This document shows, piece by piece, positions 1 to 64,000 of a stretch of DNA of 64,000 bases. This stretch comes from Woeseiaceae bacterium (lineage in GTDB: Bacteria > Pseudomonadota > Gammaproteobacteria > Steroidobacterales > Woeseiaceae), in contig JAOIZZ010000001.1 in NCBI GenBank assembly GCA_028227395.1, forward strand, positions 1 through 64,000, read 5' to 3'. The notes below the pieces were generated by a model that saw only the letters and a list, made by a program, of their open reading frames with translations, was not told where the DNA came from and did no database searches. The first letter of the stretch is position 1. Each line of letters begins with the position of its first letter. The translations under genes were made by a program, and so were the position numbers.

Positions 1-325
1 ATGGCTTTATAAGATAATCATCAGCACCTATTTCGAGACCTAATATCCTATCAATTTCCTCTCCTTTGGCAGTTAACATTAAAACTAATATATTTTGATA
101 CTTGGGATTTTTCTTTATATGCCTGCATACATCCAGTCCTGAAATATCAGGTAACATTATATCGAGGAGGACCAAATCTGGTGTATCGCTCATTTCAATT
201 CTTTTGACTGCCTCGTTTCCCAATGAAGTTATAGTTACGCGATAGCCCTCATTCTTAAAATTATATTCAAGAGTAGAGAGAAGATCAGCTTCATCTTCAA
301 CAATTAGAATATGTGATTTCATGGA
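1..325 (-). CDS. Response regulator receiver domain, PhoB-like (partial, C-terminus beyond window)
   Basis: Reading the minus strand from an ATG at 325 gives 108 codons that stay open to the window edge. The product is a CheY-like receiver domain: the acidic pair Glu9-Asp10 in LIVEDEAD, the phospho-acceptor Asp54 in LLDIMLPD, the switch Thr84 in LMLTAK and the conserved Lys106 in DDYLIKP are all present. Spacing closely matches PhoB/OmpR-class regulators, so a winged-helix DNA-binding domain probably follows outside the window, perhaps with a partner histidine kinase. Which regulon it controls cannot be told from this part alone. Confidence 0.9.
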
Positions 326-482
326 TTAGTTTGAGCTTGCATGGAAGTTATTTTTAATCTCGAGGTAATCAATATACGATATCTTAACTGTTTAATTTTA
401 TGGCATAAACCAATATTTTATGTAAGCATACAAAAATATTATCGTGAAAAAAATATTGAAATTGAATTAAAAGTAATTTGTG

Positions 483-779
483 ATGCTAGAAGAACTGACT
501 CAAAAAATACAGGAAGCCATAAGTAAAAAAGCGGCATTTGGCTTTAATGTTCGTTTTGATCTGGATGATGATGAGAGTATTTATGTTCAAGCTACATCTG
601 AACCAGTAAAAGTCTCATCTGCCAAAGATCCTGCTGATACTGTTTTCAAGGTAAGTAAGAGTAATTTAGAAGCAATGCTTGATGGTAAATTATCTCCTAT
701 GAGTGCTTACATCACTGGCAAGATGAAGATTGAAGGCGATATGACTAAAGCGATGCAATTAAGTTCCTTATTTGGTTAA
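483..779 (+). CDS. SCP2 sterol-binding domain protein
   Basis: Small single-domain protein of 98-99 residues. It matches the SCP2 lipid-carrier fold, with the typical segment for VKVSSAKDPADTVFKVSKSNLEAMLDG-type residues and a C-terminal SAYITGKMKIEGDM motif. Members bind sterols, fatty acyl chains or other hydrophobic ligands in the cytoplasm; the ligand here is unknown. Translation could start at GTG 480 or at the adjacent ATG 483; the ATG is preferred, and no strong ribosome-binding site is visible for either. The gene ends convergently with the glutamine synthetase-like gene, the two stop codons sharing the bases TTAA. Confidence 0.88.
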   Translation: MLEELTQKIQEAISKKAAFGFNVRFDLDDDESIYVQATSEPVKVSSAKDPADTVFKVSKSNLEAMLDGKLSPMSAYITGKMKIEGDMTKAMQLSSLFG

Positions 780-2167
780 ACTGACCTCAAGTACCAATTA
801 TAATCTATGTCACTAATATTGTGATTGAATTCCATTTCTTCAAAACGCCTATTAGCTACAAACGATTTGCAAAATTCTTCACCAAGATAATTTGGTAATA
901 CTTTATTACTCTCAAATTGATCGATTGCTTTGTTCCAACGATTGGGAATTTCTTGATTTAACGATATAACTTCGCCTTCTTCGATCATTTTACCGGGATT
1001 ACATTTATTTGTTATCCCGTAATGAACTCCACTGAGGATTGCTGCAGTGACCAAGTATGGATTTGCATCTGCACCGGATACACGATGTTCGAACCTTAGG
1101 TTTTTTGCATCAGAAACAGGAATCCGTAGCGATACATTGCGATGATTGGCACCCCAATTTGGCTCTACAGGCGCAAACATTTCCGGTCTTAATCGTCGGT
1201 ATGAGTTGGCGTTAGGAGCAAAAATAGCTGTTGCAGCGCTCATTGTTTCCTTAAGACCGCCAATGGCGTATCTTAGTTTTTCTGAATAGGGTGGTTGTGA
1301 TAGCTTATCGTTGTTTTGTGAAAAATAATTATTACCATCCTGATCAACAAGGCTCATATGAACATGCAAGCCAGAACCGGATTCTTCAGCAAATGGTTTA
1401 GCCATAAAACAAGCGACAAGACCGTGTTGGCGAGCAATGGCTTTGATTGCTCTTTTTAATAGCATGGCATGGTCACAAGCTAGTAAAGGATCATCAATGT
1501 GATGAAGATTAATTTCAAATTGAGCAGGTGCATATTCCGAAATAGCAGTACCTGCTGGGATATTTTGCTCTTCACAGACAGCATAAAGATCATTTAAAAA
1601 GCTTTCGATATCCCAAAGATCGTCAGGATGATAGCATTGAGGCCCAGGTTGAGGCCTTCCCACTCCAGGGATTAAAGAAGTTTTTGGGGTAGGTCGATCG
1701 GTATTGGCATCCAAAAGATAAAACTCAAGCTCTGCTGCCATTACTACTTTTGGAACTATCTCTTTAATTTTAGATAAAGCTCTCTTTAGAACACCTCTAG
1801 GTTCTGCGAAGAAAGGCATATCACTTAGGTTATCATAAGAAAAAAGTGCTTGTGCAGATGGTTTCTTTGCCCATGGAATAGGTACCAAGCTTCCAGCAAT
1901 TATATGTGCACCAGTATCGGGATCACCATCATCAGCAGACCATTTTATACCTGGAATTGTTTGTCCTAGAGTATCTAATAATACAGCGCTTCCGGGAATA
2001 GAGAAGCCATCCCTAAAAATACTTTCAAACTCATTAGAGCGAATACGTTTTCCACGAATCACTCCATTTATATCGCCAATTATGATTTCCATTTCCTGTG
2101 TATCAGGAAATTTTTTCATATAATTATGCAATTCATTTAGTTTAGATTCTTGAGAAATTTTACTCAT
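776..2167 (-). CDS. Glutamine synthetase-family gamma-glutamylpolyamine synthetase (PuuA/PauA type)
   Basis: A 463-residue glutamine synthetase-fold ligase. Visible family motifs are AAELEFYLLD (about 144-153), EINLHH, the ATP/metal segment GSGLHVHMS, NSYRRLRPEMFAP and RFEHRVSGADANPYL. In polyamine loci such enzymes join glutamate to putrescine, spermidine or related amines using ATP, the first step of the gamma-glutamyl degradation route. It is divergent from the IclR regulator, and the shared 117-bp gap carries a perfect palindrome at 2248-2276, so co-regulation is likely. A second, distant paralogue lies at 6671. True glutamine synthetase (GlnA) is less likely given the context. Amine specificity cannot be read from the sequence. 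Confidence 0.85.
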   Translation of the reverse strand: MSKISQESKLNELHNYMKKFPDTQEMEIIIGDINGVIRGKRIRSNEFESIFRDGFSIPGSAVLLDTLGQTIPGIKWSADDGDPDTGAHIIAGSLVPIPWAKKPSAQALFSYDNLSDMPFFAEPRGVLKRALSKIKEIVPKVVMAAELEFYLLDANTDRPTPKTSLIPGVGRPQPGPQCYHPDDLWDIESFLNDLYAVCEEQNIPAGTAISEYAPAQFEINLHHIDDPLLACDHAMLLKRAIKAIARQHGLVACFMAKPFAEESGSGLHVHMSLVDQDGNNYFSQNNDKLSQPPYSEKLRYAIGGLKETMSAATAIFAPNANSYRRLRPEMFAPVEPNWGANHRNVSLRIPVSDAKNLRFEHRVSGADANPYLVTAAILSGVHYGITNKCNPGKMIEEGEVISLNQEIPNRWNKAIDQFESNKVLPNYLGEEFCKSFVANRRFEEMEFNHNISDIDYNWYLRSV

Positions 2168-2192
2168 AAGGCGCTCATATAATATTATTTAA

Positions 2193-2209
2193 CTGATTTA
2201 TTGTATCAG
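2193..2209. promoter_or_regulatory. Short inverted repeat in the divergent promoter region
   Basis: CTGAT, seven bases, then ATCAG form a perfect 5-bp inverted repeat 26 bp upstream of the start codon of the glutamine synthetase-like gene. It lies between that gene and the stronger palindrome at 2248-2276. It may be a second operator or a small hairpin in the leader; evidence is structural only. Confidence 0.3.
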
Positions 2210-2247
2210 AATATATGATTGGATCGGATCACTTATATGTGTATGAT

Positions 2248-2276
2248 CATAATATGAAATTTATAATCATATTATG
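2248..2276. promoter_or_regulatory. Palindromic operator, copy 1 (probable IclR-family site)
   Basis: CATAATATGA, a nine-base A/T spacer, then TCATATTATG: two perfect 10-bp inverted half-sites. The same arms and spacer length occur at 8004-8032 in front of the aminotransferase operon. This copy ends 8 bp before the ATG of the IclR-family gene and lies 81 bp upstream of the divergent glutamine synthetase-like gene. Binding there would allow autoregulation and control of the divergent gene together. Confidence 0.75.
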
Positions 2277-2284
2277 AGTAAAAA

Positions 2285-3040
2285 ATGAGAAAAAAAACTG
2301 CTCCGAAAGGTGCGCAAGCTGCTCTTCGTGCAATTCGCCTACTCAAATTATTTACTATTGAGAAACCTGAGCTATCTTTAACGCAGGTCAGTGTGTCTGC
2401 CGACCTGAACAAAACCACCGCCCATCGGTTGTTACGGGCGCTTGAAAGTGAGAGTTTGATTCAGAGAAATTCAATTACTGGTCGCTATAGCCTTGGGGCA
2501 GGGCTCATGGCTCTTGGTGTGCAAGCATTATCGAGTAGTGACTTGAGGAGAAGAGCGCGCCCTATTTTAAAATTACTAGCCAGAGATACCGGCGAAACAG
2601 CACAACTAGAAGTTCCCGTTCAAGATGGTATGTTGATTCTAGATGAAGTCACGGGCCGACATGTAGTCACTGCAACAGGAAATATTGGCACTCATTGGCC
2701 GATACATGCAACTTCCAGTGGTAAAGCTTATATGGCTTTTGATAACAATACATATAATCAGTTACCAGACAAACTATTAAGCCTCACAAAAAATACGATC
2801 TCAAGTAAGGCTTTGATGAAAGTGGAAATTGAACGAATAGTAAAACGAGGTTTTTCCGAAAGTGTTGATGAGCTAGAGGCGGGTTATAGTTGTGTCGGTA
2901 TTGCTGTATTTGATGCACTTGGTAACATCCAAGGAGCTTTATCAATTGGCGGACCATCTCATCGCATGACAATGGAACGAAGAATGGAGATAGGGACAGC
3001 ATTGAAAAAAGCTTCAAATCGCCTCAGCCCAGAGTATTAA
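2285..3040 (+). CDS. IclR-family transcriptional regulator
   Basis: A 251-residue regulator with an N-terminal winged helix-turn-helix (about residues 10-72, including ADLNKTTAHRLLRALE) and a C-terminal IclR effector domain (about 80-248, with ETAQLEVPVQDGMLILDEV, HATSSGKAYMA and ELEAGYSCVGIAVFD). IclR proteins bind palindromic operators as dimers of dimers and sense small carboxylates or amines. Its position at the head of the polyamine locus, next to a divergent gamma-glutamylpolyamine synthetase and an almost adjoining palindrome, makes it the probable local regulator. The effector is unknown; a polyamine or a gamma-glutamyl intermediate is a reasonable guess. Confidence 0.92.
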   Translation: MRKKTAPKGAQAALRAIRLLKLFTIEKPELSLTQVSVSADLNKTTAHRLLRALESESLIQRNSITGRYSLGAGLMALGVQALSSSDLRRRARPILKLLARDTGETAQLEVPVQDGMLILDEVTGRHVVTATGNIGTHWPIHATSSGKAYMAFDNNTYNQLPDKLLSLTKNTISSKALMKVEIERIVKRGFSESVDELEAGYSCVGIAVFDALGNIQGALSIGGPSHRMTMERRMEIGTALKKASNRLSPEY

Positions 3041-3080
3041 TTTATTTACTTGGCATGTTAATATCAAAATAGATAAGATA

Positions 3081-3097
3081 ATTCGACTCTAGCGAAT
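3081..3097. promoter_or_regulatory. Small inverted repeat before the transporter gene
   Basis: ATTCG, seven bases, CGAAT. It lies in the 65-bp gap between the regulator and the NhaC-type transporter, 9 bp before the transporter ATG. It could be a regulator site or an intercistronic hairpin; there is no T-run to make it a terminator. Confidence 0.3.
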
Positions 3098-3105
3098 CTA
3101 AAATA

Positions 3106-4965
3106 ATGGGGATTAACATTAAGAGATACATACTTCTGCTGATTGCTATAATGGCCTCGACCTCTTCTCATGCAATGGACGTTAAGTTATCTCAAGTTGC
3201 CTTAACGCATGTCGATACGGAAATTAATATATCCAATACCGACGCCTTTCAGTTAATTAATGTATATATCGATACTCAAAAAATAAGTGGTACAACAGAT
3301 GAGTTTGGTGGTTTAGATCTGAAATTAAAATTTGATCATACTGGAAGAAAAAATCTTCGTATTGTTGGGTCTGATTTAGATTCAAAAGATTATTACTTAC
3401 GAGTTATTCCAGGTTGGGTTTCTATCGCGCCGCCATTACTGGCAATTTTTATTGCATTAATACTTCGCAATGTCATCCCTGCTTTGATTGCGGGAATCTG
3501 GCTAGGTGCCACGGCCCTTATATCTTTCACGCCAATGGGAATCTTTCAGGGGCTCTTAGATGGATTTCAAGTATATGTGGTAAAAGCCCTTTCCAATGAA
3601 GACCATGCGGCGATCATATTATTTTCGATGATGATAGGTGGAATGGTTGGGATAATCACGAGAAATGGCGGCATGAATAGCATTGTGATGCTTTTGGTTA
3701 GTAGAGCTAAGACAGCAATTGGTGGTCAAGTATCAGTATGGTTGATGGGGTTAATGATATTTTTTGATGATTACAGTAATACATTGGTTGTTGGGAATAC
3801 AGCCAGACCACTTACGGATCACCTCAAAATATCTAGAGAAAAATTAGCTTATATAGTTGATTCAACTGCTGCACCTGTAGTTTGTATTGCTTTAATTACA
3901 ACTTGGATTGGCTATGAGGTAGGTTTAATTGATCAAGCACTCAAAGGTATTCCTGAGCTAACAGAGCCTGCTTATACGGTTTTCTTGCATTCTATACCTT
4001 ATAGTTTTTACCCTATCTTGGCTATTATCTTTGTGTTTACTGTAGCCAGAACCGGTAAAGATATGGGTCCAATGTATCATGCTGAAGTAAGAGCAAGGAA
4101 AGGCCAAGTTTCGCCTGTGAATACCATGGATATGCCAGCCATACAGGGAGATAATCTAGAGGCAAAAGCGGGCGTAAAAATGCGTGCAATGAATGCATTT
4201 ATTCCTATAATAGTATTAATCTTCTCATTATTGGTGGGTCTTTATGCCACCGGTGAAGGGGATACAATGACAGATATAATTGGTTCTGCAAATTCTTATA
4301 CTGCGATGCTTTGGGCTTCATTATTGGGAGCCATGACGGCAGCTATAATGACTATATCCCAGAAGATATTAACCACTCATGAGACCGTTGATGCGTGGTT
4401 TGGTGGCGTGAGAGCCATGCTATTTGCCATGATTGTCCTGATTTTAGCTTGGGCACTTTCAGATATAAGTATGGCGCTTAATACCGCCGATTATCTGGTC
4501 TCAATTTTGGCTGATTCCTTGCCTGCTGAGATGGTTCCGGTCACAGTATTCATTCTTTCGGCCATTACTGCATTTACAACGGGAACGAGTTGGGGGACAT
4601 TGGGAATCTTGATGCCATTGGTAGTCCCATTGTGTTGGGCGGTAATGCAAGTCAATGGTGTTGCTGATGCTGAACATATGCATATATTGTATTCAGCTAT
4701 TGCCTGTAATCTAGCGGGTGCTGTTTGGGGAGATCACTGTTCACCAATATCTGATACTACAGTTTTATCCTCAATGGCTAGTGGCTGTGATCATATTGAG
4801 CATGTTCGAACTCAAATGCCATACGCTTTATTGGTAGGCATGGTAGCGATATCGATTGGTACTATACCGGGCGCTTATGGCCTGCCACCCATTATTTCAA
4901 TTATTGTTGGTGCAATTATTTTAATTGCGGTTTTAGGGTACTTTGGCCGCAGAGCTGATCAGTAA
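3106..4965 (+). CDS. NhaC-family antiporter/transporter with extracytoplasmic N-terminal domain
   Basis: A 619-residue inner-membrane protein. It begins with a signal-like segment (residues 5-23, ending SSHAM), then about 80 polar residues probably outside the membrane, then some ten or more membrane segments from about residue 104. Family features include GGMVGIITRNGGMNSI, FFDDYSNTLVVGNTARPLTDH and GTSWGTLGILMPLVVPL, typical of NhaC-type Na+/H+ antiporters. The family also contains amino-acid and carboxylate exchangers. No polyamine ABC transporter lies in the window, so this protein may move the amine substrates or a breakdown product of the pathway; that is inference from position. The extra N-terminal domain is not usual for NhaC proper. 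Confidence 0.85.
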   Translation: MGINIKRYILLLIAIMASTSSHAMDVKLSQVALTHVDTEINISNTDAFQLINVYIDTQKISGTTDEFGGLDLKLKFDHTGRKNLRIVGSDLDSKDYYLRVIPGWVSIAPPLLAIFIALILRNVIPALIAGIWLGATALISFTPMGIFQGLLDGFQVYVVKALSNEDHAAIILFSMMIGGMVGIITRNGGMNSIVMLLVSRAKTAIGGQVSVWLMGLMIFFDDYSNTLVVGNTARPLTDHLKISREKLAYIVDSTAAPVVCIALITTWIGYEVGLIDQALKGIPELTEPAYTVFLHSIPYSFYPILAIIFVFTVARTGKDMGPMYHAEVRARKGQVSPVNTMDMPAIQGDNLEAKAGVKMRAMNAFIPIIVLIFSLLVGLYATGEGDTMTDIIGSANSYTAMLWASLLGAMTAAIMTISQKILTTHETVDAWFGGVRAMLFAMIVLILAWALSDISMALNTADYLVSILADSLPAEMVPVTVFILSAITAFTTGTSWGTLGILMPLVVPLCWAVMQVNGVADAEHMHILYSAIACNLAGAVWGDHCSPISDTTVLSSMASGCDHIEHVRTQMPYALLVGMVAISIGTIPGAYGLPPIISIIVGAIILIAVLGYFGRRADQ

Positions 4966-5062
4966 AGTAAGCTCAAAATTTTCATGATGTGATATTTCAC
5001 TGAAGATTCTATTTTCTTAAGGTAGAATTAAAAAAATAAAATTTATAATCTATAGGAGAGTA

Positions 5063-5815
5063 ATGATGTTTCGATTAATTTTGGTTGTTCTTGGGTTTTT
5101 AATAAGTACGGTCACGTTTGCACAAAATAATAATGCAATCGAAGATAAGGTAAATGCAGCCCTTTCATCAGAAATAAGAACTACAGCAGAAAAAGCAAGA
5201 GATCGTAATAGAAAACCACTTGAAACATTGAATTTCTTTCAGCTTAAAGATGATATGCGAGTGCTCGAACTGGTTCCTGGTGGTGGTTGGTACACTAAAT
5301 TATTAGCTCCAGTTCTAAAAGAAAATGGTGAGTATTATGTAGCTGTCTGGGCGGACAACCTCAAAAAAGGATTGTTATCTCAAAAAGGTTTTGAGCATGT
5401 GAAAACGGTTGATGGAATCAATCCTTCTAGAAGTGGAGTCGGTCGCTTAAACACAATTGAGCCTTTTTCTCTGGGATTAATAAATTTAGATTTGGTTGTT
5501 ACTTTCAGAAATATGCATAATTTCGATGTACCAGGACGAAACGCGATTAATCAGGCAACTTACGATGCTTTGAAATCTGGTGGATTATATGGAGTTATTG
5601 ATCATACAAGACGACATATGCAACCAATGACAAATGAAGTATGGCGTAGAGCAGATCCTATGCAGATAACAAAAGAATTACTGGATATTGGGTTTGAACT
5701 TGCAGCTTATAGTGATCTTCATTATAGACCTGATGACGAATTACGTTATGAAGTAGGAAGAAAGTCAGTGACTGGAAATACTGATCGATTCACTATGCTA
5801 TTTAGAAAACCTTAA
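5063..5815 (+). CDS. Secreted SAM-dependent methyltransferase-fold protein
   Basis: A 250-residue protein with a clear signal peptide (FRLILVVLGFLISTVTFAQ). It has a Rossmann-type methyltransferase core around VLELVPGGGWYTKLLAPVL (residues about 70-90), resembling the exported predicted methyltransferase group COG4798. A good ribosome-binding site (AGGAG) precedes ATG 5063; ATG 5066 is an alternative. Its presence among polyamine genes is unexplained: the periplasm has little SAM, so the domain may bind another ligand or have lost catalysis. Substrate and activity are unknown. Confidence 0.75.
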   Translation: MMFRLILVVLGFLISTVTFAQNNNAIEDKVNAALSSEIRTTAEKARDRNRKPLETLNFFQLKDDMRVLELVPGGGWYTKLLAPVLKENGEYYVAVWADNLKKGLLSQKGFEHVKTVDGINPSRSGVGRLNTIEPFSLGLINLDLVVTFRNMHNFDVPGRNAINQATYDALKSGGLYGVIDHTRRHMQPMTNEVWRRADPMQITKELLDIGFELAAYSDLHYRPDDELRYEVGRKSVTGNTDRFTMLFRKP

Positions 5816-5875
5816 AAAATCATTTATAAAAAAACGAGGCCTTAGTGGCTTGTAAAAGTAAAACTAAGACAACGC

Positions 5876-6628
5876 ATGAGCGAAAAACCAGTTATTGCAG
5901 TTCCTGCTGATAGGAGACTCATCGGTATTCATCCATTTCATATGGTGGGTGAAAAATATATAACTGCCCTCAAAGATGCCGCTGAAGGTTTGCCATGGAT
6001 GATACCGGCCACTGGCAATGACAGTATGCTTGATGATGTTTTTAGTAAAATTGATGGTCTATTTTTAACTGGGAGTATCTCAGATATTGAGCCGCATCAT
6101 TATCAAGGAAAATCAAGTCGTCCAGGAACGTTGCACGATCCTGGACGAGATGCCACCGTATTTCCACTCGCACGCAAAGCATTAGATGCTGGTATGCCTA
6201 TTTTTGCAGTTTGTCGAGGTTTTCAAGAATTAAATGTTTTGCTGGGAGGTACTTTACATCAACAGATACATGAGGTTGAGGGATATATAGACCACCGTGA
6301 AAATAAAAATGATCCCATTGAGAAACAGTATGGACCTGCACATACTGTTTCTTTGATAAAAGATAGTATGTTAAGCAGTTTCACAGATCAGGAAACAGTG
6401 AGTGTTAATTCACTGCATGGTCAGGGAGTTGATCGAATTGCTTCGGGAGTAAATATAGAGGCCATAGCGGAAGATGGAGTAATTGAGGCCTTTAAAGTTT
6501 GTGATACAGATGGGTTTGCTTATGCGGTTCAGTGGCATCCAGAATGGAAGGTTTTGGAGAACCCTTTATCGCTTTCAATATTCAGAGCATTTGGTGATGC
6601 GTGTCGAGAATATGCACAAAAAAAATGA
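5876..6628 (+). CDS. puuD: Gamma-glutamyl-gamma-aminobutyrate hydrolase, class I glutamine amidotransferase-like (PuuD)
   Basis: A 250-residue peptidase C26 family enzyme. The nucleophile Cys lies in FAVCRGFQELNVLLGGTLHQ (about residue 114). The His-Glu part of the triad is in YAVQWHPEW near the C-terminus, and SVNSLHGQG is also characteristic. PuuD cuts gamma-glutamyl-GABA to glutamate plus GABA, the last step of the gamma-glutamyl putrescine route. It sits 42 bp before the second gamma-glutamylpolyamine synthetase gene, consistent with a shared pathway. Start ATG 5876 keeps the conserved N-terminal PVIAVPADRR strand. Confidence 0.92.
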   Translation: MSEKPVIAVPADRRLIGIHPFHMVGEKYITALKDAAEGLPWMIPATGNDSMLDDVFSKIDGLFLTGSISDIEPHHYQGKSSRPGTLHDPGRDATVFPLARKALDAGMPIFAVCRGFQELNVLLGGTLHQQIHEVEGYIDHRENKNDPIEKQYGPAHTVSLIKDSMLSSFTDQETVSVNSLHGQGVDRIASGVNIEAIAEDGVIEAFKVCDTDGFAYAVQWHPEWKVLENPLSLSIFRAFGDACREYAQKK

Positions 6629-6646
6629 TCAATAATTTTAATTAAC

Positions 6647-6658
6647 GTGCTTTAGCAC
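6647..6658. other. Small intercistronic hairpin
   Basis: GTGC-TTTA-GCAC in the 42-bp gap between the PuuD-like hydrolase and the second glutamine synthetase-like gene. Flanking TAAC and GTTA could extend the stem with an asymmetric bulge. It is not a standard terminator because no T-run follows; it might tune mRNA stability. Confidence 0.3.
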
Positions 6659-6670
6659 ATTGGGTTAATA

Positions 6671-8002
6671 GTGAGTAAAAAAGATATTTTTAATAATTGG
6701 TTTAAGCAGCATGATATAGAAGATGTCGAGGTCTTATTGCCAGATATGGCGGGAGCAGCGCGCGGTAAAATAATTCCTGCATCAAGTTTTGGTGAAGGTG
6801 AGATGAAGATGCCAGAAGCTATATTTGGCCAAACTGTTTCTGGTAACTATTACGAGACTGACGACAACGTTGAAGATCGGGATATGTTGCTTGTTCCTGA
6901 TCCAGATACCCTCTGTTCCGTTCCTTGGATGGAGCTTCCAACAGCATCGGTTATATTTGATGGTTTTACGAAAGATGGAGAAGAAATTTTAACCTCCCCA
7001 AGAAGAGTGCTTCAGAATGTATTGTCACTATATAGTCAACAAGACTGGAATCCAGTGGTTGCTCCAGAAGCAGAATTCTATTTACTGAATCCATCTACGG
7101 ACATAAATGTTGAAATAGAACCGCCAGAAGGACGGCTAGGGAGAACGGATACCTCTAAGCAACCTTATAGTTTGGATGCAATGAATAATTTTGATCCATT
7201 TATTAATCAAGTTTATGAATATAGTGAGCTACAAGGAATTAATATTGATAATCTCTCGCAAGAAATGGGTCCAGCCCAGCTGGAGATCAATTTTGTCCAC
7301 GGCGATGCTTTATCACTAGCTGATCAAGTTTTTCGATTTAAACGAACTGTTCGTGAAGTAGCAATTATGCATGGAATGCATGCAACTTTTATGGCCAGAC
7401 CAATAACTGGAGAAGCTGGTAGCGCTTTGCATATTCACCAAAGTATCCTTGACAAAAGTGGGGAAAATATATTTTCGAATAAAAATGGAACACAGACAGA
7501 TTTATTTCTGAATTATATTGGTGGTTTGCAGAAATATATGCCTGAAGCACTACTTTTATTCGCCCCTTATGCTAATTCATATCGACGTTTCTTAAGCTAT
7601 TGGTCGTCACCAGTCAATTTAGAATGGGCTGTAGATAATAGAAGTGTGGGTTTAAGGGTACCTGATTGCGAACCCCAGAATCGTCGGGTAGAAAATCGTT
7701 TAGCTGGGTCAGACGTAAATCCTTATCTAGTATTGGCGGCAACTCTGTCTTGTGGTTATCTGGGTATGATTGAAAAAATTAAACCACGAGACTCAATCGA
7801 GGGAAGTGCATATGATCTTCCTTTTGACTTGCATCGAAATATGTATGCTTCCATAGATGCATTTTCAGCGAGTAAAGCTATGCGCAAGATGCTAGGCGAT
7901 TCGTTTGTCGATATGTATTCTGGCATCAAGCAAAAAGAACATGAACAATTTCAAGAAATCATTACTCCTTGGGAGAGAGAAGTATTGATGTTGAACGTTT
8001 AA
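6671..8002 (+). CDS. puuA: Gamma-glutamylputrescine synthetase (PuuA-like)
   Basis: A 443-residue glutamine synthetase-fold ligase starting at GTG 6671. Family motifs are APEAEFYLL, QLEINFVHG, AGSALHIHQS, ANSYRRFLSYWSSPVNLEWAVDNRSVGLRVP and RVENRLAGSDVNPYL. PuuA attaches glutamate to putrescine at the expense of ATP. Its adjacency to the PuuD-like hydrolase upstream and to the aminotransferase, agmatinase and PuuB-like oxidase downstream supports this role. It differs greatly from the 463-residue paralogue at 776-2167, so the two probably accept different amines, as with the multiple PauA enzymes of Pseudomonas. The palindromic operator begins 2 bp after its stop codon. Confidence 0.9.
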   Translation: MSKKDIFNNWFKQHDIEDVEVLLPDMAGAARGKIIPASSFGEGEMKMPEAIFGQTVSGNYYETDDNVEDRDMLLVPDPDTLCSVPWMELPTASVIFDGFTKDGEEILTSPRRVLQNVLSLYSQQDWNPVVAPEAEFYLLNPSTDINVEIEPPEGRLGRTDTSKQPYSLDAMNNFDPFINQVYEYSELQGINIDNLSQEMGPAQLEINFVHGDALSLADQVFRFKRTVREVAIMHGMHATFMARPITGEAGSALHIHQSILDKSGENIFSNKNGTQTDLFLNYIGGLQKYMPEALLLFAPYANSYRRFLSYWSSPVNLEWAVDNRSVGLRVPDCEPQNRRVENRLAGSDVNPYLVLAATLSCGYLGMIEKIKPRDSIEGSAYDLPFDLHRNMYASIDAFSASKAMRKMLGDSFVDMYSGIKQKEHEQFQEIITPWEREVLMLNV

Positions 8003-8003
8003 G

Positions 8004-8032
8004 CATAATATGAAATTTTATATCATATTATG
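8004..8032. promoter_or_regulatory. Palindromic operator, copy 2 (probable IclR-family site)
   Basis: The arms CATAATATGA and TCATATTATG, separated by nine A/T bases, repeat exactly the site at 2248-2276. It lies 2 bp after the PuuA-like stop codon and 85 bp upstream of the aminotransferase ATG. A TATAAT hexamer at 8078-8083 between operator and gene is a plausible -10 element, although no well-spaced -35 is obvious. This suggests a separate promoter for the second half of the polyamine locus, under the same regulator. Confidence 0.75.
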
Positions 8033-8117
8033 AGGTAAGAAAGACAATTGCGATTAAAATTGTCTAATATTAGATTATATAATTATCGTAAAGTAAAAAT
8101 TCATTAAGGAGTGAGAT

Positions 8118-9491
8118 ATGTCTCTCTTAGAGCAACGCACAAAGGCGGACTGGCAAGCATTGGATAGTGATCATTATATTCATCCGTTTACGGATCATAA
8201 GGATCTAGGCGAAAAAAAGAGTCGTATTATTGCAAGAGCAAAAGGCGTATATATTTATGACGCAGACGACAATGAAATTTTAGATGCAATGTCTGGTCTT
8301 TGGTGTGTAAATGCCGGTTATGGCAGAACTGAATTGGCTGATGCTGCCTCGGATCAACTCAAAGAATTACCTTATTACAACAGTTTCTTTCAATGCGCTA
8401 ATCCTCCATCTATAGAACTAGCACAGATGCTCAAAAACATCACTCAAGCACATTTAAATCGTGTTTTTTATACTGGCTCAGGATCCGAATCAATCGATAC
8501 CATGATTAGAATAGTAAGGCGGTATTGGGAGGTTATGGGACAACCGAAGCGGACCACGATCATAGCAAGAAAAAATGCTTATCATGGCTCTACAATTGCA
8601 GGTGTGAGCCTTGGTGGAATGAGTCCAATGCATTCTCAAGGCGGACCTTTGTTACCTGGTATTGAGCATATTGAACAGCCTTATTGGTTTGAATCAGATC
8701 GCAGTCTTTCCCAGGCGGATTTCGGATTGAAAATGGCCGGTTTACTGGAGGAGAGAATCCTTGAGCTTGGAGCTGAAAATGTGGCAGCATTTGTTGGCGA
8801 ACCTATCCAAGGTGCTGGTGGTGTAATCATTCCGCCTGATAACTATTGGCCAGAAATAGAACGCATTTGTAAACACTATGGAGTGCTGTTAGTTAATGAT
8901 GAGGTTATTTGTGGTTTTGGGCGATTAGGAGAATGGTTCGGCTCAGATCATTTTAAAGTAAAGCCGGATTTAATAACTTTTGCCAAGGGTGTAACTTCAG
9001 GTTATCTCCCTTTGGGTGGTGTAATGGTTGGTGATAAAGTGGCTGATATCCTTATAGAAAAAGGTGGTGAGTTTAATCATGGGTTTACTTATTCAGGACA
9101 CCCTGCATCGTGCGCGGTTGCGATTAAAAATATACAAATATTGCAAAATGAAAAACTGGTTGAACGCGTTAAAAATGATATCGGTCCCTATATGCAGAAA
9201 AAATGGCATGCTCTAGCAGAGCATCCTATTGTGGGTGAAACTAGAATGGTCGGTCTAATGGGTGCAATGGAATTAGTCTCTAGCAAGACATCATGCGAAA
9301 GATTTGATGATAAGAGTACGGCAGGGACTGTTTATAGAGATTTTGCTGTTAATAATGGCCTGGTGATGAGAGCGGTTGGCGATACAATTGTAACTTCACC
9401 GCCCTTAATTATCAGTCATGATGAAGTGGATGAATTGATCGAGAAGACTTGGAAATGCCTTGATCATACTCATAAAGTAATGGCTTCTTAA
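8118..9491 (+). CDS. spuC: Class III aminotransferase, putrescine/polyamine--pyruvate type (SpuC-like)
   Basis: A 457-residue PLP enzyme of fold type I. The PLP-binding Lys is in ITFAKGVTSGYLPLGGV (about residue 291). LLVNDEVICGFGR supplies the cofactor-binding Asp, and TGSGSESIDTMIRI binds phosphate. The N-terminus (LDSDHYIHPFTDHKDL) and overall sequence resemble Pseudomonas SpuC, which moves an amino group from putrescine to pyruvate to give 4-aminobutanal. Relatives act on other omega-amines. It has a strong AAGGAG site before ATG 8118 and opens the operon downstream of the second palindrome. Confidence 0.88.
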   Translation: MSLLEQRTKADWQALDSDHYIHPFTDHKDLGEKKSRIIARAKGVYIYDADDNEILDAMSGLWCVNAGYGRTELADAASDQLKELPYYNSFFQCANPPSIELAQMLKNITQAHLNRVFYTGSGSESIDTMIRIVRRYWEVMGQPKRTTIIARKNAYHGSTIAGVSLGGMSPMHSQGGPLLPGIEHIEQPYWFESDRSLSQADFGLKMAGLLEERILELGAENVAAFVGEPIQGAGGVIIPPDNYWPEIERICKHYGVLLVNDEVICGFGRLGEWFGSDHFKVKPDLITFAKGVTSGYLPLGGVMVGDKVADILIEKGGEFNHGFTYSGHPASCAVAIKNIQILQNEKLVERVKNDIGPYMQKKWHALAEHPIVGETRMVGLMGAMELVSSKTSCERFDDKSTAGTVYRDFAVNNGLVMRAVGDTIVTSPPLIISHDEVDELIEKTWKCLDHTHKVMAS

Positions 9492-9512
9492 TTCAAAAAT
9501 AAAGAAAATAAT

Positions 9513-10487
9513 ATGAATAAAAAGAATGGTAAAAATATGGATCGACCCGAATTATATGGCCTAAAGCTTGAACCAACCTATTCAGGTTCTACGACTTTTT
9601 ATCGGCGCGAAGCATCACAAGATCTAAATGGTGTTGATTTGGCTGTCACTGGAATACCTCTTGATACAGCTGTAACTAATCGACCAGGAACAAGATTTGG
9701 ACCACGTGCGGTGAGGTCAGCTTCTACAATTTTAGCTTGGGAAAGACCATATGGCTTAGATTTTAATCCCGTCGATCGAATTGCAATGGTGGATTATGGT
9801 GACTGCTATTTTGATTTTGGTGCACCTGAATCGGTCCCAAATTCAATTGAAGCTCATATTTCTTCGATAATCAACCAGGGATCGGCTGTGTTTAGTATTG
9901 GTGGTGATCACTTTGTTAGTTATCCAATACTAAAAGCGCATGCAAAAAAATATAAAGAGCCAATATCATTGATTCAATTTGATGCTCATACTGATACCTG
10001 GGAAGCAGGTGAGGGAGATGATGAGCCAGCAGATGAAAATAGAATTGATCATGGCACCATGTTTTATCAGGCCACAAAAGATGGAATACTTGACCCAAAA
10101 AGCTCAGTTCAGATTGGAATTAGGACTGAAAATCCAGATACCATGGGCTTTAATATTCTAGATGCACCTTGGGTGCATAATAATGGGATTGAAGCGGTTA
10201 TCAAAAAAACACTTGAGATAGTCGGTGATAAACCTGTTTACATGACTTTTGATATTGACTGTCTTGACCCAAGTTATGCTCCAGGTACTGGAACTCCTGT
10301 TTGTGGTGGACTAAGTACCCATCAAGCAATGAGTATTATTCGGGGCCTTTCTGGAATCAATTTAATCGGGATGGATTTAGTTGAAGTTTCACCAGCGTAT
10401 GATGTTGGAGAAATTACGGCATTAGCGGGAGCTCATGTTGCCATGGAAATGATTGCAGTTTTTGCAAGTAAATCAGAATTTAAATAG
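9513..10487 (+). CDS. speB: Agmatinase / ureohydrolase family (SpeB-like)
   Basis: A 324-residue arginase-family enzyme. All binuclear manganese motifs are visible: GGDHFVSYP, FDAHTDTW (written here as QFDAHTDT) and TFDIDCLDPSYAPGTGTP. Agmatinase hydrolyses agmatine to putrescine and urea, feeding the neighbouring putrescine enzymes. Related guanidino hydrolases (guanidinobutyrase, guanidinopropionase) share the same motifs and remain possible. ATG 9513 is used; an in-frame ATG at 9537 is an alternative start. It lies 21 bp after the aminotransferase, so co-transcription is likely. Confidence 0.88.
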   Translation: MNKKNGKNMDRPELYGLKLEPTYSGSTTFYRREASQDLNGVDLAVTGIPLDTAVTNRPGTRFGPRAVRSASTILAWERPYGLDFNPVDRIAMVDYGDCYFDFGAPESVPNSIEAHISSIINQGSAVFSIGGDHFVSYPILKAHAKKYKEPISLIQFDAHTDTWEAGEGDDEPADENRIDHGTMFYQATKDGILDPKSSVQIGIRTENPDTMGFNILDAPWVHNNGIEAVIKKTLEIVGDKPVYMTFDIDCLDPSYAPGTGTPVCGGLSTHQAMSIIRGLSGINLIGMDLVEVSPAYDVGEITALAGAHVAMEMIAVFASKSEFK

Positions 10488-10499
10488 TGGATTTTTAAA

Positions 10500-11786
10500 A
10501 TGATAGAAACATCAGAGCATACCGCTTCTTATTACGCCGCTTCCAGCAATTGGCAAACTGATTACCCTAAACTTCAAGGAGAAATTAGCGTTGATGTAGC
10601 TGTGGTGGGCGGAGGTTTCACTGGAATCTCTACCGCGCTTAGATTGATCGAGAATGGTTACAAAGTGGCTATTGTCGAAGCTAATAGGATCAGTTGGGGC
10701 GCCTCTGGAAGGAATGGTGGGCAACTCATTGATGGGTTTGTAATGGATTTAGATAAATTTGAAAAAAAAGTGGGTAAAGCAGGTGCTGACATCGCTTATC
10801 AGATGGGTATTGAATCTCGCGATGTCGTATTAGAAAGAATAGAGAAATATTCAATTGATTGTGATTTGCGTTTTGGATTCCTAGATGTGGCAATGAATCA
10901 AGGTGATATTGATGAATTTCATGAGTGGATCGAAGATAAAGATAAAAAAAACTACCCTCATAAAATGGAATTTATAGCTAAAGAAAAATTACAAGAGCAT
11001 ATTGGTTCAGAGCGATATATTGCTGGTGTTGTTAACTACGGCAATGGTCATCTACATCCTTTAAATCTATGCATCGGTGAAGCACGCGCTATAACAGAAC
11101 AAGGCGGTTTAATTTTCGAACAATCCAAAGTAATTAAAGTTAAGCATGGCGCAAAACCACAAGTTATTACCAAAGAAGGAGTTATTAATGCAAAAAAAGT
11201 AGTGCTCGCTGGCAATGCTTATTTAGGTAAAACCGAACCAAAACTTGCTGGCGCTGTTATACCTGCAGGAAGTTATATCATTGCAACTGAGCCACTGTCT
11301 GAAGATCTTGCCAATGAGTTATTACCCTCTAATATGGCGGTATGTGACCAGCGAGTGGGTTTAGATTATTTTAGATTATCGGCGGATAGAAGAATGTTGT
11401 TTGGCGGCTTATGTAATTATTCTGGAAGACACCCTAAGAGTATAACTGGAGTACTTAAACCTAAAATGGAACGTGCCTTTCCCCAGCTAAAGAAGGCAAA
11501 AATTGATTATGAATGGGGTGGTTATATAGGGATTAGTATGAATCGAATCCCACAGATGGGACGAATTGAAAATAACACTTACTATATACAAGGTTATTCT
11601 GGGCATGGTGTAGCGCCAACACATATTGCGGGCAATGTTATTGCTGACGCGATTATGGGCGACACGGAGAGATTTGATGTATTTGATAAGGTATGGCATT
11701 TAAAGTTACCGGGAGGCTTGTGGTTTGCTAATCCTGCTTTAGCTCTTGGTATGATGTATCATCGAATTCGAGAGCTACTAGCCTAG
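10500..11786 (+). CDS. puuB: FAD-dependent gamma-glutamylputrescine oxidase (PuuB-like)
   Basis: A 428-residue DAO-family flavoprotein. The FAD-binding Rossmann motif VDVAVVGGGFTGISTALRL occurs at residues about 29-47, ISWGASGRNGGQLIDGF follows, and the C-terminal FAD contact is in YIQGYSGHGVAPTHIAGN. PuuB oxidises gamma-glutamylputrescine to gamma-glutamyl-aminobutyraldehyde, releasing ammonia and hydrogen peroxide. It lies 12 bp downstream of the agmatinase. The aldehyde dehydrogenase that would follow (PuuC) is not next to it; the MmsA-type dehydrogenase at 15562 or an enzyme elsewhere would have to act. Confidence 0.88.
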   Translation: MIETSEHTASYYAASSNWQTDYPKLQGEISVDVAVVGGGFTGISTALRLIENGYKVAIVEANRISWGASGRNGGQLIDGFVMDLDKFEKKVGKAGADIAYQMGIESRDVVLERIEKYSIDCDLRFGFLDVAMNQGDIDEFHEWIEDKDKKNYPHKMEFIAKEKLQEHIGSERYIAGVVNYGNGHLHPLNLCIGEARAITEQGGLIFEQSKVIKVKHGAKPQVITKEGVINAKKVVLAGNAYLGKTEPKLAGAVIPAGSYIIATEPLSEDLANELLPSNMAVCDQRVGLDYFRLSADRRMLFGGLCNYSGRHPKSITGVLKPKMERAFPQLKKAKIDYEWGGYIGISMNRIPQMGRIENNTYYIQGYSGHGVAPTHIAGNVIADAIMGDTERFDVFDKVWHLKLPGGLWFANPALALGMMYHRIRELLA

Positions 11787-11801
11787 TAGTATTGAATCTA
11801 A

Positions 11802-13700
11802 ATGAAGAGAAAACTCAATATAAGCCGGCGTGATTTTGTAAATGGGTTTGCTCTCAGCCTTGCAGCAGGCACAACTTTATCGCCATTTGAGTTGCTTGCT
11901 AATAATAATTTAGCTTTATCGGGTGCTTATTACCCCCCCGCAATGACTGGAATGAGAGGAAGCCATCAAGGATCTTTTGAGGTGGCTCACGCATTAGCAT
12001 GGGCCGGCGCGAAGTTTGACGAACCTAAGCACCAAACTGATACCGATTATGATTTAATTGTGGTTGGTGGTGGTCTTTCTGGCTTATCTGCCGCTTACTT
12101 TTATCGCCAGCGTTATGGTAATGATGCAAAAATTCTTGTTATAGACAACCATGATGATTTTGGTGGTCATGCCAAAAGAAACGAATTTACGGTCGATGGT
12201 AAAAAACTAATCGGTTATGGTGGCAGTCAATCTATCGATACACCCAATTCATATTCGACTCCCGCTAAAAAATTATTGAAAGATATCGGCGTTATGACTG
12301 AACGTTTCTATGATTATTATGATCAAGGGTATTTTGAAACTCGAAATTTAAAACGAGGTCTTTATTTTAGTAATGAGTTGTATGGTAAAGACGTAGTTTG
12401 TGAGAATTTACTGAGAACTGATATAAATAAAGATGATAATGATTTGATTAATATTTTTAATGCATTTCCACTTGCTGAAGAATCTAAAAAAGCACTAATT
12501 AATTTGTTAGAATCAAAGAAGAATTATCTTCAGGATGAACCCTCATTAACAAAAAGAATCGCATTGATGCGAGCAACCAGTTATAGCGATTTCTTGAGAA
12601 AATTTACGAAAGTTCCAGAAGAAGTAGTGCTTTTATACAGAGATAGTCATCGTGGATTATGGGGTGTAGGTTGGGATGCACTTTCAACTCTTGAAGCTTA
12701 TAAAGCGAATATGCCTGGAACTCGATATCTAGATTTAGAGGTGGATTCTGTTAATCCCCATAATATGTATGAGCGAGAGGAGCCTTATATCTTTCATTTC
12801 CCAGATGGCAATGCTGGCGTTGCCAGAGCATTAGTCAATAAGCTCGTTCCAGGCTCAATAAACGCTGAGACTATGGAAGCTCAAGTTAAAGCAAAAGTTG
12901 ATTATGATGCTTTGGATTTAAAGTCTTCAAAAGTGCGTATTCGACTTAATTCTTCTGTGGTTAAAGTGGAGCACACACCTAACCAGGAATCTGTTAATGT
13001 AACTTATATTAATGACGGCATGTCATACAGAGTTAAGGGTAGACATGTTGTAATGGCTTGTTATAACAATATGTTGCCTCATTTATGCCCAGAACTTCCA
13101 TTAGCTCAAAAAGAAGCGCTTGATTACGCAACGAAAATTCCATTGGTCTATATCAGTATCGCGGTAAGGAATTGGCGGGCACTTCATAACCTTGGTTTTC
13201 AAAGTATTACTATTCCACAACCTAAACTGATGCATTCTTTTGGTTTGGACTTCCCAGTAAGTATGGGAGGCTATGATTTTACGCAAAACCCAAATCAACC
13301 AACGATTCTGCATGGTACTTATGTCCCCACTGATCCAGATAAGGGTTTGAGTTCAAAACAACAAGCGATCAATGGTAGAAGACAGCTGTATGAAATTAGT
13401 TTTGATCAATTTGAGCGCGATATTATTGAGCAAATGCAAGGCTCACTTAAGGGTGGGGGTTTTGATGCCAAGAGAGATATTGCAGGCATAACGGTAAATC
13501 GATGGCCACATGGTTATGCATGGGAGTACAATGATTTTTCTGATCCTGCTGAATATAATCCTTATAATGGACCGCATATTAAAGGAAGAGCGAGGATTGG
13601 GCGTATCTCCATAGCAAATTCAGATGCTTCGGCTTATGCTTATGTCGATGGCGCTATTGATGCGGCAGATCGAGCTGTGAATGAACAATTAAAGATATAA
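11802..13700 (+). CDS. spdH: Spermidine dehydrogenase-like exported flavoprotein (SpdH type)
   Basis: A 632-residue flavoprotein with an N-terminal twin-arginine-like signal (NISRRDFVNGFALSLAAGT, about residues 6-24), implying folded export to the periplasm. The FAD-binding motif YDLIVVGGGLSGLSAAYFYR lies at about 83-102. Length and architecture match Pseudomonas SpdH, which oxidises spermidine or spermine at the secondary amine to yield aminoaldehydes and diaminopropane or spermidine. It follows the PuuB-like gene by 15 bp. A periplasmic location would process external polyamines before uptake. Exact cleavage position and products are inferred from the family. Confidence 0.82.
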   Translation: MKRKLNISRRDFVNGFALSLAAGTTLSPFELLANNNLALSGAYYPPAMTGMRGSHQGSFEVAHALAWAGAKFDEPKHQTDTDYDLIVVGGGLSGLSAAYFYRQRYGNDAKILVIDNHDDFGGHAKRNEFTVDGKKLIGYGGSQSIDTPNSYSTPAKKLLKDIGVMTERFYDYYDQGYFETRNLKRGLYFSNELYGKDVVCENLLRTDINKDDNDLINIFNAFPLAEESKKALINLLESKKNYLQDEPSLTKRIALMRATSYSDFLRKFTKVPEEVVLLYRDSHRGLWGVGWDALSTLEAYKANMPGTRYLDLEVDSVNPHNMYEREEPYIFHFPDGNAGVARALVNKLVPGSINAETMEAQVKAKVDYDALDLKSSKVRIRLNSSVVKVEHTPNQESVNVTYINDGMSYRVKGRHVVMACYNNMLPHLCPELPLAQKEALDYATKIPLVYISIAVRNWRALHNLGFQSITIPQPKLMHSFGLDFPVSMGGYDFTQNPNQPTILHGTYVPTDPDKGLSSKQQAINGRRQLYEISFDQFERDIIEQMQGSLKGGGFDAKRDIAGITVNRWPHGYAWEYNDFSDPAEYNPYNGPHIKGRARIGRISIANSDASAYAYVDGAIDAADRAVNEQLKI

Positions 13701-13731
13701 ATGAAAAATTCTTATAATTAAAGGAAAAACA

Positions 13732-14175
13732 ATGAATAAAATAATAATCTTTTTAGTAAGCATGACTATTTTTGTTGGATTGGTTAATGCGGATCACCAC
13801 GATGAAGTTATAAAACCATCTCAGATGACTAAAGTTGATATTGCTGGTGCTATTTACGAACGTCCTGATATGACTGAATCAACCAGAAATGGTAATACCA
13901 CTCTAGATGTTACCGATATGTTAAGTAGCGATGGCAAATTTGAGACCGGAATGTATCGCTCCGGACCAGTTCATAATGTCCATGACGAGCCTTATGGTGT
14001 GGATGAGATTTTTTATATAATTGAAGGCAGTATTACTTTAACATCCGCCGATGGAAGCGTTATGACCAGCGGTGCAGGCGAAACACTTTCGATTCCAAAA
14101 GAATGGACGGGTACATGGGACACTGATGGCTACAGTAAGATCTGGGCTATTTATTATGGTGACAGCAAAGAGTAA
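13732..14175 (+). CDS. Secreted cupin-domain protein (Cupin_3/DUF861-like)
   Basis: A 147-residue protein with a signal peptide (IIIFLVSMTIFVGLVNADHH) and one cupin barrel. The core GVDEIFYIIEGSITLTSADGS and ETLSIPKEWTGTWDTDGYSKIWAIYY resembles the Cupin_3 family found in ureidoglycine aminohydrolase and many small sugar or amine enzymes. A good AAGGA site precedes ATG 13732. It sits between two polyamine enzymes, so it may act on an aminoaldehyde or act as a periplasmic amine-binding or scavenging protein; that is a guess. Metal-binding histidines are sparse, so catalysis is uncertain. Confidence 0.75.
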   Translation: MNKIIIFLVSMTIFVGLVNADHHDEVIKPSQMTKVDIAGAIYERPDMTESTRNGNTTLDVTDMLSSDGKFETGMYRSGPVHNVHDEPYGVDEIFYIIEGSITLTSADGSVMTSGAGETLSIPKEWTGTWDTDGYSKIWAIYYGDSKE

Positions 14176-14227
14176 GAAGAGATTTTAAAATAAACAAAGA
14201 TAGTAATTAGATTTAAGGAGAAGGCTT

Positions 14228-15565
14228 GTGTTAGATGACAGCACAGAAAACTTAAGCATCGATTTACCGAAGATGGATTCTTATTGGATGCCATTTACTG
14301 GTAACCGTTATTTCAAAGAAAATCCTCGCGTGATTCATCGTGCTAAGGGCATGTATTGCTGGTCTCATGATGGCAGAAAGATGCTTGATATGGTTGCTGG
14401 CTTATGGTGTTGTAACGCAGGTCATTGCGATCCTAGAATCGTAAAAGCTATTCAAGACCAGGCCGCCGATTTAGATTACGCTATGGCTTTCCAGCTTGGT
14501 CATCCTAAAGCATTTGAATTGGCATCAAAACTAACCGATTTAGCTCCAGATGGCATTGACCATGCATTTTTTGTTAATTCAGGATCCGAAGCTGTAGATA
14601 CGGCTATGAAAATGACATTAGCTTATCATCGTATACGTGGTCAAGGCGAACGGACTCGCTTTATTGGGCGTGAACGTGGTTATCATGGAGTAGGATTTGG
14701 TGGTATTTCGGTAGGTGGGATGTCGCCAAATCGTAAAATGTTTGGTGCTATGTTACCAGGAGTAGATCATCTACCTCATACTCATAATCTTGAGCATAAT
14801 GCTTTTTCAAGAGGCCTTCCTAGCTGGGGGGAGCATCTTGCTGATGAGCTGGAAAATATTATAGCTTTGCATGACCCATCAAATATCGCCGGTGTTATCG
14901 TTGAGCCTATAGCTGGCTCTGCAGGGGTCTTATTGCCACCTCAAGGTTATCTCAAGAAAATTAGAGAAATTTGCACAAAACATGGAATCATGTTGATTTT
15001 TGATGAGGTTATATGTGCTTTTGGACGAACCGGTGATGCTTTTGCTGCAAAACGATTTGATGTTACACCTGACATCATGACTACAGCAAAAGGTTTGACC
15101 AGTGGAACTGTGCCTATGGGGGCAGTGCTTACAAAAGGAGATATATACGATACATTTATGACAGGCCCCGATGGTGCCATTGAATTTTTCCATGGATACA
15201 CCTACTCTGGTCATCCTTTAGCAGCTGCAGCAGCTTGTGCGACTCTCGATGTTTATGCTGAAGATGATCTGTTTAATCGAGCGTTATCATTAGAAGATCG
15301 GTTTGCAGACGCATTGCATTCACTCAAAGATGAACCCTATGTGATTGATGTGAGAAATTATGGTTTGATTGGGGCAGTTGAGCTTATACCTATAGAGGGT
15401 CAACCGACTGCTAGAGCAATGAGTATCTTTAGGGAATGTTATGATAAAGGTTTAATCATAAGAACCACTGGTGATACGGTTGCTTTTTCTCCTCCATTGA
15501 TTGTTAAGGAAAGTCAAATCGAGCAAACGGTAGAGATAATAAGAGCTATTTTGAGGTCTATATGA
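14228..15565 (+). CDS. bauA: Beta-alanine/omega-amino acid--pyruvate aminotransferase (BauA-like)
   Basis: A 445-residue class III aminotransferase starting at GTG 14228 behind a strong AAGGAGAAGG site. The sequence closely follows Pseudomonas BauA: YWMPFTGNRYF at the N-terminus, FFVNSGSEAVDTAMKM, LMLIFDEVICAFGRTGDAF-type cofactor segment, and the PLP Lys in TTAKGLTSGTVPMGAV. It would convert beta-alanine (from 3-aminopropanal or diaminopropane) plus pyruvate to malonate semialdehyde plus alanine. Its stop overlaps the start of the dehydrogenase gene by 4 bp (ATGA), so the two are translationally coupled and probably form one pathway. Confidence 0.9.
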   Translation: MLDDSTENLSIDLPKMDSYWMPFTGNRYFKENPRVIHRAKGMYCWSHDGRKMLDMVAGLWCCNAGHCDPRIVKAIQDQAADLDYAMAFQLGHPKAFELASKLTDLAPDGIDHAFFVNSGSEAVDTAMKMTLAYHRIRGQGERTRFIGRERGYHGVGFGGISVGGMSPNRKMFGAMLPGVDHLPHTHNLEHNAFSRGLPSWGEHLADELENIIALHDPSNIAGVIVEPIAGSAGVLLPPQGYLKKIREICTKHGIMLIFDEVICAFGRTGDAFAAKRFDVTPDIMTTAKGLTSGTVPMGAVLTKGDIYDTFMTGPDGAIEFFHGYTYSGHPLAAAAACATLDVYAEDDLFNRALSLEDRFADALHSLKDEPYVIDVRNYGLIGAVELIPIEGQPTARAMSIFRECYDKGLIIRTTGDTVAFSPPLIVKESQIEQTVEIIRAILRSI

Positions 15566-17079
15566 GTATAGAGAAAAATAATGATTCTGAGATTCGTGTT
15601 GTTCATAATTGGATTGACGGAGAATTATGTGAATCTAATTCTGAGCGTTTCGGTTCTGTAACGGATTCAGCCACTGGGGAGCAATGCGCTTCAGTCGTTA
15701 TGTCATTAGAGGAAGATGTCAAAGCAGCGATAAAATCTTCAGCAGCTGCGTTTGAGAGTTGGTCGCGAACACCAGTTCTTAGACGTGCAAAAGTAATGTT
15801 CAAGCTAAAAGAGTTGATTGAACGAGATAGAAAAGAAATTGCAGAAATCATTACCCAAGAACATGGCAAGGTACTTGATGATGCCGATGGATCGATTCAA
15901 AGGGGATTGGAAGTGGTCGAATTTGCCTGTGGAATACCTCATTTAATTAAAGGCGAATATAATGACCAAGTTGGAACCGGAGTAGATACATACTCTATGA
16001 GACAACCAATGGGTGTTTGTGTTGGAATTACACCATTTAATTTTCCTGCTATGGTGCCACTATGGATGTTCCCAATGGCGATTGCATGCGGTAATACATT
16101 CATATTAAAACCATCCGAAAAAGATCCTACGTGTGCTATTAAGTGGGCCGAGCTATTGAAAGAAGCAGGATTACCTGATGGCGTATTCAATGTTATTCAA
16201 GGCGATCATGTTGCAGTGAATAGCCTATTGAATGATGCAGAAGTAGCTGCAGTGAGTTTTGTCGGCTCAACACCAGTGGCAGAACATGTATATAAAACGG
16301 CTTCTGAAAAAGGTAAGCGTGTACAAGCGCTAGGTGGCGCAAAGAATCATCTTGTTGTTATGCCTGATGCAGACATGGAGCAAGTTGCTGATGCATTGAT
16401 GGGTGCTGGTTATGGTTCGGCAGGTGAGCGATGTATGGCTATATCAGCAGTAGTTACCGTTGGTGATTCGACTGATGCATTACTCGAAAAATTATTACCA
16501 AAGATAGCATCACTAAAAATTGGTCCTGGTACTGATAATAACAATCATATGGGTCCACTTATTACAGCAGAACATAAGGATAAAGTTCGATCTTATATAG
16601 ACCTTGGTGAGTCTGAGGGTGCTTCTCTGCTCGTCGATGGGAGGACTCATGATATAACTAACTCTCCTGGATATTTTCTTGGGCCAACTTTATTCGATAA
16701 TGTGACCAAGGAGATGCGTGTATATCAAGAAGAGATCTTTGGTCCGGTATTGACCATCACAAGAGTGGACGATTTTGATGAAGCAGTTGAAATCATTAAT
16801 GACCATCAATTTGGTAATGGTACTGCAATATTTACTCGTGATGGCGATGCAGCTAGAGAATTTTCACATAAAATTCTAGTTGGGATGGTTGGTGTTAATG
16901 TTCCCATTCCTGTTCCACTGGCTTTTCATAGTTTTGGTGGTTGGAAAAGGTCCTTATTTGGATGTAATGGGGTCTATGGTATGGAGGGAGTGCGATTCTA
17001 TACTCGGCTAAAGACAGTGACATCAAGGTGGCCAACAGGAATTAGATCCGGTGCAGAATTCTCAATGCCTACCATGTAA
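15562..17079 (+). CDS. mmsA: CoA-acylating (methyl)malonate-semialdehyde dehydrogenase (MmsA/BauC-like)
   Basis: A 505-residue aldehyde dehydrogenase. The catalytic Cys is in GSAGERCMAISAVV (about residue 289). GITPFNFPAMVPLWMFPMA and SFVGSTPVAEHVY are diagnostic of the CoA-dependent methylmalonate-semialdehyde group rather than ordinary acid-forming ALDHs. It would turn malonate semialdehyde from the upstream aminotransferase into acetyl-CoA, CO2 and NADH, completing beta-alanine catabolism. It overlaps that gene by 4 bp. Valine or inositol catabolism are the other known roles of the family, but the context favours beta-alanine. Confidence 0.9.
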   Translation: MSIEKNNDSEIRVVHNWIDGELCESNSERFGSVTDSATGEQCASVVMSLEEDVKAAIKSSAAAFESWSRTPVLRRAKVMFKLKELIERDRKEIAEIITQEHGKVLDDADGSIQRGLEVVEFACGIPHLIKGEYNDQVGTGVDTYSMRQPMGVCVGITPFNFPAMVPLWMFPMAIACGNTFILKPSEKDPTCAIKWAELLKEAGLPDGVFNVIQGDHVAVNSLLNDAEVAAVSFVGSTPVAEHVYKTASEKGKRVQALGGAKNHLVVMPDADMEQVADALMGAGYGSAGERCMAISAVVTVGDSTDALLEKLLPKIASLKIGPGTDNNNHMGPLITAEHKDKVRSYIDLGESEGASLLVDGRTHDITNSPGYFLGPTLFDNVTKEMRVYQEEIFGPVLTITRVDDFDEAVEIINDHQFGNGTAIFTRDGDAAREFSHKILVGMVGVNVPIPVPLAFHSFGGWKRSLFGCNGVYGMEGVRFYTRLKTVTSRWPTGIRSGAEFSMPTM

Positions 17080-17102
17080 GTAAGTTATCCGATCAAAATG
17101 CT

Positions 17103-19022
17103 TTAAATGAGGTTTTGTATCTCATTTTGCAAAGATTTAATGGCTTCATCAAGATCTACAGTATTCTGCTCTTTGGATCCTAGGCGACGAATTGCCACAC
17201 TTTTTTCCTCAATTTCTCGATGACCAACTGCCATTAATACAGGAATTTTTGCGAGGCTGTGCTCTCTTACTTTATAGGATATCTTCTCATTTCTAAGATC
17301 GCATTCAGCAGTTATGCCGGCGGCTTGTAATTTTTTTACAACGATTTTCGCATATTCATCTGCCTCAGAAGTGATGGTGAGGACTTTCACAGGTAATGGA
17401 GATAACCAAAGCGGTAAGTTTCCAGCATGATGTTCGATTAAAATTCCAATAAAACGTTCTAATGATCCAAATATAGCTCTATGCAGTAAGACAGGCGTAT
17501 GCTTTTGGCCATCTTCACCAATATAAGTTGCACTGAGTCGAGTTGGTAAATTTAAATCTACTTGATGAGTACCACATTGCCAATCTCTGCCAATAGCATC
17601 TCTTAGGACGAATTCTAGTTTTGGGCCATAAAATGCTCCTTCCCCAGGATTGTACTCATATTTAAGGTCGGTTTTTTCTAATGCCTTTTTAAGCGCGCTT
17701 TCTGCCTGGTCCCAAACTGCATCTTCGCCTACACGAACTTTTGGTCGGTCAGCAAATTTGATGATGACATCATTGAATCCAAAGTCATGATAAATTCCAA
17801 GAATTAACTTGCAAACAGCAATAGTTTCATCAGTTATTTGCTCTGGTGTACAAAATATATGAGCATCATCCTGAGTAAACGCTCGTACTCTTAGCATCCC
17901 GTGAAGGGCTCCGGAGGGTTCATAACGATGAACTTTACCAAACTCTCCAAGACGATATGGTAAATCACGATAACTGGTTATACCTTGCTTGAATATTTGA
18001 ACATGACCGGGACAATTCATAGGTTTGATTGCAAAGTTTCTTCCATCACCCGTTTCAGTTGTAAACATATGTTCACCGAAAGAATCCCAATGTCCAGAAG
18101 CTTCCCAGAGTGATCTATCCATAAGTTCGGGAGTGTTCACCTCGTTATAACCTGCTTCTGTTTGTTTTTTTCTCATATAATCAATGAGTTTTTGGAATAA
18201 ACCCCAACCTTTTGGGTGCCAGAAAATAGCACCTGGGGCTTCATCTTGAAAATGAAAAAGATCCATAATTTTACCTAGTTTTCGATGGTCTCTTTTTTCA
18301 GCTTCTTCAAGCCTGAACAGATATTTTTTTAGATCTTTATTATTCAGCCAGGCAGTGCCATAGATTCTTTGGAGCATTTCATTTTTTGCATCACCTTTCC
18401 AGTAGGCACCGGCAATCTTGGTGAGTTTAAAAGCACCAATGTGTTTAAGCGAAGGTAAATGCGGTCCTCTGCATAAATCAATAAATCCAGATGAACCTTG
18501 ATTATAGATTTGAAAATCATTCGCTTGATCAGAGTTTTGAATGATATCAACTTTATAATTCTCTGAGCGTTTCTTGAATAAATTAATAGCAACTTCTTTT
18601 GGTACTAAAGATTTCTCAATAGATTCTTCAGAAGCGATAATTTTTTTCATCTCCAGTTCGATTTTTGGAAGATCTTCAACTGATAATTGATTCTCAAAAA
18701 AGAAATCATAATAAAAACCATCTTCAATAGTCGGACCAATTGCAAGTCTTGCATTTGGATAGAGATTTTTGACTGCTCTAGCGAGTACTTGCGCGGTAAG
18801 GGTATGCCGCATAATCTCTAAACCTTCATCACTATTAATCGTGATAATCGAAACTTCGGCATCATTAATAATTTGATCGCTTAAATCACACTGAAGACCA
18901 TTGATGTTGATTGCTACAGAAGCTTTAGCAAGGCCAGCACCTATAGATTCAGCAATCTCAAGACCATTAGTTGGTGACTCGAAACTCTTTTCGGACCCAT
19001 CAGGAAGTTTTATTGTTATCAT
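17103..19022 (-). CDS. thrS: Threonyl-tRNA synthetase
   Basis: A 639-residue class II synthetase with the full bacterial architecture: TGS domain (1-60), SAD/editing domain (about 65-225), catalytic core (about 240-530) and anticodon-binding domain (about 540-635). Zinc and active-site ligands are seen in MNCPGHVQIF, TQDDAHIF and LLHRAIFGSLERFIGILIEHH. It charges tRNA-Thr and edits mischarged serine. Unlike the common thrS-infC-rpmI-rplT arrangement, no infC follows; the convergent neighbour is mmsA, 23 bp from its stop. It is divergent from zur. Confidence 0.98.
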   Translation of the reverse strand: MITIKLPDGSEKSFESPTNGLEIAESIGAGLAKASVAININGLQCDLSDQIINDAEVSIITINSDEGLEIMRHTLTAQVLARAVKNLYPNARLAIGPTIEDGFYYDFFFENQLSVEDLPKIELEMKKIIASEESIEKSLVPKEVAINLFKKRSENYKVDIIQNSDQANDFQIYNQGSSGFIDLCRGPHLPSLKHIGAFKLTKIAGAYWKGDAKNEMLQRIYGTAWLNNKDLKKYLFRLEEAEKRDHRKLGKIMDLFHFQDEAPGAIFWHPKGWGLFQKLIDYMRKKQTEAGYNEVNTPELMDRSLWEASGHWDSFGEHMFTTETGDGRNFAIKPMNCPGHVQIFKQGITSYRDLPYRLGEFGKVHRYEPSGALHGMLRVRAFTQDDAHIFCTPEQITDETIAVCKLILGIYHDFGFNDVIIKFADRPKVRVGEDAVWDQAESALKKALEKTDLKYEYNPGEGAFYGPKLEFVLRDAIGRDWQCGTHQVDLNLPTRLSATYIGEDGQKHTPVLLHRAIFGSLERFIGILIEHHAGNLPLWLSPLPVKVLTITSEADEYAKIVVKKLQAAGITAECDLRNEKISYKVREHSLAKIPVLMAVGHREIEEKSVAIRRLGSKEQNTVDLDEAIKSLQNEIQNLI

Positions 19023-19144
19023 TTTATATTCTCTAATTATATAAAATTATTTAAAATTGAATTTATGGCATTATTGTACCTCAAAATAAACAGTCCTATT
19101 ACTAAGAAGTATATTTATTGGTAAACGGCTTTAGTGATTAACTC

Positions 19145-19651
19145 ATGAGTAAAAATATGAATACAAATATTTCAATCAAAGATCAATTAAATGACAGTCA
19201 TGATCATGATTTATGTATAGAGGAAGCGATTCAAAATGCTGAATTAATTTGTAAGAAAAAAGGATTAAGATTTACAAAGATTCGTAAAAAAGTTTTAGAA
19301 TTAATATGGGTTAGTCACAAGCCCTTGGGTGCTTATGATGTGCTCGATGCTCTCAGATCAGAAGGGTTAAAAGCGGAACCGCCAACTGTTTATCGTGCGC
19401 TTGGTTTTTTGATTGAAGCTGAATTAGTACATCGTTTGGATTCGCTGAATGCATTTATTGGATGTATTGATCCGAGTATTTCTCATCAAGGTCAATTTCT
19501 AATTTGTCGTGATTGTAGAAGTGTCACAGAGTTAGGTGATGATGATATCCTTAAGCTGGTCCAATCTAAAGCGTCAAATATGGGTTTCTCTGCTGTCCAC
19601 CAGATGCTAGAGATTCAAGGGCGATGTAAGAGTTGTAGGGCTTTAAAATAG
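19145..19651 (+). CDS. zur: Fur-family zinc uptake regulator
   Basis: A 168-residue Fur-fold metalloregulator. A winged helix spans about residues 35-105 (KGLRFTKIRKKVLELIW, KPLGAYDVLDAL, PPTVYRALGFLIEAELVHR), the segment most like Zur. Two CxxC pairs for the structural zinc are visible in LICRDCRS and GRCKSCRALK. A His-Asp-rich N-terminal stretch (HDHDLC) may add metal sites. Zur represses zinc-uptake genes when zinc is sufficient. No znuABC genes lie nearby, and no clear Zur palindrome was seen in the gap to thrS. Start at ATG 19145. Confidence 0.92.
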   Translation: MSKNMNTNISIKDQLNDSHDHDLCIEEAIQNAELICKKKGLRFTKIRKKVLELIWVSHKPLGAYDVLDALRSEGLKAEPPTVYRALGFLIEAELVHRLDSLNAFIGCIDPSISHQGQFLICRDCRSVTELGDDDILKLVQSKASNMGFSAVHQMLEIQGRCKSCRALK

Positions 19652-19707
19652 TTCTAAGACCTAACACCAAATTTACTGTAAAATTAAGTCTAAAGAATTA
19701 TAAAATT

Positions 19708-21375
19708 ATGCCTGAAAACTTACCTAAAGATTTTATTCGACAAATTATTAATCAAGATTCTCTTGGGGATCCTTCATGCATTACTATTACTCGTTTTCCA
19801 CCAGAACCAAATGGTTATTTGCATTTGGGTCACGCTAAATCTATTTGTTTGAATTTTGGAGTTGCCGCTGAAAATAAGGGCATTACTTTCCTGAGATTTG
19901 ATGATACCAATCCCACTAAAGAAGATGAAATATTTGTTGAATCAATAAAGAGCGATGTGACTTGGCTTGGCTTTGATTGGGGAAATAAATTAACCCATGC
20001 CTCAGACTACTTTGATAGATTTTATCTTGCAGCGGTGTCGTTGATTGAAAAAGATTTAGCTTATGTTGATGAGTCAGAGCCTGAAGAAATAAAAAGATTA
20101 CGAGGAACATTGACAAAACCAGGAGTTAATAGTCCATATAGAGATAGATCTGTTGAAGAGAATTTAACTATCTTTGAGCAAATGCGAGATGGAGAATTTG
20201 CAGACGGTAAGATGATTTTAAGGGCAAAGATAGATATGGCCTCGCCCAATATGAACTTGAGAGATCCAGCGATATATCGCATAAGACATCATCAGCACCA
20301 AAGAACCGGTGATAAATGGTGTATTTACCCAATGTATGATTTTGCACATGCACTTTCTGACGCTTTTGAAGGTATTACATATTCGCTTTGTACGCTGGAA
20401 TTTGAGGATCATCGACCTCTTTATGATTGGTTTATAAAGCAAGTAGAGACAAAACATCGTCCGCGACAAATTGAGTTTTCACGTTTAAATCTCGCATATA
20501 GCCTGACCAGTAAGAGAAAATTGAATGATTTAATCGAAAAGGGCGTTGTAGAAGGTTGGGATGATCCACGTTTGGTTACTATAGCTGGCATGAAAAGAAG
20601 AGGGTATCCACCTGCAGCTATTTTAGATTTTTGTCAAAGAATCGGTGTTACCAAGAAAGATAATATTATTGAAATGGGTGTTCTTGAGAATTGTGTTAGG
20701 GAGAATCTTGGCGATACATCTGAACGCAGAATGGGAGTATTAAAACCTTTAAAAATTACCATATCAAATTATGATAAGGATCAGGTGGAGTATCTCGAAG
20801 CTCAAAATCACCCTAATTTTCCAGATCTAGGTACTAGGCAGATGCCTTTTTGTCGTGAATTATATATCGAAAGAAGTGATTTTTTAGAAGATGCACCAAG
20901 AAAATTCTTTAGATTGAAACCTGGCGGTGAAGTAAGATTACGTTATGCTTATATTATTCGATGTGATGAAGTCATTAAAAACTCAAGCGGGGAAGTGATT
21001 GAGCTTATTTGTAGTTTAGATCCTGACACGAAAAGCGGTTCTGGTAAGAGTGACAAAAAAGTCAAAGGGACAATACACTGGGTATCTGCACAACATTCTA
21101 TTACTTCGAAAGTGCATCTTTATGATCGATTATTTAAGATTCCTAATCCTGCAAGTTCAGATGACATCGAGCTATCAATAAATCCTCAATCCCTGGAGAT
21201 TGTTGAAGCAGAGCTGGAAGCATCCTTTGCTGAAGAAAACGCACCTAAAGTTTTTCAATTAGAAAGAAATGGATATTTTTGTATAGACAATACCGATGGG
21301 AAAAAGAGATTCAATCGTATCGTCACACTCAGGGATTCCTGGGCCAAGATTGAAAAACAAGCGCTTAGCTCATAG
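19708..21375 (+). CDS. glnS: Glutaminyl-tRNA synthetase
   Basis: A 555-residue class I synthetase. The HIGH-type motif is in FPPEPNGYLHLGHAKSI (about residues 30-46). The KMSKS-type loop reads LTSKRKLNDL instead of the usual MSKRKL form. The C-terminal beta-barrel anticodon-binding half is complete (about 340-550). Full length matches E. coli GlnRS (554). A gammaproteobacterial-type GlnRS implies direct glutaminylation of tRNA-Gln rather than the amidotransferase route. Convergent with the downstream transporter gene with only 4 bp between them. Confidence 0.98.
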   Translation: MPENLPKDFIRQIINQDSLGDPSCITITRFPPEPNGYLHLGHAKSICLNFGVAAENKGITFLRFDDTNPTKEDEIFVESIKSDVTWLGFDWGNKLTHASDYFDRFYLAAVSLIEKDLAYVDESEPEEIKRLRGTLTKPGVNSPYRDRSVEENLTIFEQMRDGEFADGKMILRAKIDMASPNMNLRDPAIYRIRHHQHQRTGDKWCIYPMYDFAHALSDAFEGITYSLCTLEFEDHRPLYDWFIKQVETKHRPRQIEFSRLNLAYSLTSKRKLNDLIEKGVVEGWDDPRLVTIAGMKRRGYPPAAILDFCQRIGVTKKDNIIEMGVLENCVRENLGDTSERRMGVLKPLKITISNYDKDQVEYLEAQNHPNFPDLGTRQMPFCRELYIERSDFLEDAPRKFFRLKPGGEVRLRYAYIIRCDEVIKNSSGEVIELICSLDPDTKSGSGKSDKKVKGTIHWVSAQHSITSKVHLYDRLFKIPNPASSDDIELSINPQSLEIVEAELEASFAEENAPKVFQLERNGYFCIDNTDGKKRFNRIVTLRDSWAKIEKQALSS

Positions 21376-21379
21376 CATG

Positions 21380-22120
21380 TTATTCTTTATAAGCTAATTT
21401 ATTATGTGTTGATTTAGCCCAATAGATAAAACCTGTATCAATTATTGAGATCACTACTTTAAAAGCATATTTAACCAAGCCTAATTGAATTGCTGTTTTT
21501 AAATCCACAATCCCCCACCAAGCAACCAAGGAATATATAGCTGTATCTAATATTTGAGAGCTCATTGTGGACGCATTATTTCTTAACCACAGATGCTTTT
21601 CTCCAGTTTTTTGTTTGATAGCATGAAATGCCCAAACATCGAAGCGTTGGCTTATATAATAAGCCAATAAAGAACCGATTATAAATCTTGGTGTGAAGTT
21701 TATAATTGTTGCAAAAGCATTATGAATATTATGTGAAAAAACAGCAGTATTCGGTTGATTGGTAGGCTGATATAATAATGCTAAGCTCATCATTACAATC
21801 ATAATAATACTTACTAGAAATCCCATTTTTACTGCTTTTTGGGCCTCCTTTTTACCATAGTTTTCACTCAGTACATCAGTAGCAAAAAATATACTTGCAT
21901 AGAAAATTACACCAAGACTTGTTTGTAAACCAAATATCTCGGTAAGCTTAGGTCCTTGAAGATTTGCAAGTAAGATACTGAATGCAATTGCTACCTGTAA
22001 TCCCGCTTTTCCAAATAAGCGATACAGCAAGATTGTAAAACTTAGATCCGCTAACAAAGTGAATAACCAAAGAATTTCTTGGTTATTAATTAAAAAATTT
22101 GAAAGATAATCAAATATCAA
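21380..22120 (-). CDS. Queuosine-precursor transporter, VUT family (YhhQ-like)
   Basis: A 246-residue membrane protein with about six hydrophobic segments and family motifs FYASIFFATDVLSENYGKKEA and RFIIGSLLAYYISQRFDVWAFH, typical of the VUT/DUF165 family. E. coli YhhQ imports 7-cyano-7-deazaguanine (preQ0) for queuosine synthesis. The later window carries queA and tgt, so salvage of a queuosine precursor is consistent. The reading frame begins with TTG at 22120; there is no in-frame ATG close by, so the unusual start is the best available. It lies 8 bp from the acyl-CoA dehydrogenase stop, on the same strand. Confidence 0.87.
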   Translation of the reverse strand: MIFDYLSNFLINNQEILWLFTLLADLSFTILLYRLFGKAGLQVAIAFSILLANLQGPKLTEIFGLQTSLGVIFYASIFFATDVLSENYGKKEAQKAVKMGFLVSIIMIVMMSLALLYQPTNQPNTAVFSHNIHNAFATIINFTPRFIIGSLLAYYISQRFDVWAFHAIKQKTGEKHLWLRNNASTMSSQILDTAIYSLVAWWGIVDLKTAIQLGLVKYAFKVVISIIDTGFIYWAKSTHNKLAYKE

Positions 22121-22128
22121 TTTTTTTG

Positions 22129-23265
22129 TTAACTTTCAGATAAATTGATAAATCTTTGTAAATGAAAGTCAGCATTTCCGAAAAGTATTTCCAATGCTGA
22201 TAATCTTTTGAATAGATGTGCAATATCAAGCTCCCACGATATTCCCATTCCGCCATGCAGTTGAACTGCTTCTTGACCTACGTGTTTACCTGCAGTTCCG
22301 ATTTGATATTTTAATCCGCTGATAGCTTTCTTTGATTTTCTTTTATTTTTTTGATCAGTCATTATTGCCCACAGAAGAAGCGACTCACTCTGTTCGCAAG
22401 CCATTAGGTTATCCACCATTCGATGCTGTAAAGCTTGAAAACCTCCAATTGGAATACCAAATTGAACACGATTTTTTGAGTATTCAACTGTCTTATCATG
22501 GAGAGAGCGCATGATTCCAATTGCTTCAGCACAAATTGCAAGAGTGGCTTCATCTATAGTTTCTTCAAGACATTCATAGCCTTCATCAACATTACCAATG
22601 ACACAATCTGTGGCAATCTCTAGATTAGTGATGGATATTTCAGTTGCACTATGACCATCTATTGTTTTGTAAGTATTAAAGATGATTCCATCAGTCAATT
22701 TAGAAATACCAAAAAGTGTAATTCCATGAGTGTCAGATTGTGACCCAGACGTTCTTGCTGGAATGATTATAAGATCAGCATCAGCACCATTAAGAACAAA
22801 AGATTTTTTCCCATTCAGAATAAATTGATTATTTTGTTTTTTTGCTGTTGTCGCAATGTCATTCAAGTTAAAGCGTGATTGTGGTTCCGTGAAAGCAACC
22901 GTAGCTTGTATTTCACCATTGATTATTTCGCTGAGCCATCGTTCTTTTTGTTCAACTGTTCCTAAGCGCTTAAGGATACCTCCTGCTAGGACTATATTCT
23001 CTAAAAATGGTTCCAGCACTAGACCCCTTCCGATTTCTTTCATAATTAACATTATTTCAATGTTGCCCCCATCAAGACCACCATCTTGTTCGGAAAAAGG
23101 AATAGCTGTAAAACCTTGTTCAACAAAAAAATTCCACACTTCTTGATTAAAGGCGTCATCACCATCGGCAATTTTCATTCGTCTCTCAAAATCATATTCA
23201 TTATCTATAAAACGAGAAATGACATCTTTTAGGGCAGATTGTTCTTCGGTTATTGAGAAATCCAT
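22129..23265 (-). CDS. Acyl-CoA dehydrogenase
   Basis: A 378-residue FAD-dependent acyl-CoA dehydrogenase: N-terminal helical domain, beta domain with VAFTEPQSRFNLNDI and LNGKKSFVLNGADADLIII, and C-terminal helical domain with RVQFGIPIGGFQALQHRMVDN and QLHGGMGISWELDIAHLFKR. It introduces an alpha-beta double bond in an acyl-CoA and passes electrons to ETF; the matching ETF-ubiquinone oxidoreductase is at 33468. It follows a second acyl-CoA dehydrogenase by 24 bp, so they probably form an operon and may act as a heteromer, as do pairs in steroid or branched-chain degradation. The substrate is unknown. Confidence 0.9.
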   Translation of the reverse strand: MDFSITEEQSALKDVISRFIDNEYDFERRMKIADGDDAFNQEVWNFFVEQGFTAIPFSEQDGGLDGGNIEIMLIMKEIGRGLVLEPFLENIVLAGGILKRLGTVEQKERWLSEIINGEIQATVAFTEPQSRFNLNDIATTAKKQNNQFILNGKKSFVLNGADADLIIIPARTSGSQSDTHGITLFGISKLTDGIIFNTYKTIDGHSATEISITNLEIATDCVIGNVDEGYECLEETIDEATLAICAEAIGIMRSLHDKTVEYSKNRVQFGIPIGGFQALQHRMVDNLMACEQSESLLLWAIMTDQKNKRKSKKAISGLKYQIGTAGKHVGQEAVQLHGGMGISWELDIAHLFKRLSALEILFGNADFHLQRFINLSES

Positions 23266-23289
23266 ATATTTTTCCAGTATTTAAATGCT

Positions 23290-24492
23290 CTATAATCCAA
23301 GGACATGCTTGGCAATAATATTTTTTTGTATTTCATTTGAGCCGCCATAAATTGATGCTTTTCGATTGTTGAAATATTGTAAAGAACTCACACTATCTGA
23401 ACCGAAACCAACATGATTTATTTCTTTGCTTTCAAGTGAATATTGATTGGGGACATAAGGCAATGAGAAATAACCAGCTGCTTCCATGAATAGTTCGTCT
23501 AAACATTGCTGAATTTCTGTACCGCGTATCTTTAATAATGACGATTCAGGGCCTGGGGCTTTTCCCACAGATACAGCAGCAAGCGTCCTGAGTTCGGTAT
23601 ATTCAAGTGCTTTTAATTCTATCTCTAAAGCGGCAATTTTTCGAAGAAAATTACTGTCATTCTGTAAGGAAGGTTGAGTCATATTGGCGTTTTTAATCTT
23701 GTCTTTCAATCTATTAAGGCGGTATTCCGAACGAGCCACACCAGCAATACTGGTCCGCTCATGTTGAAGAAGAACTTTTCCATAAGTCCATCCTTTACCT
23801 TCTTCGCCAATTAGGTTACTCAAGGGCACTCTAACATCTTCAAAATGAACTTCATTAACCTCGTGATCACCCTCTATAGTAATAATTGGTCGAACTGAGA
23901 CGCCTGCTGTTTTCATATCCACTAGAATAAAACTAATACCTTCTTGTTTTCTCGCCACGTCACTGCTGGTTCTTACTAAACAAAAAATCCAATCAGCCAT
24001 TTGCCCTAAAGTCGTCCATGTTTTAGTACCATTCAAGACATATTCGTTGCCATCACGATCTGCACGAGTTTTCAGAGAAGCTAGATCCGAGCCTGAACCC
24101 GGTTCCGAGTATCCTTGGCACCACCAGACATTACTTGCAGCAATATCTGGTAAAAATCTTTGTTTTTGTTCCTCGTTACCATATGTATAGATAACAGGTC
24201 CAACCATTCCAAGCCCGAAAGGCACGATTGCTGGAGCATTTGCCTTAGCCATTTCATTGGCAAAGATATATTTTTGGACTGTTGACCATCCGGTTCCACC
24301 ATATTCAACGGGCCAATTAATTGCTGCCCACCCTTGTGTAAAAAGTACTTTTTGCCAACGAATAAAATCTTCTTTTATTAAAGGTATAGCATAATCTTGT
24401 TTTCGCTTGATATCACTCGGGTATTTATCTTTGAAAAAAGTCTGAACCTCTTGTTCAAAATTTTGTTCTTCTGGCGTAAAATTAGTATGCAT
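23290..24492 (-). CDS. Acyl-CoA dehydrogenase
   Basis: A 400-residue acyl-CoA dehydrogenase. Motifs: WCQGYSEPGSGSDLASLKTRA (beta domain, about 133-153), VLNGTKTWTTLGQMADWIFCL and the C-terminal RKASIYGGSNEIQKNIIAKHVLGL. It belongs to the larger-type group often paired with a shorter partner in side-chain or aromatic acid catabolism; here the shorter partner lies directly downstream. Electrons would pass through ETF to the quinone pool. ATG 24492 gives the normal N-terminus. Substrate not inferable. Confidence 0.9.
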   Translation of the reverse strand: MHTNFTPEEQNFEQEVQTFFKDKYPSDIKRKQDYAIPLIKEDFIRWQKVLFTQGWAAINWPVEYGGTGWSTVQKYIFANEMAKANAPAIVPFGLGMVGPVIYTYGNEEQKQRFLPDIAASNVWWCQGYSEPGSGSDLASLKTRADRDGNEYVLNGTKTWTTLGQMADWIFCLVRTSSDVARKQEGISFILVDMKTAGVSVRPIITIEGDHEVNEVHFEDVRVPLSNLIGEEGKGWTYGKVLLQHERTSIAGVARSEYRLNRLKDKIKNANMTQPSLQNDSNFLRKIAALEIELKALEYTELRTLAAVSVGKAPGPESSLLKIRGTEIQQCLDELFMEAAGYFSLPYVPNQYSLESKEINHVGFGSDSVSSLQYFNNRKASIYGGSNEIQKNIIAKHVLGL

Positions 24493-24551
24493 GTGGTTTG
24501 TGCTCTTAGGTGGATTCTTGTATTTGTGGTTATATTACATTAATTTTTCAT

Positions 24552-24592
24552 AACCATTATGTCATTTAGATGACTATAATAGCTTATGCTAA
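24552..24592. promoter_or_regulatory. Near-palindrome upstream of the moa operon
   Basis: In the 150-bp gap between the divergent acyl-CoA dehydrogenase and moaA, GTCAT-TTAG-ATGAC is flanked by TTAT on the left and TATAA on the right, extending the symmetry with one extra base. It could be an operator for the molybdenum cofactor operon. It does not resemble the E. coli ModE site or the Moco riboswitch as far as can be seen by eye. Coordinates of the core are approximate. Confidence 0.3.
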
Positions 24593-24642
24593 CTTTTTTT
24601 CATTATACTAATACACCTTGAAACAATTTTTTATTATTTCTA

Positions 24643-25680
24643 ATGAGTAATATGAGTACACCCATGATTGGACCAAGAGATCAATTAAGACGACCATTAA
24701 GAGATCTAAGGATATCTTTGCTTGATCAATGTAATTTTAGGTGTACATATTGTATGCCTGTTAAAAAGTTTCATGAGAATTATCAATTTCTAACAAAAAA
24801 TGAGCGCTTGAACCACGAAGAAATTATTAGACTGGTAAAAATAGTAGTGCCAATGGGGGTTTCTAAAATAAGACTCACTGGTGGAGAGCCATTACTGGAT
24901 AAAAATGTGGCTCAACTAGTCGAAAAGATAAACCAGATTGAAGGTATTGATGATTTAGCTCTAACTACCAATGCCACTCTTTTAAAGAAGAAGGCGCAAG
25001 ACCTTGCAAATGCCGGCTTGGATAGAATTACTATTAGTCTGGATAGTATTGATCAAGAAATATTTTATAAAATGAATGGAAACCGAGGTAATGTATCTGA
25101 TGTTATTGAGGGTATTGAAGCGGCTGAAAAAGCTGGATTATTGCCTATAAAAATTAATACTGTTGTGCAGCGAGGGGTAAATGAACATACGATTATAGAT
25201 TTGCTTGAACACTTCAAAGGAAGTGGTCATATAGTGCGACTAATTGAATTTATGGACGTAGGTAATCAGAATAACTGGAATCTTAAAGATGTGGTTTCTG
25301 CAAAAGAATTACTAACAATGATCCAAAATAAGTGGTCTGTTAGTCCTGTTGATAAAGCTTATCGGGGCGAAGTAGCAAAAAGATACTCATATGATGACGG
25401 GTCAGGAGAAATTGGTTTCATTACATCTGTATCTAAACCATTTTGTGGAGATTGCAGTAGAGCCAGATTATCTGCTGATGGAGTTTTATATACTTGTTTG
25501 TTTGCAAATCATGGGACCGATATCAAAGAATTGCTCAGGGGTGATGCTTCTGATCGTGAGATACATAATTTATTCTCCAAGGTATGGATGGCAAGAAATG
25601 ATCGTTACAGCGAGACTCGAAAATCATACAAACCTGATGAGTCTTTGAAGAAAATTGAAATGTATAGAATGGGCGGTTAA
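24643..25680 (+). CDS. moaA: GTP 3',8-cyclase, molybdenum cofactor biosynthesis protein A
   Basis: A 345-residue radical SAM enzyme. The N-terminal cluster motif is CNFRCTYCMP (about residues 28-37). The C-terminal second cluster is in KPFCGDCSRARLSADGVLYTCLF, and the C-terminal Gly-Gly tail ends MYRMGG as expected. MoaA rearranges GTP to 3',8-cyclo-GTP, the first step of molybdopterin synthesis. It is the first gene of moaA-moaC-mobA-moaD-moaE, all tightly spaced. The start at ATG 24643 has a second ATG at 24652 as an alternative. Confidence 0.97.
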   Translation: MSNMSTPMIGPRDQLRRPLRDLRISLLDQCNFRCTYCMPVKKFHENYQFLTKNERLNHEEIIRLVKIVVPMGVSKIRLTGGEPLLDKNVAQLVEKINQIEGIDDLALTTNATLLKKKAQDLANAGLDRITISLDSIDQEIFYKMNGNRGNVSDVIEGIEAAEKAGLLPIKINTVVQRGVNEHTIIDLLEHFKGSGHIVRLIEFMDVGNQNNWNLKDVVSAKELLTMIQNKWSVSPVDKAYRGEVAKRYSYDDGSGEIGFITSVSKPFCGDCSRARLSADGVLYTCLFANHGTDIKELLRGDASDREIHNLFSKVWMARNDRYSETRKSYKPDESLKKIEMYRMGG

Positions 25681-25686
25681 TGAATT

Positions 25687-26166
25687 ATGAAGAATATAAC
25701 GCATATCAATAAAGACAATAAACCTCAAATGGTCGATGTGAGCAAGAAGAGAATTACTGCGAGGTATGCGCATGCTCAATCCACTGTCGTTTTTCCTAAA
25801 GAAATAACATCTCGTTTCGTAAATGGAGACATTGCTTCTGCTAAGGGGCCGGTATTTTCTACAGCAATTATTGCAGGAGTAATGGCGGCAAAAAAAACTT
25901 ATGAATTGATTCCTTTTTGTCATCCAATTGGTCTAGATGATTGTGAATTAAATATAAATCTTGATGAAGCTGGAGCCGCAATAATTAATTGTATATGTAA
26001 GGTTGAGCATCGAACAGGCGTGGAAATGGAGGCCATGGTTGGTGCAAGCGTTGCTGCACTCACGATTTATGATATGTGTAAAGCTTTATCACACGATATT
26101 ATTATCAAAGAAACAAAATTAATCTCTAAGACAGGCGGAAAGGCAACTTATCATCGTGAAAAATAA
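25687..26166 (+). CDS. moaC: Cyclic pyranopterin monophosphate synthase
   Basis: A 159-residue MoaC. Conserved segments include PQMVDVSKKRITARYAHAQ, KGPVFSTAIIAGVMAAKKTYELIPFCHPI and GVEMEAMVGASVAALTIYDMCKAL. It converts 3',8-cyclo-GTP to cyclic pyranopterin monophosphate, following MoaA. It starts 6 bp after moaA stops and its 3' end overlaps the start of mobA by 11 bp. Confidence 0.97.
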   Translation: MKNITHINKDNKPQMVDVSKKRITARYAHAQSTVVFPKEITSRFVNGDIASAKGPVFSTAIIAGVMAAKKTYELIPFCHPIGLDDCELNINLDEAGAAIINCICKVEHRTGVEMEAMVGASVAALTIYDMCKALSHDIIIKETKLISKTGGKATYHREK

Positions 26167-26749
26167 TCAAGATATATATGGTTTAATCCTTACGGGAGGT
26201 CAGAGTCGACGTATGGGTTTTGATAAGGCCTCACTTGAATATCGAGGAGTGTCTCAATTAAGTGAAACTCATGGTTTATTAGAAAAACACTTATCTAAAG
26301 TTTTTGTTTCAGCTAGAAAGGACCAAGCCAAAGACGTAACCAGAATCAAGTATCAACAGATTATAGATATTTATGATGATTTAGGTCCTTTAGCTGGAAT
26401 ATTATCAGCCATGAAACGTTTTCCGACGGTGCATTGGCTTATAGTCGCTTGTGATTTAGTGAATTTAGACAGTAAGACTTTAGGTTGTCTCATCGAAAAT
26501 TTTTCAACAGAGCATTACTTTACAGCATACAGAAGTGAGCATGATGGATTGCCGGAGCCGTTGTGTGCAATCTACAGAAGTAAATCCATCGAAATAATCG
26601 AGGATTATCTTTCTAATAACATCAAATGCCCCCGAAAAATTTTACTAAACTCAGATACATTATTGCTTTCACAGCCTAATCCTAGCGCTTTGGATAATTT
26701 TAACTCACCAAATGATCTTATTAATTCCAAATATAAAGTGAGAGTATGA
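26156..26749 (+). CDS. mobA: Molybdenum cofactor guanylyltransferase
   Basis: A 197-residue nucleotidyltransferase. The N-terminal signature is GLILTGGQSRRMGFDKASL (about residues 8-26), and HWLIVACDLVNLD carries the metal-binding Asp. MobA adds GMP to molybdopterin, giving the bis-MGD form used by DMSO reductase-family enzymes. Translation starts at GTG 26156, overlapping moaC by 11 bp. Its presence inside the moa operon implies that a bis-MGD enzyme exists elsewhere in the genome; none is in this window. moeA, mogA and moeB are also absent here. Confidence 0.93.
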   Translation: MKNNQDIYGLILTGGQSRRMGFDKASLEYRGVSQLSETHGLLEKHLSKVFVSARKDQAKDVTRIKYQQIIDIYDDLGPLAGILSAMKRFPTVHWLIVACDLVNLDSKTLGCLIENFSTEHYFTAYRSEHDGLPEPLCAIYRSKSIEIIEDYLSNNIKCPRKILLNSDTLLLSQPNPSALDNFNSPNDLINSKYKVRV

Positions 26750-26991
26750 AGAAATCTATTACAGTAATATACTTCGCCCTTTTTAGAGAAAAAGCAGGCA
26801 TCAATCAAGAGGTGATCTTAACCGAAGTAAACTCTGCAGCCGATTTATTTTTAGAGTTAAAATATCGTCATCAATTAAATGAACCTCAAGGGCATTGTAA
26901 GATTGCTATTAATGATAATTTAGCTACTTGGGATGCAGAAATAGATGACGGCGATACTGTTCTATTATTTCCCCCAGTAGCGGGTGGATAG
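26746..26991 (+). CDS. moaD: Molybdopterin synthase sulfur-carrier small subunit
   Basis: An 81-residue ubiquitin-fold sulfur carrier ending in the essential Gly-Gly (PPVAGG). The C-terminal glycine is adenylated and thiocarboxylated, then donates sulfur to cyclic pyranopterin monophosphate in complex with MoaE. It overlaps mobA by 4 bp (ATGA) and precedes moaE by 3 bp, so the heterotetramer subunits are translationally coupled. Confidence 0.95.
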   Translation: MKKSITVIYFALFREKAGINQEVILTEVNSAADLFLELKYRHQLNEPQGHCKIAINDNLATWDAEIDDGDTVLLFPPVAGG

Positions 26992-26994
26992 AAT

Positions 26995-27420
26995 ATGAAA
27001 GTAATCTCAACCGAGATTGATATTGCGAGCTGTTCTAAGATACTGGTGAATTCTCGAGCGGGCGCTCTTGCTGGGTTTGAGGGGTGGGTAAGGAACCATA
27101 ATGATGGTCATAACGTATTGCAATTGGAGTATGAGGTATACAATCCAATTGCTGAATCAGAAGGAGATAAAATTATACAGGAAGCAAAAACGCAATATGA
27201 TATTCTGGATGCGTATTGTGTTCACAGAAGTGGTTTGCTTGAAATAGGCGATTGTGCGGTCTGGGTGGGTGTATCAGCGGCGCATAGAAATGAAGCGTTT
27301 GATGCTTGTCGATATATTATTAACAACATAAAAACACGATTACCGATATGGAAAAAAGAATATTATCAGAATGGTGATTCTGGCTGGGTAAATTGTGAGC
27401 GATGTGCTGCAGAGAAGTGA
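26995..27420 (+). CDS. moaE: Molybdopterin synthase catalytic subunit
   Basis: A 141-residue MoaE. Conserved features: GALAGFEGWVRNHNDGHNVLQLEYEVYNP at about 21-49, the VHRSGLLEIGDCAVWVGVSAAHR core, and the active-site lysine region RLPIWKKEYYQNGDSGWVN. With MoaD it forms molybdopterin from cyclic pyranopterin monophosphate. It is the last gene of the operon; a 57-bp gap separates it from the MaoC-type gene. Confidence 0.96.
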   Translation: MKVISTEIDIASCSKILVNSRAGALAGFEGWVRNHNDGHNVLQLEYEVYNPIAESEGDKIIQEAKTQYDILDAYCVHRSGLLEIGDCAVWVGVSAAHRNEAFDACRYIINNIKTRLPIWKKEYYQNGDSGWVNCERCAAEK

Positions 27421-27477
27421 TATTTTCTAAATCAATGCCAATATCAGTGTTCATTATCTATAAATCAAGGATTTATT

Positions 27478-27936
27478 TTGTATAAAATTGACTCACTAGA
27501 GGATGCACGAGCACTTGAAGGGCTTGAAGTTGGTGTGTCCGATTGGGTGGTTATAGATCAAGCTCGAATCGATAAGTTCGCATCTGCAACGGGTGATGAT
27601 CAATGGATTCATATCGATCAAGCTCGTGCAGCCAAAGAATTACCTGAGGGGAAAACGATTGCTCATGGCTACCTTACTCTATCTTTGATACCCAGTTTAA
27701 CAAAGAATTTCATCGAAGTTAGTAATTTAGAGCAAATGATTAATTTTGGTTGTAATAAAGTGAGATTTTATGCGGCTGTTTCTGTGGGCGACAAAGTAAG
27801 AGCAAGAGGAAGCCTAATAAAAGCAAAAAAAAGAGGCGGTATGATGCAATTATTATCTAAAATTACAATTGATATTGAAGGAAAGAAAAAACCAGCATGT
27901 ATTGTTGAGATGCTGGTTTTATTGGTTACGAAATAA
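27478..27936 (+). CDS. MaoC-family (R)-specific enoyl-CoA hydratase-like protein
   Basis: A 152-residue hot-dog fold protein with the MaoC hydratase signature: FASATGDDQWIHIDQARA carries the catalytic Asp/His pair, and KTIAHGYLTLSLIPSL follows. It would hydrate trans-2-enoyl-CoA to (R)-3-hydroxyacyl-CoA, or act on a related thioester. It starts at TTG 27478 with an AAGGA ribosome-binding site about 7 bp upstream. Position before an acyl-CoA ligase and a thioesterase on the same strand fits fatty or carboxylic acid metabolism. Confidence 0.88.
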   Translation: MYKIDSLEDARALEGLEVGVSDWVVIDQARIDKFASATGDDQWIHIDQARAAKELPEGKTIAHGYLTLSLIPSLTKNFIEVSNLEQMINFGCNKVRFYAAVSVGDKVRARGSLIKAKKRGGMMQLLSKITIDIEGKKKPACIVEMLVLLVTK

Positions 27937-28018
27937 TAGGATATTGATTAAGTCTAATTTAAGATAAGATTTATATCAGAATAAAAAATCTCAAAAAAAG
28001 TTGTAAGGAGAAAACTTT

Positions 28019-29644
28019 ATGCATGGCTTAATGATGGACACCCCTTTATTAATTTCTTCAATCGTAGAGCATGCAGATATTAATTTTCATGATCGTGAGA
28101 TTGTTTCAGTTACTGCTGATGAATCGTTGCATCGTTATACCTATAAAGAATGCTTTCAGCGAGTAAGAAAATTAGCTAATGCGCTCGAAAAATTAGGCTT
28201 ATCTGAGGGCGACCGTATTGCCACGATGGCTTGGAACGATTATCGACATCTTGAATCCTATTATGCGATTGGTGGTGCTGGTTATGTTTGCCATACAATT
28301 AATCCCAGGCTTTTTCCAGAGCAAATTATATTCATGATTAATCATGCCAAGGATAAATGGTTGATGATAGATCCTATGTTTATCCCTTTGATCGAAAAAA
28401 TTGCTTCGCAAATCTCAGATGTAAAAGGGTTTATTGTAATGGGGGATGAGGGCTCAACTAAAGATACCACTTTGAAAAATGTTATCTCTTATGAAGCGCT
28501 TATTAAAGATGAAAGTGATCAATTCGAATGGCCCTTACTTGATGAAAGAGCTGCTATGGGCCTCTGTTACACTTCTGGTACCACAGGAGATCCTAAAGGC
28601 GTATTGTATAATCATCGCGCTACAATATTGCATGCTTATGCATTGATAGCACCTGATGCTATGAATTTATCAAATCGTGATTGCATATTACCTGTTGTAC
28701 CTTTATTTCATGTTAATTCCTGGGGGTCCCCATATGGAGCCATGATGGTTGGTGCAAAGATAGTTTATCCTGGTCCTAAAATGGCTGATGGTGAAACATT
28801 GTATAACTTAATGGAAGAAGAGAAGGTTACAGTTTCACTCGGAGTGCCCACCGTTTGGTTGGTATTATTACAGTATGCGGCTAAAAATAATCTAAAGTTA
28901 AATAGCTTACAGCGCACCATAATCGGGGGTGCTGCTGTGCCTGAATCCATGATTCGAGATTTTCATGATAATCATGATGTTTTTGTTCAGCAAGCATGGG
29001 GAATGACTGAAATGACCCCACTTGGAACAGTCATGTCAATGAAGCATGGGATGGAGGATCTGACGCATGATGAGATTATTGCTCTTCAGACTAAACAAGG
29101 CAGGGGTATGTTTGGCGTAGAAATGAGGATAGTGGATGACAATCAAGCAATATTACCCTGGGATGGTGTTGCTTTCGGTGCTTTGCAAGTAAGAGGACCG
29201 TGGGTTTGCAGTGATTACTATAGACTAGATGGCAGTGCAGATGCTCATACGGGTGATGGATGGTTTGACACTGGCGATGTTGCCAAGATCGATCCAGAAG
29301 GTTATATGCAAATAACAGATAGAACCAAAGATGTGATTAAATCTGGCGGTGAATGGATTAGCTCAATAGAGATTGAAAATACTGCTATGGGTCACCCTGG
29401 AGTGACGGAAGCTGCAGTCATTGGTGTGGCACATGAGAAATGGACTGAAAGACCTATACTCATTGTGGTAAAAGCTAAAGATACAAGTGTTGATAAGCAA
29501 GATATACTGTCTTTTCTTGAGGGTAAAATTGCCAAATGGTGGATGCCTGATGACGTTATTTTTATAGAAGAAATTCCGCATACGGCTACTGGAAAAATAA
29601 AGAAAACTGCTTTGCGTGAACAATTCATAGACTTTAAATTATAA
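28019..29644 (+). CDS. AMP-dependent acyl-CoA synthetase (long-chain/DmdB-like ligase)
   Basis: A 541-residue member of the ANL adenylating superfamily. The P-loop-like motif is [18 protein letters not shown] (about 181-198). The A5 motif is [14 protein letters not shown], the hinge [27 protein letters not shown], and the C-terminal catalytic Lys is in [10 protein letters not shown]. It activates a carboxylic acid to its CoA thioester via an acyl-adenylate. Sequence style resembles the medium/long-chain and methylmercaptopropionate ligases common in marine bacteria; the substrate is not certain. A strong AAGGAG site precedes ATG 28019. Confidence 0.9.
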
Positions 29645-29669
29645 AATTAATCGAGAATGTGAGATAAAA

Positions 29670-30584
29670 ATGCACCCCATACTCGATGACCTGATTAGTC
29701 TACTCAAACTAGAACGTATTGAAGAAAATATCTTTCGTGGAGACAGTAGAGATATTGGTAGTGCTCAAGTTTTTGGAGGTCAGGTTGTCGCACAAGCACT
29801 TTCTGCAGCGCAAAGCACCATTGAAGAGAGTCGCATTGCTCATTCGTTGCATGCCTATTTTTTGAGACGCGGTGATATGGAGTCACCGATTATTTATGAA
29901 GTTGATCGCTCTAGAGATGGGGGGAGTTTTTCCGTAAGAAGAGTGGTTGCAATCCAGCATGGTAGGCCTATTTTCAATTTAGCTGCTTCCTTTCATAAGG
30001 AAGAGGATGGCTTGAATCATCAAAATAAAATGCCTGATGTTGAGGGCCCTGATAAATTAAAGAATATGTCTGAGTTAATGTCTGTCATTAAAGATAAAAT
30101 TCCGAAAAATTGGAAAAAATTTCTTACCAGTGAACGCCCATTTGAATTTAGACCTGTTCGACCTGTTGATATTTTTAATCCGGGAAAATTACCACCTTTT
30201 AATCATGTCTGGATTAGGGCGGTTAATGAATTACCTAATGATGATCATCTGCATCAATGTTTATTGGCTTATGTTTCTGACTTTCAATTATTGGGAACAA
30301 GTCTCAGGCCCCACGGCTTTGGTATTCCTTTTGGAGGAAACGGTATTCAAATAGCTAGTTTAGATCATGCTTTATGGATTCATCGCCATTGCCGAGTCGA
30401 TGAATGGTTATTATACTCATCAGAAAGTCCTAATGCATCAAATGCTAGAGGTTTTGCTCGAGGCCAGTTTTTTAAACAAGACGGAACACTTTTAGCATCC
30501 GTAGCTCAAGAAGGTATGATTAGACTTCGGAGTTCAGAGCGAGAGAATGTTCTCCCTACAGATCCCAGACTACATTTATCTTAG
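29670..30584 (+). CDS. tesB: Acyl-CoA thioesterase II
   Basis: A 304-residue double hot-dog thioesterase. Motifs: GGQVVAQALSAAQSTI and HSLHAYFLRRGD in the first domain, and HQCLLAYVSDFQLLGTSLRPHG with SLDHALWIHR in the second, containing the catalytic Asp-Thr-Gln network of TesB. It hydrolyses medium- and long-chain acyl-CoAs. It follows the ligase by 25 bp, suggesting co-transcription, and ends convergently 9 bp from gpmA. Confidence 0.95.
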   Translation: MHPILDDLISLLKLERIEENIFRGDSRDIGSAQVFGGQVVAQALSAAQSTIEESRIAHSLHAYFLRRGDMESPIIYEVDRSRDGGSFSVRRVVAIQHGRPIFNLAASFHKEEDGLNHQNKMPDVEGPDKLKNMSELMSVIKDKIPKNWKKFLTSERPFEFRPVRPVDIFNPGKLPPFNHVWIRAVNELPNDDHLHQCLLAYVSDFQLLGTSLRPHGFGIPFGGNGIQIASLDHALWIHRHCRVDEWLLYSSESPNASNARGFARGQFFKQDGTLLASVAQEGMIRLRSSERENVLPTDPRLHLS

Positions 30585-30593
30585 TGTTGGAAT

Positions 30594-31337
30594 TTAATTA
30601 TCATTTGCTTGATTAGCAACTGATTGCATTGCTTCTTCAATGCTTCTTGGATCTCCAAGAAATTCTCTTGATAGTGGTTTTTGATTCTCATCCAATTGAT
30701 AAAGAATAGGAACACCTGTTGGAATATTAAATTCCGTAATTTCTTCTTCTGAAATGCCGTCAAGCATTTTAACTAATGCCCTAAGACTATTACCATGAGC
30801 GGTAATGAGGATATTTTTATTATTTTTTAATGCAGGCAGTATCATGTCATCCCAAGATTCTTGAACACGAATTAATGTTGTTGCCAATGATTCTGTTGTT
30901 GGAAGATTCTTTATTTCTTTATAGCGTAGATCTTTTCTGGGATGTCTTTCATCATCATCAAGCAATGGAGGCGGCTCAATGTCATAGCTACGCCGCCATA
31001 TATGTACCTGTTTTTCACCATATTTCTTTGTTGTTTCTAATTTGTCTAAACCTTGTAATGCACCATAATGTCGTTCATTTAATCTCCAGTCACGAGTAAC
31101 TGGGAGCCAAGGTCGATCAATTTCGTCTAATATAATCCATAAAGTATGAATAGCCCGTTTTAAAAGAGAGGTAAAAGCTATATCAATATTAAAATCGAGA
31201 TTTGCAATAATTTTACCTGCATTTTTAGCTTCAGAGCGACCTTTTTTAGTTAATTCGACATCAGTCCATCCGGTAAATAAGTTTTTTAGATTCCATTCAC
31301 TTTGGCCGTGTCTTATAAGAATTAGTTTACTTGCCAT
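30594..31337 (-). CDS. gpmA: 2,3-bisphosphoglycerate-dependent phosphoglycerate mutase
   Basis: A 247-residue histidine phosphatase-fold enzyme. The phospho-acceptor His is in LILIRHGQSEWNLKN at residues about 5-19. RDWRLNERHYGALQGLDK, WRRSYDIEPPPL and LITAHGNSLRALVK complete the dPGM signature. It interconverts 3- and 2-phosphoglycerate in glycolysis and gluconeogenesis. It is the second gene of a minus-strand pair with the MarR regulator, 9 bp apart. Confidence 0.96.
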   Translation of the reverse strand: MASKLILIRHGQSEWNLKNLFTGWTDVELTKKGRSEAKNAGKIIANLDFNIDIAFTSLLKRAIHTLWIILDEIDRPWLPVTRDWRLNERHYGALQGLDKLETTKKYGEKQVHIWRRSYDIEPPPLLDDDERHPRKDLRYKEIKNLPTTESLATTLIRVQESWDDMILPALKNNKNILITAHGNSLRALVKMLDGISEEEITEFNIPTGVPILYQLDENQKPLSREFLGDPRSIEEAMQSVANQANDN

Positions 31338-31346
31338 GATTATCTT

Positions 31347-31829
31347 TTATTGATCTTCAACATTTATTTCTGTGAATAATTCAGTTCTTTTGGTTAGTTT
31401 ATCAAAAATTTTATTAATAACAGATACTTCCTCATCATTAAGCTCTTCAGTTAAGATTTTTTCAATCTGGAGAGCAACTTTGGAAAGTTTTTTATGTATA
31501 TGCTCGCCTTTTTCGGTCAATTTAAGTACAGAGCGTCTTCGATCCGCTGTTTCAAATTGCCTGTCAATTTGTTTGTTTTTAATTAGTTTATTTAGAGCAC
31601 GGCTAACAGCTACTTTATCCATTGAGGTTCGCTTTGAAACATCTATAGCAGATAAGTTTGGGGTATGACCAACCACAACAATAATACGCCACTCGGGGAT
31701 GGATAAATTAAAGTGATTATTGTAAAGAGTGGCGATTGAATTTGTTACAGAATAAGAGAGTGTTGAAAGTTGAAAAGGAAGAAAATTCTCAAGAACTAAA
31801 TTTCCATTAATTGATTGTTCTGTGCTCAT
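31347..31829 (-). CDS. MarR-family transcriptional regulator
   Basis: A 160-residue winged helix-turn-helix protein. The DNA-binding region includes LSAIDVSKRTSMDKVAVSRALNKLIKN (about 58-84) and the wing QFETADRRRSVLKLTEKG. Flanking helices give the MarR dimerisation fold. It lies directly upstream of gpmA on the same strand; functional linkage to glycolysis is unlikely and its targets may lie elsewhere. The ligand is unknown. Confidence 0.9.
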   Translation of the reverse strand: MSTEQSINGNLVLENFLPFQLSTLSYSVTNSIATLYNNHFNLSIPEWRIIVVVGHTPNLSAIDVSKRTSMDKVAVSRALNKLIKNKQIDRQFETADRRRSVLKLTEKGEHIHKKLSKVALQIEKILTEELNDEEVSVINKIFDKLTKRTELFTEINVEDQ

Positions 31830-31958
31830 AGTTATTATTCTCTCAGAGTTGGAAAAAATGAATCAGTTTAGTAATTCTAATATGCCATGATATTTCAGTC
31901 TTATATCTTTTCAATCCTTGACAAAAAAGTGTCTCGTTATACGTAACATAAATAGTAT

Positions 31959-33029
31959 TCATGATTTATGAGCCAATTCTAAATATTTTTGAGACACCAT
32001 TTCACTCAACCTACTTTTTGTACGTTTATATGCAAAGAAAAGTTTTCCCCCTTGGTATAAATTCTCATAAGAAGTTTCACTAGTATGAATTAGCTTTACA
32101 TTTCGCTCATAGAATTCGTCAACTAAAGCTATAAATCTCCTCGCTTCATTCTCCATATCTTCAGTAAGAATAGGTATTTCAGAAATAATTACAGTTTGGT
32201 ATTGTTTTGCGATCTCAATGTAATCCACAACGCTTCTATTGGTAGAAAAAATAGACTGAGAATTAAACCATATGATAGTTTCCGCAGATAAGATACTTTG
32301 AATATTTCGATTATTAATTAATATTTGAGCATTTCTCTGATATTTCATGGGGGAAATTGATTTAAAATAACTGGTAAGTAGCTGGTTACTTTCTTCATTA
32401 TGTACAGAGCTGAAAAGCAAATTAGATGGTTTATTCGATAATCGAAAGTCTGTGCCTTTAGAGATTTTGATGATTTCGGTATTTGCGCTTATTAAATCGA
32501 TTGCTTTAATAAATTGTTCTCGTTGCAATCCATTTTTATAAAGATTATCTGGGTGACTGTTAGATGTAACAACCATTGTCACACCTCGATCAAATAAGCC
32601 TTCGAGAAACTTATACATAAGCATGGCATCGGCAATATCCTCAACAAAAAATTCATCAAAACATAAAAGATCAACATTACTGCTTATCTTTTTTGTCAGT
32701 ACTTTCATCGGATCTTTAGTTTTTGATATTTTGGTAAGTTCATTTTTTACTTCGTTCATCATGCGATGAAAATGAATTCTTCTTTTTTTCTTAAGATTCA
32801 GCGTGTTGTAAAATAAATCCATTAGGAATGTTTTTCCTCGCCCTACATCACCCCATAAATAAATTCCTTTGATTGAAGGATTAGATTGGAGGTATTTTTG
32901 AATAAATGTAACATTATTTTTGGATGAAATTAATTTCGACTGCAACATGGCGAATGCATTGAGAATATCAATCTGAGATTTATCTTTTTTGATACCAGGA
33001 GTAGTTAAGTAGACTTTGTGAATATCCAA
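31959..33029 (-). CDS. zapE: ZapE (AFG1-like) cell-division ATPase
   Basis: A 356-residue P-loop ATPase. Walker A is in IYLWGDVGRGKTFLMDLFYN (about 57-76) and Walker B in LLCFDEFFVEDIADAMLMYK, both characteristic of the AFG1/ZapE family. ZapE associates with FtsZ and is needed for division under stress or low oxygen in E. coli. Members lack the usual AAA+ second region of homology. It is monocistronic on the minus strand, divergent across a 438-bp gap from the ETF-ubiquinone oxidoreductase gene. Confidence 0.93.
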   Translation of the reverse strand: MDIHKVYLTTPGIKKDKSQIDILNAFAMLQSKLISSKNNVTFIQKYLQSNPSIKGIYLWGDVGRGKTFLMDLFYNTLNLKKKRRIHFHRMMNEVKNELTKISKTKDPMKVLTKKISSNVDLLCFDEFFVEDIADAMLMYKFLEGLFDRGVTMVVTSNSHPDNLYKNGLQREQFIKAIDLISANTEIIKISKGTDFRLSNKPSNLLFSSVHNEESNQLLTSYFKSISPMKYQRNAQILINNRNIQSILSAETIIWFNSQSIFSTNRSVVDYIEIAKQYQTVIISEIPILTEDMENEARRFIALVDEFYERNVKLIHTSETSYENLYQGGKLFFAYKRTKSRLSEMVSQKYLELAHKS

Positions 33030-33467
33030 GGGGTTCCATTCTTATAAAGTTTTAAATCAGCTTTTTTGGATCAGTAATCTCATTTACTATAACTTTATAG
33101 TAAACCTAACAAAAGAAAGAATAAAGAAACTCAATCAACTTATATAATTGTCTTTCATCAAATTTAAAAATGATTAAGTTGGAAACAACTAGAAAATAAA
33201 AATGAATATGCTTTCATTAGATACTAATCTATATTGTATATATGGTTTAAATATAGAAGCATTCATTACAATACCAATAGGTAAAGATTTTTAGGTACTT
33301 AAAATTTTCTATGAACTACAAAGTATTGATATATATAAATTTATAAGGCATATGCTTTAATGGTAGATGGTAAGATACTGTCAAACTGATTAAATATTTA
33401 ATGCATTATTCACATAATGTTAGAATAATAATTTTGAAATAATGGTCAAATAATTCAGACAATAAAT
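33030..33467. other. Long intergenic gap with no convincing gene
   Basis: A 438-bp very AT-rich gap between two divergent genes. The only open frame with an ATG is 33202-33294 (30 codons, product beginning MNMLSLDTNL); it lacks a clear ribosome-binding site and resembles nothing recognised. No tRNA, classic terminator or strong palindrome was seen. It must contain promoters for zapE and the ETF-QO gene and has room for a small RNA. Confidence 0.6.
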
Positions 33468-35129
33468 ATGAATGAAGTAAACGAAAGAGAATCAATGGAT
33501 TTTGATATTGTGATAGTAGGTGGAGGTCCATCTGGTCTTTCTGCAGCTTGTCGCTTAATGCAGCTTTCGACGGAAAATAATATGGATCTGTCGATTGTGG
33601 TTGTTGAAAAAGGCTCTGAAATTGGTGCGCATATTCTTTCTGGTAATGTTTTTGAGACTACTGCGCTGGATGAGTTATTTCCTAATTGGAAGTCTGAGGG
33701 GGCGCCAGTAAATACGGCTGTTACAAAAGATGTGATTCACTACCTTTCGGGCAAAAAAAATGCCCTTAGAGTCCCAAACTTATTTGTTCCAAAGACGATG
33801 CATAATAAAGGTAATTATATCATCAGTCTTGGGCGGCTATGTCAGTGGTTAGCAGAAAGGGCAGAGGATCTTGGAGTAAATTTATTTCCAGGTTTTGCTG
33901 CATCTGAGATCCTTTTTGATGAAAATAATACTGTTGTTGGTGTTGCTACCAGTGATATGGGAATTGGCGCTGACGGTAAAAAGAAAGATTCATTCCAAGC
34001 TGGTTATGAGCTTAGGGGGAAATATACAATTCTTGCGGAAGGATGCAGAGGTAATCTTGGTGAGGAAATTATTGAACATTTTAACTTAAGGTCCGATGCT
34101 GATCCTCAGCATTATGGGCTTGGTTTGAAAGAGGTATGGGAAATAGATCCATCACTGCATGAAGAGGGGCTGGTTGTCCACACTACTGGATGGCCACTTG
34201 ATAATCATACTGAGGGCGGTGGCTTTCTTTATCATGCGGCGAATAACCAAATCTTCTTAGGCTTGATTGTTGCTCTAAACTATAAGAATCCGAGCTTATC
34301 TCCATTTGATGAATTTCAGCGCTGGAAACATCATCCAAAGATCGCGAAATACTTGACTAAAGGGAAAAGAATATCTTATGGCGCTCGGGCTGTTAATAAA
34401 GGTGGGCTGCAATCTTTGCCTAAGCTGTCATTTCCTGGTGGGGCTTTGATTGGCTGCGATGCTGGTTTTTTGAATGGTGCAAAAATAAAAGGTGCCCATA
34501 CTGCAATAAAAAGTGGCACATTGGTTGCGGAAAGTATTTTTGATATTTTATCTAATGAGGCCACTGAATCCCTAGATTTAATCGACTATGAGGATAAATA
34601 TAAATCATCATGGTTATATGATGAGCTTTATCAATCTAGAAATTTTGGACCTGCGTTAAATAAATTTGGAACTTTATTGGGCGGTGCATTTGCATTTATA
34701 GATCAAAATATTATGCAGGGTAAATTCCCATTTACTTGGCACAATAGTTTTCCTGATCATGAAGCACTTAGTCTAAAAAAAGAGACTAATACAATAGAAT
34801 ACCCAAAACCGGATGGCAAAATCAGTTTTGATCGGCTTTCGTCGGTATTTTTATCGAGTACAAATCATGAAGAGGATCAACCTTCTCATTTGAAGTTAAA
34901 AGATTCTGAGATTCCAATAAAATACAATCTTCCCAAGTTTGATGAACCTGCTCAACGGTATTGTCCAGCAGGTGTCTATGAGGTATTGATGGAGAATGAT
35001 ACGCCAAAATTTCAAATAAACGCACAAAATTGCGTGCATTGTAAAACATGTGATATTAAGGATCCTTTGCAGAATATTATTTGGTCTGTCCCAGAGGGGG
35101 GTGGTGGCCCCAACTATTCAGGAATGTAA
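33468..35129 (+). CDS. Electron transfer flavoprotein-ubiquinone oxidoreductase
   Basis: A 553-residue ETF-QO. The FAD-binding motif FDIVIVGGGPSGLSAACRL occurs at about 12-30, a membrane-surface ubiquinone domain is in the middle, and the C-terminal 4Fe-4S ligands are in RYCPAGVYEV and NCVHCKTCDIKDPLQNI. It passes electrons from ETF, reduced by acyl-CoA dehydrogenases, to ubiquinone. That connects it to the two dehydrogenases at 22-24.5 kb. Its Fe-S cluster requires an assembly system, noted in the Fe-S region of this window. Confidence 0.96.
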   Translation: MNEVNERESMDFDIVIVGGGPSGLSAACRLMQLSTENNMDLSIVVVEKGSEIGAHILSGNVFETTALDELFPNWKSEGAPVNTAVTKDVIHYLSGKKNALRVPNLFVPKTMHNKGNYIISLGRLCQWLAERAEDLGVNLFPGFAASEILFDENNTVVGVATSDMGIGADGKKKDSFQAGYELRGKYTILAEGCRGNLGEEIIEHFNLRSDADPQHYGLGLKEVWEIDPSLHEEGLVVHTTGWPLDNHTEGGGFLYHAANNQIFLGLIVALNYKNPSLSPFDEFQRWKHHPKIAKYLTKGKRISYGARAVNKGGLQSLPKLSFPGGALIGCDAGFLNGAKIKGAHTAIKSGTLVAESIFDILSNEATESLDLIDYEDKYKSSWLYDELYQSRNFGPALNKFGTLLGGAFAFIDQNIMQGKFPFTWHNSFPDHEALSLKKETNTIEYPKPDGKISFDRLSSVFLSSTNHEEDQPSHLKLKDSEIPIKYNLPKFDEPAQRYCPAGVYEVLMENDTPKFQINAQNCVHCKTCDIKDPLQNIIWSVPEGGGGPNYSGM

Positions 35130-35137
35130 ATGTATTT

Positions 35138-35905
35138 TTATTTGGGCTGCATTCTTATTGCGCCATCTAGACGAATTGTCTCACCATTGATCATGGCATT
35201 ACGATAAATCGATTCAACCAGATCTGCATATTCCTCTGGACGTCCAAGACGAGGTGGAAAAGGTACTTGCTTGCCGAGTGAATCTTGAAGTTCTTGTGTC
35301 ATTCCAGCTACCATAGGGGTCATAAAAATCCCCGGTGCTATAGTATTTACTCGAACTCCTATTCTTGCAAATTCTCGCGCTAATGGCAGTGTCATTCCGA
35401 CGATACCACCTTTTGAAGCCGAATAAGCTGCTTGACCAATTTGACCTTCAAATGCAGCCACAGATGCTGTATTGATAATAGCACCTCTTTCTCCATCTAT
35501 GTTTGGAGTGTTATTTTGCATAATATTTGCGGCTTCTTTAGAAATTAGAAAAGAGCCTATAAGGTTAACTTTTATAGTTTGAGAAAAAAATTCTACAGGC
35601 ATAGGTTTTTCTCTTCCTAGAGCTCTAGCAGCACCAACAATACCAGCACAACTTACTGCTAATGTAATTCCTTCCATGAAATTATTAGCCTCACCGATAG
35701 CATTTTGAACCTCATTTTCAGAAGTTACATCGGTTTTTATAAATAAAGCTCGATTGCCTAATTTTTTTGCATTTACATTCCCTTGCTCAGAATTCAAATC
35801 CATTAAAACAGCCATTCCACCGGAATTGATTATCTTTTCAGCGGTTTTTAGACCAAGTCCAGATGCTCCGCCAGAGATGATTGCTTTTGAGCTTGTTATA
35901 TCCAT
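35138..35905 (-). CDS. Short-chain dehydrogenase, 3-hydroxyacyl-CoA dehydrogenase type II-like
   Basis: A 255-residue SDR. The cofactor motif is ISGGASGLGLKTAEKI (about 9-24). The catalytic Ser is in INTASVAAFEGQ, and the YxxxK motif reads AYSASKGGIVGM. The sequence, including RLGRPEEYADLVESI, strongly resembles the 17-beta-hydroxysteroid dehydrogenase 10 / HADH2 group, NAD-dependent enzymes that oxidise 3-hydroxyacyl-CoAs, notably branched-chain ones. Convergent with the ETF-QO gene 8 bp away, consistent with fatty or amino acid oxidation. Confidence 0.9.
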   Translation of the reverse strand: MDITSSKAIISGGASGLGLKTAEKIINSGGMAVLMDLNSEQGNVNAKKLGNRALFIKTDVTSENEVQNAIGEANNFMEGITLAVSCAGIVGAARALGREKPMPVEFFSQTIKVNLIGSFLISKEAANIMQNNTPNIDGERGAIINTASVAAFEGQIGQAAYSASKGGIVGMTLPLAREFARIGVRVNTIAPGIFMTPMVAGMTQELQDSLGKQVPFPPRLGRPEEYADLVESIYRNAMINGETIRLDGAIRMQPK

Positions 35906-35952
35906 AATTTATATATCCCTAAAGATCGATTAATTTTTTTAATTATAACTTA

Positions 35953-36699
35953 TTAATGTTTATTTTCGTTAATCTTAGAGGTTAAATCAGGTTCATTTAA
36001 GACCTCTAAAATTTTAAGTCTGGATAAATCCGCTAATTCCCTGCTTGAATTAAAGGCATTATCTCCAGGAGATATTGCATCAAGTATATGGATATTTAAA
36101 TCTCCTGAGCTTGGGAGAAGTTGATTTGCAGGTAAAATTTTTCGAGATCCAATTATCACAACTGGAACTAATGGTATATTTGATTTAATTGCGGAGGCAA
36201 AAGCACCTGCCCGAAATTTATCAAGCCCAGGTAACTCGGTAAAAGTACCTTCTGGAAATATAGCCAATGACTCTCCATTAGATGCCGCCCTAATTAACTT
36301 TCTCGCATCTCTAAAACTCCCCTGCGGCTTGAAGCGCTCGACGAATCTTGAACCGACACGTTTGAATAAATAACTAGCAATAGGTACAGATTGCATTTCA
36401 CTTTTGATTACAAATGTAAATTTTGTGGGCAGAACAGCATGTAAGATAGCTCCATCAAGATAGCTGGCATGGTTTGCAACAATTAGAACTCGGCCTTTGG
36501 GTATATTATTCAATCCATGAAGATCCATTTTTATTCCACATAAAATGAAGATTAAACTCGCAGTTTTTTTTACCCAGTGACGCCTCAAGCTCAATGAGGG
36601 GATTAGGCTGACACCAATCAATGCAAGAATCACACAAAGAAAGAATATCAACCAACTATAAACACCGTATATTAGTGAGAAGAGATTTAATTTAGGCAT
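35953..36699 (-). CDS. plsC: 1-acyl-sn-glycerol-3-phosphate acyltransferase
   Basis: A 248-residue membrane acyltransferase. An N-terminal hydrophobic span covers about residues 10-32. The HX4D catalytic motif is in VANHASYLDGAI and the phosphate-binding motif in AIFPEGTFTELPG. It acylates lysophosphatidate to phosphatidate at the inner membrane. It lies upstream of the SDR by 47 bp on the same strand. Other acyltransferases of the PlsC superfamily (for example lyso-ornithine lipid acyltransferase) cannot be excluded. Confidence 0.88.
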   Translation of the reverse strand: MPKLNLFSLIYGVYSWLIFFLCVILALIGVSLIPSLSLRRHWVKKTASLIFILCGIKMDLHGLNNIPKGRVLIVANHASYLDGAILHAVLPTKFTFVIKSEMQSVPIASYLFKRVGSRFVERFKPQGSFRDARKLIRAASNGESLAIFPEGTFTELPGLDKFRAGAFASAIKSNIPLVPVVIIGSRKILPANQLLPSSGDLNIHILDAISPGDNAFNSSRELADLSRLKILEVLNEPDLTSKINENKH

Positions 36700-36849
36700 T
36701 ATTTATTTTTTTGAATTTGATAGTAAGTTTCAATTGGCTAATTTTTAATAAAATAACATTTACTTATTCTTTATATTATATTTTTTTAAGTAAATTGTGT
36801 GAATTTAAGTAGTATTAATTATCTGTATAAATAATGTTTATAATGAACG

Positions 36850-37785
36850 ATGGATACTAAAAATCAAAAAATAGTCACCAATAAAAGATTATTTAATGTA
36901 TCAAATATCAGTATTGATAAATTTTTAGATTCAATATGGACGGAACGAGGATTATCAGCCAATACTTTAAGTGCTTATAGGGTAGATTTGAGGCTACTTG
37001 CACATGAACTAGCGCGTTACGATATGGAAATTAATCAGGCAAGAAAATCTGATGTACTGAGCTTTGTATCAAAAAGAGTTGCGTCAGGCATTAAAGCAAG
37101 AACAACTGCCAGACAAATATCCAGTTATCGTGCTTTTTTTCAATTCTTGCTTAGGACCAATCAAATAAAAATTGACCCGACGCTTGATATTGATATGCCT
37201 CGTATTGGGAGAACTCTGCCAAGAACTTTAACTGAGGGTGAGGTAAATGAACTTATGCAAGCACCTAATATTAATGATGTGATTGGGCATCGTGATAGAG
37301 CAATGCTAGAACTTATGTACGCTACCGGACTAAGAGTCTCTGAGTTGATTTCATTGAAATTATCACAAGTAAATTTCAATCAAGGTGTTCTAAGGGTTAT
37401 TGGTAAGGGAAATCGAGAGCGTTTAGTTCCTTTGGGTGAAGAGTCAGCAAATTGGCTGCAAGATTTTATTAACACATCACGAAAAATAATCTTACATAAA
37501 CAGCAAATTGATTATTTGTTTCCAACAAAAAGAGGGCGATGTATGTCCAGACAGGCTTTTTGGTATGCGATTAAACGATACTCAAAAATAGCTGGCATCA
37601 AAAAGACCATATCTCCACATGGTTTGAGGCATGCTTTTGCTACACATTTATTAAATCATGGCGCAGATTTGAGGGTAGTCCAATTGTTATTAGGGCATAG
37701 CGATTTATCAACAACGCAGATATATACCCACGTGGCCAGAGAGAGATTGAAGGATTTACATGGCGAGCATCATCCTCGAGGATAG
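36850..37785 (+). CDS. xerD: Tyrosine recombinase XerD
   Basis: A 311-residue chromosome-dimer resolution recombinase. The N-terminal SAM-like domain contains WTERGLSANTLSAYRVDLRLLAHEL. The catalytic set is Arg in YATGLRVSELISL, Lys in IGKGNRERLVPL, HGLRHAFATHLL, GHSDLSTTQIYTHV with the nucleophile Tyr near residue 293. With XerC it resolves chromosome dimers at dif, coupled to FtsK. No dif site was recognised nearby. It is followed by dsbC, a common gammaproteobacterial neighbour pair. Confidence 0.96.
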   Translation: MDTKNQKIVTNKRLFNVSNISIDKFLDSIWTERGLSANTLSAYRVDLRLLAHELARYDMEINQARKSDVLSFVSKRVASGIKARTTARQISSYRAFFQFLLRTNQIKIDPTLDIDMPRIGRTLPRTLTEGEVNELMQAPNINDVIGHRDRAMLELMYATGLRVSELISLKLSQVNFNQGVLRVIGKGNRERLVPLGEESANWLQDFINTSRKIILHKQQIDYLFPTKRGRCMSRQAFWYAIKRYSKIAGIKKTISPHGLRHAFATHLLNHGADLRVVQLLLGHSDLSTTQIYTHVARERLKDLHGEHHPRG

Positions 37786-37875
37786 CTAATTTTAAACTAA
37801 TGAATGGATTATTCTTTTGATTGCTTTTATCAAAAATAAAGTTGATGATTATTGTACAAAAGGAGTAAGACAAAG

Positions 37876-38616
37876 ATGGAATGGCTTAAGCATAAAATTT
37901 TGAATGCATTTTTATTGATTTTACTGTCAATATTTCTACCGATAATGACTTTCGGTGATGATATTGGGTTACAGGAAATCCGTAAAATTGTAACTAACAT
38001 GAGCACCGATATTAAAACCGATCAAGTATTAAAAAGTCCAGTCGAGGGCTGGTATATCATTAAAAAAGGTGCTTATATCGCATATATTTCTGAGGATGGT
38101 CGTCATTTGATACAAGGCGATATGTATAATTTAGAGACTCAAATCAATCTTTCAGAAGGAATTAGGAATGACTCAAGAAGAGAGGTTGTATCTGCCTATC
38201 CACTAGATAAAATGATCATATTTGAATCGGATAAAAAATCCCATGCTGTTACGATATTTACAGATGTGGATTGTTCATTTTGTCGACGTTTGCACAGTCA
38301 GATTGACGATTATTTAAATGCTGGAATTGAAGTTAGATATTTACTGTATCCTAGAAATGGACCACAGAGTGAATCGTGGGTAATTGCTGAGCAGGTTTGG
38401 TGTTCTGATGATAGAAATAAGGCTTTAACATTGGCTAAAATCGATCAAACATTTGATTCTAGAAATTGTGACCCATCTCCCATAAGTGAGCACTATATGC
38501 TGGGTCAGGATGTTGGACTTCAAGGGACACCAGCAATCGTTTTGGAGAATGGGACGATGGTAAATGGCTATGTTTCTGCGACAGAATTATCGAGAATAAT
38601 ATCGTTAAATAATTAA
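37876..38616 (+). CDS. dsbC: Thiol:disulfide interchange protein DsbC
   Basis: A periplasmic disulfide isomerase of 246 residues from ATG 37876, which has AGGAG 11 bp upstream; the frame is open back to a TTG at 37852 but that start has no support. A signal peptide (LNAFLLILLSIFLPIMTFG) leads a short dimerisation domain and a thioredoxin fold with the CxxC motif in TDVDCSFCRRLH. The cis-Pro loop is in VGLQGTPAIVLENG. It reshuffles wrong disulfides in exported proteins and is kept reduced by DsbD. Its last 4 bp overlap the convergent Nudix gene. Confidence 0.94.
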   Translation: MEWLKHKILNAFLLILLSIFLPIMTFGDDIGLQEIRKIVTNMSTDIKTDQVLKSPVEGWYIIKKGAYIAYISEDGRHLIQGDMYNLETQINLSEGIRNDSRREVVSAYPLDKMIIFESDKKSHAVTIFTDVDCSFCRRLHSQIDDYLNAGIEVRYLLYPRNGPQSESWVIAEQVWCSDDRNKALTLAKIDQTFDSRNCDPSPISEHYMLGQDVGLQGTPAIVLENGTMVNGYVSATELSRIISLNN

Positions 38617-39158
38617 CTTGGTTTTGGGTTTTTGTGATCAATTTTTAGAGAATGAACTCCATTATTCACTCCTTGATCTTCGTAATATTTATTAAGAGCA
38701 AATACACCACTTTCAAACGCCATTTCATTCCATGGAATTTCATCTTTACTGAATAGCTTAACATCCAAACTTTCCTCGCCTGCAGCAAAAGTACTTTTCA
38801 GTGAGGCTGTAAAAAAGATATGAACTTGTCCAACCCGAACGACATCAACTGAAGCGAGTAAATATCCAATTTCAACATCCGCACAAGCTTCTTCTTTAGT
38901 TTCCCTAACGGCACCTTCTTGCATTGTTTCTTCTAATTCCATGAATCCGGCCGGAATAGTCCAATATCCATATCTGGGTTCTATCGCTCTTTTGCATAGC
39001 AATATTTTATCCTCAATTTCAGGAATACATCCAACTACAATTTTAGGGTTTTGGTAATGAATTATTTTGCATTTTGAGCAAACTATACGTTCCCGATTAT
39101 CGCCTTTCGGAATTGTTATTAAGGTTGTTGATCCACAATCAGCACAATATTTCATCAT
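38613..39158 (-). CDS. Nudix hydrolase with N-terminal zinc ribbon
   Basis: A 181-residue protein. An N-terminal four-cysteine zinc ribbon (YCADCGS and VCSKCKI, residues 4-33) precedes a Nudix domain whose box reads GFMELEETMQEGAVRETKEEA (conserved G, REtkEE). The combination resembles NudC-like or YfcD-like ADP-ribose/NADH pyrophosphatases of about this size. It hydrolyses a nucleoside diphosphate linked to another moiety; the substrate is not certain. It is convergent with dsbC. Confidence 0.9.
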   Translation of the reverse strand: MMKYCADCGSTTLITIPKGDNRERIVCSKCKIIHYQNPKIVVGCIPEIEDKILLCKRAIEPRYGYWTIPAGFMELEETMQEGAVRETKEEACADVEIGYLLASVDVVRVGQVHIFFTASLKSTFAAGEESLDVKLFSKDEIPWNEMAFESGVFALNKYYEDQGVNNGVHSLKIDHKNPKPS

Positions 39159-39176
39159 AGTTAATTACATTTCTAG

Positions 39177-39263
39177 TGGTGCCGGGAGCGAGAATCGAAC
39201 TCGCACTCTGTTTCCAGAACCGGATTTTGAATCCGGCGCGTCTACCAGTTCCGCCATCCCGGC
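39177..39263 (-). tRNA. tRNA-Leu (anticodon CAA)
   Basis: Reading the minus strand from 39263, the 7-bp acceptor stem GCCGGGA pairs with TCCCGGC, followed by discriminator A and an encoded CCA (39177-39179). The anticodon arm is CCGGA-TTCAAAA-TCCGG, giving anticodon CAA for UUG codons. A long variable arm (TTCTGGAAACAGAG region) is typical of class II leucine tRNAs, and the T-arm has GTTCGATTC. A TATATTATA stretch just upstream on the minus strand may be the -10 element. It stands alone, between a Nudix gene and queA. Confidence 0.97.
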
Positions 39264-39435
39264 AATTTTTATATAATATAAGAAGTTATTTTTTCAGTCT
39301 CTATTTTGACGTAAATTGATTATGGATTCTACTGTTGCTTTTTTTGTTCATCACAAGTTAAACACATGCATTAGATTCATGTTCTGAATTATAATTAATT
39401 TTTATAGAGGTTTTAGAGACAAATGAGGTTAGAAA

Positions 39436-41588
<2,153 letters not shown>

Positions 41589-41684
41589 GGATTGATGTAA
41601 TAAAAAAAATATTGACCACACTTGATGTTAAATCTTGTTGTATAATATTGTGCTGATAAATTAACTTATAAAAAGATTAAAATT

Positions 41685-42011
41685 ATGAACTTTCTAATTA
41701 GTAATGCATATGGTCAAGACGCTCCTGGTGCCGCTGATACGTTTGGTTTCTTATTGCCAATGGCTGCAATTTTTATTGTCTTTTACTTTTTACTTATTCG
41801 GCCGCAACAAAAGCGACAAAAAGCTCATGTTGAACTTGTTCAGGCATTATCTGCTGGAGATGAAGTGATGACCACAGGTGGATTATTATCCAAAGTGACT
41901 GCGGTCAGTGAGCATTATGCAACACTCGAAATAGCAAAAGACGTTGAGATTAAAATTCAAAAATCATCCATTTCTGCGATTGTCCCCAAAGGGACAATCG
42001 ATGCTGCTTAG
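41685..42011 (+). CDS. yajC: Sec translocase accessory protein YajC
   Basis: A 108-residue single-pass membrane protein. The hydrophobic span (FGFLLPMAAIFIVFYFLLIRP, about 21-41) is followed by QQKRQKAHVELVQALSAGDEVMTTGGL, the conserved cytosolic stretch. It associates with SecDF at the translocon. The final codons contain a perfect 10-bp hairpin (41977-42000), 23 bp upstream of secD. Confidence 0.96.
   Translation: MNFLISNAYGQDAPGAADTFGFLLPMAAIFIVFYFLLIRPQQKRQKAHVELVQALSAGDEVMTTGGLLSKVTAVSEHYATLEIAKDVEIKIQKSSISAIVPKGTIDAA
41977..42000 (+). other. Perfect hairpin at the 3' end of yajC
   Basis: CGATTGTCCC, loop CAAA, GGGACAATCG: a 10-bp perfect stem with a 4-base loop, inside the last codons of yajC and ending 23 bp before the secD start. 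No T-run follows, so it is not a normal terminator. It may attenuate, protect the upstream mRNA from decay or affect secD translation. Confidence 0.6.
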
Positions 42012-42023
42012 AAAAGTAAATCA

Positions 42024-43835
42024 ATGAATCGTTATCCATCATGGTTGAATTTTCTGGTGTTGTTTATTTTTGTTTTAGGTGGCGTACTTGCCCTACCGAA
42101 CATATATAGCAGTGTTCCCTCTGTTCAGGTGGTAAATGCAGATGGATCAGATTTTGATGAAGTGCAACTACAAGAAATTATGGAGTCTCTTGGCGATATT
42201 AAGTTACCGTCCATCGCTAGTTATATTGAAGATGGAAGAGCAATTGTTCTTTTTGAAAGCCCCGTGGATCAGACGGTTGCGGGAAAACGTCTTAGAAATA
42301 GATATAATGAGCAAAAAAGTATCGCCTATACATTGACTCCCAATTTGCCCGATTGGCTGCGTAATCTCGGTATTAGGCCAATGAGCTTAGGATTAGATTT
42401 AAGAGGAGGTGTTTATTTTCTCTTAGAAGTTGATATGAAAACAGCCATCGAAACTAGATTGACTTTATATCAACAAAGTTTTTCTGACTTACTACGAGAA
42501 GCAAAGTTGAGAAGTCGGGTAGATCTGGTTGATTCTGATATTCTGGTGCGAGCCAGGAATGAAGCTGATCTAGATAGAGCACGAACTATTATTTCTGAAA
42601 TTGAACCTGATTTGCTGATTTTGGATGGATCTGATGAGAATTCATTTCGTCTAAGAATGACTGAAACTCAAATTAAAGCTCGTCAAGATTTTGCTATCGA
42701 ACAAAATATTACAACATTAAGAAATAGGGTGAATCAATTGGGTGTTGCTGAGCCATTAGTTCAAAGGCAGGGGGTGGATCGTATAGTTGTTCAGTTACCT
42801 GGAGTACAAGACCCTAATCGTCTGGATGATATTTTGACCGCAACAGCCACGCTTGAATTTCACCTAGCTGATAATGGTGGAAACTTTCCCGGTTCTAGAA
42901 GGTATACAGGGAGGCCAGGGGTCCCATCGCAAAATTTAAGAAGAGAAATTATTGCTTCTGGCGACCAAATTATAGATGCCGAATCTGGATTTAGTCAGGG
43001 GCAACCAGCTGTATTTATAACATTGGATGCTGCTGGCGGTCAGAGTATGCTAAAAACTACTCGTGATAATCTCAACAAACCAATGTCCACTGTATTTATA
43101 GAAACAAGACGAGTTTCTGAGATAGAAAATGGCGTCGTTAATACAAGAATAATAAAAACAGAAGAAATAATCAGCACTGCTACGATTCGAGGTATCTTTA
43201 AAGATCGTTTTCAGATCACTGGATTAACTCCAGTAGAAGCCAGAGAATTAGCGTTACTATTGAGAGCTGGAGCATTAGCGGCTCCTGTCTTTAAGATTGA
43301 AGAAAGGACTATAGGTCCAAGTCTTGGCCAAGATAATATTGATCGCGGTTTTAGTGCGGTCACGATCGGATTTTTGGCTGTTGTATTATTTATGGCTGTT
43401 TATTATAGGTGGTTTGGAATGATCGCCAATATTGCATTATTTTCTAATTTAATTTTCATAGTTGCATTGTTATCCTTACTTCAAGCATCACTGACGTTAC
43501 CAGGAATTGCTGGCATTGTGTTGACGGTTGGTATGGCTGTAGATGCAAATGTGCTTATCTTTGAGAGAATCAGAGAAGAGCTTGCTGCCGGAGAGACCGC
43601 ACAAAATAGTATTAGTGCGGGTTATGATAAAGCCCTATCCTCAATATCTGATGCAAATATAACGACACTAATTGCAGCTATAGTTTTATTCGCTTTTGGT
43701 ACAGGGCCAATCAAGGGATTTGCGATTACGTTATCCTTAGGCATCATTACATCTATGTTCACATCAATCATTGGGACACGAACCATTGTGAATCTTGTCT
43801 TTGGTAATAGACGCTTCAAGAAACTCCCAATATAG
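42024..43835 (+). CDS. secD: Protein translocase subunit SecD
   Basis: A 603-residue RND-superfamily membrane protein. It has an N-terminal membrane segment (LNFLVLFIFVLGGVLALPN), a large periplasmic P1 domain including GLDLRGGVYFLLEVDM, then five C-terminal membrane segments with VGMAVDANVLIFERIREEL, the conserved proton-path motif. SecDF uses proton motive force to pull proteins out of the Sec channel on the periplasmic side. It is followed by secF after 8 bp. Confidence 0.98.
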   Translation: MNRYPSWLNFLVLFIFVLGGVLALPNIYSSVPSVQVVNADGSDFDEVQLQEIMESLGDIKLPSIASYIEDGRAIVLFESPVDQTVAGKRLRNRYNEQKSIAYTLTPNLPDWLRNLGIRPMSLGLDLRGGVYFLLEVDMKTAIETRLTLYQQSFSDLLREAKLRSRVDLVDSDILVRARNEADLDRARTIISEIEPDLLILDGSDENSFRLRMTETQIKARQDFAIEQNITTLRNRVNQLGVAEPLVQRQGVDRIVVQLPGVQDPNRLDDILTATATLEFHLADNGGNFPGSRRYTGRPGVPSQNLRREIIASGDQIIDAESGFSQGQPAVFITLDAAGGQSMLKTTRDNLNKPMSTVFIETRRVSEIENGVVNTRIIKTEEIISTATIRGIFKDRFQITGLTPVEARELALLLRAGALAAPVFKIEERTIGPSLGQDNIDRGFSAVTIGFLAVVLFMAVYYRWFGMIANIALFSNLIFIVALLSLLQASLTLPGIAGIVLTVGMAVDANVLIFERIREELAAGETAQNSISAGYDKALSSISDANITTLIAAIVLFAFGTGPIKGFAITLSLGIITSMFTSIIGTRTIVNLVFGNRRFKKLPI

Positions 43836-43843
43836 GATCGTAA

Positions 43844-44785
43844 ATGCAATTCATAACTAAAAAAACCACTATAAATTTTCTTGGTAAGACTAGAAGAAAA
43901 ATAGCGATTGGTCTATCGATAATAATGGTATTGATTTCTTTAGTTTCTCTGAGTACTCGTGGTTTAGATTTGGGTATAGATTTCACTGGCGGTGTCTTAC
44001 TTGAGGTTGGCTATCCGAATGATGCTAATTTACCAAAGATACGATCGCTATTAATCAATGATGGATTCAAAGATGTCCAAGTTCAAAGTTTTGGCTCTGA
44101 TAAAGACGTTTTATTGAGATTACCACCACAACTAGAAGGTAACCCAAATGATATTCGAGATCGTTTACGGAATTTATTAGCTTCAGATGAACCCGATGTA
44201 GATTTGAGGCGAGTTGAATTTGTTGGTCCACAAGTAGGTAAAGATTTAACGGAGCAAGGTGGTTTAGCTATGATCTTTGCTCTTCTTATGATTTTTGCTT
44301 ATGTGATGTTTCGTTTTCAATGGAAATTTGCAGCAGGCGCAGTTTGTGCATTAGGCCATGACGTCATCATAACGGTTGGTTTCTTTTCTTTATTTGGCTT
44401 TGAGTTTGATTTGACTGTTGTGGCTGCAGTACTTGCAGTTATTGGTTATTCGTTAAATGACACGGTGGTGGCCTTCGATCGAATTCGGGAAAATTTTATA
44501 AAATTACGAGGTGTTGCTTCAGATGATGCGATGAATATTTCAATCAATGAGATGTTGGCACGAACTATTATTACTGGTGTAACGACACTGGTGGTTTTGA
44601 CTGCTTTGCTTTTACTTGGTGGTGAATCTGTTAGACCATTTTCTATTGCCTTAATCGTAGGCATTATAATAGGTACATATTCTTCTATATATACCGCTGG
44701 TGCAGTTGCTTTAATGCTAGACGTAAATACCAAGGATTTATTGCCCGCGGAGAAAAATCCTGAATTAATAGATGATCTTCCTTAA
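43844..44785 (+). CDS. secF: Protein translocase subunit SecF
   Basis: A 313-residue partner of SecD. It has six membrane segments with GLDLGIDFTGGVLLEVGYP in the periplasmic loop and VIGYSLNDTVVAFDRIREN in the C-terminal half. It forms the SecDF complex. The stop codon TAA lies inside a 24-bp palindrome that also ends the convergent suhB gene. ATG 43844 is used. Confidence 0.98.
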   Translation: MQFITKKTTINFLGKTRRKIAIGLSIIMVLISLVSLSTRGLDLGIDFTGGVLLEVGYPNDANLPKIRSLLINDGFKDVQVQSFGSDKDVLLRLPPQLEGNPNDIRDRLRNLLASDEPDVDLRRVEFVGPQVGKDLTEQGGLAMIFALLMIFAYVMFRFQWKFAAGAVCALGHDVIITVGFFSLFGFEFDLTVVAAVLAVIGYSLNDTVVAFDRIRENFIKLRGVASDDAMNISINEMLARTIITGVTTLVVLTALLLLGGESVRPFSIALIVGIIIGTYSSIYTAGAVALMLDVNTKDLLPAEKNPELIDDLP

Positions 44786-44804
44786 TTAAGGAAGATCTTT
44801 ATTT
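44774..44804. terminator. Bidirectional terminator shared by secF and suhB
   Basis: GATCTTCCTTAA immediately followed by its perfect complement TTAAGGAAGATC (24-bp palindrome, 44774-44797), then TTTATTT on the plus strand; the minus strand side is also A/T-rich. It includes the secF stop codon and ends 1 bp before the suhB stop. This is a compact intrinsic terminator for converging transcription. Confidence 0.75.
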
Positions 44805-45602
44805 AAACATAACATCAATTTCTTTAGCAAAGAGATCTGTTAGCGCAGAATGAATCCTAGGTGAACCAGTCAATACATGACCTTGCTCTAGAAAATCATT
44901 GGATCCATCTAAACCACATATAATACCTCCTGCTTCTTGGATAATTAATGCACCGCCAGCTATATCCCAGATACTTAGACCTGTTTCCCAAAAAGCATCG
45001 AGTCGTCCGGCAGCCACGTAACACAAATCCAGAGCTGCTGAGCCTGGACGACGCACTCCAGCAGTTTCTTCAATCGCAATTTGCAACATATTCATATAAG
45101 GTTTTGTGGCTTTATTGGAATCTCGGTAAGGAAAGCCTGTACCAATGAGTGCTCTATTTAAATTTCTTTCACCACTGACTCGTATTTTACGTCCATCCAA
45201 TTGCGCCCCTTGCCCCTCTGAAGCCGTAAAAAGTTCTTGGCGTATTGGATCATAAACCGCGGCATGGATGAGTTTTTTTTCATGCATAAGCGCAATAGAG
45301 ACGCAAAAATTTGGGAATCCATGTAAGAAATTAGTTGTCCCATCAAGTGGATCTATTATCCATAAATAATCAGATTCACCTTGTTGACCGCTTTCTTCAG
45401 CAAGAATAGCATGATCAGGATAATGCCTAAGAATTGTTTCAATGGCTATTTTTTCTGCCACCACATCTGCTTCACTAACAAAATCATTGCGCCCTTTTAG
45501 TGTTACTTTGGATTTAATCTTTTCGAGTTTATTAAGATTACGAATTAATGAGTCACCAGCGCGATGGGCAGCTATAACAGCGACATTGAGTAATGCATGC
45601 AT
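44799..45602 (-). CDS. suhB: Inositol-1-monophosphatase / SuhB
   Basis: A 267-residue member of the inositol monophosphatase family. Metal-binding motifs are LAEESG, DYLWIIDPLDGTTNFLHGFPNF and WDIAGGALIIQEAGG. In E. coli SuhB also acts in ribosomal RNA antitermination. The reverse orientation between secF and trmJ is the usual gammaproteobacterial arrangement. Confidence 0.96.
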   Translation of the reverse strand: MHALLNVAVIAAHRAGDSLIRNLNKLEKIKSKVTLKGRNDFVSEADVVAEKIAIETILRHYPDHAILAEESGQQGESDYLWIIDPLDGTTNFLHGFPNFCVSIALMHEKKLIHAAVYDPIRQELFTASEGQGAQLDGRKIRVSGERNLNRALIGTGFPYRDSNKATKPYMNMLQIAIEETAGVRRPGSAALDLCYVAAGRLDAFWETGLSIWDIAGGALIIQEAGGIICGLDGSNDFLEQGHVLTGSPRIHSALTDLFAKEIDVMFK

Positions 45603-45739
45603 TTTTTTTGATTCCAGTAGATTTAAAAAGAACTTTTTTCTGTGACTTTTATTGTTTGCCTCAGTCCGTATAGAATAACAGACCTTATTGAACGATATAA
45701 CGATATAATGAAATTATATATTTATATGAGTATTTACCA

Positions 45740-46483
45740 GTGAATTTAAAAATAAAAATAATCCTAATAGAAACATCTCATCCTGGAAATATAGGTGCGG
45801 TCGCAAGAGCCATGAAAAACATGGGTCTCTATGAGCTTGTTTTGGTTAACCCCACATCTTTTCCTCATGAAGATGCAGTCTCTAGAGCTTCTGGCGCCGA
45901 AGACATATTAGAATCTGCATCCGTAGTGAGTACCCTCGTTGAGGCAATTGAAAATTGCAGTCTGGTGGTGGGAGCTAGTGCTAGATCAAGGTCAATTAAT
46001 TGGCCAAGTGTTGAGCCAAGACAATGCGTGGAAAAAATACTTACCGATCACAAAGATAATTATACCGCGATTGTATTTGGCCCAGAGAAATCTGGTCTTA
46101 AAAACGAGAGTCTTGATCATTGTAATTATTTGCTAAGCATCCCGACCAATCCAAATTTTAGCTCTTTAAATTTAGCAATGGCGGTACAAATTTTTTGTTA
46201 TGAATTACGGATGCAAGTTGTGGGAGGTGAAATACCAATTTTTGATTCTGGTACACCTTTAGCTACAGTAAATGAGATGGAAAATTTCTATATTCACTTA
46301 GAGTCACATCTAATTAAAAATAAATTTTTAAATCCAAATGAGCCAAGGCATTTGATGCGCCGTATTCGTCGTCTTTTTATGAAAGCGTCCCCTGATCAAA
46401 ACGAAGTTAATATTCTACGCGGTATACTTTCCTCATTTGAATCTGACCAAAGAAAAGAGCTGAAGAATGAAAAGAACGACTGA
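45740..46483 (+). CDS. trmJ: tRNA (cytidine/uridine-2'-O-) methyltransferase TrmJ
   Basis: A 247-residue SPOUT methyltransferase of the TrmH family. Knotted-fold motifs are IETSHPGNIGAVARAMKNMG (about 9-28), IVFGPEKSGLKNESLDHCN and IPTNPNFSSLNLAMAVQIFCYE, followed by a helical C-terminal extension typical of TrmJ. It methylates position 32 in the anticodon loop of some tRNAs. Starts at GTG 45740. Its 3' end overlaps iscS by 17 bp; in most relatives cysE and iscR lie here, but both are missing. Confidence 0.94.
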   Translation: MNLKIKIILIETSHPGNIGAVARAMKNMGLYELVLVNPTSFPHEDAVSRASGAEDILESASVVSTLVEAIENCSLVVGASARSRSINWPSVEPRQCVEKILTDHKDNYTAIVFGPEKSGLKNESLDHCNYLLSIPTNPNFSSLNLAMAVQIFCYELRMQVVGGEIPIFDSGTPLATVNEMENFYIHLESHLIKNKFLNPNEPRHLMRRIRRLFMKASPDQNEVNILRGILSSFESDQRKELKNEKND

Positions 46484-47645
46484 TAATCTTATCTATCTGG
46501 ATAGTGCAGCCACAATGCCAATTGATCAAAAAGTTGTCAGTGCGATGACAGCTTGCCTAAATAATACTGAAGTAATGGGTAATCCATCATCATTAAACTA
46601 TGCAGGCCGAAATGCTATGCATGATATCGAAATAGCCAGACAAAAACTTGCAAATTTATTGCATACAAATAAAGATAATTTGACTTGGACCTCGGGCGCT
46701 ACTGAATCTAATAATTTAGCTATTATTGGTGCAGCCAGGTTTCGATCTCATTTGGGACGTCATATCATTACTATGGCAACTGAGCATAAAGCTGTTTTAG
46801 GTGCTTTTGATTACTTAGAAAAAGAAGGATTTGAAGTAACTAGACTAATGCCAGATCCTAGTGGCCTTTTGAAATTAGCTGATTTAAAAGAAGCGATAAA
46901 AAAAGAAACTCAACTTGTTTCAATTATGCATGTCAATAATGAAACTGGAGTTACTCAAGATATCGTTAAAATTGGCTCAATATGTCGTGAAAAGAATATA
47001 CTTTTTCATACGGATGCCGCCCAATCTATTGGAAAAATCTCGTTAAATTTGGATCAATTACCTATTGATTTACTGTCTATTTCAGCGCATAAATTTTATG
47101 GACCACAAGGTATTGGTGCTCTATATATGCGTAAGGCTGCTGGTTGCGGTGTTATTCCTTTGCACTATGGTGGTGAGCAAGAAAATTGGATTCGTCCCGG
47201 AACGCTTCCCGTCCATCAGATTATTGGTTTTGGTGTGGCTGCGGAATTAGCATTAGAAAGAAGCGAAGATGATTATTTGATTATGCAGGATTTGCATAAA
47301 CGACTATGGAGTGGATTAAAAAGTATTCCTGGTATTGAAATCAATGGCACAATTAAATCAAAATATCCCGGTATTCTGAATGTTTCGATATCTGGTATTG
47401 ATGGTGAAAGCTTAATATTATTGCTCGAGCCACTCTGCGTTGCAAATGGATCAGCCTGCAATTCAAAAAATAATGAACCATCGTTTGTACTTAAGGCTTT
47501 GGGGCGATCTGATCTTCAAGCTCAAAGTGCAATTAGATTCAGTTTTAATAGAAATACAACATATGAAGAAATTGATCTCACGATAAATAAGTACCATAAA
47601 GCTGTTCAATATTTGAGAGAAATTGCACCGGATGAATTGATATGA
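46467..47645 (+). CDS. iscS: Cysteine desulfurase IscS
   Basis: A 392-residue fold type I PLP enzyme. The PLP lysine is in SISAHKFYGPQGIGALYM. The N-terminal YLDSAATMPID and TSGATESNNLAIIGAA segments bind PLP, and the catalytic Cys is in ANGSACNSKNNEPSFVLKALG. It releases sulfur from cysteine for Fe-S clusters and tRNA thiolation. It overlaps trmJ by 17 bp and the IscU-like gene by 4 bp. It is slightly shorter than E. coli IscS (404 residues). Confidence 0.95.
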   Translation: MKRTTDNLIYLDSAATMPIDQKVVSAMTACLNNTEVMGNPSSLNYAGRNAMHDIEIARQKLANLLHTNKDNLTWTSGATESNNLAIIGAARFRSHLGRHIITMATEHKAVLGAFDYLEKEGFEVTRLMPDPSGLLKLADLKEAIKKETQLVSIMHVNNETGVTQDIVKIGSICREKNILFHTDAAQSIGKISLNLDQLPIDLLSISAHKFYGPQGIGALYMRKAAGCGVIPLHYGGEQENWIRPGTLPVHQIIGFGVAAELALERSEDDYLIMQDLHKRLWSGLKSIPGIEINGTIKSKYPGILNVSISGIDGESLILLLEPLCVANGSACNSKNNEPSFVLKALGRSDLQAQSAIRFSFNRNTTYEEIDLTINKYHKAVQYLREIAPDELI

Positions 47646-48040
47646 ATAAGCCTATATCAAAGCAAATAGAACCTTATAATGATATGACACGAGAACTATT
47701 TACTCGAGGTGATTATAAAGATAATTCTGTTTACCCAAAAGGAAGAGTCATCAAGGTTAGAAAAGGTTCTCTTGACGATGGCTTGGTGGCTGAAATTGTC
47801 ACTGTAGTAGAAGATGAAAAGATAGTAGCTGCTAAATATAGAATATATGGATGCCCTCATTCGATCGCATCACTCGAATGGATTTGTGAAAAAATAGATG
47901 GATTGATAATTCATGATTTAAGTAAAATTGATTTAAGTAACCTAAAGAATTTATTATTGATTCCGATTGAAAAAACGTCACTGATATTATTATTAGAAGA
48001 CGTTTTGGATGAGATTAGGTTACAATTAGAACTCAAATAA
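47642..48040 (+). CDS. IscU-like Fe-S scaffold, degenerate (two of three cluster cysteines missing)
   Basis: A 132-residue protein between iscS and iscA, aligned to the IscU/NifU-N fold by YRIYGCPHSIASLEW (Cys71, equal to IscU Cys63) and the C-terminal LLLEDVLDEIRLQL helix. The other ligands are lost: the IscU segment GAPACGD is replaced by KGRVIKVRKG, and the KIHCS segment reads IEKTS. Cys82 is a new position. A protein with one conserved cysteine cannot hold a cluster in the usual way. It might receive sulfur from IscS, act as an adaptor, or be a remnant. It overlaps iscS by 4 bp and precedes iscA by 17 bp. Confidence 0.82.
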   Translation: MNKPISKQIEPYNDMTRELFTRGDYKDNSVYPKGRVIKVRKGSLDDGLVAEIVTVVEDEKIVAAKYRIYGCPHSIASLEWICEKIDGLIIHDLSKIDLSNLKNLLLIPIEKTSLILLLEDVLDEIRLQLELK

Positions 48041-48057
48041 TTAAATATATAAATATT

Positions 48058-48384
48058 ATGGCAATTTCACTTACAAGTGCAGCGGTAGATAGAATAAAAA
48101 ACTATTCGGATACAGTTTCCGATAACGGTGTAAATCTTCGTATCGGAGTAAAGAAAACAGGGTGTAATGGCTATGCCTATGTGATTAATTATTCAGATAA
48201 AATAGAAGAAGATGACCAGGTATTTATAGATCATGATATTAAAATTATCGTTGATAAGACGAGTTTGGCGTTAATAGATGGTACTGAGGTTGATTTCTAT
48301 AAAGAAGGTTTAAATGAAGCATTTCGTTTTCGCAATCCTAATATTTCTGGAGAATGCGGGTGCGGAGAAAGTTTCAGTATTTAG
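48058..48384 (+). CDS. iscA: A-type Fe-S carrier IscA
   Basis: A 108-residue HesB/IscA protein. The three conserved cysteines are present: Cys36 in VKKTGCNGYAY and Cys100/Cys102 in GECGCGESF. These positions nearly equal E. coli IscA Cys35, Cys99 and Cys101. It carries Fe-S clusters or iron to apoproteins. Unlike the usual operon, hscB, hscA, fdx and iscX do not follow; the next gene is ndk, 98 bp away. Confidence 0.94.
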   Translation: MAISLTSAAVDRIKNYSDTVSDNGVNLRIGVKKTGCNGYAYVINYSDKIEEDDQVFIDHDIKIIVDKTSLALIDGTEVDFYKEGLNEAFRFRNPNISGECGCGESFSI

Positions 48385-48482
48385 CGGTATTGATTCGCCT
48401 AAAGTACAGCTATTTTATAAGATTTAATTAATTCTAAAATACATTTATATTATTTTTTTAACTATATTTAAAGGTGGTTATT

Positions 48483-48917
48483 ATGTCGGTTGAGCAAACA
48501 CTCTCAATTATCAAGCCAGATGGAGTACAGAAAAATCTCATAGGTGAGATATACAATCGTTTTGAAAAAGCTGGGCTTAAAATAGTTGCTTCTAAAATGA
48601 TGCACCTAACCAAAGAACAAGCAGAGGGATTCTATTCCGTTCACAGTGAGCGTCCATTTTTTAATGACTTGGTTAGCTATATGACCTCCGGTCCAGTCAT
48701 GGTTCAAGCTCTTGAAGGGGAATCAGCCATAGATGCAAATCGGAAGATCATGGGTGCTACTAATCCTTCGGATGCCGCAGCTGGATCAATTAGAGCCGAC
48801 TTTGCTGATAGTATTGAAGAAAATATCGTACATGGTTCAGATGGACCTGAGACCGCCATCCAAGAAATTGAATACTTTTTTGACGATAAAGAGATATGTG
48901 AGCGAACCAGAATATAA
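48483..48917 (+). CDS. ndk: Nucleoside diphosphate kinase
   Basis: A 144-residue Ndk starting at ATG 48483 ([18 protein letters not shown]), preceded by AAGGTGG as ribosome-binding site; the frame is open to a GTG at 48474 but that overlaps the binding site. The catalytic His is in [13 protein letters not shown]. It balances nucleoside triphosphate pools using ATP. Position before rlmN is the normal gammaproteobacterial order. Confidence 0.97.
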
Positions 48918-48937
48918 TCCAATGAAGATAGATAACC

Positions 48938-50038
48938 ATGCAAGCGCTGAAGAAAAATTTATTAGGATTAACACAAGATGAGCTAGAGGCTTTCTTTTTA
49001 GATCTTGGACATAAAAAATTTCGTGCAAAGCAGCTTCTCCAATGGATGCATCAAAAGTATGTAGTGGATTTTGATTTGATGTCGGATCTCTCAATCACGT
49101 TGAGAAATGATTTAAAATCAATTGCATCTATAAGTCTTCCTGAAATTATTTCAGAAACTGTATCTAATGACGGCACAGTTAAATGGCTATTTAATTCTGG
49201 TGTGGGTCAAGCCATCGAAACTGTGTTTATTCCTGAAGCTGACCGTGGAACATTGTGTATTTCATCTCAAGTCGGATGCGCATTAGATTGTTCGTTTTGC
49301 GCTACTGGCTTTCAGGGTTTTAATAGAAATCTTACATCCTCTGAAATAATTGCTCAGGTGTGCTTTGCAAATAGTCTTTTGCCAAGAAGAAAAAATGGAT
49401 TGTCAGCTATTACAAATGTGGTATTTATGGGCATGGGCGAGCCATTAGCCAATTATAGAAATGTACTCAAAACGTTACAAATTCTATTGTCAGATAACGC
49501 TTATGGCTTATCGAGAAGACGAGTTACACTAAGTACATCAGGTATCGTTCCTAACCTTAATTCTCTCGGTGATGACTGCAATGTTTCTTTGGCAGTTTCC
49601 TTGCACGCACCTGAAGACGTGTTAAGAGACAAACTTGTACCTATCAATAAGATGCATCCAATTGCTGAATTACTTGAGGCATGTTGGGCTTATGCAAAAA
49701 AACACTCAAATCGTTATATTACTTTTGAATATGTGATGTTAAGAGGTATTAATGATTCTGTTTTGCAGGCAAGAAAATTGGCTAAGTTATTAAAAGATAA
49801 GCCAGCCAAAGTTAATTTGATTCCTTTTAATCCTTTCTCCGAGAGTGATTATCAGTGTTCATCAACCGAGCAGATTAGACGATTTCAGTCTAAATTGCGA
49901 GAGTTGGGAATAATAGTTACAACGAGAAAAACTCGTGGTGATGATATTGATGCTGCATGTGGTCAGTTAGCTGGCAAAGTAAACAATAAAGTATTAACTA
50001 GATTAAGTGAGAAAAAACGGAGAGCAGTGGTATTATAA
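48938..50038 (+). CDS. rlmN: 23S rRNA/tRNA adenine-C2 methyltransferase RlmN
   Basis: A 366-residue radical SAM methyltransferase. The cluster motif is SSQVGCALDCSFCATGFQGF (about 103-122). VVFMGMGEPLANYRNV and RRVTLSTSGIVPNL follow. The C-terminal resolving cysteine lies in DIDAACGQLAGK. It methylates A2503 of 23S rRNA and A37 of some tRNAs. It needs a 4Fe-4S cluster. pilF/pilW, frequently next, is absent. Confidence 0.97.
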   Translation: MQALKKNLLGLTQDELEAFFLDLGHKKFRAKQLLQWMHQKYVVDFDLMSDLSITLRNDLKSIASISLPEIISETVSNDGTVKWLFNSGVGQAIETVFIPEADRGTLCISSQVGCALDCSFCATGFQGFNRNLTSSEIIAQVCFANSLLPRRKNGLSAITNVVFMGMGEPLANYRNVLKTLQILLSDNAYGLSRRRVTLSTSGIVPNLNSLGDDCNVSLAVSLHAPEDVLRDKLVPINKMHPIAELLEACWAYAKKHSNRYITFEYVMLRGINDSVLQARKLAKLLKDKPAKVNLIPFNPFSESDYQCSSTEQIRRFQSKLRELGIIVTTRKTRGDDIDAACGQLAGKVNNKVLTRLSEKKRRAVVL

Positions 50039-50066
50039 AATTAAAAATAATGCTATTGAGTTTTAA

Positions 50067-51053
50067 ATGAGTAGAGATTCAGACGACATTAAAAATAAAG
50101 AACATCTCGATGATGAGGTTAGTTGTGGTGAATTATTAGCAAAAACCAGACTCGCGAAGGATCTTAGCACAAAAGATATAGCCAAAGAGTTGCGTATTTC
50201 CGCTGCGGTAATTGAAATGATTGAGCGTGATGATTTCGAAAAGATTGGTGCCTCTGTTTTCGTAAAGGGCTATCTTCGTCAGTATGCAGATATTTTGGGT
50301 TTACCAGTAGACCAATTACTGGAAAGTTATAACCAGTTGAATCCTGAGAAAAGCTCAGCCCCAATAGTTAATAAAACAGTAGAAAATATCAGTAAATTTG
50401 TTCTTACTCCGAAATTGATTTTAGTAAGTGTTTTTGCTCTTATTGCTCTATTTTTAATTTGGTTACTAGTATCTATGTTAACTAAAAAAGAGCCATTGTT
50501 AGATCAAGTGACAGATAATCTAAATATTCAAGATATTGAAGTGGTGAATTTTAAGTCTGTTATGAACGAGGTTGATTTAATTGAAATCGAAGAAACATTA
50601 ACGGAGCAATCAGAAATTTTAATTAACCAAGATCTCGAGCCAGTGATGAACGAGGTTGATTTAATTGAAATCGAAGAAACATTAACGGAGCAATCAGAAA
50701 TTTTAATTAACCAAGATCTCGAACCAGTGATGAACGAGATTGATTTAATTGAAATTGAAGAAACCGAGATTGAGACTTCAAAGTTCCTTTACAAAGAACC
50801 AGAAGGATTAACCTTAGCAATTGAATACAGTGGATTATGCTGGACAGAAATATATGACGTAAATGGTAAGCTACTTTTTTATGACTTGGGCGACCTAGGG
50901 AAGAATGTGGTTGTTAGTGGAGCCGGCCCTTTGGATGTATTATTTGGTGCAGTAACAGAAGTACTTAGTTTAAGTGTTGATAGTCAGAATTACCCACTCC
51001 CAGGTTCATCACGACAAGATGAAGTGCTTAGGTTGAAAGTATCAAAGTTGTGA
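50067..51053 (+). CDS. rodZ: RodZ-like helix-turn-helix membrane protein with internal tandem repeat
   Basis: A 328-residue protein with the RodZ layout: an N-terminal Xre-type helix-turn-helix (about 18-85, including LAKTRLAKDLSTKDIAKELRI), one membrane span (about 117-140, LILVSVFALIALFLIWLLVSM) and a C-terminal DUF4115 beta domain (about 245-328). RodZ links MreB to the envelope and helps rod shape. The periplasmic linker contains 2.5 copies of a 28-residue repeat (residues about 165-233), encoded by nearly identical 84-bp units. The 3' end touches hisS; ispG, the usual next gene, is missing. Confidence 0.88.
   Translation: MSRDSDDIKNKEHLDDEVSCGELLAKTRLAKDLSTKDIAKELRISAAVIEMIERDDFEKIGASVFVKGYLRQYADILGLPVDQLLESYNQLNPEKSSAPIVNKTVENISKFVLTPKLILVSVFALIALFLIWLLVSMLTKKEPLLDQVTDNLNIQDIEVVNFKSVMNEVDLIEIEETLTEQSEILINQDLEPVMNEVDLIEIEETLTEQSEILINQDLEPVMNEIDLIEIEETEIETSKFLYKEPEGLTLAIEYSGLCWTEIYDVNGKLLFYDLGDLGKNVVVSGAGPLDVLFGAVTEVLSLSVDSQNYPLPGSSRQDEVLRLKVSKL
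50559..50774 (+). repeat. 84-bp tandem repeat inside rodZ
   Basis: Units start at 50559, 50643 and 50727. The first two are nearly identical at DNA level (difference of one or two bases); the third is partial and diverged. Each encodes VMNEVDLIEIEETLTEQSEI then LINQDLEP, an acidic linker. The high identity indicates recent duplication, and 84 bp keeps the frame, so copy number can change without breaking the gene. Confidence 0.95.
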
Positions 51054-51061
51054 GAGAAGCT

Positions 51062-52327
51062 ATGAAACCAAAAACAATAAGAGGAATGAATGATCTGTTA
51101 CCCGAGGTTATTGGAACTTGGCGCTATCTTGAGAGAATAGTAATTCAAATAGCTGAGTCTTATGGGTTTAATGAAATTCGTTTGCCACTTATAGAGCGAA
51201 CTGAATTGTTTAAGAGATCCATCGGTGCGGATACCGATATTGTAGAAAAGGAAATGTATACGTTCAAAGATAGGAATGAAGAAAGTATCACACTGAGACC
51301 AGAGGCAACAGCCAGTATGGTTCGTGCTGGTATTACTAATGGTTTATTGCATAATCAACAACAAAAGTTATGGACGATGGGCCCTATGTTTCGTTATGAG
51401 AAGCCACAAAAAGGGCGGTATCGTCAATTTCATCAATTTAATTTAGAGGCAATGGGTTATAAGGGCCCAGATGTCGATGCTGAATTGATAATAATGTGCG
51501 CCAGAATTTGGAAAGTCCTCAATTTAAAGAACCTAAGATTAGAAATTAATTCTTTAGGCAATCAGGAATCAAGAGTAATTTATAGAAATAGGTTGATAAC
51601 GTATTTCTCTGAGCGCAAAAACGACCTAGATCAGAATAGCCTTGATCGACTTCAGTCGAATCCTCTTAGAATACTTGATAGCAAGAATCCCGATATGCTC
51701 TCTATTATAAAGACAGCACCAATTATGCTTGATTATCTTGATGATGAATCAAAAAGAGATTTTGATATGCTGAAACTTCTTTTGGATAATGCGAATATTA
51801 AATATATAGTGAATCCTAGGTTGGTTCGTGGCCTGGATTATTATAATAAGACTGTATTTGAATGGGTAACCGATGACCTAGGCGCTCAAGGTGCAGTCTG
51901 TTCTGGCGGCAGATATGATGGCTTGGTGGAAAAATTGGGTGGTCGTGCCACACCCGCTATAGGATGGGCCATGGGAATTGAGAGGCTGGTTAGTTTGTAT
52001 GAAATTTCTAACGAGCGTGTCGCTAATACAGTTCCGCATATTTATATTGTTACTGATGGTGATATGGCGCTTCATAAGGGCTTTGATTTAGCAGAAGAAT
52101 TACGCGAGAATTTTCCTACCTTAAGATTTAAACTAAATATGGGTGGAGGTAGTTTTAAATCTCAATTAAAACGGGCTGATAAAAGTCAGGCATTTTATGC
52201 GATAATTATCGGGACGGAAGAAGTGGAAAATAATCAAGTGGGTTTTAAACCTCTTCGTAATAATGAAGCTCAGGTAAATGTTTCATTTGAAGATATTGTG
52301 ACCGAAGTTAAGAAAATCTTTGGATGA
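51062..52327 (+). CDS. hisS: Histidyl-tRNA synthetase
   Basis: A class II synthetase of 421 residues from ATG 51062 (MKPKTIRGMNDLLPE); an in-frame GTG at 51050 overlapping the rodZ stop would add four residues. Motif 2 lies in MGPMFRYEKPQKGRYRQFHQFNLEAMG. The His-specific motifs LVRGLDYYNKTVFEW and CSGGRYDGLVEKLGG are present, and the C-terminal anticodon domain is complete. It charges tRNA-His. Followed by yfgM, bamB and der as in E. coli. Confidence 0.97.
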   Translation: MKPKTIRGMNDLLPEVIGTWRYLERIVIQIAESYGFNEIRLPLIERTELFKRSIGADTDIVEKEMYTFKDRNEESITLRPEATASMVRAGITNGLLHNQQQKLWTMGPMFRYEKPQKGRYRQFHQFNLEAMGYKGPDVDAELIIMCARIWKVLNLKNLRLEINSLGNQESRVIYRNRLITYFSERKNDLDQNSLDRLQSNPLRILDSKNPDMLSIIKTAPIMLDYLDDESKRDFDMLKLLLDNANIKYIVNPRLVRGLDYYNKTVFEWVTDDLGAQGAVCSGGRYDGLVEKLGGRATPAIGWAMGIERLVSLYEISNERVANTVPHIYIVTDGDMALHKGFDLAEELRENFPTLRFKLNMGGGSFKSQLKRADKSQAFYAIIIGTEEVENNQVGFKPLRNNEAQVNVSFEDIVTEVKKIFG

Positions 52328-52389
52328 TGTTATTTTCATCCAAGTATCAATATAATTAATCATAATTTTCAATTAAAAAGGCTTTAATC

Positions 52390-53064
52390 GTGGACGAATT
52401 TCTCTCAGAAAAAGAACAAATTCAGTATATACGTGAATGGTGGCGTGAGAATCGTCTCTATATATTTATTTTCGGTGCATTAGTTATAGGGGGCGTAACT
52501 GGGACAAATACATGGAAGTCCAGTGTGCTGAATAATCAATTGGCGGCTTCTTCGCTTTATGAGTCTCTTGCAATTGAAATCTCAGAGAACAATTTAGACT
52601 CAGGATCAATGATTGCAGAAGAAATTTATACCGATCATGCCGATTCTATTTATGCTGATCAGGCAAGATTGGCAATGGCTTATTTTTATATGAATCAAAG
52701 TCGTGATGAAGATGCAGCAAACGAATTACGACAATTGATAGATGACCCTGATAATCCTGAAATAGCGCTAATTGGGCGAATGCGACTTGCAAAAATTTTG
52801 TTATATCAAAGTAAATATCAGGAAGTTTTGGATTTACTTGAAGGAAGTATAGGGCATGCTTTCGAAACAAAATTCAGTGAACTTATTGGTGATGCTTATT
52901 ATGGCTTGGAAGAATATTCAAATGCAGAGTTTGCTTATATGAGTGCACTTAAGAATACAAATTCACCACAAGTAGTTGATGCTGCATTGGTGCAAATGAA
53001 AATCAATGATTTACCAGAAAATTCGATATCAGATGTTGATGATATTGAGGTAAATGCTCAATGA
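52390..53064 (+). CDS. yfgM: YfgM ancillary translocon/periplasmic chaperone TPR protein
   Basis: A 224-residue single-pass inner-membrane protein starting at GTG 52390. A cytosolic N-terminus (SEKEQIQYIREWWRENR) is followed by one membrane span (YIFIFGALVIGGVTG) and periplasmic tetratricopeptide repeats. In E. coli YfgM joins PpiD at the SecYEG translocon and affects the Rcs response. It overlaps bamB by 4 bp (ATGA), giving tight coupling. Confidence 0.93.
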   Translation: MDEFLSEKEQIQYIREWWRENRLYIFIFGALVIGGVTGTNTWKSSVLNNQLAASSLYESLAIEISENNLDSGSMIAEEIYTDHADSIYADQARLAMAYFYMNQSRDEDAANELRQLIDDPDNPEIALIGRMRLAKILLYQSKYQEVLDLLEGSIGHAFETKFSELIGDAYYGLEEYSNAEFAYMSALKNTNSPQVVDAALVQMKINDLPENSISDVDDIEVNAQ

Positions 53065-54260
53065 GACCTGTTATAAGATTTATAATTATTTTAACTGTTA
53101 ACATAATGATTGGTGGATGCTCTTTCTTTCAAGATAAAGATGAAGAGATTCTACCCGCAGAGTTAATTCGTTTTGATGAGCAATTAAAAATCCAACAAAT
53201 ATGGAAAACAAAAATTGGAAAGGGTTCAGAGTTTCTTCATTTATCGCTGCTTCCTAGTGGAGATAGACAACGAGTCTTTCTGGCCAGCCATGATGGAAAA
53301 ATCGCTGCATTTCAATCTAAAAATGGAGAGCGAGAGTGGGATGTCGAGCTCGAAACAGAATTAACCAGTGGCCCCTCATATGGAAGCAATAGAGTAATTG
53401 TTGTCAGTAAAAATGGCGAATTAATTTGCTTGAGACACGATGATGGATCTGAGGTATGGCGAGTAAAAATTAAAGGCGAATCAATCTCTATACCATTGAT
53501 TAGAAATGATTCCGTTACAGTTTTAACTATTGACGGGCAGTTAAGAAATTTTTCAATTTTTGATGGATCTGAGCGCTGGATGACAAATCAAGACATGCCC
53601 TCATTGACTCTAAGAGGTGCTTCTTCACCAATAGGAATTGGAAATAATGCTATAGCTGGATTTGATAATGGTCGATTAATTTCAGTGAATATTGATTCAG
53701 GGATTGTGCAATGGGAGTCCATGCTTTCGCCAGCGTCTGGCAAAACTGATTTAGAGAGACTAACAGATATAGACGGTGTGATTAAATCCATAGGACAGGA
53801 TATATATGCGGCTGGTTATCAAAGCCAAATAGCCAGTATCGCAGCTGAGTCGGGCCAGACATTATGGACCAAAGAATTATCAAGCAATGCTGGAGTTGCT
53901 ATTGATGAGGAAATGCTTTTCGCGGTTACAGATACAGGAGATTTAGTTGGTATGAATCGTTCAGATGGCAGTGAGGTATGGCGAAAAACTATTTTACTGA
54001 GAAGAGAAGTCACCGCCCCCACGAAATTTAAATCAACCGTAGTGGTGGGTGATTTTGAAGGTTACTTACATTTTTTCGATCATAAAACTGGAGAGTTAGT
54101 TTCAAGAAAAAGAGTGGGTAAAGGTGCAATTTCTGGATCACCAGTGGTTATTGATGATTATTTATATGTTCAAAATGAATCCAGTGAGATGGCCGTATTC
54201 TCCATTTCAGAAGAAAGTAAATCAAATATATCTGACGTTAAAATAACGGGAGGAACCTGA
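53061..54260 (+). CDS. bamB: Outer-membrane assembly lipoprotein BamB
   Basis: A 399-residue lipoprotein. The signal ends in a lipobox MIGGC with the lipidated Cys20. The mature part is an eight-bladed PQQ-type beta-propeller, with repeated W-containing blades such as DGSEVWRVKI, DGSERWMT, SGIVQWES, SGQTLWTKEL and DGSEVWRKTI. It is part of the BAM complex that inserts outer-membrane beta-barrel proteins. It lies between yfgM and der, the conserved order. Confidence 0.96.
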   Translation: MRPVIRFIIILTVNIMIGGCSFFQDKDEEILPAELIRFDEQLKIQQIWKTKIGKGSEFLHLSLLPSGDRQRVFLASHDGKIAAFQSKNGEREWDVELETELTSGPSYGSNRVIVVSKNGELICLRHDDGSEVWRVKIKGESISIPLIRNDSVTVLTIDGQLRNFSIFDGSERWMTNQDMPSLTLRGASSPIGIGNNAIAGFDNGRLISVNIDSGIVQWESMLSPASGKTDLERLTDIDGVIKSIGQDIYAAGYQSQIASIAAESGQTLWTKELSSNAGVAIDEEMLFAVTDTGDLVGMNRSDGSEVWRKTILLRREVTAPTKFKSTVVVGDFEGYLHFFDHKTGELVSRKRVGKGAISGSPVVIDDYLYVQNESSEMAVFSISEESKSNISDVKITGGT

Positions 54261-54285
54261 GCCATTATGGCAAAGGTTATTGATT

Positions 54286-55698
54286 ATGCTGCCTGTTATA
54301 GCATTAATTGGTCGTCCCAATGTGGGGAAATCGACTCTTTTTAACCGTCTTACCAAATCTCGAGATGCCCTAGTTGCTGACTACCCTGGCCTTACAAGGG
54401 ACCGTCAGTATGGTTATGGAAAAATGGGAGCTATTCCCTATCTTGTTGTCGATACGGGTGGTATTACGGGTGGTGAAGAAGGTATTCACGAGTTAATGGC
54501 ACAGCAATCTAAACAGGCACTTCAAGAAGCAGACGTGGCCATCATAATGGTAGATGGAAGAGCTGGTTTAACATCTGTAGATGAATATATTGTGCAATTA
54601 ACAAGAGAGAATGCAAAAAAAATCTGGCTTGTTGCCAATAAAACAGAAGGTTTAGATGCAGATATTTCTACTTCCGAGTTCCATGGTCTTGGAATCCCTG
54701 ATCCAATAGCGATTTCTGCCGCCCATGGTGATCGTGTATCAGCATTAATGGATGAGATATTAGCGCCATTTGAAAATGATTTAGTCGAGGTTGAGAATGA
54801 TAATGAAGGCCTCATCAATACTGATAAAGACGCCCTAAATATTGCTTTTATTGGTAGACCTAATGTTGGTAAATCAACCTTGATTAATCGGTTGATTGGT
54901 GAGGATAGGCTGGTAGTTTATGACCAACCAGGGACCACCAGAGACAGTGTTTCTGTGCCTCTAGAGCGAGATAAAAAAAAATATTTATTTGTTGATACTG
55001 CAGGAGTGCGTCGCAAAGGAAAAGTAAAGGAAGTCATTGAAAAGTTCAGTATCATTAAGTCACTACAAGCAATAGAACAATCCAATGTGGTATTTGCAAT
55101 GATGGACGCAAAAGAGGGCATCACAGAACAAGATATTAGTTTAATGGGGTTAATTGTTCAGCGAGGTCGTGCCCTAGTAGTAATAATTAATAAATGGGAC
55201 GGACTTACCAATGAACAAAAGAAATTCTTAAGAGGTCAACTTGAACGACGTTTACCATTTCTTGATTTTGCTGAACAACATACAATCTCAGCTTTGCATG
55301 GAACCGGAGTTGGGGATCTATTAGCCGCATCTCAACGGGCATATCTTGCTGCAACACGAGATTTACCAACTAATAATTTAACTAAAGAACTCGAAGAGGC
55401 GTTAATTGAACATGCTCCACCATTAGCTGGAGGTCGACGAATTCGATTAAGATACGCTCATCAAGGCGGTCGAAATCCACCAACTATCGTTATCCATGGC
55501 AATCAAACTGAGCGACTCCCGTTAACTTATAAGCGTTATTTAACAAAGCGTTTTAGAAAGAAATTCCGTTTAAAAGGTACTCCTGTTCGACTTGTATTTA
55601 AAACGGGCGATAATCCTTATAAAGGACGACGAAATAAATTAACACCACGGCAAGATAGAAAAAGAAAACGCTTGATGAGTTTCGTTAAGAAGAAGTAA
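54286..55698 (+). CDS. der: Ribosome-assembly GTPase Der (EngA)
   Basis: A double-GTPase protein of 470 residues from ATG 54286 (MLPVIALIGRPNVGKST), which matches the E. coli N-terminus; a TTG two codons earlier is a less likely start. A second G domain begins at about residue 185 (IAFIGRPNVGKSTLINRL), with NKWDG as G4 motif. A KH-like C-terminal domain ends in a very basic tail. It is needed for 50S maturation. This is the last conserved core gene before the island. Confidence 0.97.
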   Translation: MLPVIALIGRPNVGKSTLFNRLTKSRDALVADYPGLTRDRQYGYGKMGAIPYLVVDTGGITGGEEGIHELMAQQSKQALQEADVAIIMVDGRAGLTSVDEYIVQLTRENAKKIWLVANKTEGLDADISTSEFHGLGIPDPIAISAAHGDRVSALMDEILAPFENDLVEVENDNEGLINTDKDALNIAFIGRPNVGKSTLINRLIGEDRLVVYDQPGTTRDSVSVPLERDKKKYLFVDTAGVRRKGKVKEVIEKFSIIKSLQAIEQSNVVFAMMDAKEGITEQDISLMGLIVQRGRALVVIINKWDGLTNEQKKFLRGQLERRLPFLDFAEQHTISALHGTGVGDLLAASQRAYLAATRDLPTNNLTKELEEALIEHAPPLAGGRRIRLRYAHQGGRNPPTIVIHGNQTERLPLTYKRYLTKRFRKKFRLKGTPVRLVFKTGDNPYKGRRNKLTPRQDRKRKRLMSFVKKK

Positions 55699-55728
55699 TT
55701 TTACCCATATAAATCAATAGGTTACAAT

Positions 55729-55788
55729 AACTCCTGTACAACTCCTGCCACTTTTTGGTACACTAATAACTCCTATATAACTCCTGTA
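55729..55788. other. Candidate attachment/integrase-binding region
   Basis: AACTCCTGTA at 55729, AACTCCTGCC at 55740, AACTCCTATA at 55768 and AACTCCTGTA at 55779: four related decamers in two pairs, each pair spaced exactly 11 bp. Between the pairs lies the inverted repeat TGTAC (55735-55739) and GTACA (55758-55762). The block sits between der and the tyrosine recombinase, 13 bp from its ATG. Helically phased direct repeats next to an integrase gene are typical of arm-type sites or an att junction; it could alternatively be an autoregulatory operator. Confidence 0.55.
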
Positions 55789-55801
55789 TGAGCAAAAGAG
55801 A

Positions 55802-57766
55802 ATGGATAAGGCGAATGTACTAAAAGGTAATTTTTCCACAAAGAGAACTCTTCACTTTACTGACGCTAAGATTAAAAAGATCTCTACACGCAGTCAGAAG
55901 CTAGATAACTGGAAAGAAGAAACTGTCTGGTCAAATAAGCACGTTGGTTTTGGTATTCGTATCTCACCAATCGGAAACCAATCAGGGCATCAACTACCTG
56001 CTAAATTTCGTCTTAGGTATATCACTACTGGAACTCCTAAAGGAATGGCTCGTAATATTAAAATTATTGGAGCTGATCCAACAACGATAACTTTTAGTAA
56101 AGCGTTAAGTTGGTATAAGGATCAAAGCGCTATGCTTCAGCAAGGTATAAATCCTAACCAATCTAATAGAGAATCAAGGACAAAGACAGATGAGCTTTCA
56201 ATACTGGAGCTTGGTGAAGCTGAATTAAATCCTGTAATTGATAATAAAAAGTTAGCTGAAGCCACGAAGATTCACTACAGATCTCATCTTAACCAGATTA
56301 TAAAAAGAATTGGTGATAGAACCTTTAATGATTTAACTGAAAGAGATTTAAAAGCTCTATTGAAAGATCGTAATGCTGATCATCTTAGAAATTTTGTAGC
56401 CTTTCTGCAGAGGCTTGAGAATAAATTACCTCCAAGATTTAAACCAGAGGAAACATTTACGACACGATGTGAAAGAGAGTTCGGCAAGCTACCAAAAAGA
56501 AAGAGTAGAAAGAAGCAGACTCTTGCTTACGAGCCACATCAACAACAAATCGCTCAGTTCTTCTTGGCTCTTCAGTACGCTTATAATGGCTATACTGTCC
56601 GTGAAGGAAGTAAAGCTAGGTGGGAGCGTATTGATACTCTTGCTATGACTGACATTAAAAATCTATCAGCTAAAGAACTTGATCGTTTGGATATAACTGA
56701 AACTTATGGTCAAGAAACTTCGGCAAAAAAAGATTGTTTCATTAAACCGACCATTACTCATAGAGCAACAGTAGATGCTTTGATGCTGATGTTTCTAACT
56801 GGACTTAGAAAAAAGAATGTTTTTGAGATGAAGTGGGAGGATGTTCTTTGGGAAGATAATACATTATTAATTCCAGATATGAAGATGAAAGACGATGATG
56901 AGGTAGTAAAAATACCTTTGACGGTATACACCAAAGCCATTCTTCAATACACAAAAAGCGACAGCCAAGCTGATGATGTGTATGTGTTTGTAAATAAAAA
57001 TAGCAGAAAGCAATTATCAATAGGCAATTACACAGAAGCTTACAGACGTATAGCTGTATGGGCTTGTATGTTGGATTATACAGATGAGTATCCAAATATA
57101 AGAAGTCTGACTTTGGACAGAGATGATGATCGGGATAAACCGAAGACCTATAAAAAGAATCCTTTAGATCCTGCAATCAAAGCAACTGATTTAGATGTTT
57201 ATCTTTCACTTGATAAGTTCTTCCCTGAATTAATACGATCTTTGATAGAGCAAACTTATGACTCTATGAAACAAGCAGCTGATTTGAATCTCAATATCAG
57301 GAATATAGTTAAAGGGTTAGGTTTCAATCCACACGGCTTAAGGCGAACAGCATTAAACGTAGCAAGTCTCTTACTATTAAATCCAAATATATTTCTAAGG
57401 CACGAAGCTAAGACAACAGGACAAAAGCATTACACTGCAGAAACTACTTGGGATCTTGAGCAGAAAAGTCTGACTCGTTGCCACGAATATATTGATAATA
57501 GAATCTTTGAAAGTTTAGGTAATGATACTGAGCATAATGAAAAAGTATTTGCTTCGCCCATCCTAAAATTCTATGAGTTACCTCGCTTCATACCACAAGA
57601 TATATACTTTGATATGTCTAAACATAAAGAAAATCAAATTGGTAATGAAGAAAATATCCTATCAGAACAATACCAGTTAGAGGATTATCCAACAGAATTT
57701 AAACCTGCTGTTGGTAGCCCTGAAGATGGCTCGGCTAATGATTCAGTATATGAAGGTGATTTCTAA
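55802..57766 (+). CDS. Tyrosine-type site-specific recombinase/integrase of a genomic island
   Basis: A 654-residue integrase. The N-terminal region (about 15-120, FTDAKIKKI, VGFGIRISP, FRLRYITTG) resembles the DUF4102 arm-DNA-binding domain. A SAM-like core-binding region follows at about 135-210. The catalytic part has Arg336 in LTGLRKKNVFEMKW, His511-x-x-Arg514 in HGLRRTALN and nucleophile Tyr544 in KHYTAETTW. It is much longer than the usual 380-420 residues: the Arg-to-His spacing of 175 is expanded and an acidic C-terminal tail follows the Tyr. Its place next to der marks the boundary of the accessory region. Confidence 0.9.
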   Translation: MDKANVLKGNFSTKRTLHFTDAKIKKISTRSQKLDNWKEETVWSNKHVGFGIRISPIGNQSGHQLPAKFRLRYITTGTPKGMARNIKIIGADPTTITFSKALSWYKDQSAMLQQGINPNQSNRESRTKTDELSILELGEAELNPVIDNKKLAEATKIHYRSHLNQIIKRIGDRTFNDLTERDLKALLKDRNADHLRNFVAFLQRLENKLPPRFKPEETFTTRCEREFGKLPKRKSRKKQTLAYEPHQQQIAQFFLALQYAYNGYTVREGSKARWERIDTLAMTDIKNLSAKELDRLDITETYGQETSAKKDCFIKPTITHRATVDALMLMFLTGLRKKNVFEMKWEDVLWEDNTLLIPDMKMKDDDEVVKIPLTVYTKAILQYTKSDSQADDVYVFVNKNSRKQLSIGNYTEAYRRIAVWACMLDYTDEYPNIRSLTLDRDDDRDKPKTYKKNPLDPAIKATDLDVYLSLDKFFPELIRSLIEQTYDSMKQAADLNLNIRNIVKGLGFNPHGLRRTALNVASLLLLNPNIFLRHEAKTTGQKHYTAETTWDLEQKSLTRCHEYIDNRIFESLGNDTEHNEKVFASPILKFYELPRFIPQDIYFDMSKHKENQIGNEENILSEQYQLEDYPTEFKPAVGSPEDGSANDSVYEGDF

Positions 57767-57802
57767 ACTGGCATCCATTTACGTGGGATGTTGAGTTAAT
57801 TA

Positions 57803-58360
57803 TTAATCAGCCTCTGCAATACCAAATAATCTCTGTGCTTTTTTCAAATCAAATGGTAATCCCAACTTATCCATTTCAGCTTCAACTTTATCAATATATG
57901 ACGTATCCCATTTTCCTGCTTCTAAAGACTCAAGGTTCTTTAATTGAGCTTTTTTTTCTGATGTATTCAATTCAATTAAAACACCTTCTGCATCAAAGAC
58001 AAATTCTGCTGAAGATATATCTTGATTAGTTCCACCATCAAACAATCCATAAAATGGAATCCAATTTGCTGCACTCATACTCATAGTGGCATAGTAATAA
58101 ATCCACTTGGTTTCAGGTGGACTAGAACTATCAACATTAGCAGGTTGACCAAACTCATCGTAAATATTGCTTTTCGTACTTAACTCTTCTTTAATATTAC
58201 GATATTTACCTATCTCCTTTATTTCTGAGTTACCAACTGACTTAGCACCAAACATTATTTCTGATGCACTCATACCTCCGCCATCTTCGTTAAGCCTTGA
58301 TTGTTTAGTTGCACAGCCACTCAATAGAATTACTGCTGATATTAGAATTAGATGTTTCAT
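57803..58360 (-). CDS. Putative outer-membrane lipoprotein
   Basis: A protein of 185 residues from ATG 58360, chosen because GGAGATAAGT precedes it and it opens with a lipoprotein signal (MKHLILISAVILLSGC; lipidated Cys16). The frame is open 31 codons further upstream but that part is not signal-like. The mature region has FGQPANVDSSSPPETKWIYYY, faintly like the BamE/SmpA fold in which a lipoprotein checks outer-membrane assembly; that is weak. No firm function. It is convergent with the integrase gene. Confidence 0.7.
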   Translation of the reverse strand: MKHLILISAVILLSGCATKQSRLNEDGGGMSASEIMFGAKSVGNSEIKEIGKYRNIKEELSTKSNIYDEFGQPANVDSSSPPETKWIYYYATMSMSAANWIPFYGLFDGGTNQDISSAEFVFDAEGVLIELNTSEKKAQLKNLESLEAGKWDTSYIDKVEAEMDKLGLPFDLKKAQRLFGIAEAD

Positions 58361-58474
58361 ACTTATCTCCTGTTCAAATAGAGTACCAGAAATAAAAGAA
58401 CCTAACACTGGTATCCAATCATATCCATTTGCTATATATATTAAGTGGTACAAATAATACTAATAGAAACATAC

Positions 58475-58561
58475 ACTTAGCTTTAAATAACCTATCCAAA
58501 CACCTGCAATAATTGACAATCTGCGACAGACTTTAGCAGTGAGATAGGTATTTTGTTAGGT
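58475..58561. repeat. 87-nt imperfect palindrome (attC-like shape)
   Basis: Outer arms ACTTAGC (58475-58481) and GTTAGGT (58555-58561) pair with two G-U wobbles. Inner arms ACCTATC (58490-58496) and GATAGGT (58543-58549) are perfectly complementary. Further in, CACCTGC pairs with GCAGTG with one bulged base, around a 28-nt loop. The arrangement of two simple sites with a bulged stem recalls integron attC sites, and GTTAGGT fits the GTTRRRY core, but the other end has one mismatch to RYYYAAC. It could equally be a structured 3' region or terminator of the minus-strand gene at 58585. Confidence 0.5.
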
Positions 58562-58592
58562 TGGGTTTAAATATGATTTATTTATTAATTAA
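58555..58592 (-). repeat. Gene-end repeat, copy 1 (minus orientation)
   Basis: Plus strand GTTAGGTTGGG then TTTAAATATGATTTATT and so on. The same sequence with a few changes occurs at 59516-59554. In minus orientation it lies just after the stop codon of the gene at 58585, reading TTTAAACCCAACCTAAC. Related to the 31-bp repeats at 61690 and 63098, which hold AAACCAACACCTAACC after plus-strand genes. Confidence 0.6.
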
Positions 58593-58965
58593 TCAAATCA
58601 CCATTAATAATATTATGATCCACCTTCATTAATAAATATCCTGTACAGACTGAACTCCCACTGGTCTTTGAAAAGCTAAAAAAATCTCCTACTTTTTTTA
58701 TTGCATACCTACATTTATATTGATCAGATAGCAGAGTTACACCGCCTTGTGAGAATGTCCACGCACCTTCCCATTTAACTCTAGAATAAATGTTACTAAA
58801 ACCACTAAGCGATCCATCTTTTGCAAAAGAAAATTCAGTTTTACTATCATTTAATGATTTAGCTGAACTATTAATAAAAACTTTACCTTCAATATCACCT
58901 TTAGTTAAATCGTCAGCAAAAGAATTGATTGAGAGTAAGAGTAATAATACTAGTAGTTTTTTCAT
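58585..58965 (-). CDS. Small secreted protein of unknown function
   Basis: A 126-residue product from ATG 58965; six further upstream codons (ATG 58983) are open but the signal peptide MKKLLVLLLLLSINSFA fits the later start. The mature protein has two cysteines (YKCRY and SSVCTGY) that could form a disulfide, and a repeating aromatic-glycine pattern (VKWEGAWTF) suggesting a small beta-barrel, perhaps lipocalin-like. No family was recognised. It is a single gene with gene-end repeat copy 1 at its 3' side. Confidence 0.65.
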   Translation of the reverse strand: MKKLLVLLLLLSINSFADDLTKGDIEGKVFINSSAKSLNDSKTEFSFAKDGSLSGFSNIYSRVKWEGAWTFSQGGVTLLSDQYKCRYAIKKVGDFFSFSKTSGSSVCTGYLLMKVDHNIINGDLIN

Positions 58966-59028
58966 ATCTAAAATATACAACAATAGTTCTTAAATTAAAA
59001 ATCCTATATAATAAGCACAAGTATCAAG

Positions 59029-59118
59029 AGGAGAGTTAAGTCTCTCGCCAACCTGCTAACTTCTTGCAAGGTGGAATAAACGATACGGCTAACCAAGCAA
59101 CTAAAAGGAGAATACAGA
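59029..59118 (+). promoter_or_regulatory. Structured 5' leader of the 115-residue gene
   Basis: The 90 bases before ATG 59119 contain GAGAG-TTAAGT-CTCTC, then ACCTGC-(9 nt)-GCAAGGT with one bulged A, then GGCTAACCAAGC and finally AAAAGGAGAA as ribosome-binding site. Two adjacent stable hairpins followed by a strong binding site is the layout of a cis-regulatory RNA. No known riboswitch class was recognised. Confidence 0.45.
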
Positions 59119-59466
59119 ATGACTAACGTTACTAAAATCCCTGACATTGTTATAAGAAAAGACAATACCGCACGGCTTAATACTTATGATGCACGTTATT
59201 GGTTTTACACAAGCACCAATGCAAGAGACATAGTTGATTGCCATTACAGTCCTGAAGACTTCCAATTCCCTGCTGTAGTTAAACTGCCCGATAACATAAT
59301 GGATCGCTTTGAGATTATTCTTGAATCGTCTGGTGATGGACTAACTATTGTTCTGCAAGGAGAGTCTGAACCAATAGCTTTTAAGTTATTAGAAAAACTT
59401 CAAAGTGATTTAAGATTAGAAAGAATAGATGAGAATAATCTTATTGAATATGTATTTGCTGTTTGA
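59119..59466 (+). CDS. Hypothetical protein, 115 residues
   Basis: A cytoplasmic-looking, mildly acidic 115-residue protein with an excellent AAGGAG site before ATG 59119. It has no signal peptide or membrane segment. Pattern suggests a small alpha/beta fold: VKLPDNIMDRFEIILESSGDGLTIVLQG forms beta strands and AFKLLEKLQSDLRLERID a helix. No family is recognised. A structured leader precedes it and a stem-loop repeat begins at its stop codon. Confidence 0.65.
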   Translation: MTNVTKIPDIVIRKDNTARLNTYDARYWFYTSTNARDIVDCHYSPEDFQFPAVVKLPDNIMDRFEIILESSGDGLTIVLQGESEPIAFKLLEKLQSDLRLERIDENNLIEYVFAV

Positions 59467-59494
59467 TGGTGGTAAAAGATGATCACCAATTACT
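59465..59494. repeat. Stem-loop repeat A, copy 1
   Basis: Begins at the stop codon of the 115-residue gene: GATGGTGGTAAAAGATG followed by ATCACCAATTACTT. GGTGGT (59468-59473) pairs with ATCACC (59482-59487) using one G-U pair. Copy 2 at 60361 has GGTGAT at the same place, a compensatory change that keeps the stem. Confidence 0.6.
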
Positions 59495-59515
59495 TAGATA
59501 GTTTTTCAAATTGTG

Positions 59516-59554
59516 GTTAGGTTGGGATTTAAATATAGCTTAGTTATTAAATAA
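59516..59554 (-). repeat. Gene-end repeat, copy 2 (minus orientation)
   Basis: Plus strand GTTAGGTTGGGATTTAAATA and on to GTTATTAAATAA, matching the element at 58555 with small insertions. ACTTAG at 59492 can pair with TTAGGT at 59517-59522, echoing the outer arm of the palindrome at 58475-58561. In minus orientation it follows the gene whose stop is at 59602, 47 bp away. Confidence 0.6.
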
Positions 59555-59601
59555 AGAAGCTATTAGCAAAAATAATATTATTAGAAAAAATTTTAGCTTT
59601 C

Positions 59602-60291
59602 TTAAATTTCTTTTTGGATCAGGGTTTTTATATCTTCTATAGATTTTTTTGCCGTAACCAATAATCTACGATAATTGTTTGCAGGATAACTTAGTGTTGA
59701 TAAATGTCCGTAAAACTTATCTGACATATAGTATTCCTTATTAAAATCATATTTATATAAGACTCTATCTCCATAAACATCGCCTTCATCAATGTTGTAG
59801 CTGAATCTTATTGCAAAGCCTTCAAGAGTCTCTCTTATATATTGAATATGAAGATTATCTAAAACAATAGAAATTGTATTATTTCTCTCTTTTTGTGTTT
59901 CATAAAAGTCGATTAATTGTCTTTTAAGTATTGAGCTTTCTATTAATTCATAGGAGCCAGTTGAAATAAGTTCATTGTAGACACCAATAGCTGGAAAGTA
60001 AGATGCACCAACTTCAATATCCAAAATAAGGTTGACTGCTTCTTCATCTGATAAATTATTATGATTACTTTCAATATCATCTTGAAGAACTGAGATCCAA
60101 CTCAGACTATCGTCCAAAATATTTTGTATTATCTTAATTTGGTTAAGATCATCATCAAGAGCCTGATTCAAATCTTGTAACAATTCTTTTTTTATTTCGA
60201 TGTTATTTTTTTGAGTATTTAATTCTCCAATATAAAAAGAAAGTAATATACCGCATATTATGACTGCACCTTCAATTACATATTTGATCAT
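59602..60291 (-). CDS. Single-pass membrane protein, DUF6090-like
   Basis: A 229-residue protein. An N-terminal membrane anchor (YVIEGAVIICGILLSFYIGEL, residues 4-24) is followed by a long helical, partly coiled-coil region (KELLQDLNQALDDDLNQIKIIQNILDD). The remainder has GVYNELISTGSYELIESSILKRQLIDFYE. This arrangement resembles DUF6090-type proteins common in marine bacteria, for which no function is known. ATG 60291 is used; a possible promoter region lies in the 575-bp gap upstream. Confidence 0.65.
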   Translation of the reverse strand: MIKYVIEGAVIICGILLSFYIGELNTQKNNIEIKKELLQDLNQALDDDLNQIKIIQNILDDSLSWISVLQDDIESNHNNLSDEEAVNLILDIEVGASYFPAIGVYNELISTGSYELIESSILKRQLIDFYETQKERNNTISIVLDNLHIQYIRETLEGFAIRFSYNIDEGDVYGDRVLYKYDFNKEYYMSDKFYGHLSTLSYPANNYRRLLVTAKKSIEDIKTLIQKEI

Positions 60292-60866
60292 CAGTTATCC
60301 TTCTTGGGCAATAGTTTCTTCATCCATTAACAATATCAGATAACAATTAAGTTATCAGGTGATGGTAGAAGATGATCACCAATAACTTTAAAAACTTTAC
60401 AAGGCTTTACCCTTGCTCCACATCTAAGATAATAATAAGAATAGATTACTAATATTGTGTTTGTTGATTAATTTAACAGGCTGTTTAAGGCGCTATAAGA
60501 GAAATAAACGCTACCTGTATTATAGGTGTTTAACCGGGCTGGCTAAGTTACTTCAGTATACAGGTAAATGAAAGATTTGTCAAGGTTTAATTTATAATAA
60601 TTAAATTAATATGTTTTATGAACTTTGTAATAAATTAAAAATACACTATTTAGAGCAGCTTGTCAAGGTTTAGGGGTTAGATTTAGATGAGTATTAGATG
60701 CTCTTAAAACGCACTGTAGGGCTTCTTAGCGGTAGTTATTTAGTAGGTTCTTTCTTCATCTAATCGAAGTATTAAATGACGTGATATGCTTTTGATATTG
60801 AATACAGGAGATGTGAAATGGAACAAAAAGATATTAGCTACTTATTAGTGGATAAAAATACTTCCC
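60292..60866. other. 575-bp gap with inverted and direct repeats, no firm gene
   Basis: Contents: stem-loop repeat A copy 2 (60347-60391). A 9-bp perfect inverted repeat TACCTGTAT (60512-60520) / ATACAGGTA (60558-60566), enclosing CTATAA/TTATAG-type symmetry and further short complementary blocks. A 13-bp direct repeat TTGTCAAGGTTTA at 60577-60589 and 60660-60672. A 20-codon frame at 60818-60880 behind a good ribosome-binding site. The density of structure suggests a non-coding RNA or remnants of recombination. Confidence 0.55.
60347..60391. repeat. Stem-loop repeat A, copy 2
   Basis: TTAAGTTATCAGGTGAT, 11-nt loop, ATCACCAATAACTTTAA. About 15 base pairs with two small bulges, the strongest hairpin in the island. 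The inner part (60361-60388) matches copy 1 at 59465. It is upstream of the DUF6090-like gene on the opposite side, so it is not simply a terminator of that gene. Confidence 0.65.
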
Positions 60867-60880
60867 TCAATCATCACTAA
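60818..60880 (+). CDS. Possible 20-residue peptide or gene fragment
   Basis: ATG 60818, preceded by ACAGGAGATGTGAA (a convincing ribosome-binding site), opens a 20-codon frame with product MEQKDISYLLVDKNTSLNHH, ending TAA at 60880. It overlaps the 3' end of the convergent pentapeptide-repeat gene by 14 bp. It may be the surviving start of a gene cut by rearrangement, or a true small protein. There is no similarity to go on. Confidence 0.25.
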   Translation: MEQKDISYLLVDKNTSLNHH

Positions 60881-61370
60881 CCTCTCCCCAAGGCATCTTT
60901 GTTTTCAAATATCTTACTCCTTCTAGTTTGGCATTTCTTAGTTTGCTTGTTGTTAAGTCAGCACCAGTAAGGTTAGCACCACTAAGGTCAGCACCAGTAA
61001 GGTTAGCATCACTAAGGTCAGCACCACTAAGGTTGGCATCACTAAGGTTGGCATCACTAAGGTCAGCACCATTAAGGACAGGACCAGTATTGTTAGCACC
61101 CTCAAGGAAAGCACCAAGGTTGGCACCACTAAGATTAGCACTCTCAAGGACAGCACATCTAAGGTTGGCATCAGTAAGGTTAGCATCACTAAGGTCAGCA
61201 CCACTAAGGTTGGCATCACTAAGGTTGGCTTCAAAAAGGCGAGCACCAGTAAGGTTGGCACCACTAAGGTTTGCACCACTAAGGTTTGCACCAGTAAGGA
61301 CAGCACCACTTAAATCACACTCCGGACAAGCATTAAGACTTTTAAGCTTTAATAAATCTGTTTTGTTCAT
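60867..61370 (-). CDS. Pentapeptide-repeat protein
   Basis: A 167-residue protein with about 24 pentapeptide units of the A(D/N)LSx type from residue 20 to 150 (for example SGANLSGANLTGARLFEANLSDANL split into units). These stack into a right-handed quadrilateral beta-helix. Family roles include DNA mimicry and gyrase protection (Qnr/MfpA), but most members have unknown function. An N-terminal CPECDLSG segment with two cysteines precedes the helix. The opposite strand is also open here because of the repetitive code; the pentapeptide pattern shows the minus strand is real. Confidence 0.88.
   Translation of the reverse strand: MNKTDLLKLKSLNACPECDLSGAVLTGANLSGANLSGANLTGARLFEANLSDANLSGADLSDANLTDANLRCAVLESANLSGANLGAFLEGANNTGPVLNGADLSDANLSDANLSGADLSDANLTGADLSGANLTGADLTTSKLRNAKLEGVRYLKTKMPWGEVSDD
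60957..61308 (-). repeat. 15-bp tandem-like coding minisatellite
   Basis: Imperfect repeats of a 15-bp unit (plus strand ACTAAGGTTGGCATC and variants with GCACC) encode the pentapeptide units. Several blocks of 30-60 bp are identical, consistent with recent expansion by slippage or unequal exchange. Confidence 0.8.
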
Positions 61371-61446
61371 AACCTCAGTCTAACTCCATCTGATGAATGT
61401 ATCAAAGTAGTGGTATGGTTATGTTATTGGATAAAGGAGAAATAAA

Positions 61447-61692
61447 ATGGATTGGGGTAATTCCTATGTGAAGTTTGCAGTAGTGTTTATCACCTTATTA
61501 GTTTTCTTTATGGGGTTTTATTATATATTTTCACCAGTTCAAAACTGTATAAGAGAAATCACTACACACAATCAGATAGTCCTTGATTCTTATAAAGAGA
61601 GGGATGTTGAGTGGTATAACAAAATGCAAAACGAATATTATTTTTCTCGCGCCAAGGCTGAAATAAACTGCAACAAGGATTACAGTTGGTAA
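61447..61692 (+). CDS. Small single-pass membrane protein
   Basis: An 81-residue protein behind AAAGGAGAAATAAA and ATG 61447. One membrane span (FAVVFITLLVFFMGFYYIF, about residues 10-28) follows a short N-terminus. The rest is a soluble, probably helical region with two cysteines (VQNCIREI and EINCNKDYSW). No family is recognised. The stop codon TAA is the first part of the 31-bp repeat that also occurs at 63098. Confidence 0.6.
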   Translation: MDWGNSYVKFAVVFITLLVFFMGFYYIFSPVQNCIREITTHNQIVLDSYKERDVEWYNKMQNEYYFSRAKAEINCNKDYSW

Positions 61693-61720
61693 ACCAACAC
61701 CTAACCTTCACAAGAGTTTG
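61690..61720 (+). repeat. 31-bp direct repeat, copy 1
   Basis: Begins TAAACCAACACCTAACC and continues TTCACAAGAGTTTG; identical at all 31 positions to 63098-63128. It starts at the stop codon of the 81-residue gene. CTAAC (61701-61705) pairs with GTTAG (61720-61724), giving a small hairpin in this copy only. The two copies are 1,408 bp apart and flank two genes. Confidence 0.95.
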
Positions 61721-61741
61721 TTAGTTGTGTAGGCTGGTGTG

Positions 61742-61813
61742 ATGTATTTTAAGAAACTATTCCTAGTAACAATACTTTGTCTTTTCTCTAGCTTGGCTTG
61801 GAGTTATGGATAA
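61742..61813 (+). CDS. Possible 23-residue signal-like peptide
   Basis: ATG 61742 opens 23 codons with product MYFKKLFLVTILCLFSSLA then WSYG, a textbook signal peptide with cleavage motif and nothing after it. The stop overlaps the start of the next gene (ATG 61806). It may be the remains of a secreted protein gene, or a leader peptide whose translation couples to the gene at 61806. Ribosome-binding site is weak. Confidence 0.3.
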   Translation: MYFKKLFLVTILCLFSSLAWSYG

Positions 61814-62048
61814 AAAAATATTAGAAAGAGCGTGCGTTGTATTTCAGTTACTTGGCTATGGATACTTTATTTACGAACTTTTGTATTATCTATACTTGAA
61901 ACCAATTATTTGGGATCTATGGAGTCTTGGCATATATCCAGCAGCTTATACTGTACCTCTTGATATAGTAATTCCATTGCTCACAAGATGGTGTCTGACA
62001 GGGAAGTTTAAGATCCTACCTATTATGTCTAAGTCAGAAGAAGATTAG
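61806..62048 (+). CDS. Small membrane protein, unknown function
   Basis: An 80-residue hydrophobic protein with two probable membrane segments (about 8-32, VVFQLLGYGYFIYELLYYLYL, and 45-62, AAYTVPLDIVIPLLTRW). It is rich in tyrosine and tryptophan. It begins within the stop region of the 23-codon signal-like frame. No family is recognised. Confidence 0.5.
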   Translation: MDKKILERACVVFQLLGYGYFIYELLYYLYLKPIIWDLWSLGIYPAAYTVPLDIVIPLLTRWCLTGKFKILPIMSKSEED

Positions 62049-62054
62049 ATCTAA

Positions 62055-62189
62055 TTTACAATCTCAAAATATAAAATTGATGGAGAAGAAGATGGTATTG
62101 AATATGATCAAGCAATGGTGGTTGAGCTGAGAGGATATGCAATAGCTGAGATTAACTCAGGGATATTAAAAGATCAGTTAAAGGAGTAG
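62055..62189 (+). pseudogene. Open stretch without start codon, possible gene remnant
   Basis: A 45-codon stretch between stop codons reads FTISKYKIDGEEDGIEYDQA, then MVVELRGYAIAEINSGILKD and QLKE. The composition is protein-like, but the only ATG (62115) leaves 24 codons. It ends 6 bp before the next gene, whose ribosome-binding site it overlaps. It may be the tail of a lost gene. Confidence 0.25.
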
Positions 62190-62195
62190 GAGATA

Positions 62196-63062
62196 ATGTC
62201 ATTTGATTGGGACCCAATAGAAGCAACGCGCAGAATGTTGCGTAATGCTATAAATATTGAATGTCCGGAGTGCTTGGGAGACGGTACGGATTTACCGAAA
62301 GAAATACAGGATCCTATCAAACTATGTTATGAATGTTCGGGGTATGGAAGAGTATTTGCTAGCCATTATTCAACGGGTCAAATCCATGAAATGTGGCCTT
62401 TGCATGATTCCATAAATGAATTTAAGCTTAGCGAAATTGAAAAAATTAATAAGGAAACTACTATTCTTAGAGAATTAAAAGCTGATTTCGCATTTCATGA
62501 AGCAAAGGGATTATCAAAAAAAGAGGCACTAGATAAAATTCAAAAAGAATTTGATAACGAAAAAAGAAAACTTTTAAAACTAGAAGATAGAGTTTTATAT
62601 GAACAGATAATAAAGGAAAAGATACGCGCACATGCAGCAGAGAAAAAACATGGTCCTGATGTAAAGCTTAAAGATTTGATAATGAGTAAAGAAAGAAAAG
62701 ACAACTTAGACAATTTGGATGATGAATTGGTAGTTACTCAAGAACAAAGACGATGGGCTAAAGTATCAGATGAAGTATATAGTCGTGATGAATTACTAGC
62801 TGCTTGCCTTCTAGCTTCTTTTCTTCTAACTTGTTCTTCAGATGAACCATATACTGATGATGGTGGTAAGGAGGAATCACTAATGAGTATATGGAAAAAA
62901 GGGCGATATAGATCTGACATTAAATGGGTAGCGCAAGAGTTATTCAATGGTGGATTTGAAACTCTACTAGAAAGTTTAGAACCAGAAGATCAAGCAGTTA
63001 AAGATGATATTCTTCATATGATGAGTCATTTAGTTATAGGTTTAAAAGATAAATTAAAGTAA
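62196..63062 (+). CDS. Protein with two DnaJ-like CxxCxGxG zinc motifs, unknown function
   Basis: A 288-residue protein with AGGAG before ATG 62196. The N-terminus carries CPECLGDG (about 23-30) and CYECSGYG (about 44-51), two of the CxxCxGxG units that bind zinc in DnaJ; DnaJ itself has four plus a J domain, which is absent here. A long charged coiled-coil-like helix follows (about 75-165, e.g. KIQKEFDNEKRKLLKLEDRV). The C-terminal part is a helical domain (LAACLLASFLL and later). It is probably a zinc-binding adaptor; no partner is evident. Confidence 0.6.
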   Translation: MSFDWDPIEATRRMLRNAINIECPECLGDGTDLPKEIQDPIKLCYECSGYGRVFASHYSTGQIHEMWPLHDSINEFKLSEIEKINKETTILRELKADFAFHEAKGLSKKEALDKIQKEFDNEKRKLLKLEDRVLYEQIIKEKIRAHAAEKKHGPDVKLKDLIMSKERKDNLDNLDDELVVTQEQRRWAKVSDEVYSRDELLAACLLASFLLTCSSDEPYTDDGGKEESLMSIWKKGRYRSDIKWVAQELFNGGFETLLESLEPEDQAVKDDILHMMSHLVIGLKDKLK

Positions 63063-63097
63063 GTAATTAATCAATCTACTTAACATCCAAATCTGGC

Positions 63098-63128
63098 TAA
63101 ACCAACACCTAACCTTCACAAGAGTTTG
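63098..63128 (+). repeat. 31-bp direct repeat, copy 2
   Basis: Exact duplicate of 61690-61720 (TAAACCAACACCTAACC then TTCACAAGAGTTTG). It lies 36 bp after the stop of the zinc-motif gene and 64 bp before the lipoprotein start. It lacks the GTTAG arm that forms the hairpin in copy 1. Confidence 0.95.
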
Positions 63129-63191
63129 ATTGCCGTTATCTTAATAGCTTATTATTTGTAACAATATGGTTACTAATGTAGCTTGTTTGTA

Positions 63192-63485
63192 ATGCATAAA
63201 CTAATCCCACTTCTTATTTTTCTTTCTTTATCCGCTTGTGGTGGGGGTGGATCAGATACTGTCGAAACAGCGGTAACGGATGCCGCTACTAAACAAGCTG
63301 AAGATGCTGCCACTGCTGCCGCTGCGAAAGCCGCTGAAGATGCTGCCGCCGCTGCTACTGCTGCCGCTGCGAAAGCCAAAGAAGAAGCTGCAGCTGCATT
63401 GGCAACAGCTATTTCTGATGCGGAAGCAGCAGCCAATTCCAATCGTTTTGAATCTGCAACTTTGGATTCAAGTAAATTTCAATAA
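63192..63485 (+). CDS. Alanine-rich small lipoprotein
   Basis: A 97-residue product from ATG 63192; a TTG three codons earlier is less likely. The signal ends in the lipobox LSLSACGGGG with lipidated Cys16. The mature part is very alanine-rich with imperfect 11-residue repeats of the DAATAAAAKAAE type, indicating a long alpha-helix or coiled coil, like Lpp-class surface lipoproteins in shape though not in sequence. The opposite strand is open but is only the complement of GCN codons. It is followed after 9 bp by another exported-protein gene, so they probably form an operon. Confidence 0.75.
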   Translation: MHKLIPLLIFLSLSACGGGGSDTVETAVTDAATKQAEDAATAAAAKAAEDAAAAATAAAAKAKEEAAAALATAISDAEAAANSNRFESATLDSSKFQ

Positions 63486-63494
63486 GGTAATATC

Positions 63495-64000
63495 ATGAAA
63501 AAAATAATCCTCATTCTTATGTTTACGCTTTCCTTTCAAGCTTACGCGGATGATTACAAAACAGCCCAACGCTTTGCTGCAGGAGATGTGGTCTCAGCAG
63601 ATGTTTTGAATGATATATTAGACAGGATAGAGCTTACTTTGAAATCAGTAACTGCGGCAGATTTTGTTGGTACTTGGGATGTGACTCAAACAACATGTGC
63701 TGGAGGTGCTCTTGGAAATTGCAGTAACATCACTCCTGCACCAATTGACTACAACGCTAGTGTAGATAGTTTATACAAACAAAGAGCTGATACAGTAACC
63801 TTCAGTGATGATGGTGACGGAACATATTCGCTTCAAACCACCAATTATTGTGCTTTTGTCAGGTCAGGCTCAGGTAATTCTTCTTGTAATTTAAATTATG
63901 CTGTTGTTGATAGGCGATTTATTTTTCAAAACTCAGGAGACGCTGCTTACTCATTGCAAAGAATAAGCGATACAAGAATAGTATTATCAATGATGGCTTC
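63495..64000 (+). CDS. Secreted protein of unknown function (partial, C-terminus beyond window)
   Basis: ATG 63495 opens a frame that continues to the window end (168 codons). A signal peptide (MKKIILILMFTLSFQAYA) precedes a short helical region (YKTAQRFAAGDVVSADVLND) and then a beta-rich domain starting DFVGTWDVTQTTC, with FSDDGDGTYSL, that looks like a small lipocalin-type or WD-like barrel. Four cysteines could form two disulfides. Co-transcription with the alanine-rich lipoprotein is likely (9-bp gap). No function is recognised. Confidence 0.75.
   Translation, partial: MKKIILILMFTLSFQAYADDYKTAQRFAAGDVVSADVLNDILDRIELTLKSVTAADFVGTWDVTQTTCAGGALGNCSNITPAPIDYNASVDSLYKQRADTVTFSDDGDGTYSLQTTNYCAFVRSGSGNSSCNLNYAVVDRRFIFQNSGDAAYSLQRISDTRIVLSMMA

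Follow-up and report, generated by a model that had tools for sequence, protein, structure and literature searches.

The window analysed here is a stretch of 64,000 nucleotides, bases 1-64000 of the 201,893-base contig G000:C1 of a Woeseiaceae genome. Near its right-hand end the essential GTPase gene der (engA) is followed by a cluster of short repeats and a tyrosine recombinase gene, and the features that we recognise at this locus are as follows (contig coordinates).

54280-55698, + strand: der (engA) GTPase gene, the predicted integration target; an open reading frame with full-length relatives in most of the 60 genomes searched.
55667-55699, + strand: attL core (predicted), 33 bp of the der 3' end, AACGCTTGATGAGTTTCGTTAAGAAGAAGTAAT; a direct repeat.
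55729-55735, + strand: putative arm-type site A1, AACTCCT; from sequence and shuffles.
55740-55746, + strand: putative arm-type site A2, AACTCCT; 11 bp after A1.
55768-55774, + strand: putative arm-type site B1, AACTCCT; from sequence and shuffles.
55779-55785, + strand: putative arm-type site B2, AACTCCT; 11 bp after B1, with the right-end counterpart pair at contig 64654 and 64665.
55802-57766, + strand: tyrosine recombinase (integrase) of 654 aa; matches the Phage_integrase domain and, weakly, Arm-DNA-bind_3.
57803-64000, no strand assigned: island cargo to the window end; the island runs on to contig position 64721.
G000:C1:64722-64754: predicted attR, the second core copy, 722 bases past the window end.

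The 103 bp that separate the der stop (55698) from the integrase ATG (55802) contain all four AACTCCT copies, which begin at 55729, 55740, 55768 and 55779 and form two pairs with start-to-start spacings of 11, 28 and 11 bp. An earlier sequence-only reading had described them as four decamers in two 11-bp-phased pairs. The pairs stand, as the arrangement was reproduced in 0 of 50 dinucleotide-shuffled windows and in 0 of 5,000 shuffles of the gap and is far beyond chance; strict decamers do not, the letters common to the copies numbering 7-8. Any 7-mer occurring four times within 60 nt is found at only three places in the 64-kb window, one being the AACTCCT cluster and the other two coding repeats in a pentapeptide gene near 61010 and an alanine-rich gene near 63318. 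A lone phased 8-mer pair is not rare, with five clusters per 64 kb in the window. At the DNA level, the gap matched none of the phage records compared.

When the genome was searched with the der-integrase gap, the der 3' end recurred at position 64722, and an arm pair was located at positions 64650-64672. This third AACTCCT pair, at 64654 and 64665, has the same 11-bp phase and the same orientation as the left pairs; it lies 50 bp inside its core, and the left pair lies 29 bp from its own. Self-comparison of the locus (L044) placed the 22-nt pair unit at 55725, 55764 and 64650 (converted from locus coordinates) and the two copies of the der end, 9,055 bases apart, at 55667 and 64722. The attL and attR cores are identical at 30/33 positions, and their three differences (GTT/GTG, AAG/AAA and TAA/TAG) are read as synonymous, in the last codons of der; if these differences date from integration, the crossover probably occurred within the 19 bp that precede the first one. 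By sequence, putative arm-type sites flank the core on both sides, with pairs at 55729, 55768 and contig 64654, and the AACTCCT pair adjoining a copy of the der 3' end bears out the expectation that a second copy would lie at the other island end. Together, the two cores and the AACTCCT pairs bound a predicted 9,055-bp island carrying the 654-aa tyrosine recombinase.

These results also relocate the core, which the sequence-only reading had placed at a TGTAC/GTACA inverted repeat among the AACTCCT copies. At least one 5-mer inverted repeat of this kind arises in 28.7% of shuffles of the 60-base stretch, the left arm of the inverted repeat is simply the spacer of the first AACTCCT pair, and no such inverted repeat is present beside the arm pair at the opposite island end. 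Being at chance level in shuffles and missing beside the far-end pair, it is ruled out as the core; that role falls to the 33-bp der 3' end at 55667-55699.

The close relatives of this der gene are found in Woeseiaceae assemblies, including the MAG FRAM18_bin273 (G003, 99% identical) and AG-319-E21 (G006, 89%). In G003, contig C47 ends with the left junction and its repeats, and contig C8 begins with the right junction and its pair; the target direct repeat is present at both ends here as well, with cores identical over 33/33 bp, and the left repeats are kept, one of the four with a substitution. That both junctions fall at contig ends fits an island that varies or that failed to assemble. The sequence just past the G003 repeats differs from the start of the 654-aa integrase, and the contig stops about 110 bp later; this difference is what weighs most against simply pairing the putative AACTCCT sites with the 654-aa integrase, no homologue of which was found in G003 or G007. 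A match in G032 to the G003 post-repeat sequence looks, by eye, like DNA adjoining a transposase end. In G007 (contig C100) the right junction comprises the arm pair, a der-like end and then metX directly. Empty sites are seen in three relatives: der is followed directly by metX in G006 and G002, and by one short ORF and then metX in G001. None of these island-free relatives has the repeats downstream of der, in agreement with the sequence-only reading, and this absence rules out AACTCCT as native der-metX sequence.

We also surveyed 78 der loci by script, made up of 29 loci (L015-L043), which cover part of the 60 genomes with G000 left out, and 49 others, one of which is without the der end; some genomes are represented twice. 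AACTCC phased repeats within 200 bases of der occurred only on the G003 contig (listed twice), and unrelated phased 8-mers near der occurred at three other loci (L114, L117 and L027). None of the 78 loci held a copy of the der end better than 22/33, the loci L015-L043 reaching at most 1.5 kb downstream. A further AACTCCT pair lies in G004:C20, with no der core in the stretch read; a search of eight genomes with the AACTCCT pattern gave five real matches versus five for a reversed-pattern control, and the G004:C20 pair may be due to chance.

That the repeats at der are a decaying tandem repeat or a chance product without function is hardly credible: no shuffle reproduced their arrangement, and pairs of the same kind are also found by the other core and in both G003 and G007. 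What speaks for such an origin is that an unrelated viral contig (L157) carries a tandem array in which a similar unit repeats every 11 bp, in a stretch where no integrase was noticed. The arm pattern was found in two stretches of the viral contigs, the L157 array and a match in L158; a der-like end was not seen in the part of L158 read, and the der-end pattern had no match in the viral contigs. The L157 array (5625-5725) consists of about nine 11-bp units of the AACTCCTAYAC type and looks like a simple tandem array, and a DNA comparison of it with phage records gave no match.

Downstream of the right core in G000, a further 1.8 kb (contig 64760-66580; L044 9761-11581) with a thermonuclease-like ORF precedes metX. 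G003 has a shorter version of this segment and G007 and G006 have none, a pattern suggestive of a second insertion at der; no further copy of the core was seen in it by eye.

The 654-aa integrase matches PF00589 (Phage_integrase) above the cut-off at residues 326-418 (E=8.4e-10), and its match to PF13356 (Arm-DNA-bind_3) at residues 19-124 (E=1.3e-4) is below the cut-off of that family. The catalytic residues R336, H511, R514, H534 and Y544 (R..HxxR..H..Y) were assigned by eye from motif positions. A single-sequence structure prediction had a mean pLDDT of 30.5 and was of no use, and a PDB sequence search gave no match. Searches of viral contigs, plasmids and phages, one of which reaches close relatives only, likewise gave no match, and 396 genomes of the order yielded the integrase itself and five weak matches to part of the catalytic domain, with no close relative among them. 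Judged by these comparisons, the protein appears to be a divergent near-orphan and mildly new.

A second island in the same genome provides a control. The tRNA-Ser(GCU) gene at C47:9807-9897 has its 3' end repeated at 20637-20658 (19/22), delimiting an island at G000:C47:9876-20658 with its own 438-aa integrase (start at 20541). As at der, phased short repeats, here spaced by 11 and 12 bp, lie between the integrase start and the core and again at the other end; they differ in being TGTAGTA triplets (9949/9960/9972 and 20550/20561/20573) rather than AACTCCT pairs, in serving a tRNA target, and in the size of the integrase (438 aa against 654 aa). Because the two islands share this placement and differ in repeat sequence, the repeats are arm-site-like, each integrase presumably having its own. 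On the 5' side of the tRNA-Ser gene, two copies of GCCATACA with 11-bp spacing (G000:C47 9735 and 9746, L077) are possibly the arm sites of another island.

Taken together, the AACTCCT repeats are very probably arm-type integrase sites of a genomic island integrated at der. The evidence for this reading consists of the equally oriented second core and third phased pair at a distance of 9 kb, both junctions in G003, the right junction in G007, the empty sites in G006, G001 and G002, the integrase domain and the tRNA-Ser control. The sequence-only reading had likewise taken the repeats for arm-type sites marking the left island boundary, and the far-end pair and core copy together with the empty sites in relatives argue in its favour. 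On the attL (integrase-proximal) side, the adjacent integrase would bind the four repeats through its N-terminal domain, and the circular form would carry, in order, arm pair C, 50 bp, the 33-bp core, 29 bp, pair A, pair B and the integrase start. We infer that the N-terminal domain would hold the arm pairs while strands are exchanged in the core, that der would receive a synonymous new 3' end and this essential gene stay intact, and that the island could excise. The sites just upstream of the integrase gene might in addition let the integrase repress its own gene.

The position of the repeats, 16-73 bp upstream of the integrase ATG, also fits a role mainly as operators, at which the integrase or another regulator would control the integrase promoter as for intS of KplE1, a prophage whose attL overlaps the integrase promoter and whose integrase (IntS) represses itself (excerpts of PMC2951348). 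We consider this unlikely as the main role, since an identically phased pair lies at the far island end, where it neighbours the other core and is distant from the integrase gene, and since the sole promoter-like match on the forward strand (55700-55728) precedes the repeats and scores close to chance. Operator function is compatible with the arm-site reading as a second role. The excisionase sites of phage lambda lie on one side of the core. Binding of the repeats by a recombination directionality factor (RDF, excisionase) rather than by the integrase appears very unlikely, as the repeats lie on both sides of the core, unlike the lambda layout, and the island yielded no recognisable small DNA-binding ORF; in its favour, winged-helix factors can bind phased direct repeats, as BldC binds 9-bp direct repeats (excerpts of PMC11963761).

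With respect to the class of element, the integrase with its catalytic domain adjoins one island end, and the cargo comprises small ORFs mostly of unknown family, a pentapeptide-repeat protein, a DUF6090 protein, and lipoprotein-like and secreted-looking proteins. Among the 10 island ORFs scanned, no excisionase was recognised (three further small ORFs were listed only), no Pfam match to relaxase or conjugation genes was obtained, and there was no match to defence families and no convincing packaging match. An ICE or mobilizable element is rejected on the lack of relaxase and conjugation matches in these ORFs. In PHROGs the island ORFs matched an integrase family and otherwise families of unknown function, with weak tail/Hoc matches to the C-terminal part of a 273-aa protein that looks FN3-like by eye; a phage satellite (PICI/PICMI) was rejected, as packaging or control genes were not found among the island ORFs with PHROGs. 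Tycheposons use a tRNA as target, and the target here being der rules against that class.

The island also holds a SAM-I/IV riboswitch (59016-59114, + strand; 62.7 bits against a cut-off of 41.1) directly before a 115-aa ORF of unknown family (59119-59466). Identical or near-identical repeats occur around cargo genes, one of 31 bp (61690-61720/63098-63128) and one of 29 bp (63073-63101/contig 64457-64485), the latter within an element of which another copy is found close to the tRNA-Ser gene (G000:C47). A lipoprotein-like protein (63183-63485) is paired with a secreted-looking one (63495 onward), and the former closely resembles a protein beside the tRNA-Ser gene (L077 2850-3158; next gene 3167-4375), a resemblance that suggests cargo exchange between islands.

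The arrangement has parallels in known systems. At the attL of KplE1, too, the integrase gene adjoins the core and the arm sites (excerpts of PMC2951348); KplE1 is a prophage, whereas the element described here has der as target and another arm sequence (that of KplE1 lying outside the comparison), with no RDF found. The attP of ICEMlSymR7A also carries several short arm motifs, namely five IntS arm-type sites (TGKTGGTATC), all five of which are needed for efficient integration (excerpts of PMC11963761); the motif at der differs, with six sites in three 11-bp pairs, and relaxase or conjugation genes were not seen in the ORFs scanned. In dusA-specific genomic islands, likewise, the integrase targets a protein-coding gene, the island supplies a replacement for the gene end, and the att sites are imperfect direct repeats (excerpts of PMC4482086); the dusA repeats measure 21 bp and lie at the 5' end of the gene, whereas at der integration is at the 3' end and the repeat is 33 bp long.

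In an open-access library we found no account of der/engA as an attachment site; such reports may nevertheless exist. The island at the der 3' end is of an ordinary kind, its address is unusual, and der as target is mildly new. We propose tentatively, and with slightly more doubt than belief, that the der (engA) 3' end is an unreported integration hotspot, which a near-orphan 654-aa recombinase has used repeatedly within one small-genome marine genus of Woeseiaceae (G000, G003, G007 and the adjoining second insertion), and that conserved arm sites may outlast exchange of the integrase gene. Both ends of the island are fixed in an uncultured marine lineage, with an essential GTPase gene as the apparent attachment site and its coding end restored, and, judging by the like layout of the tRNA-Ser island, short repeats in phase beside an integrase gene may help to locate island ends.
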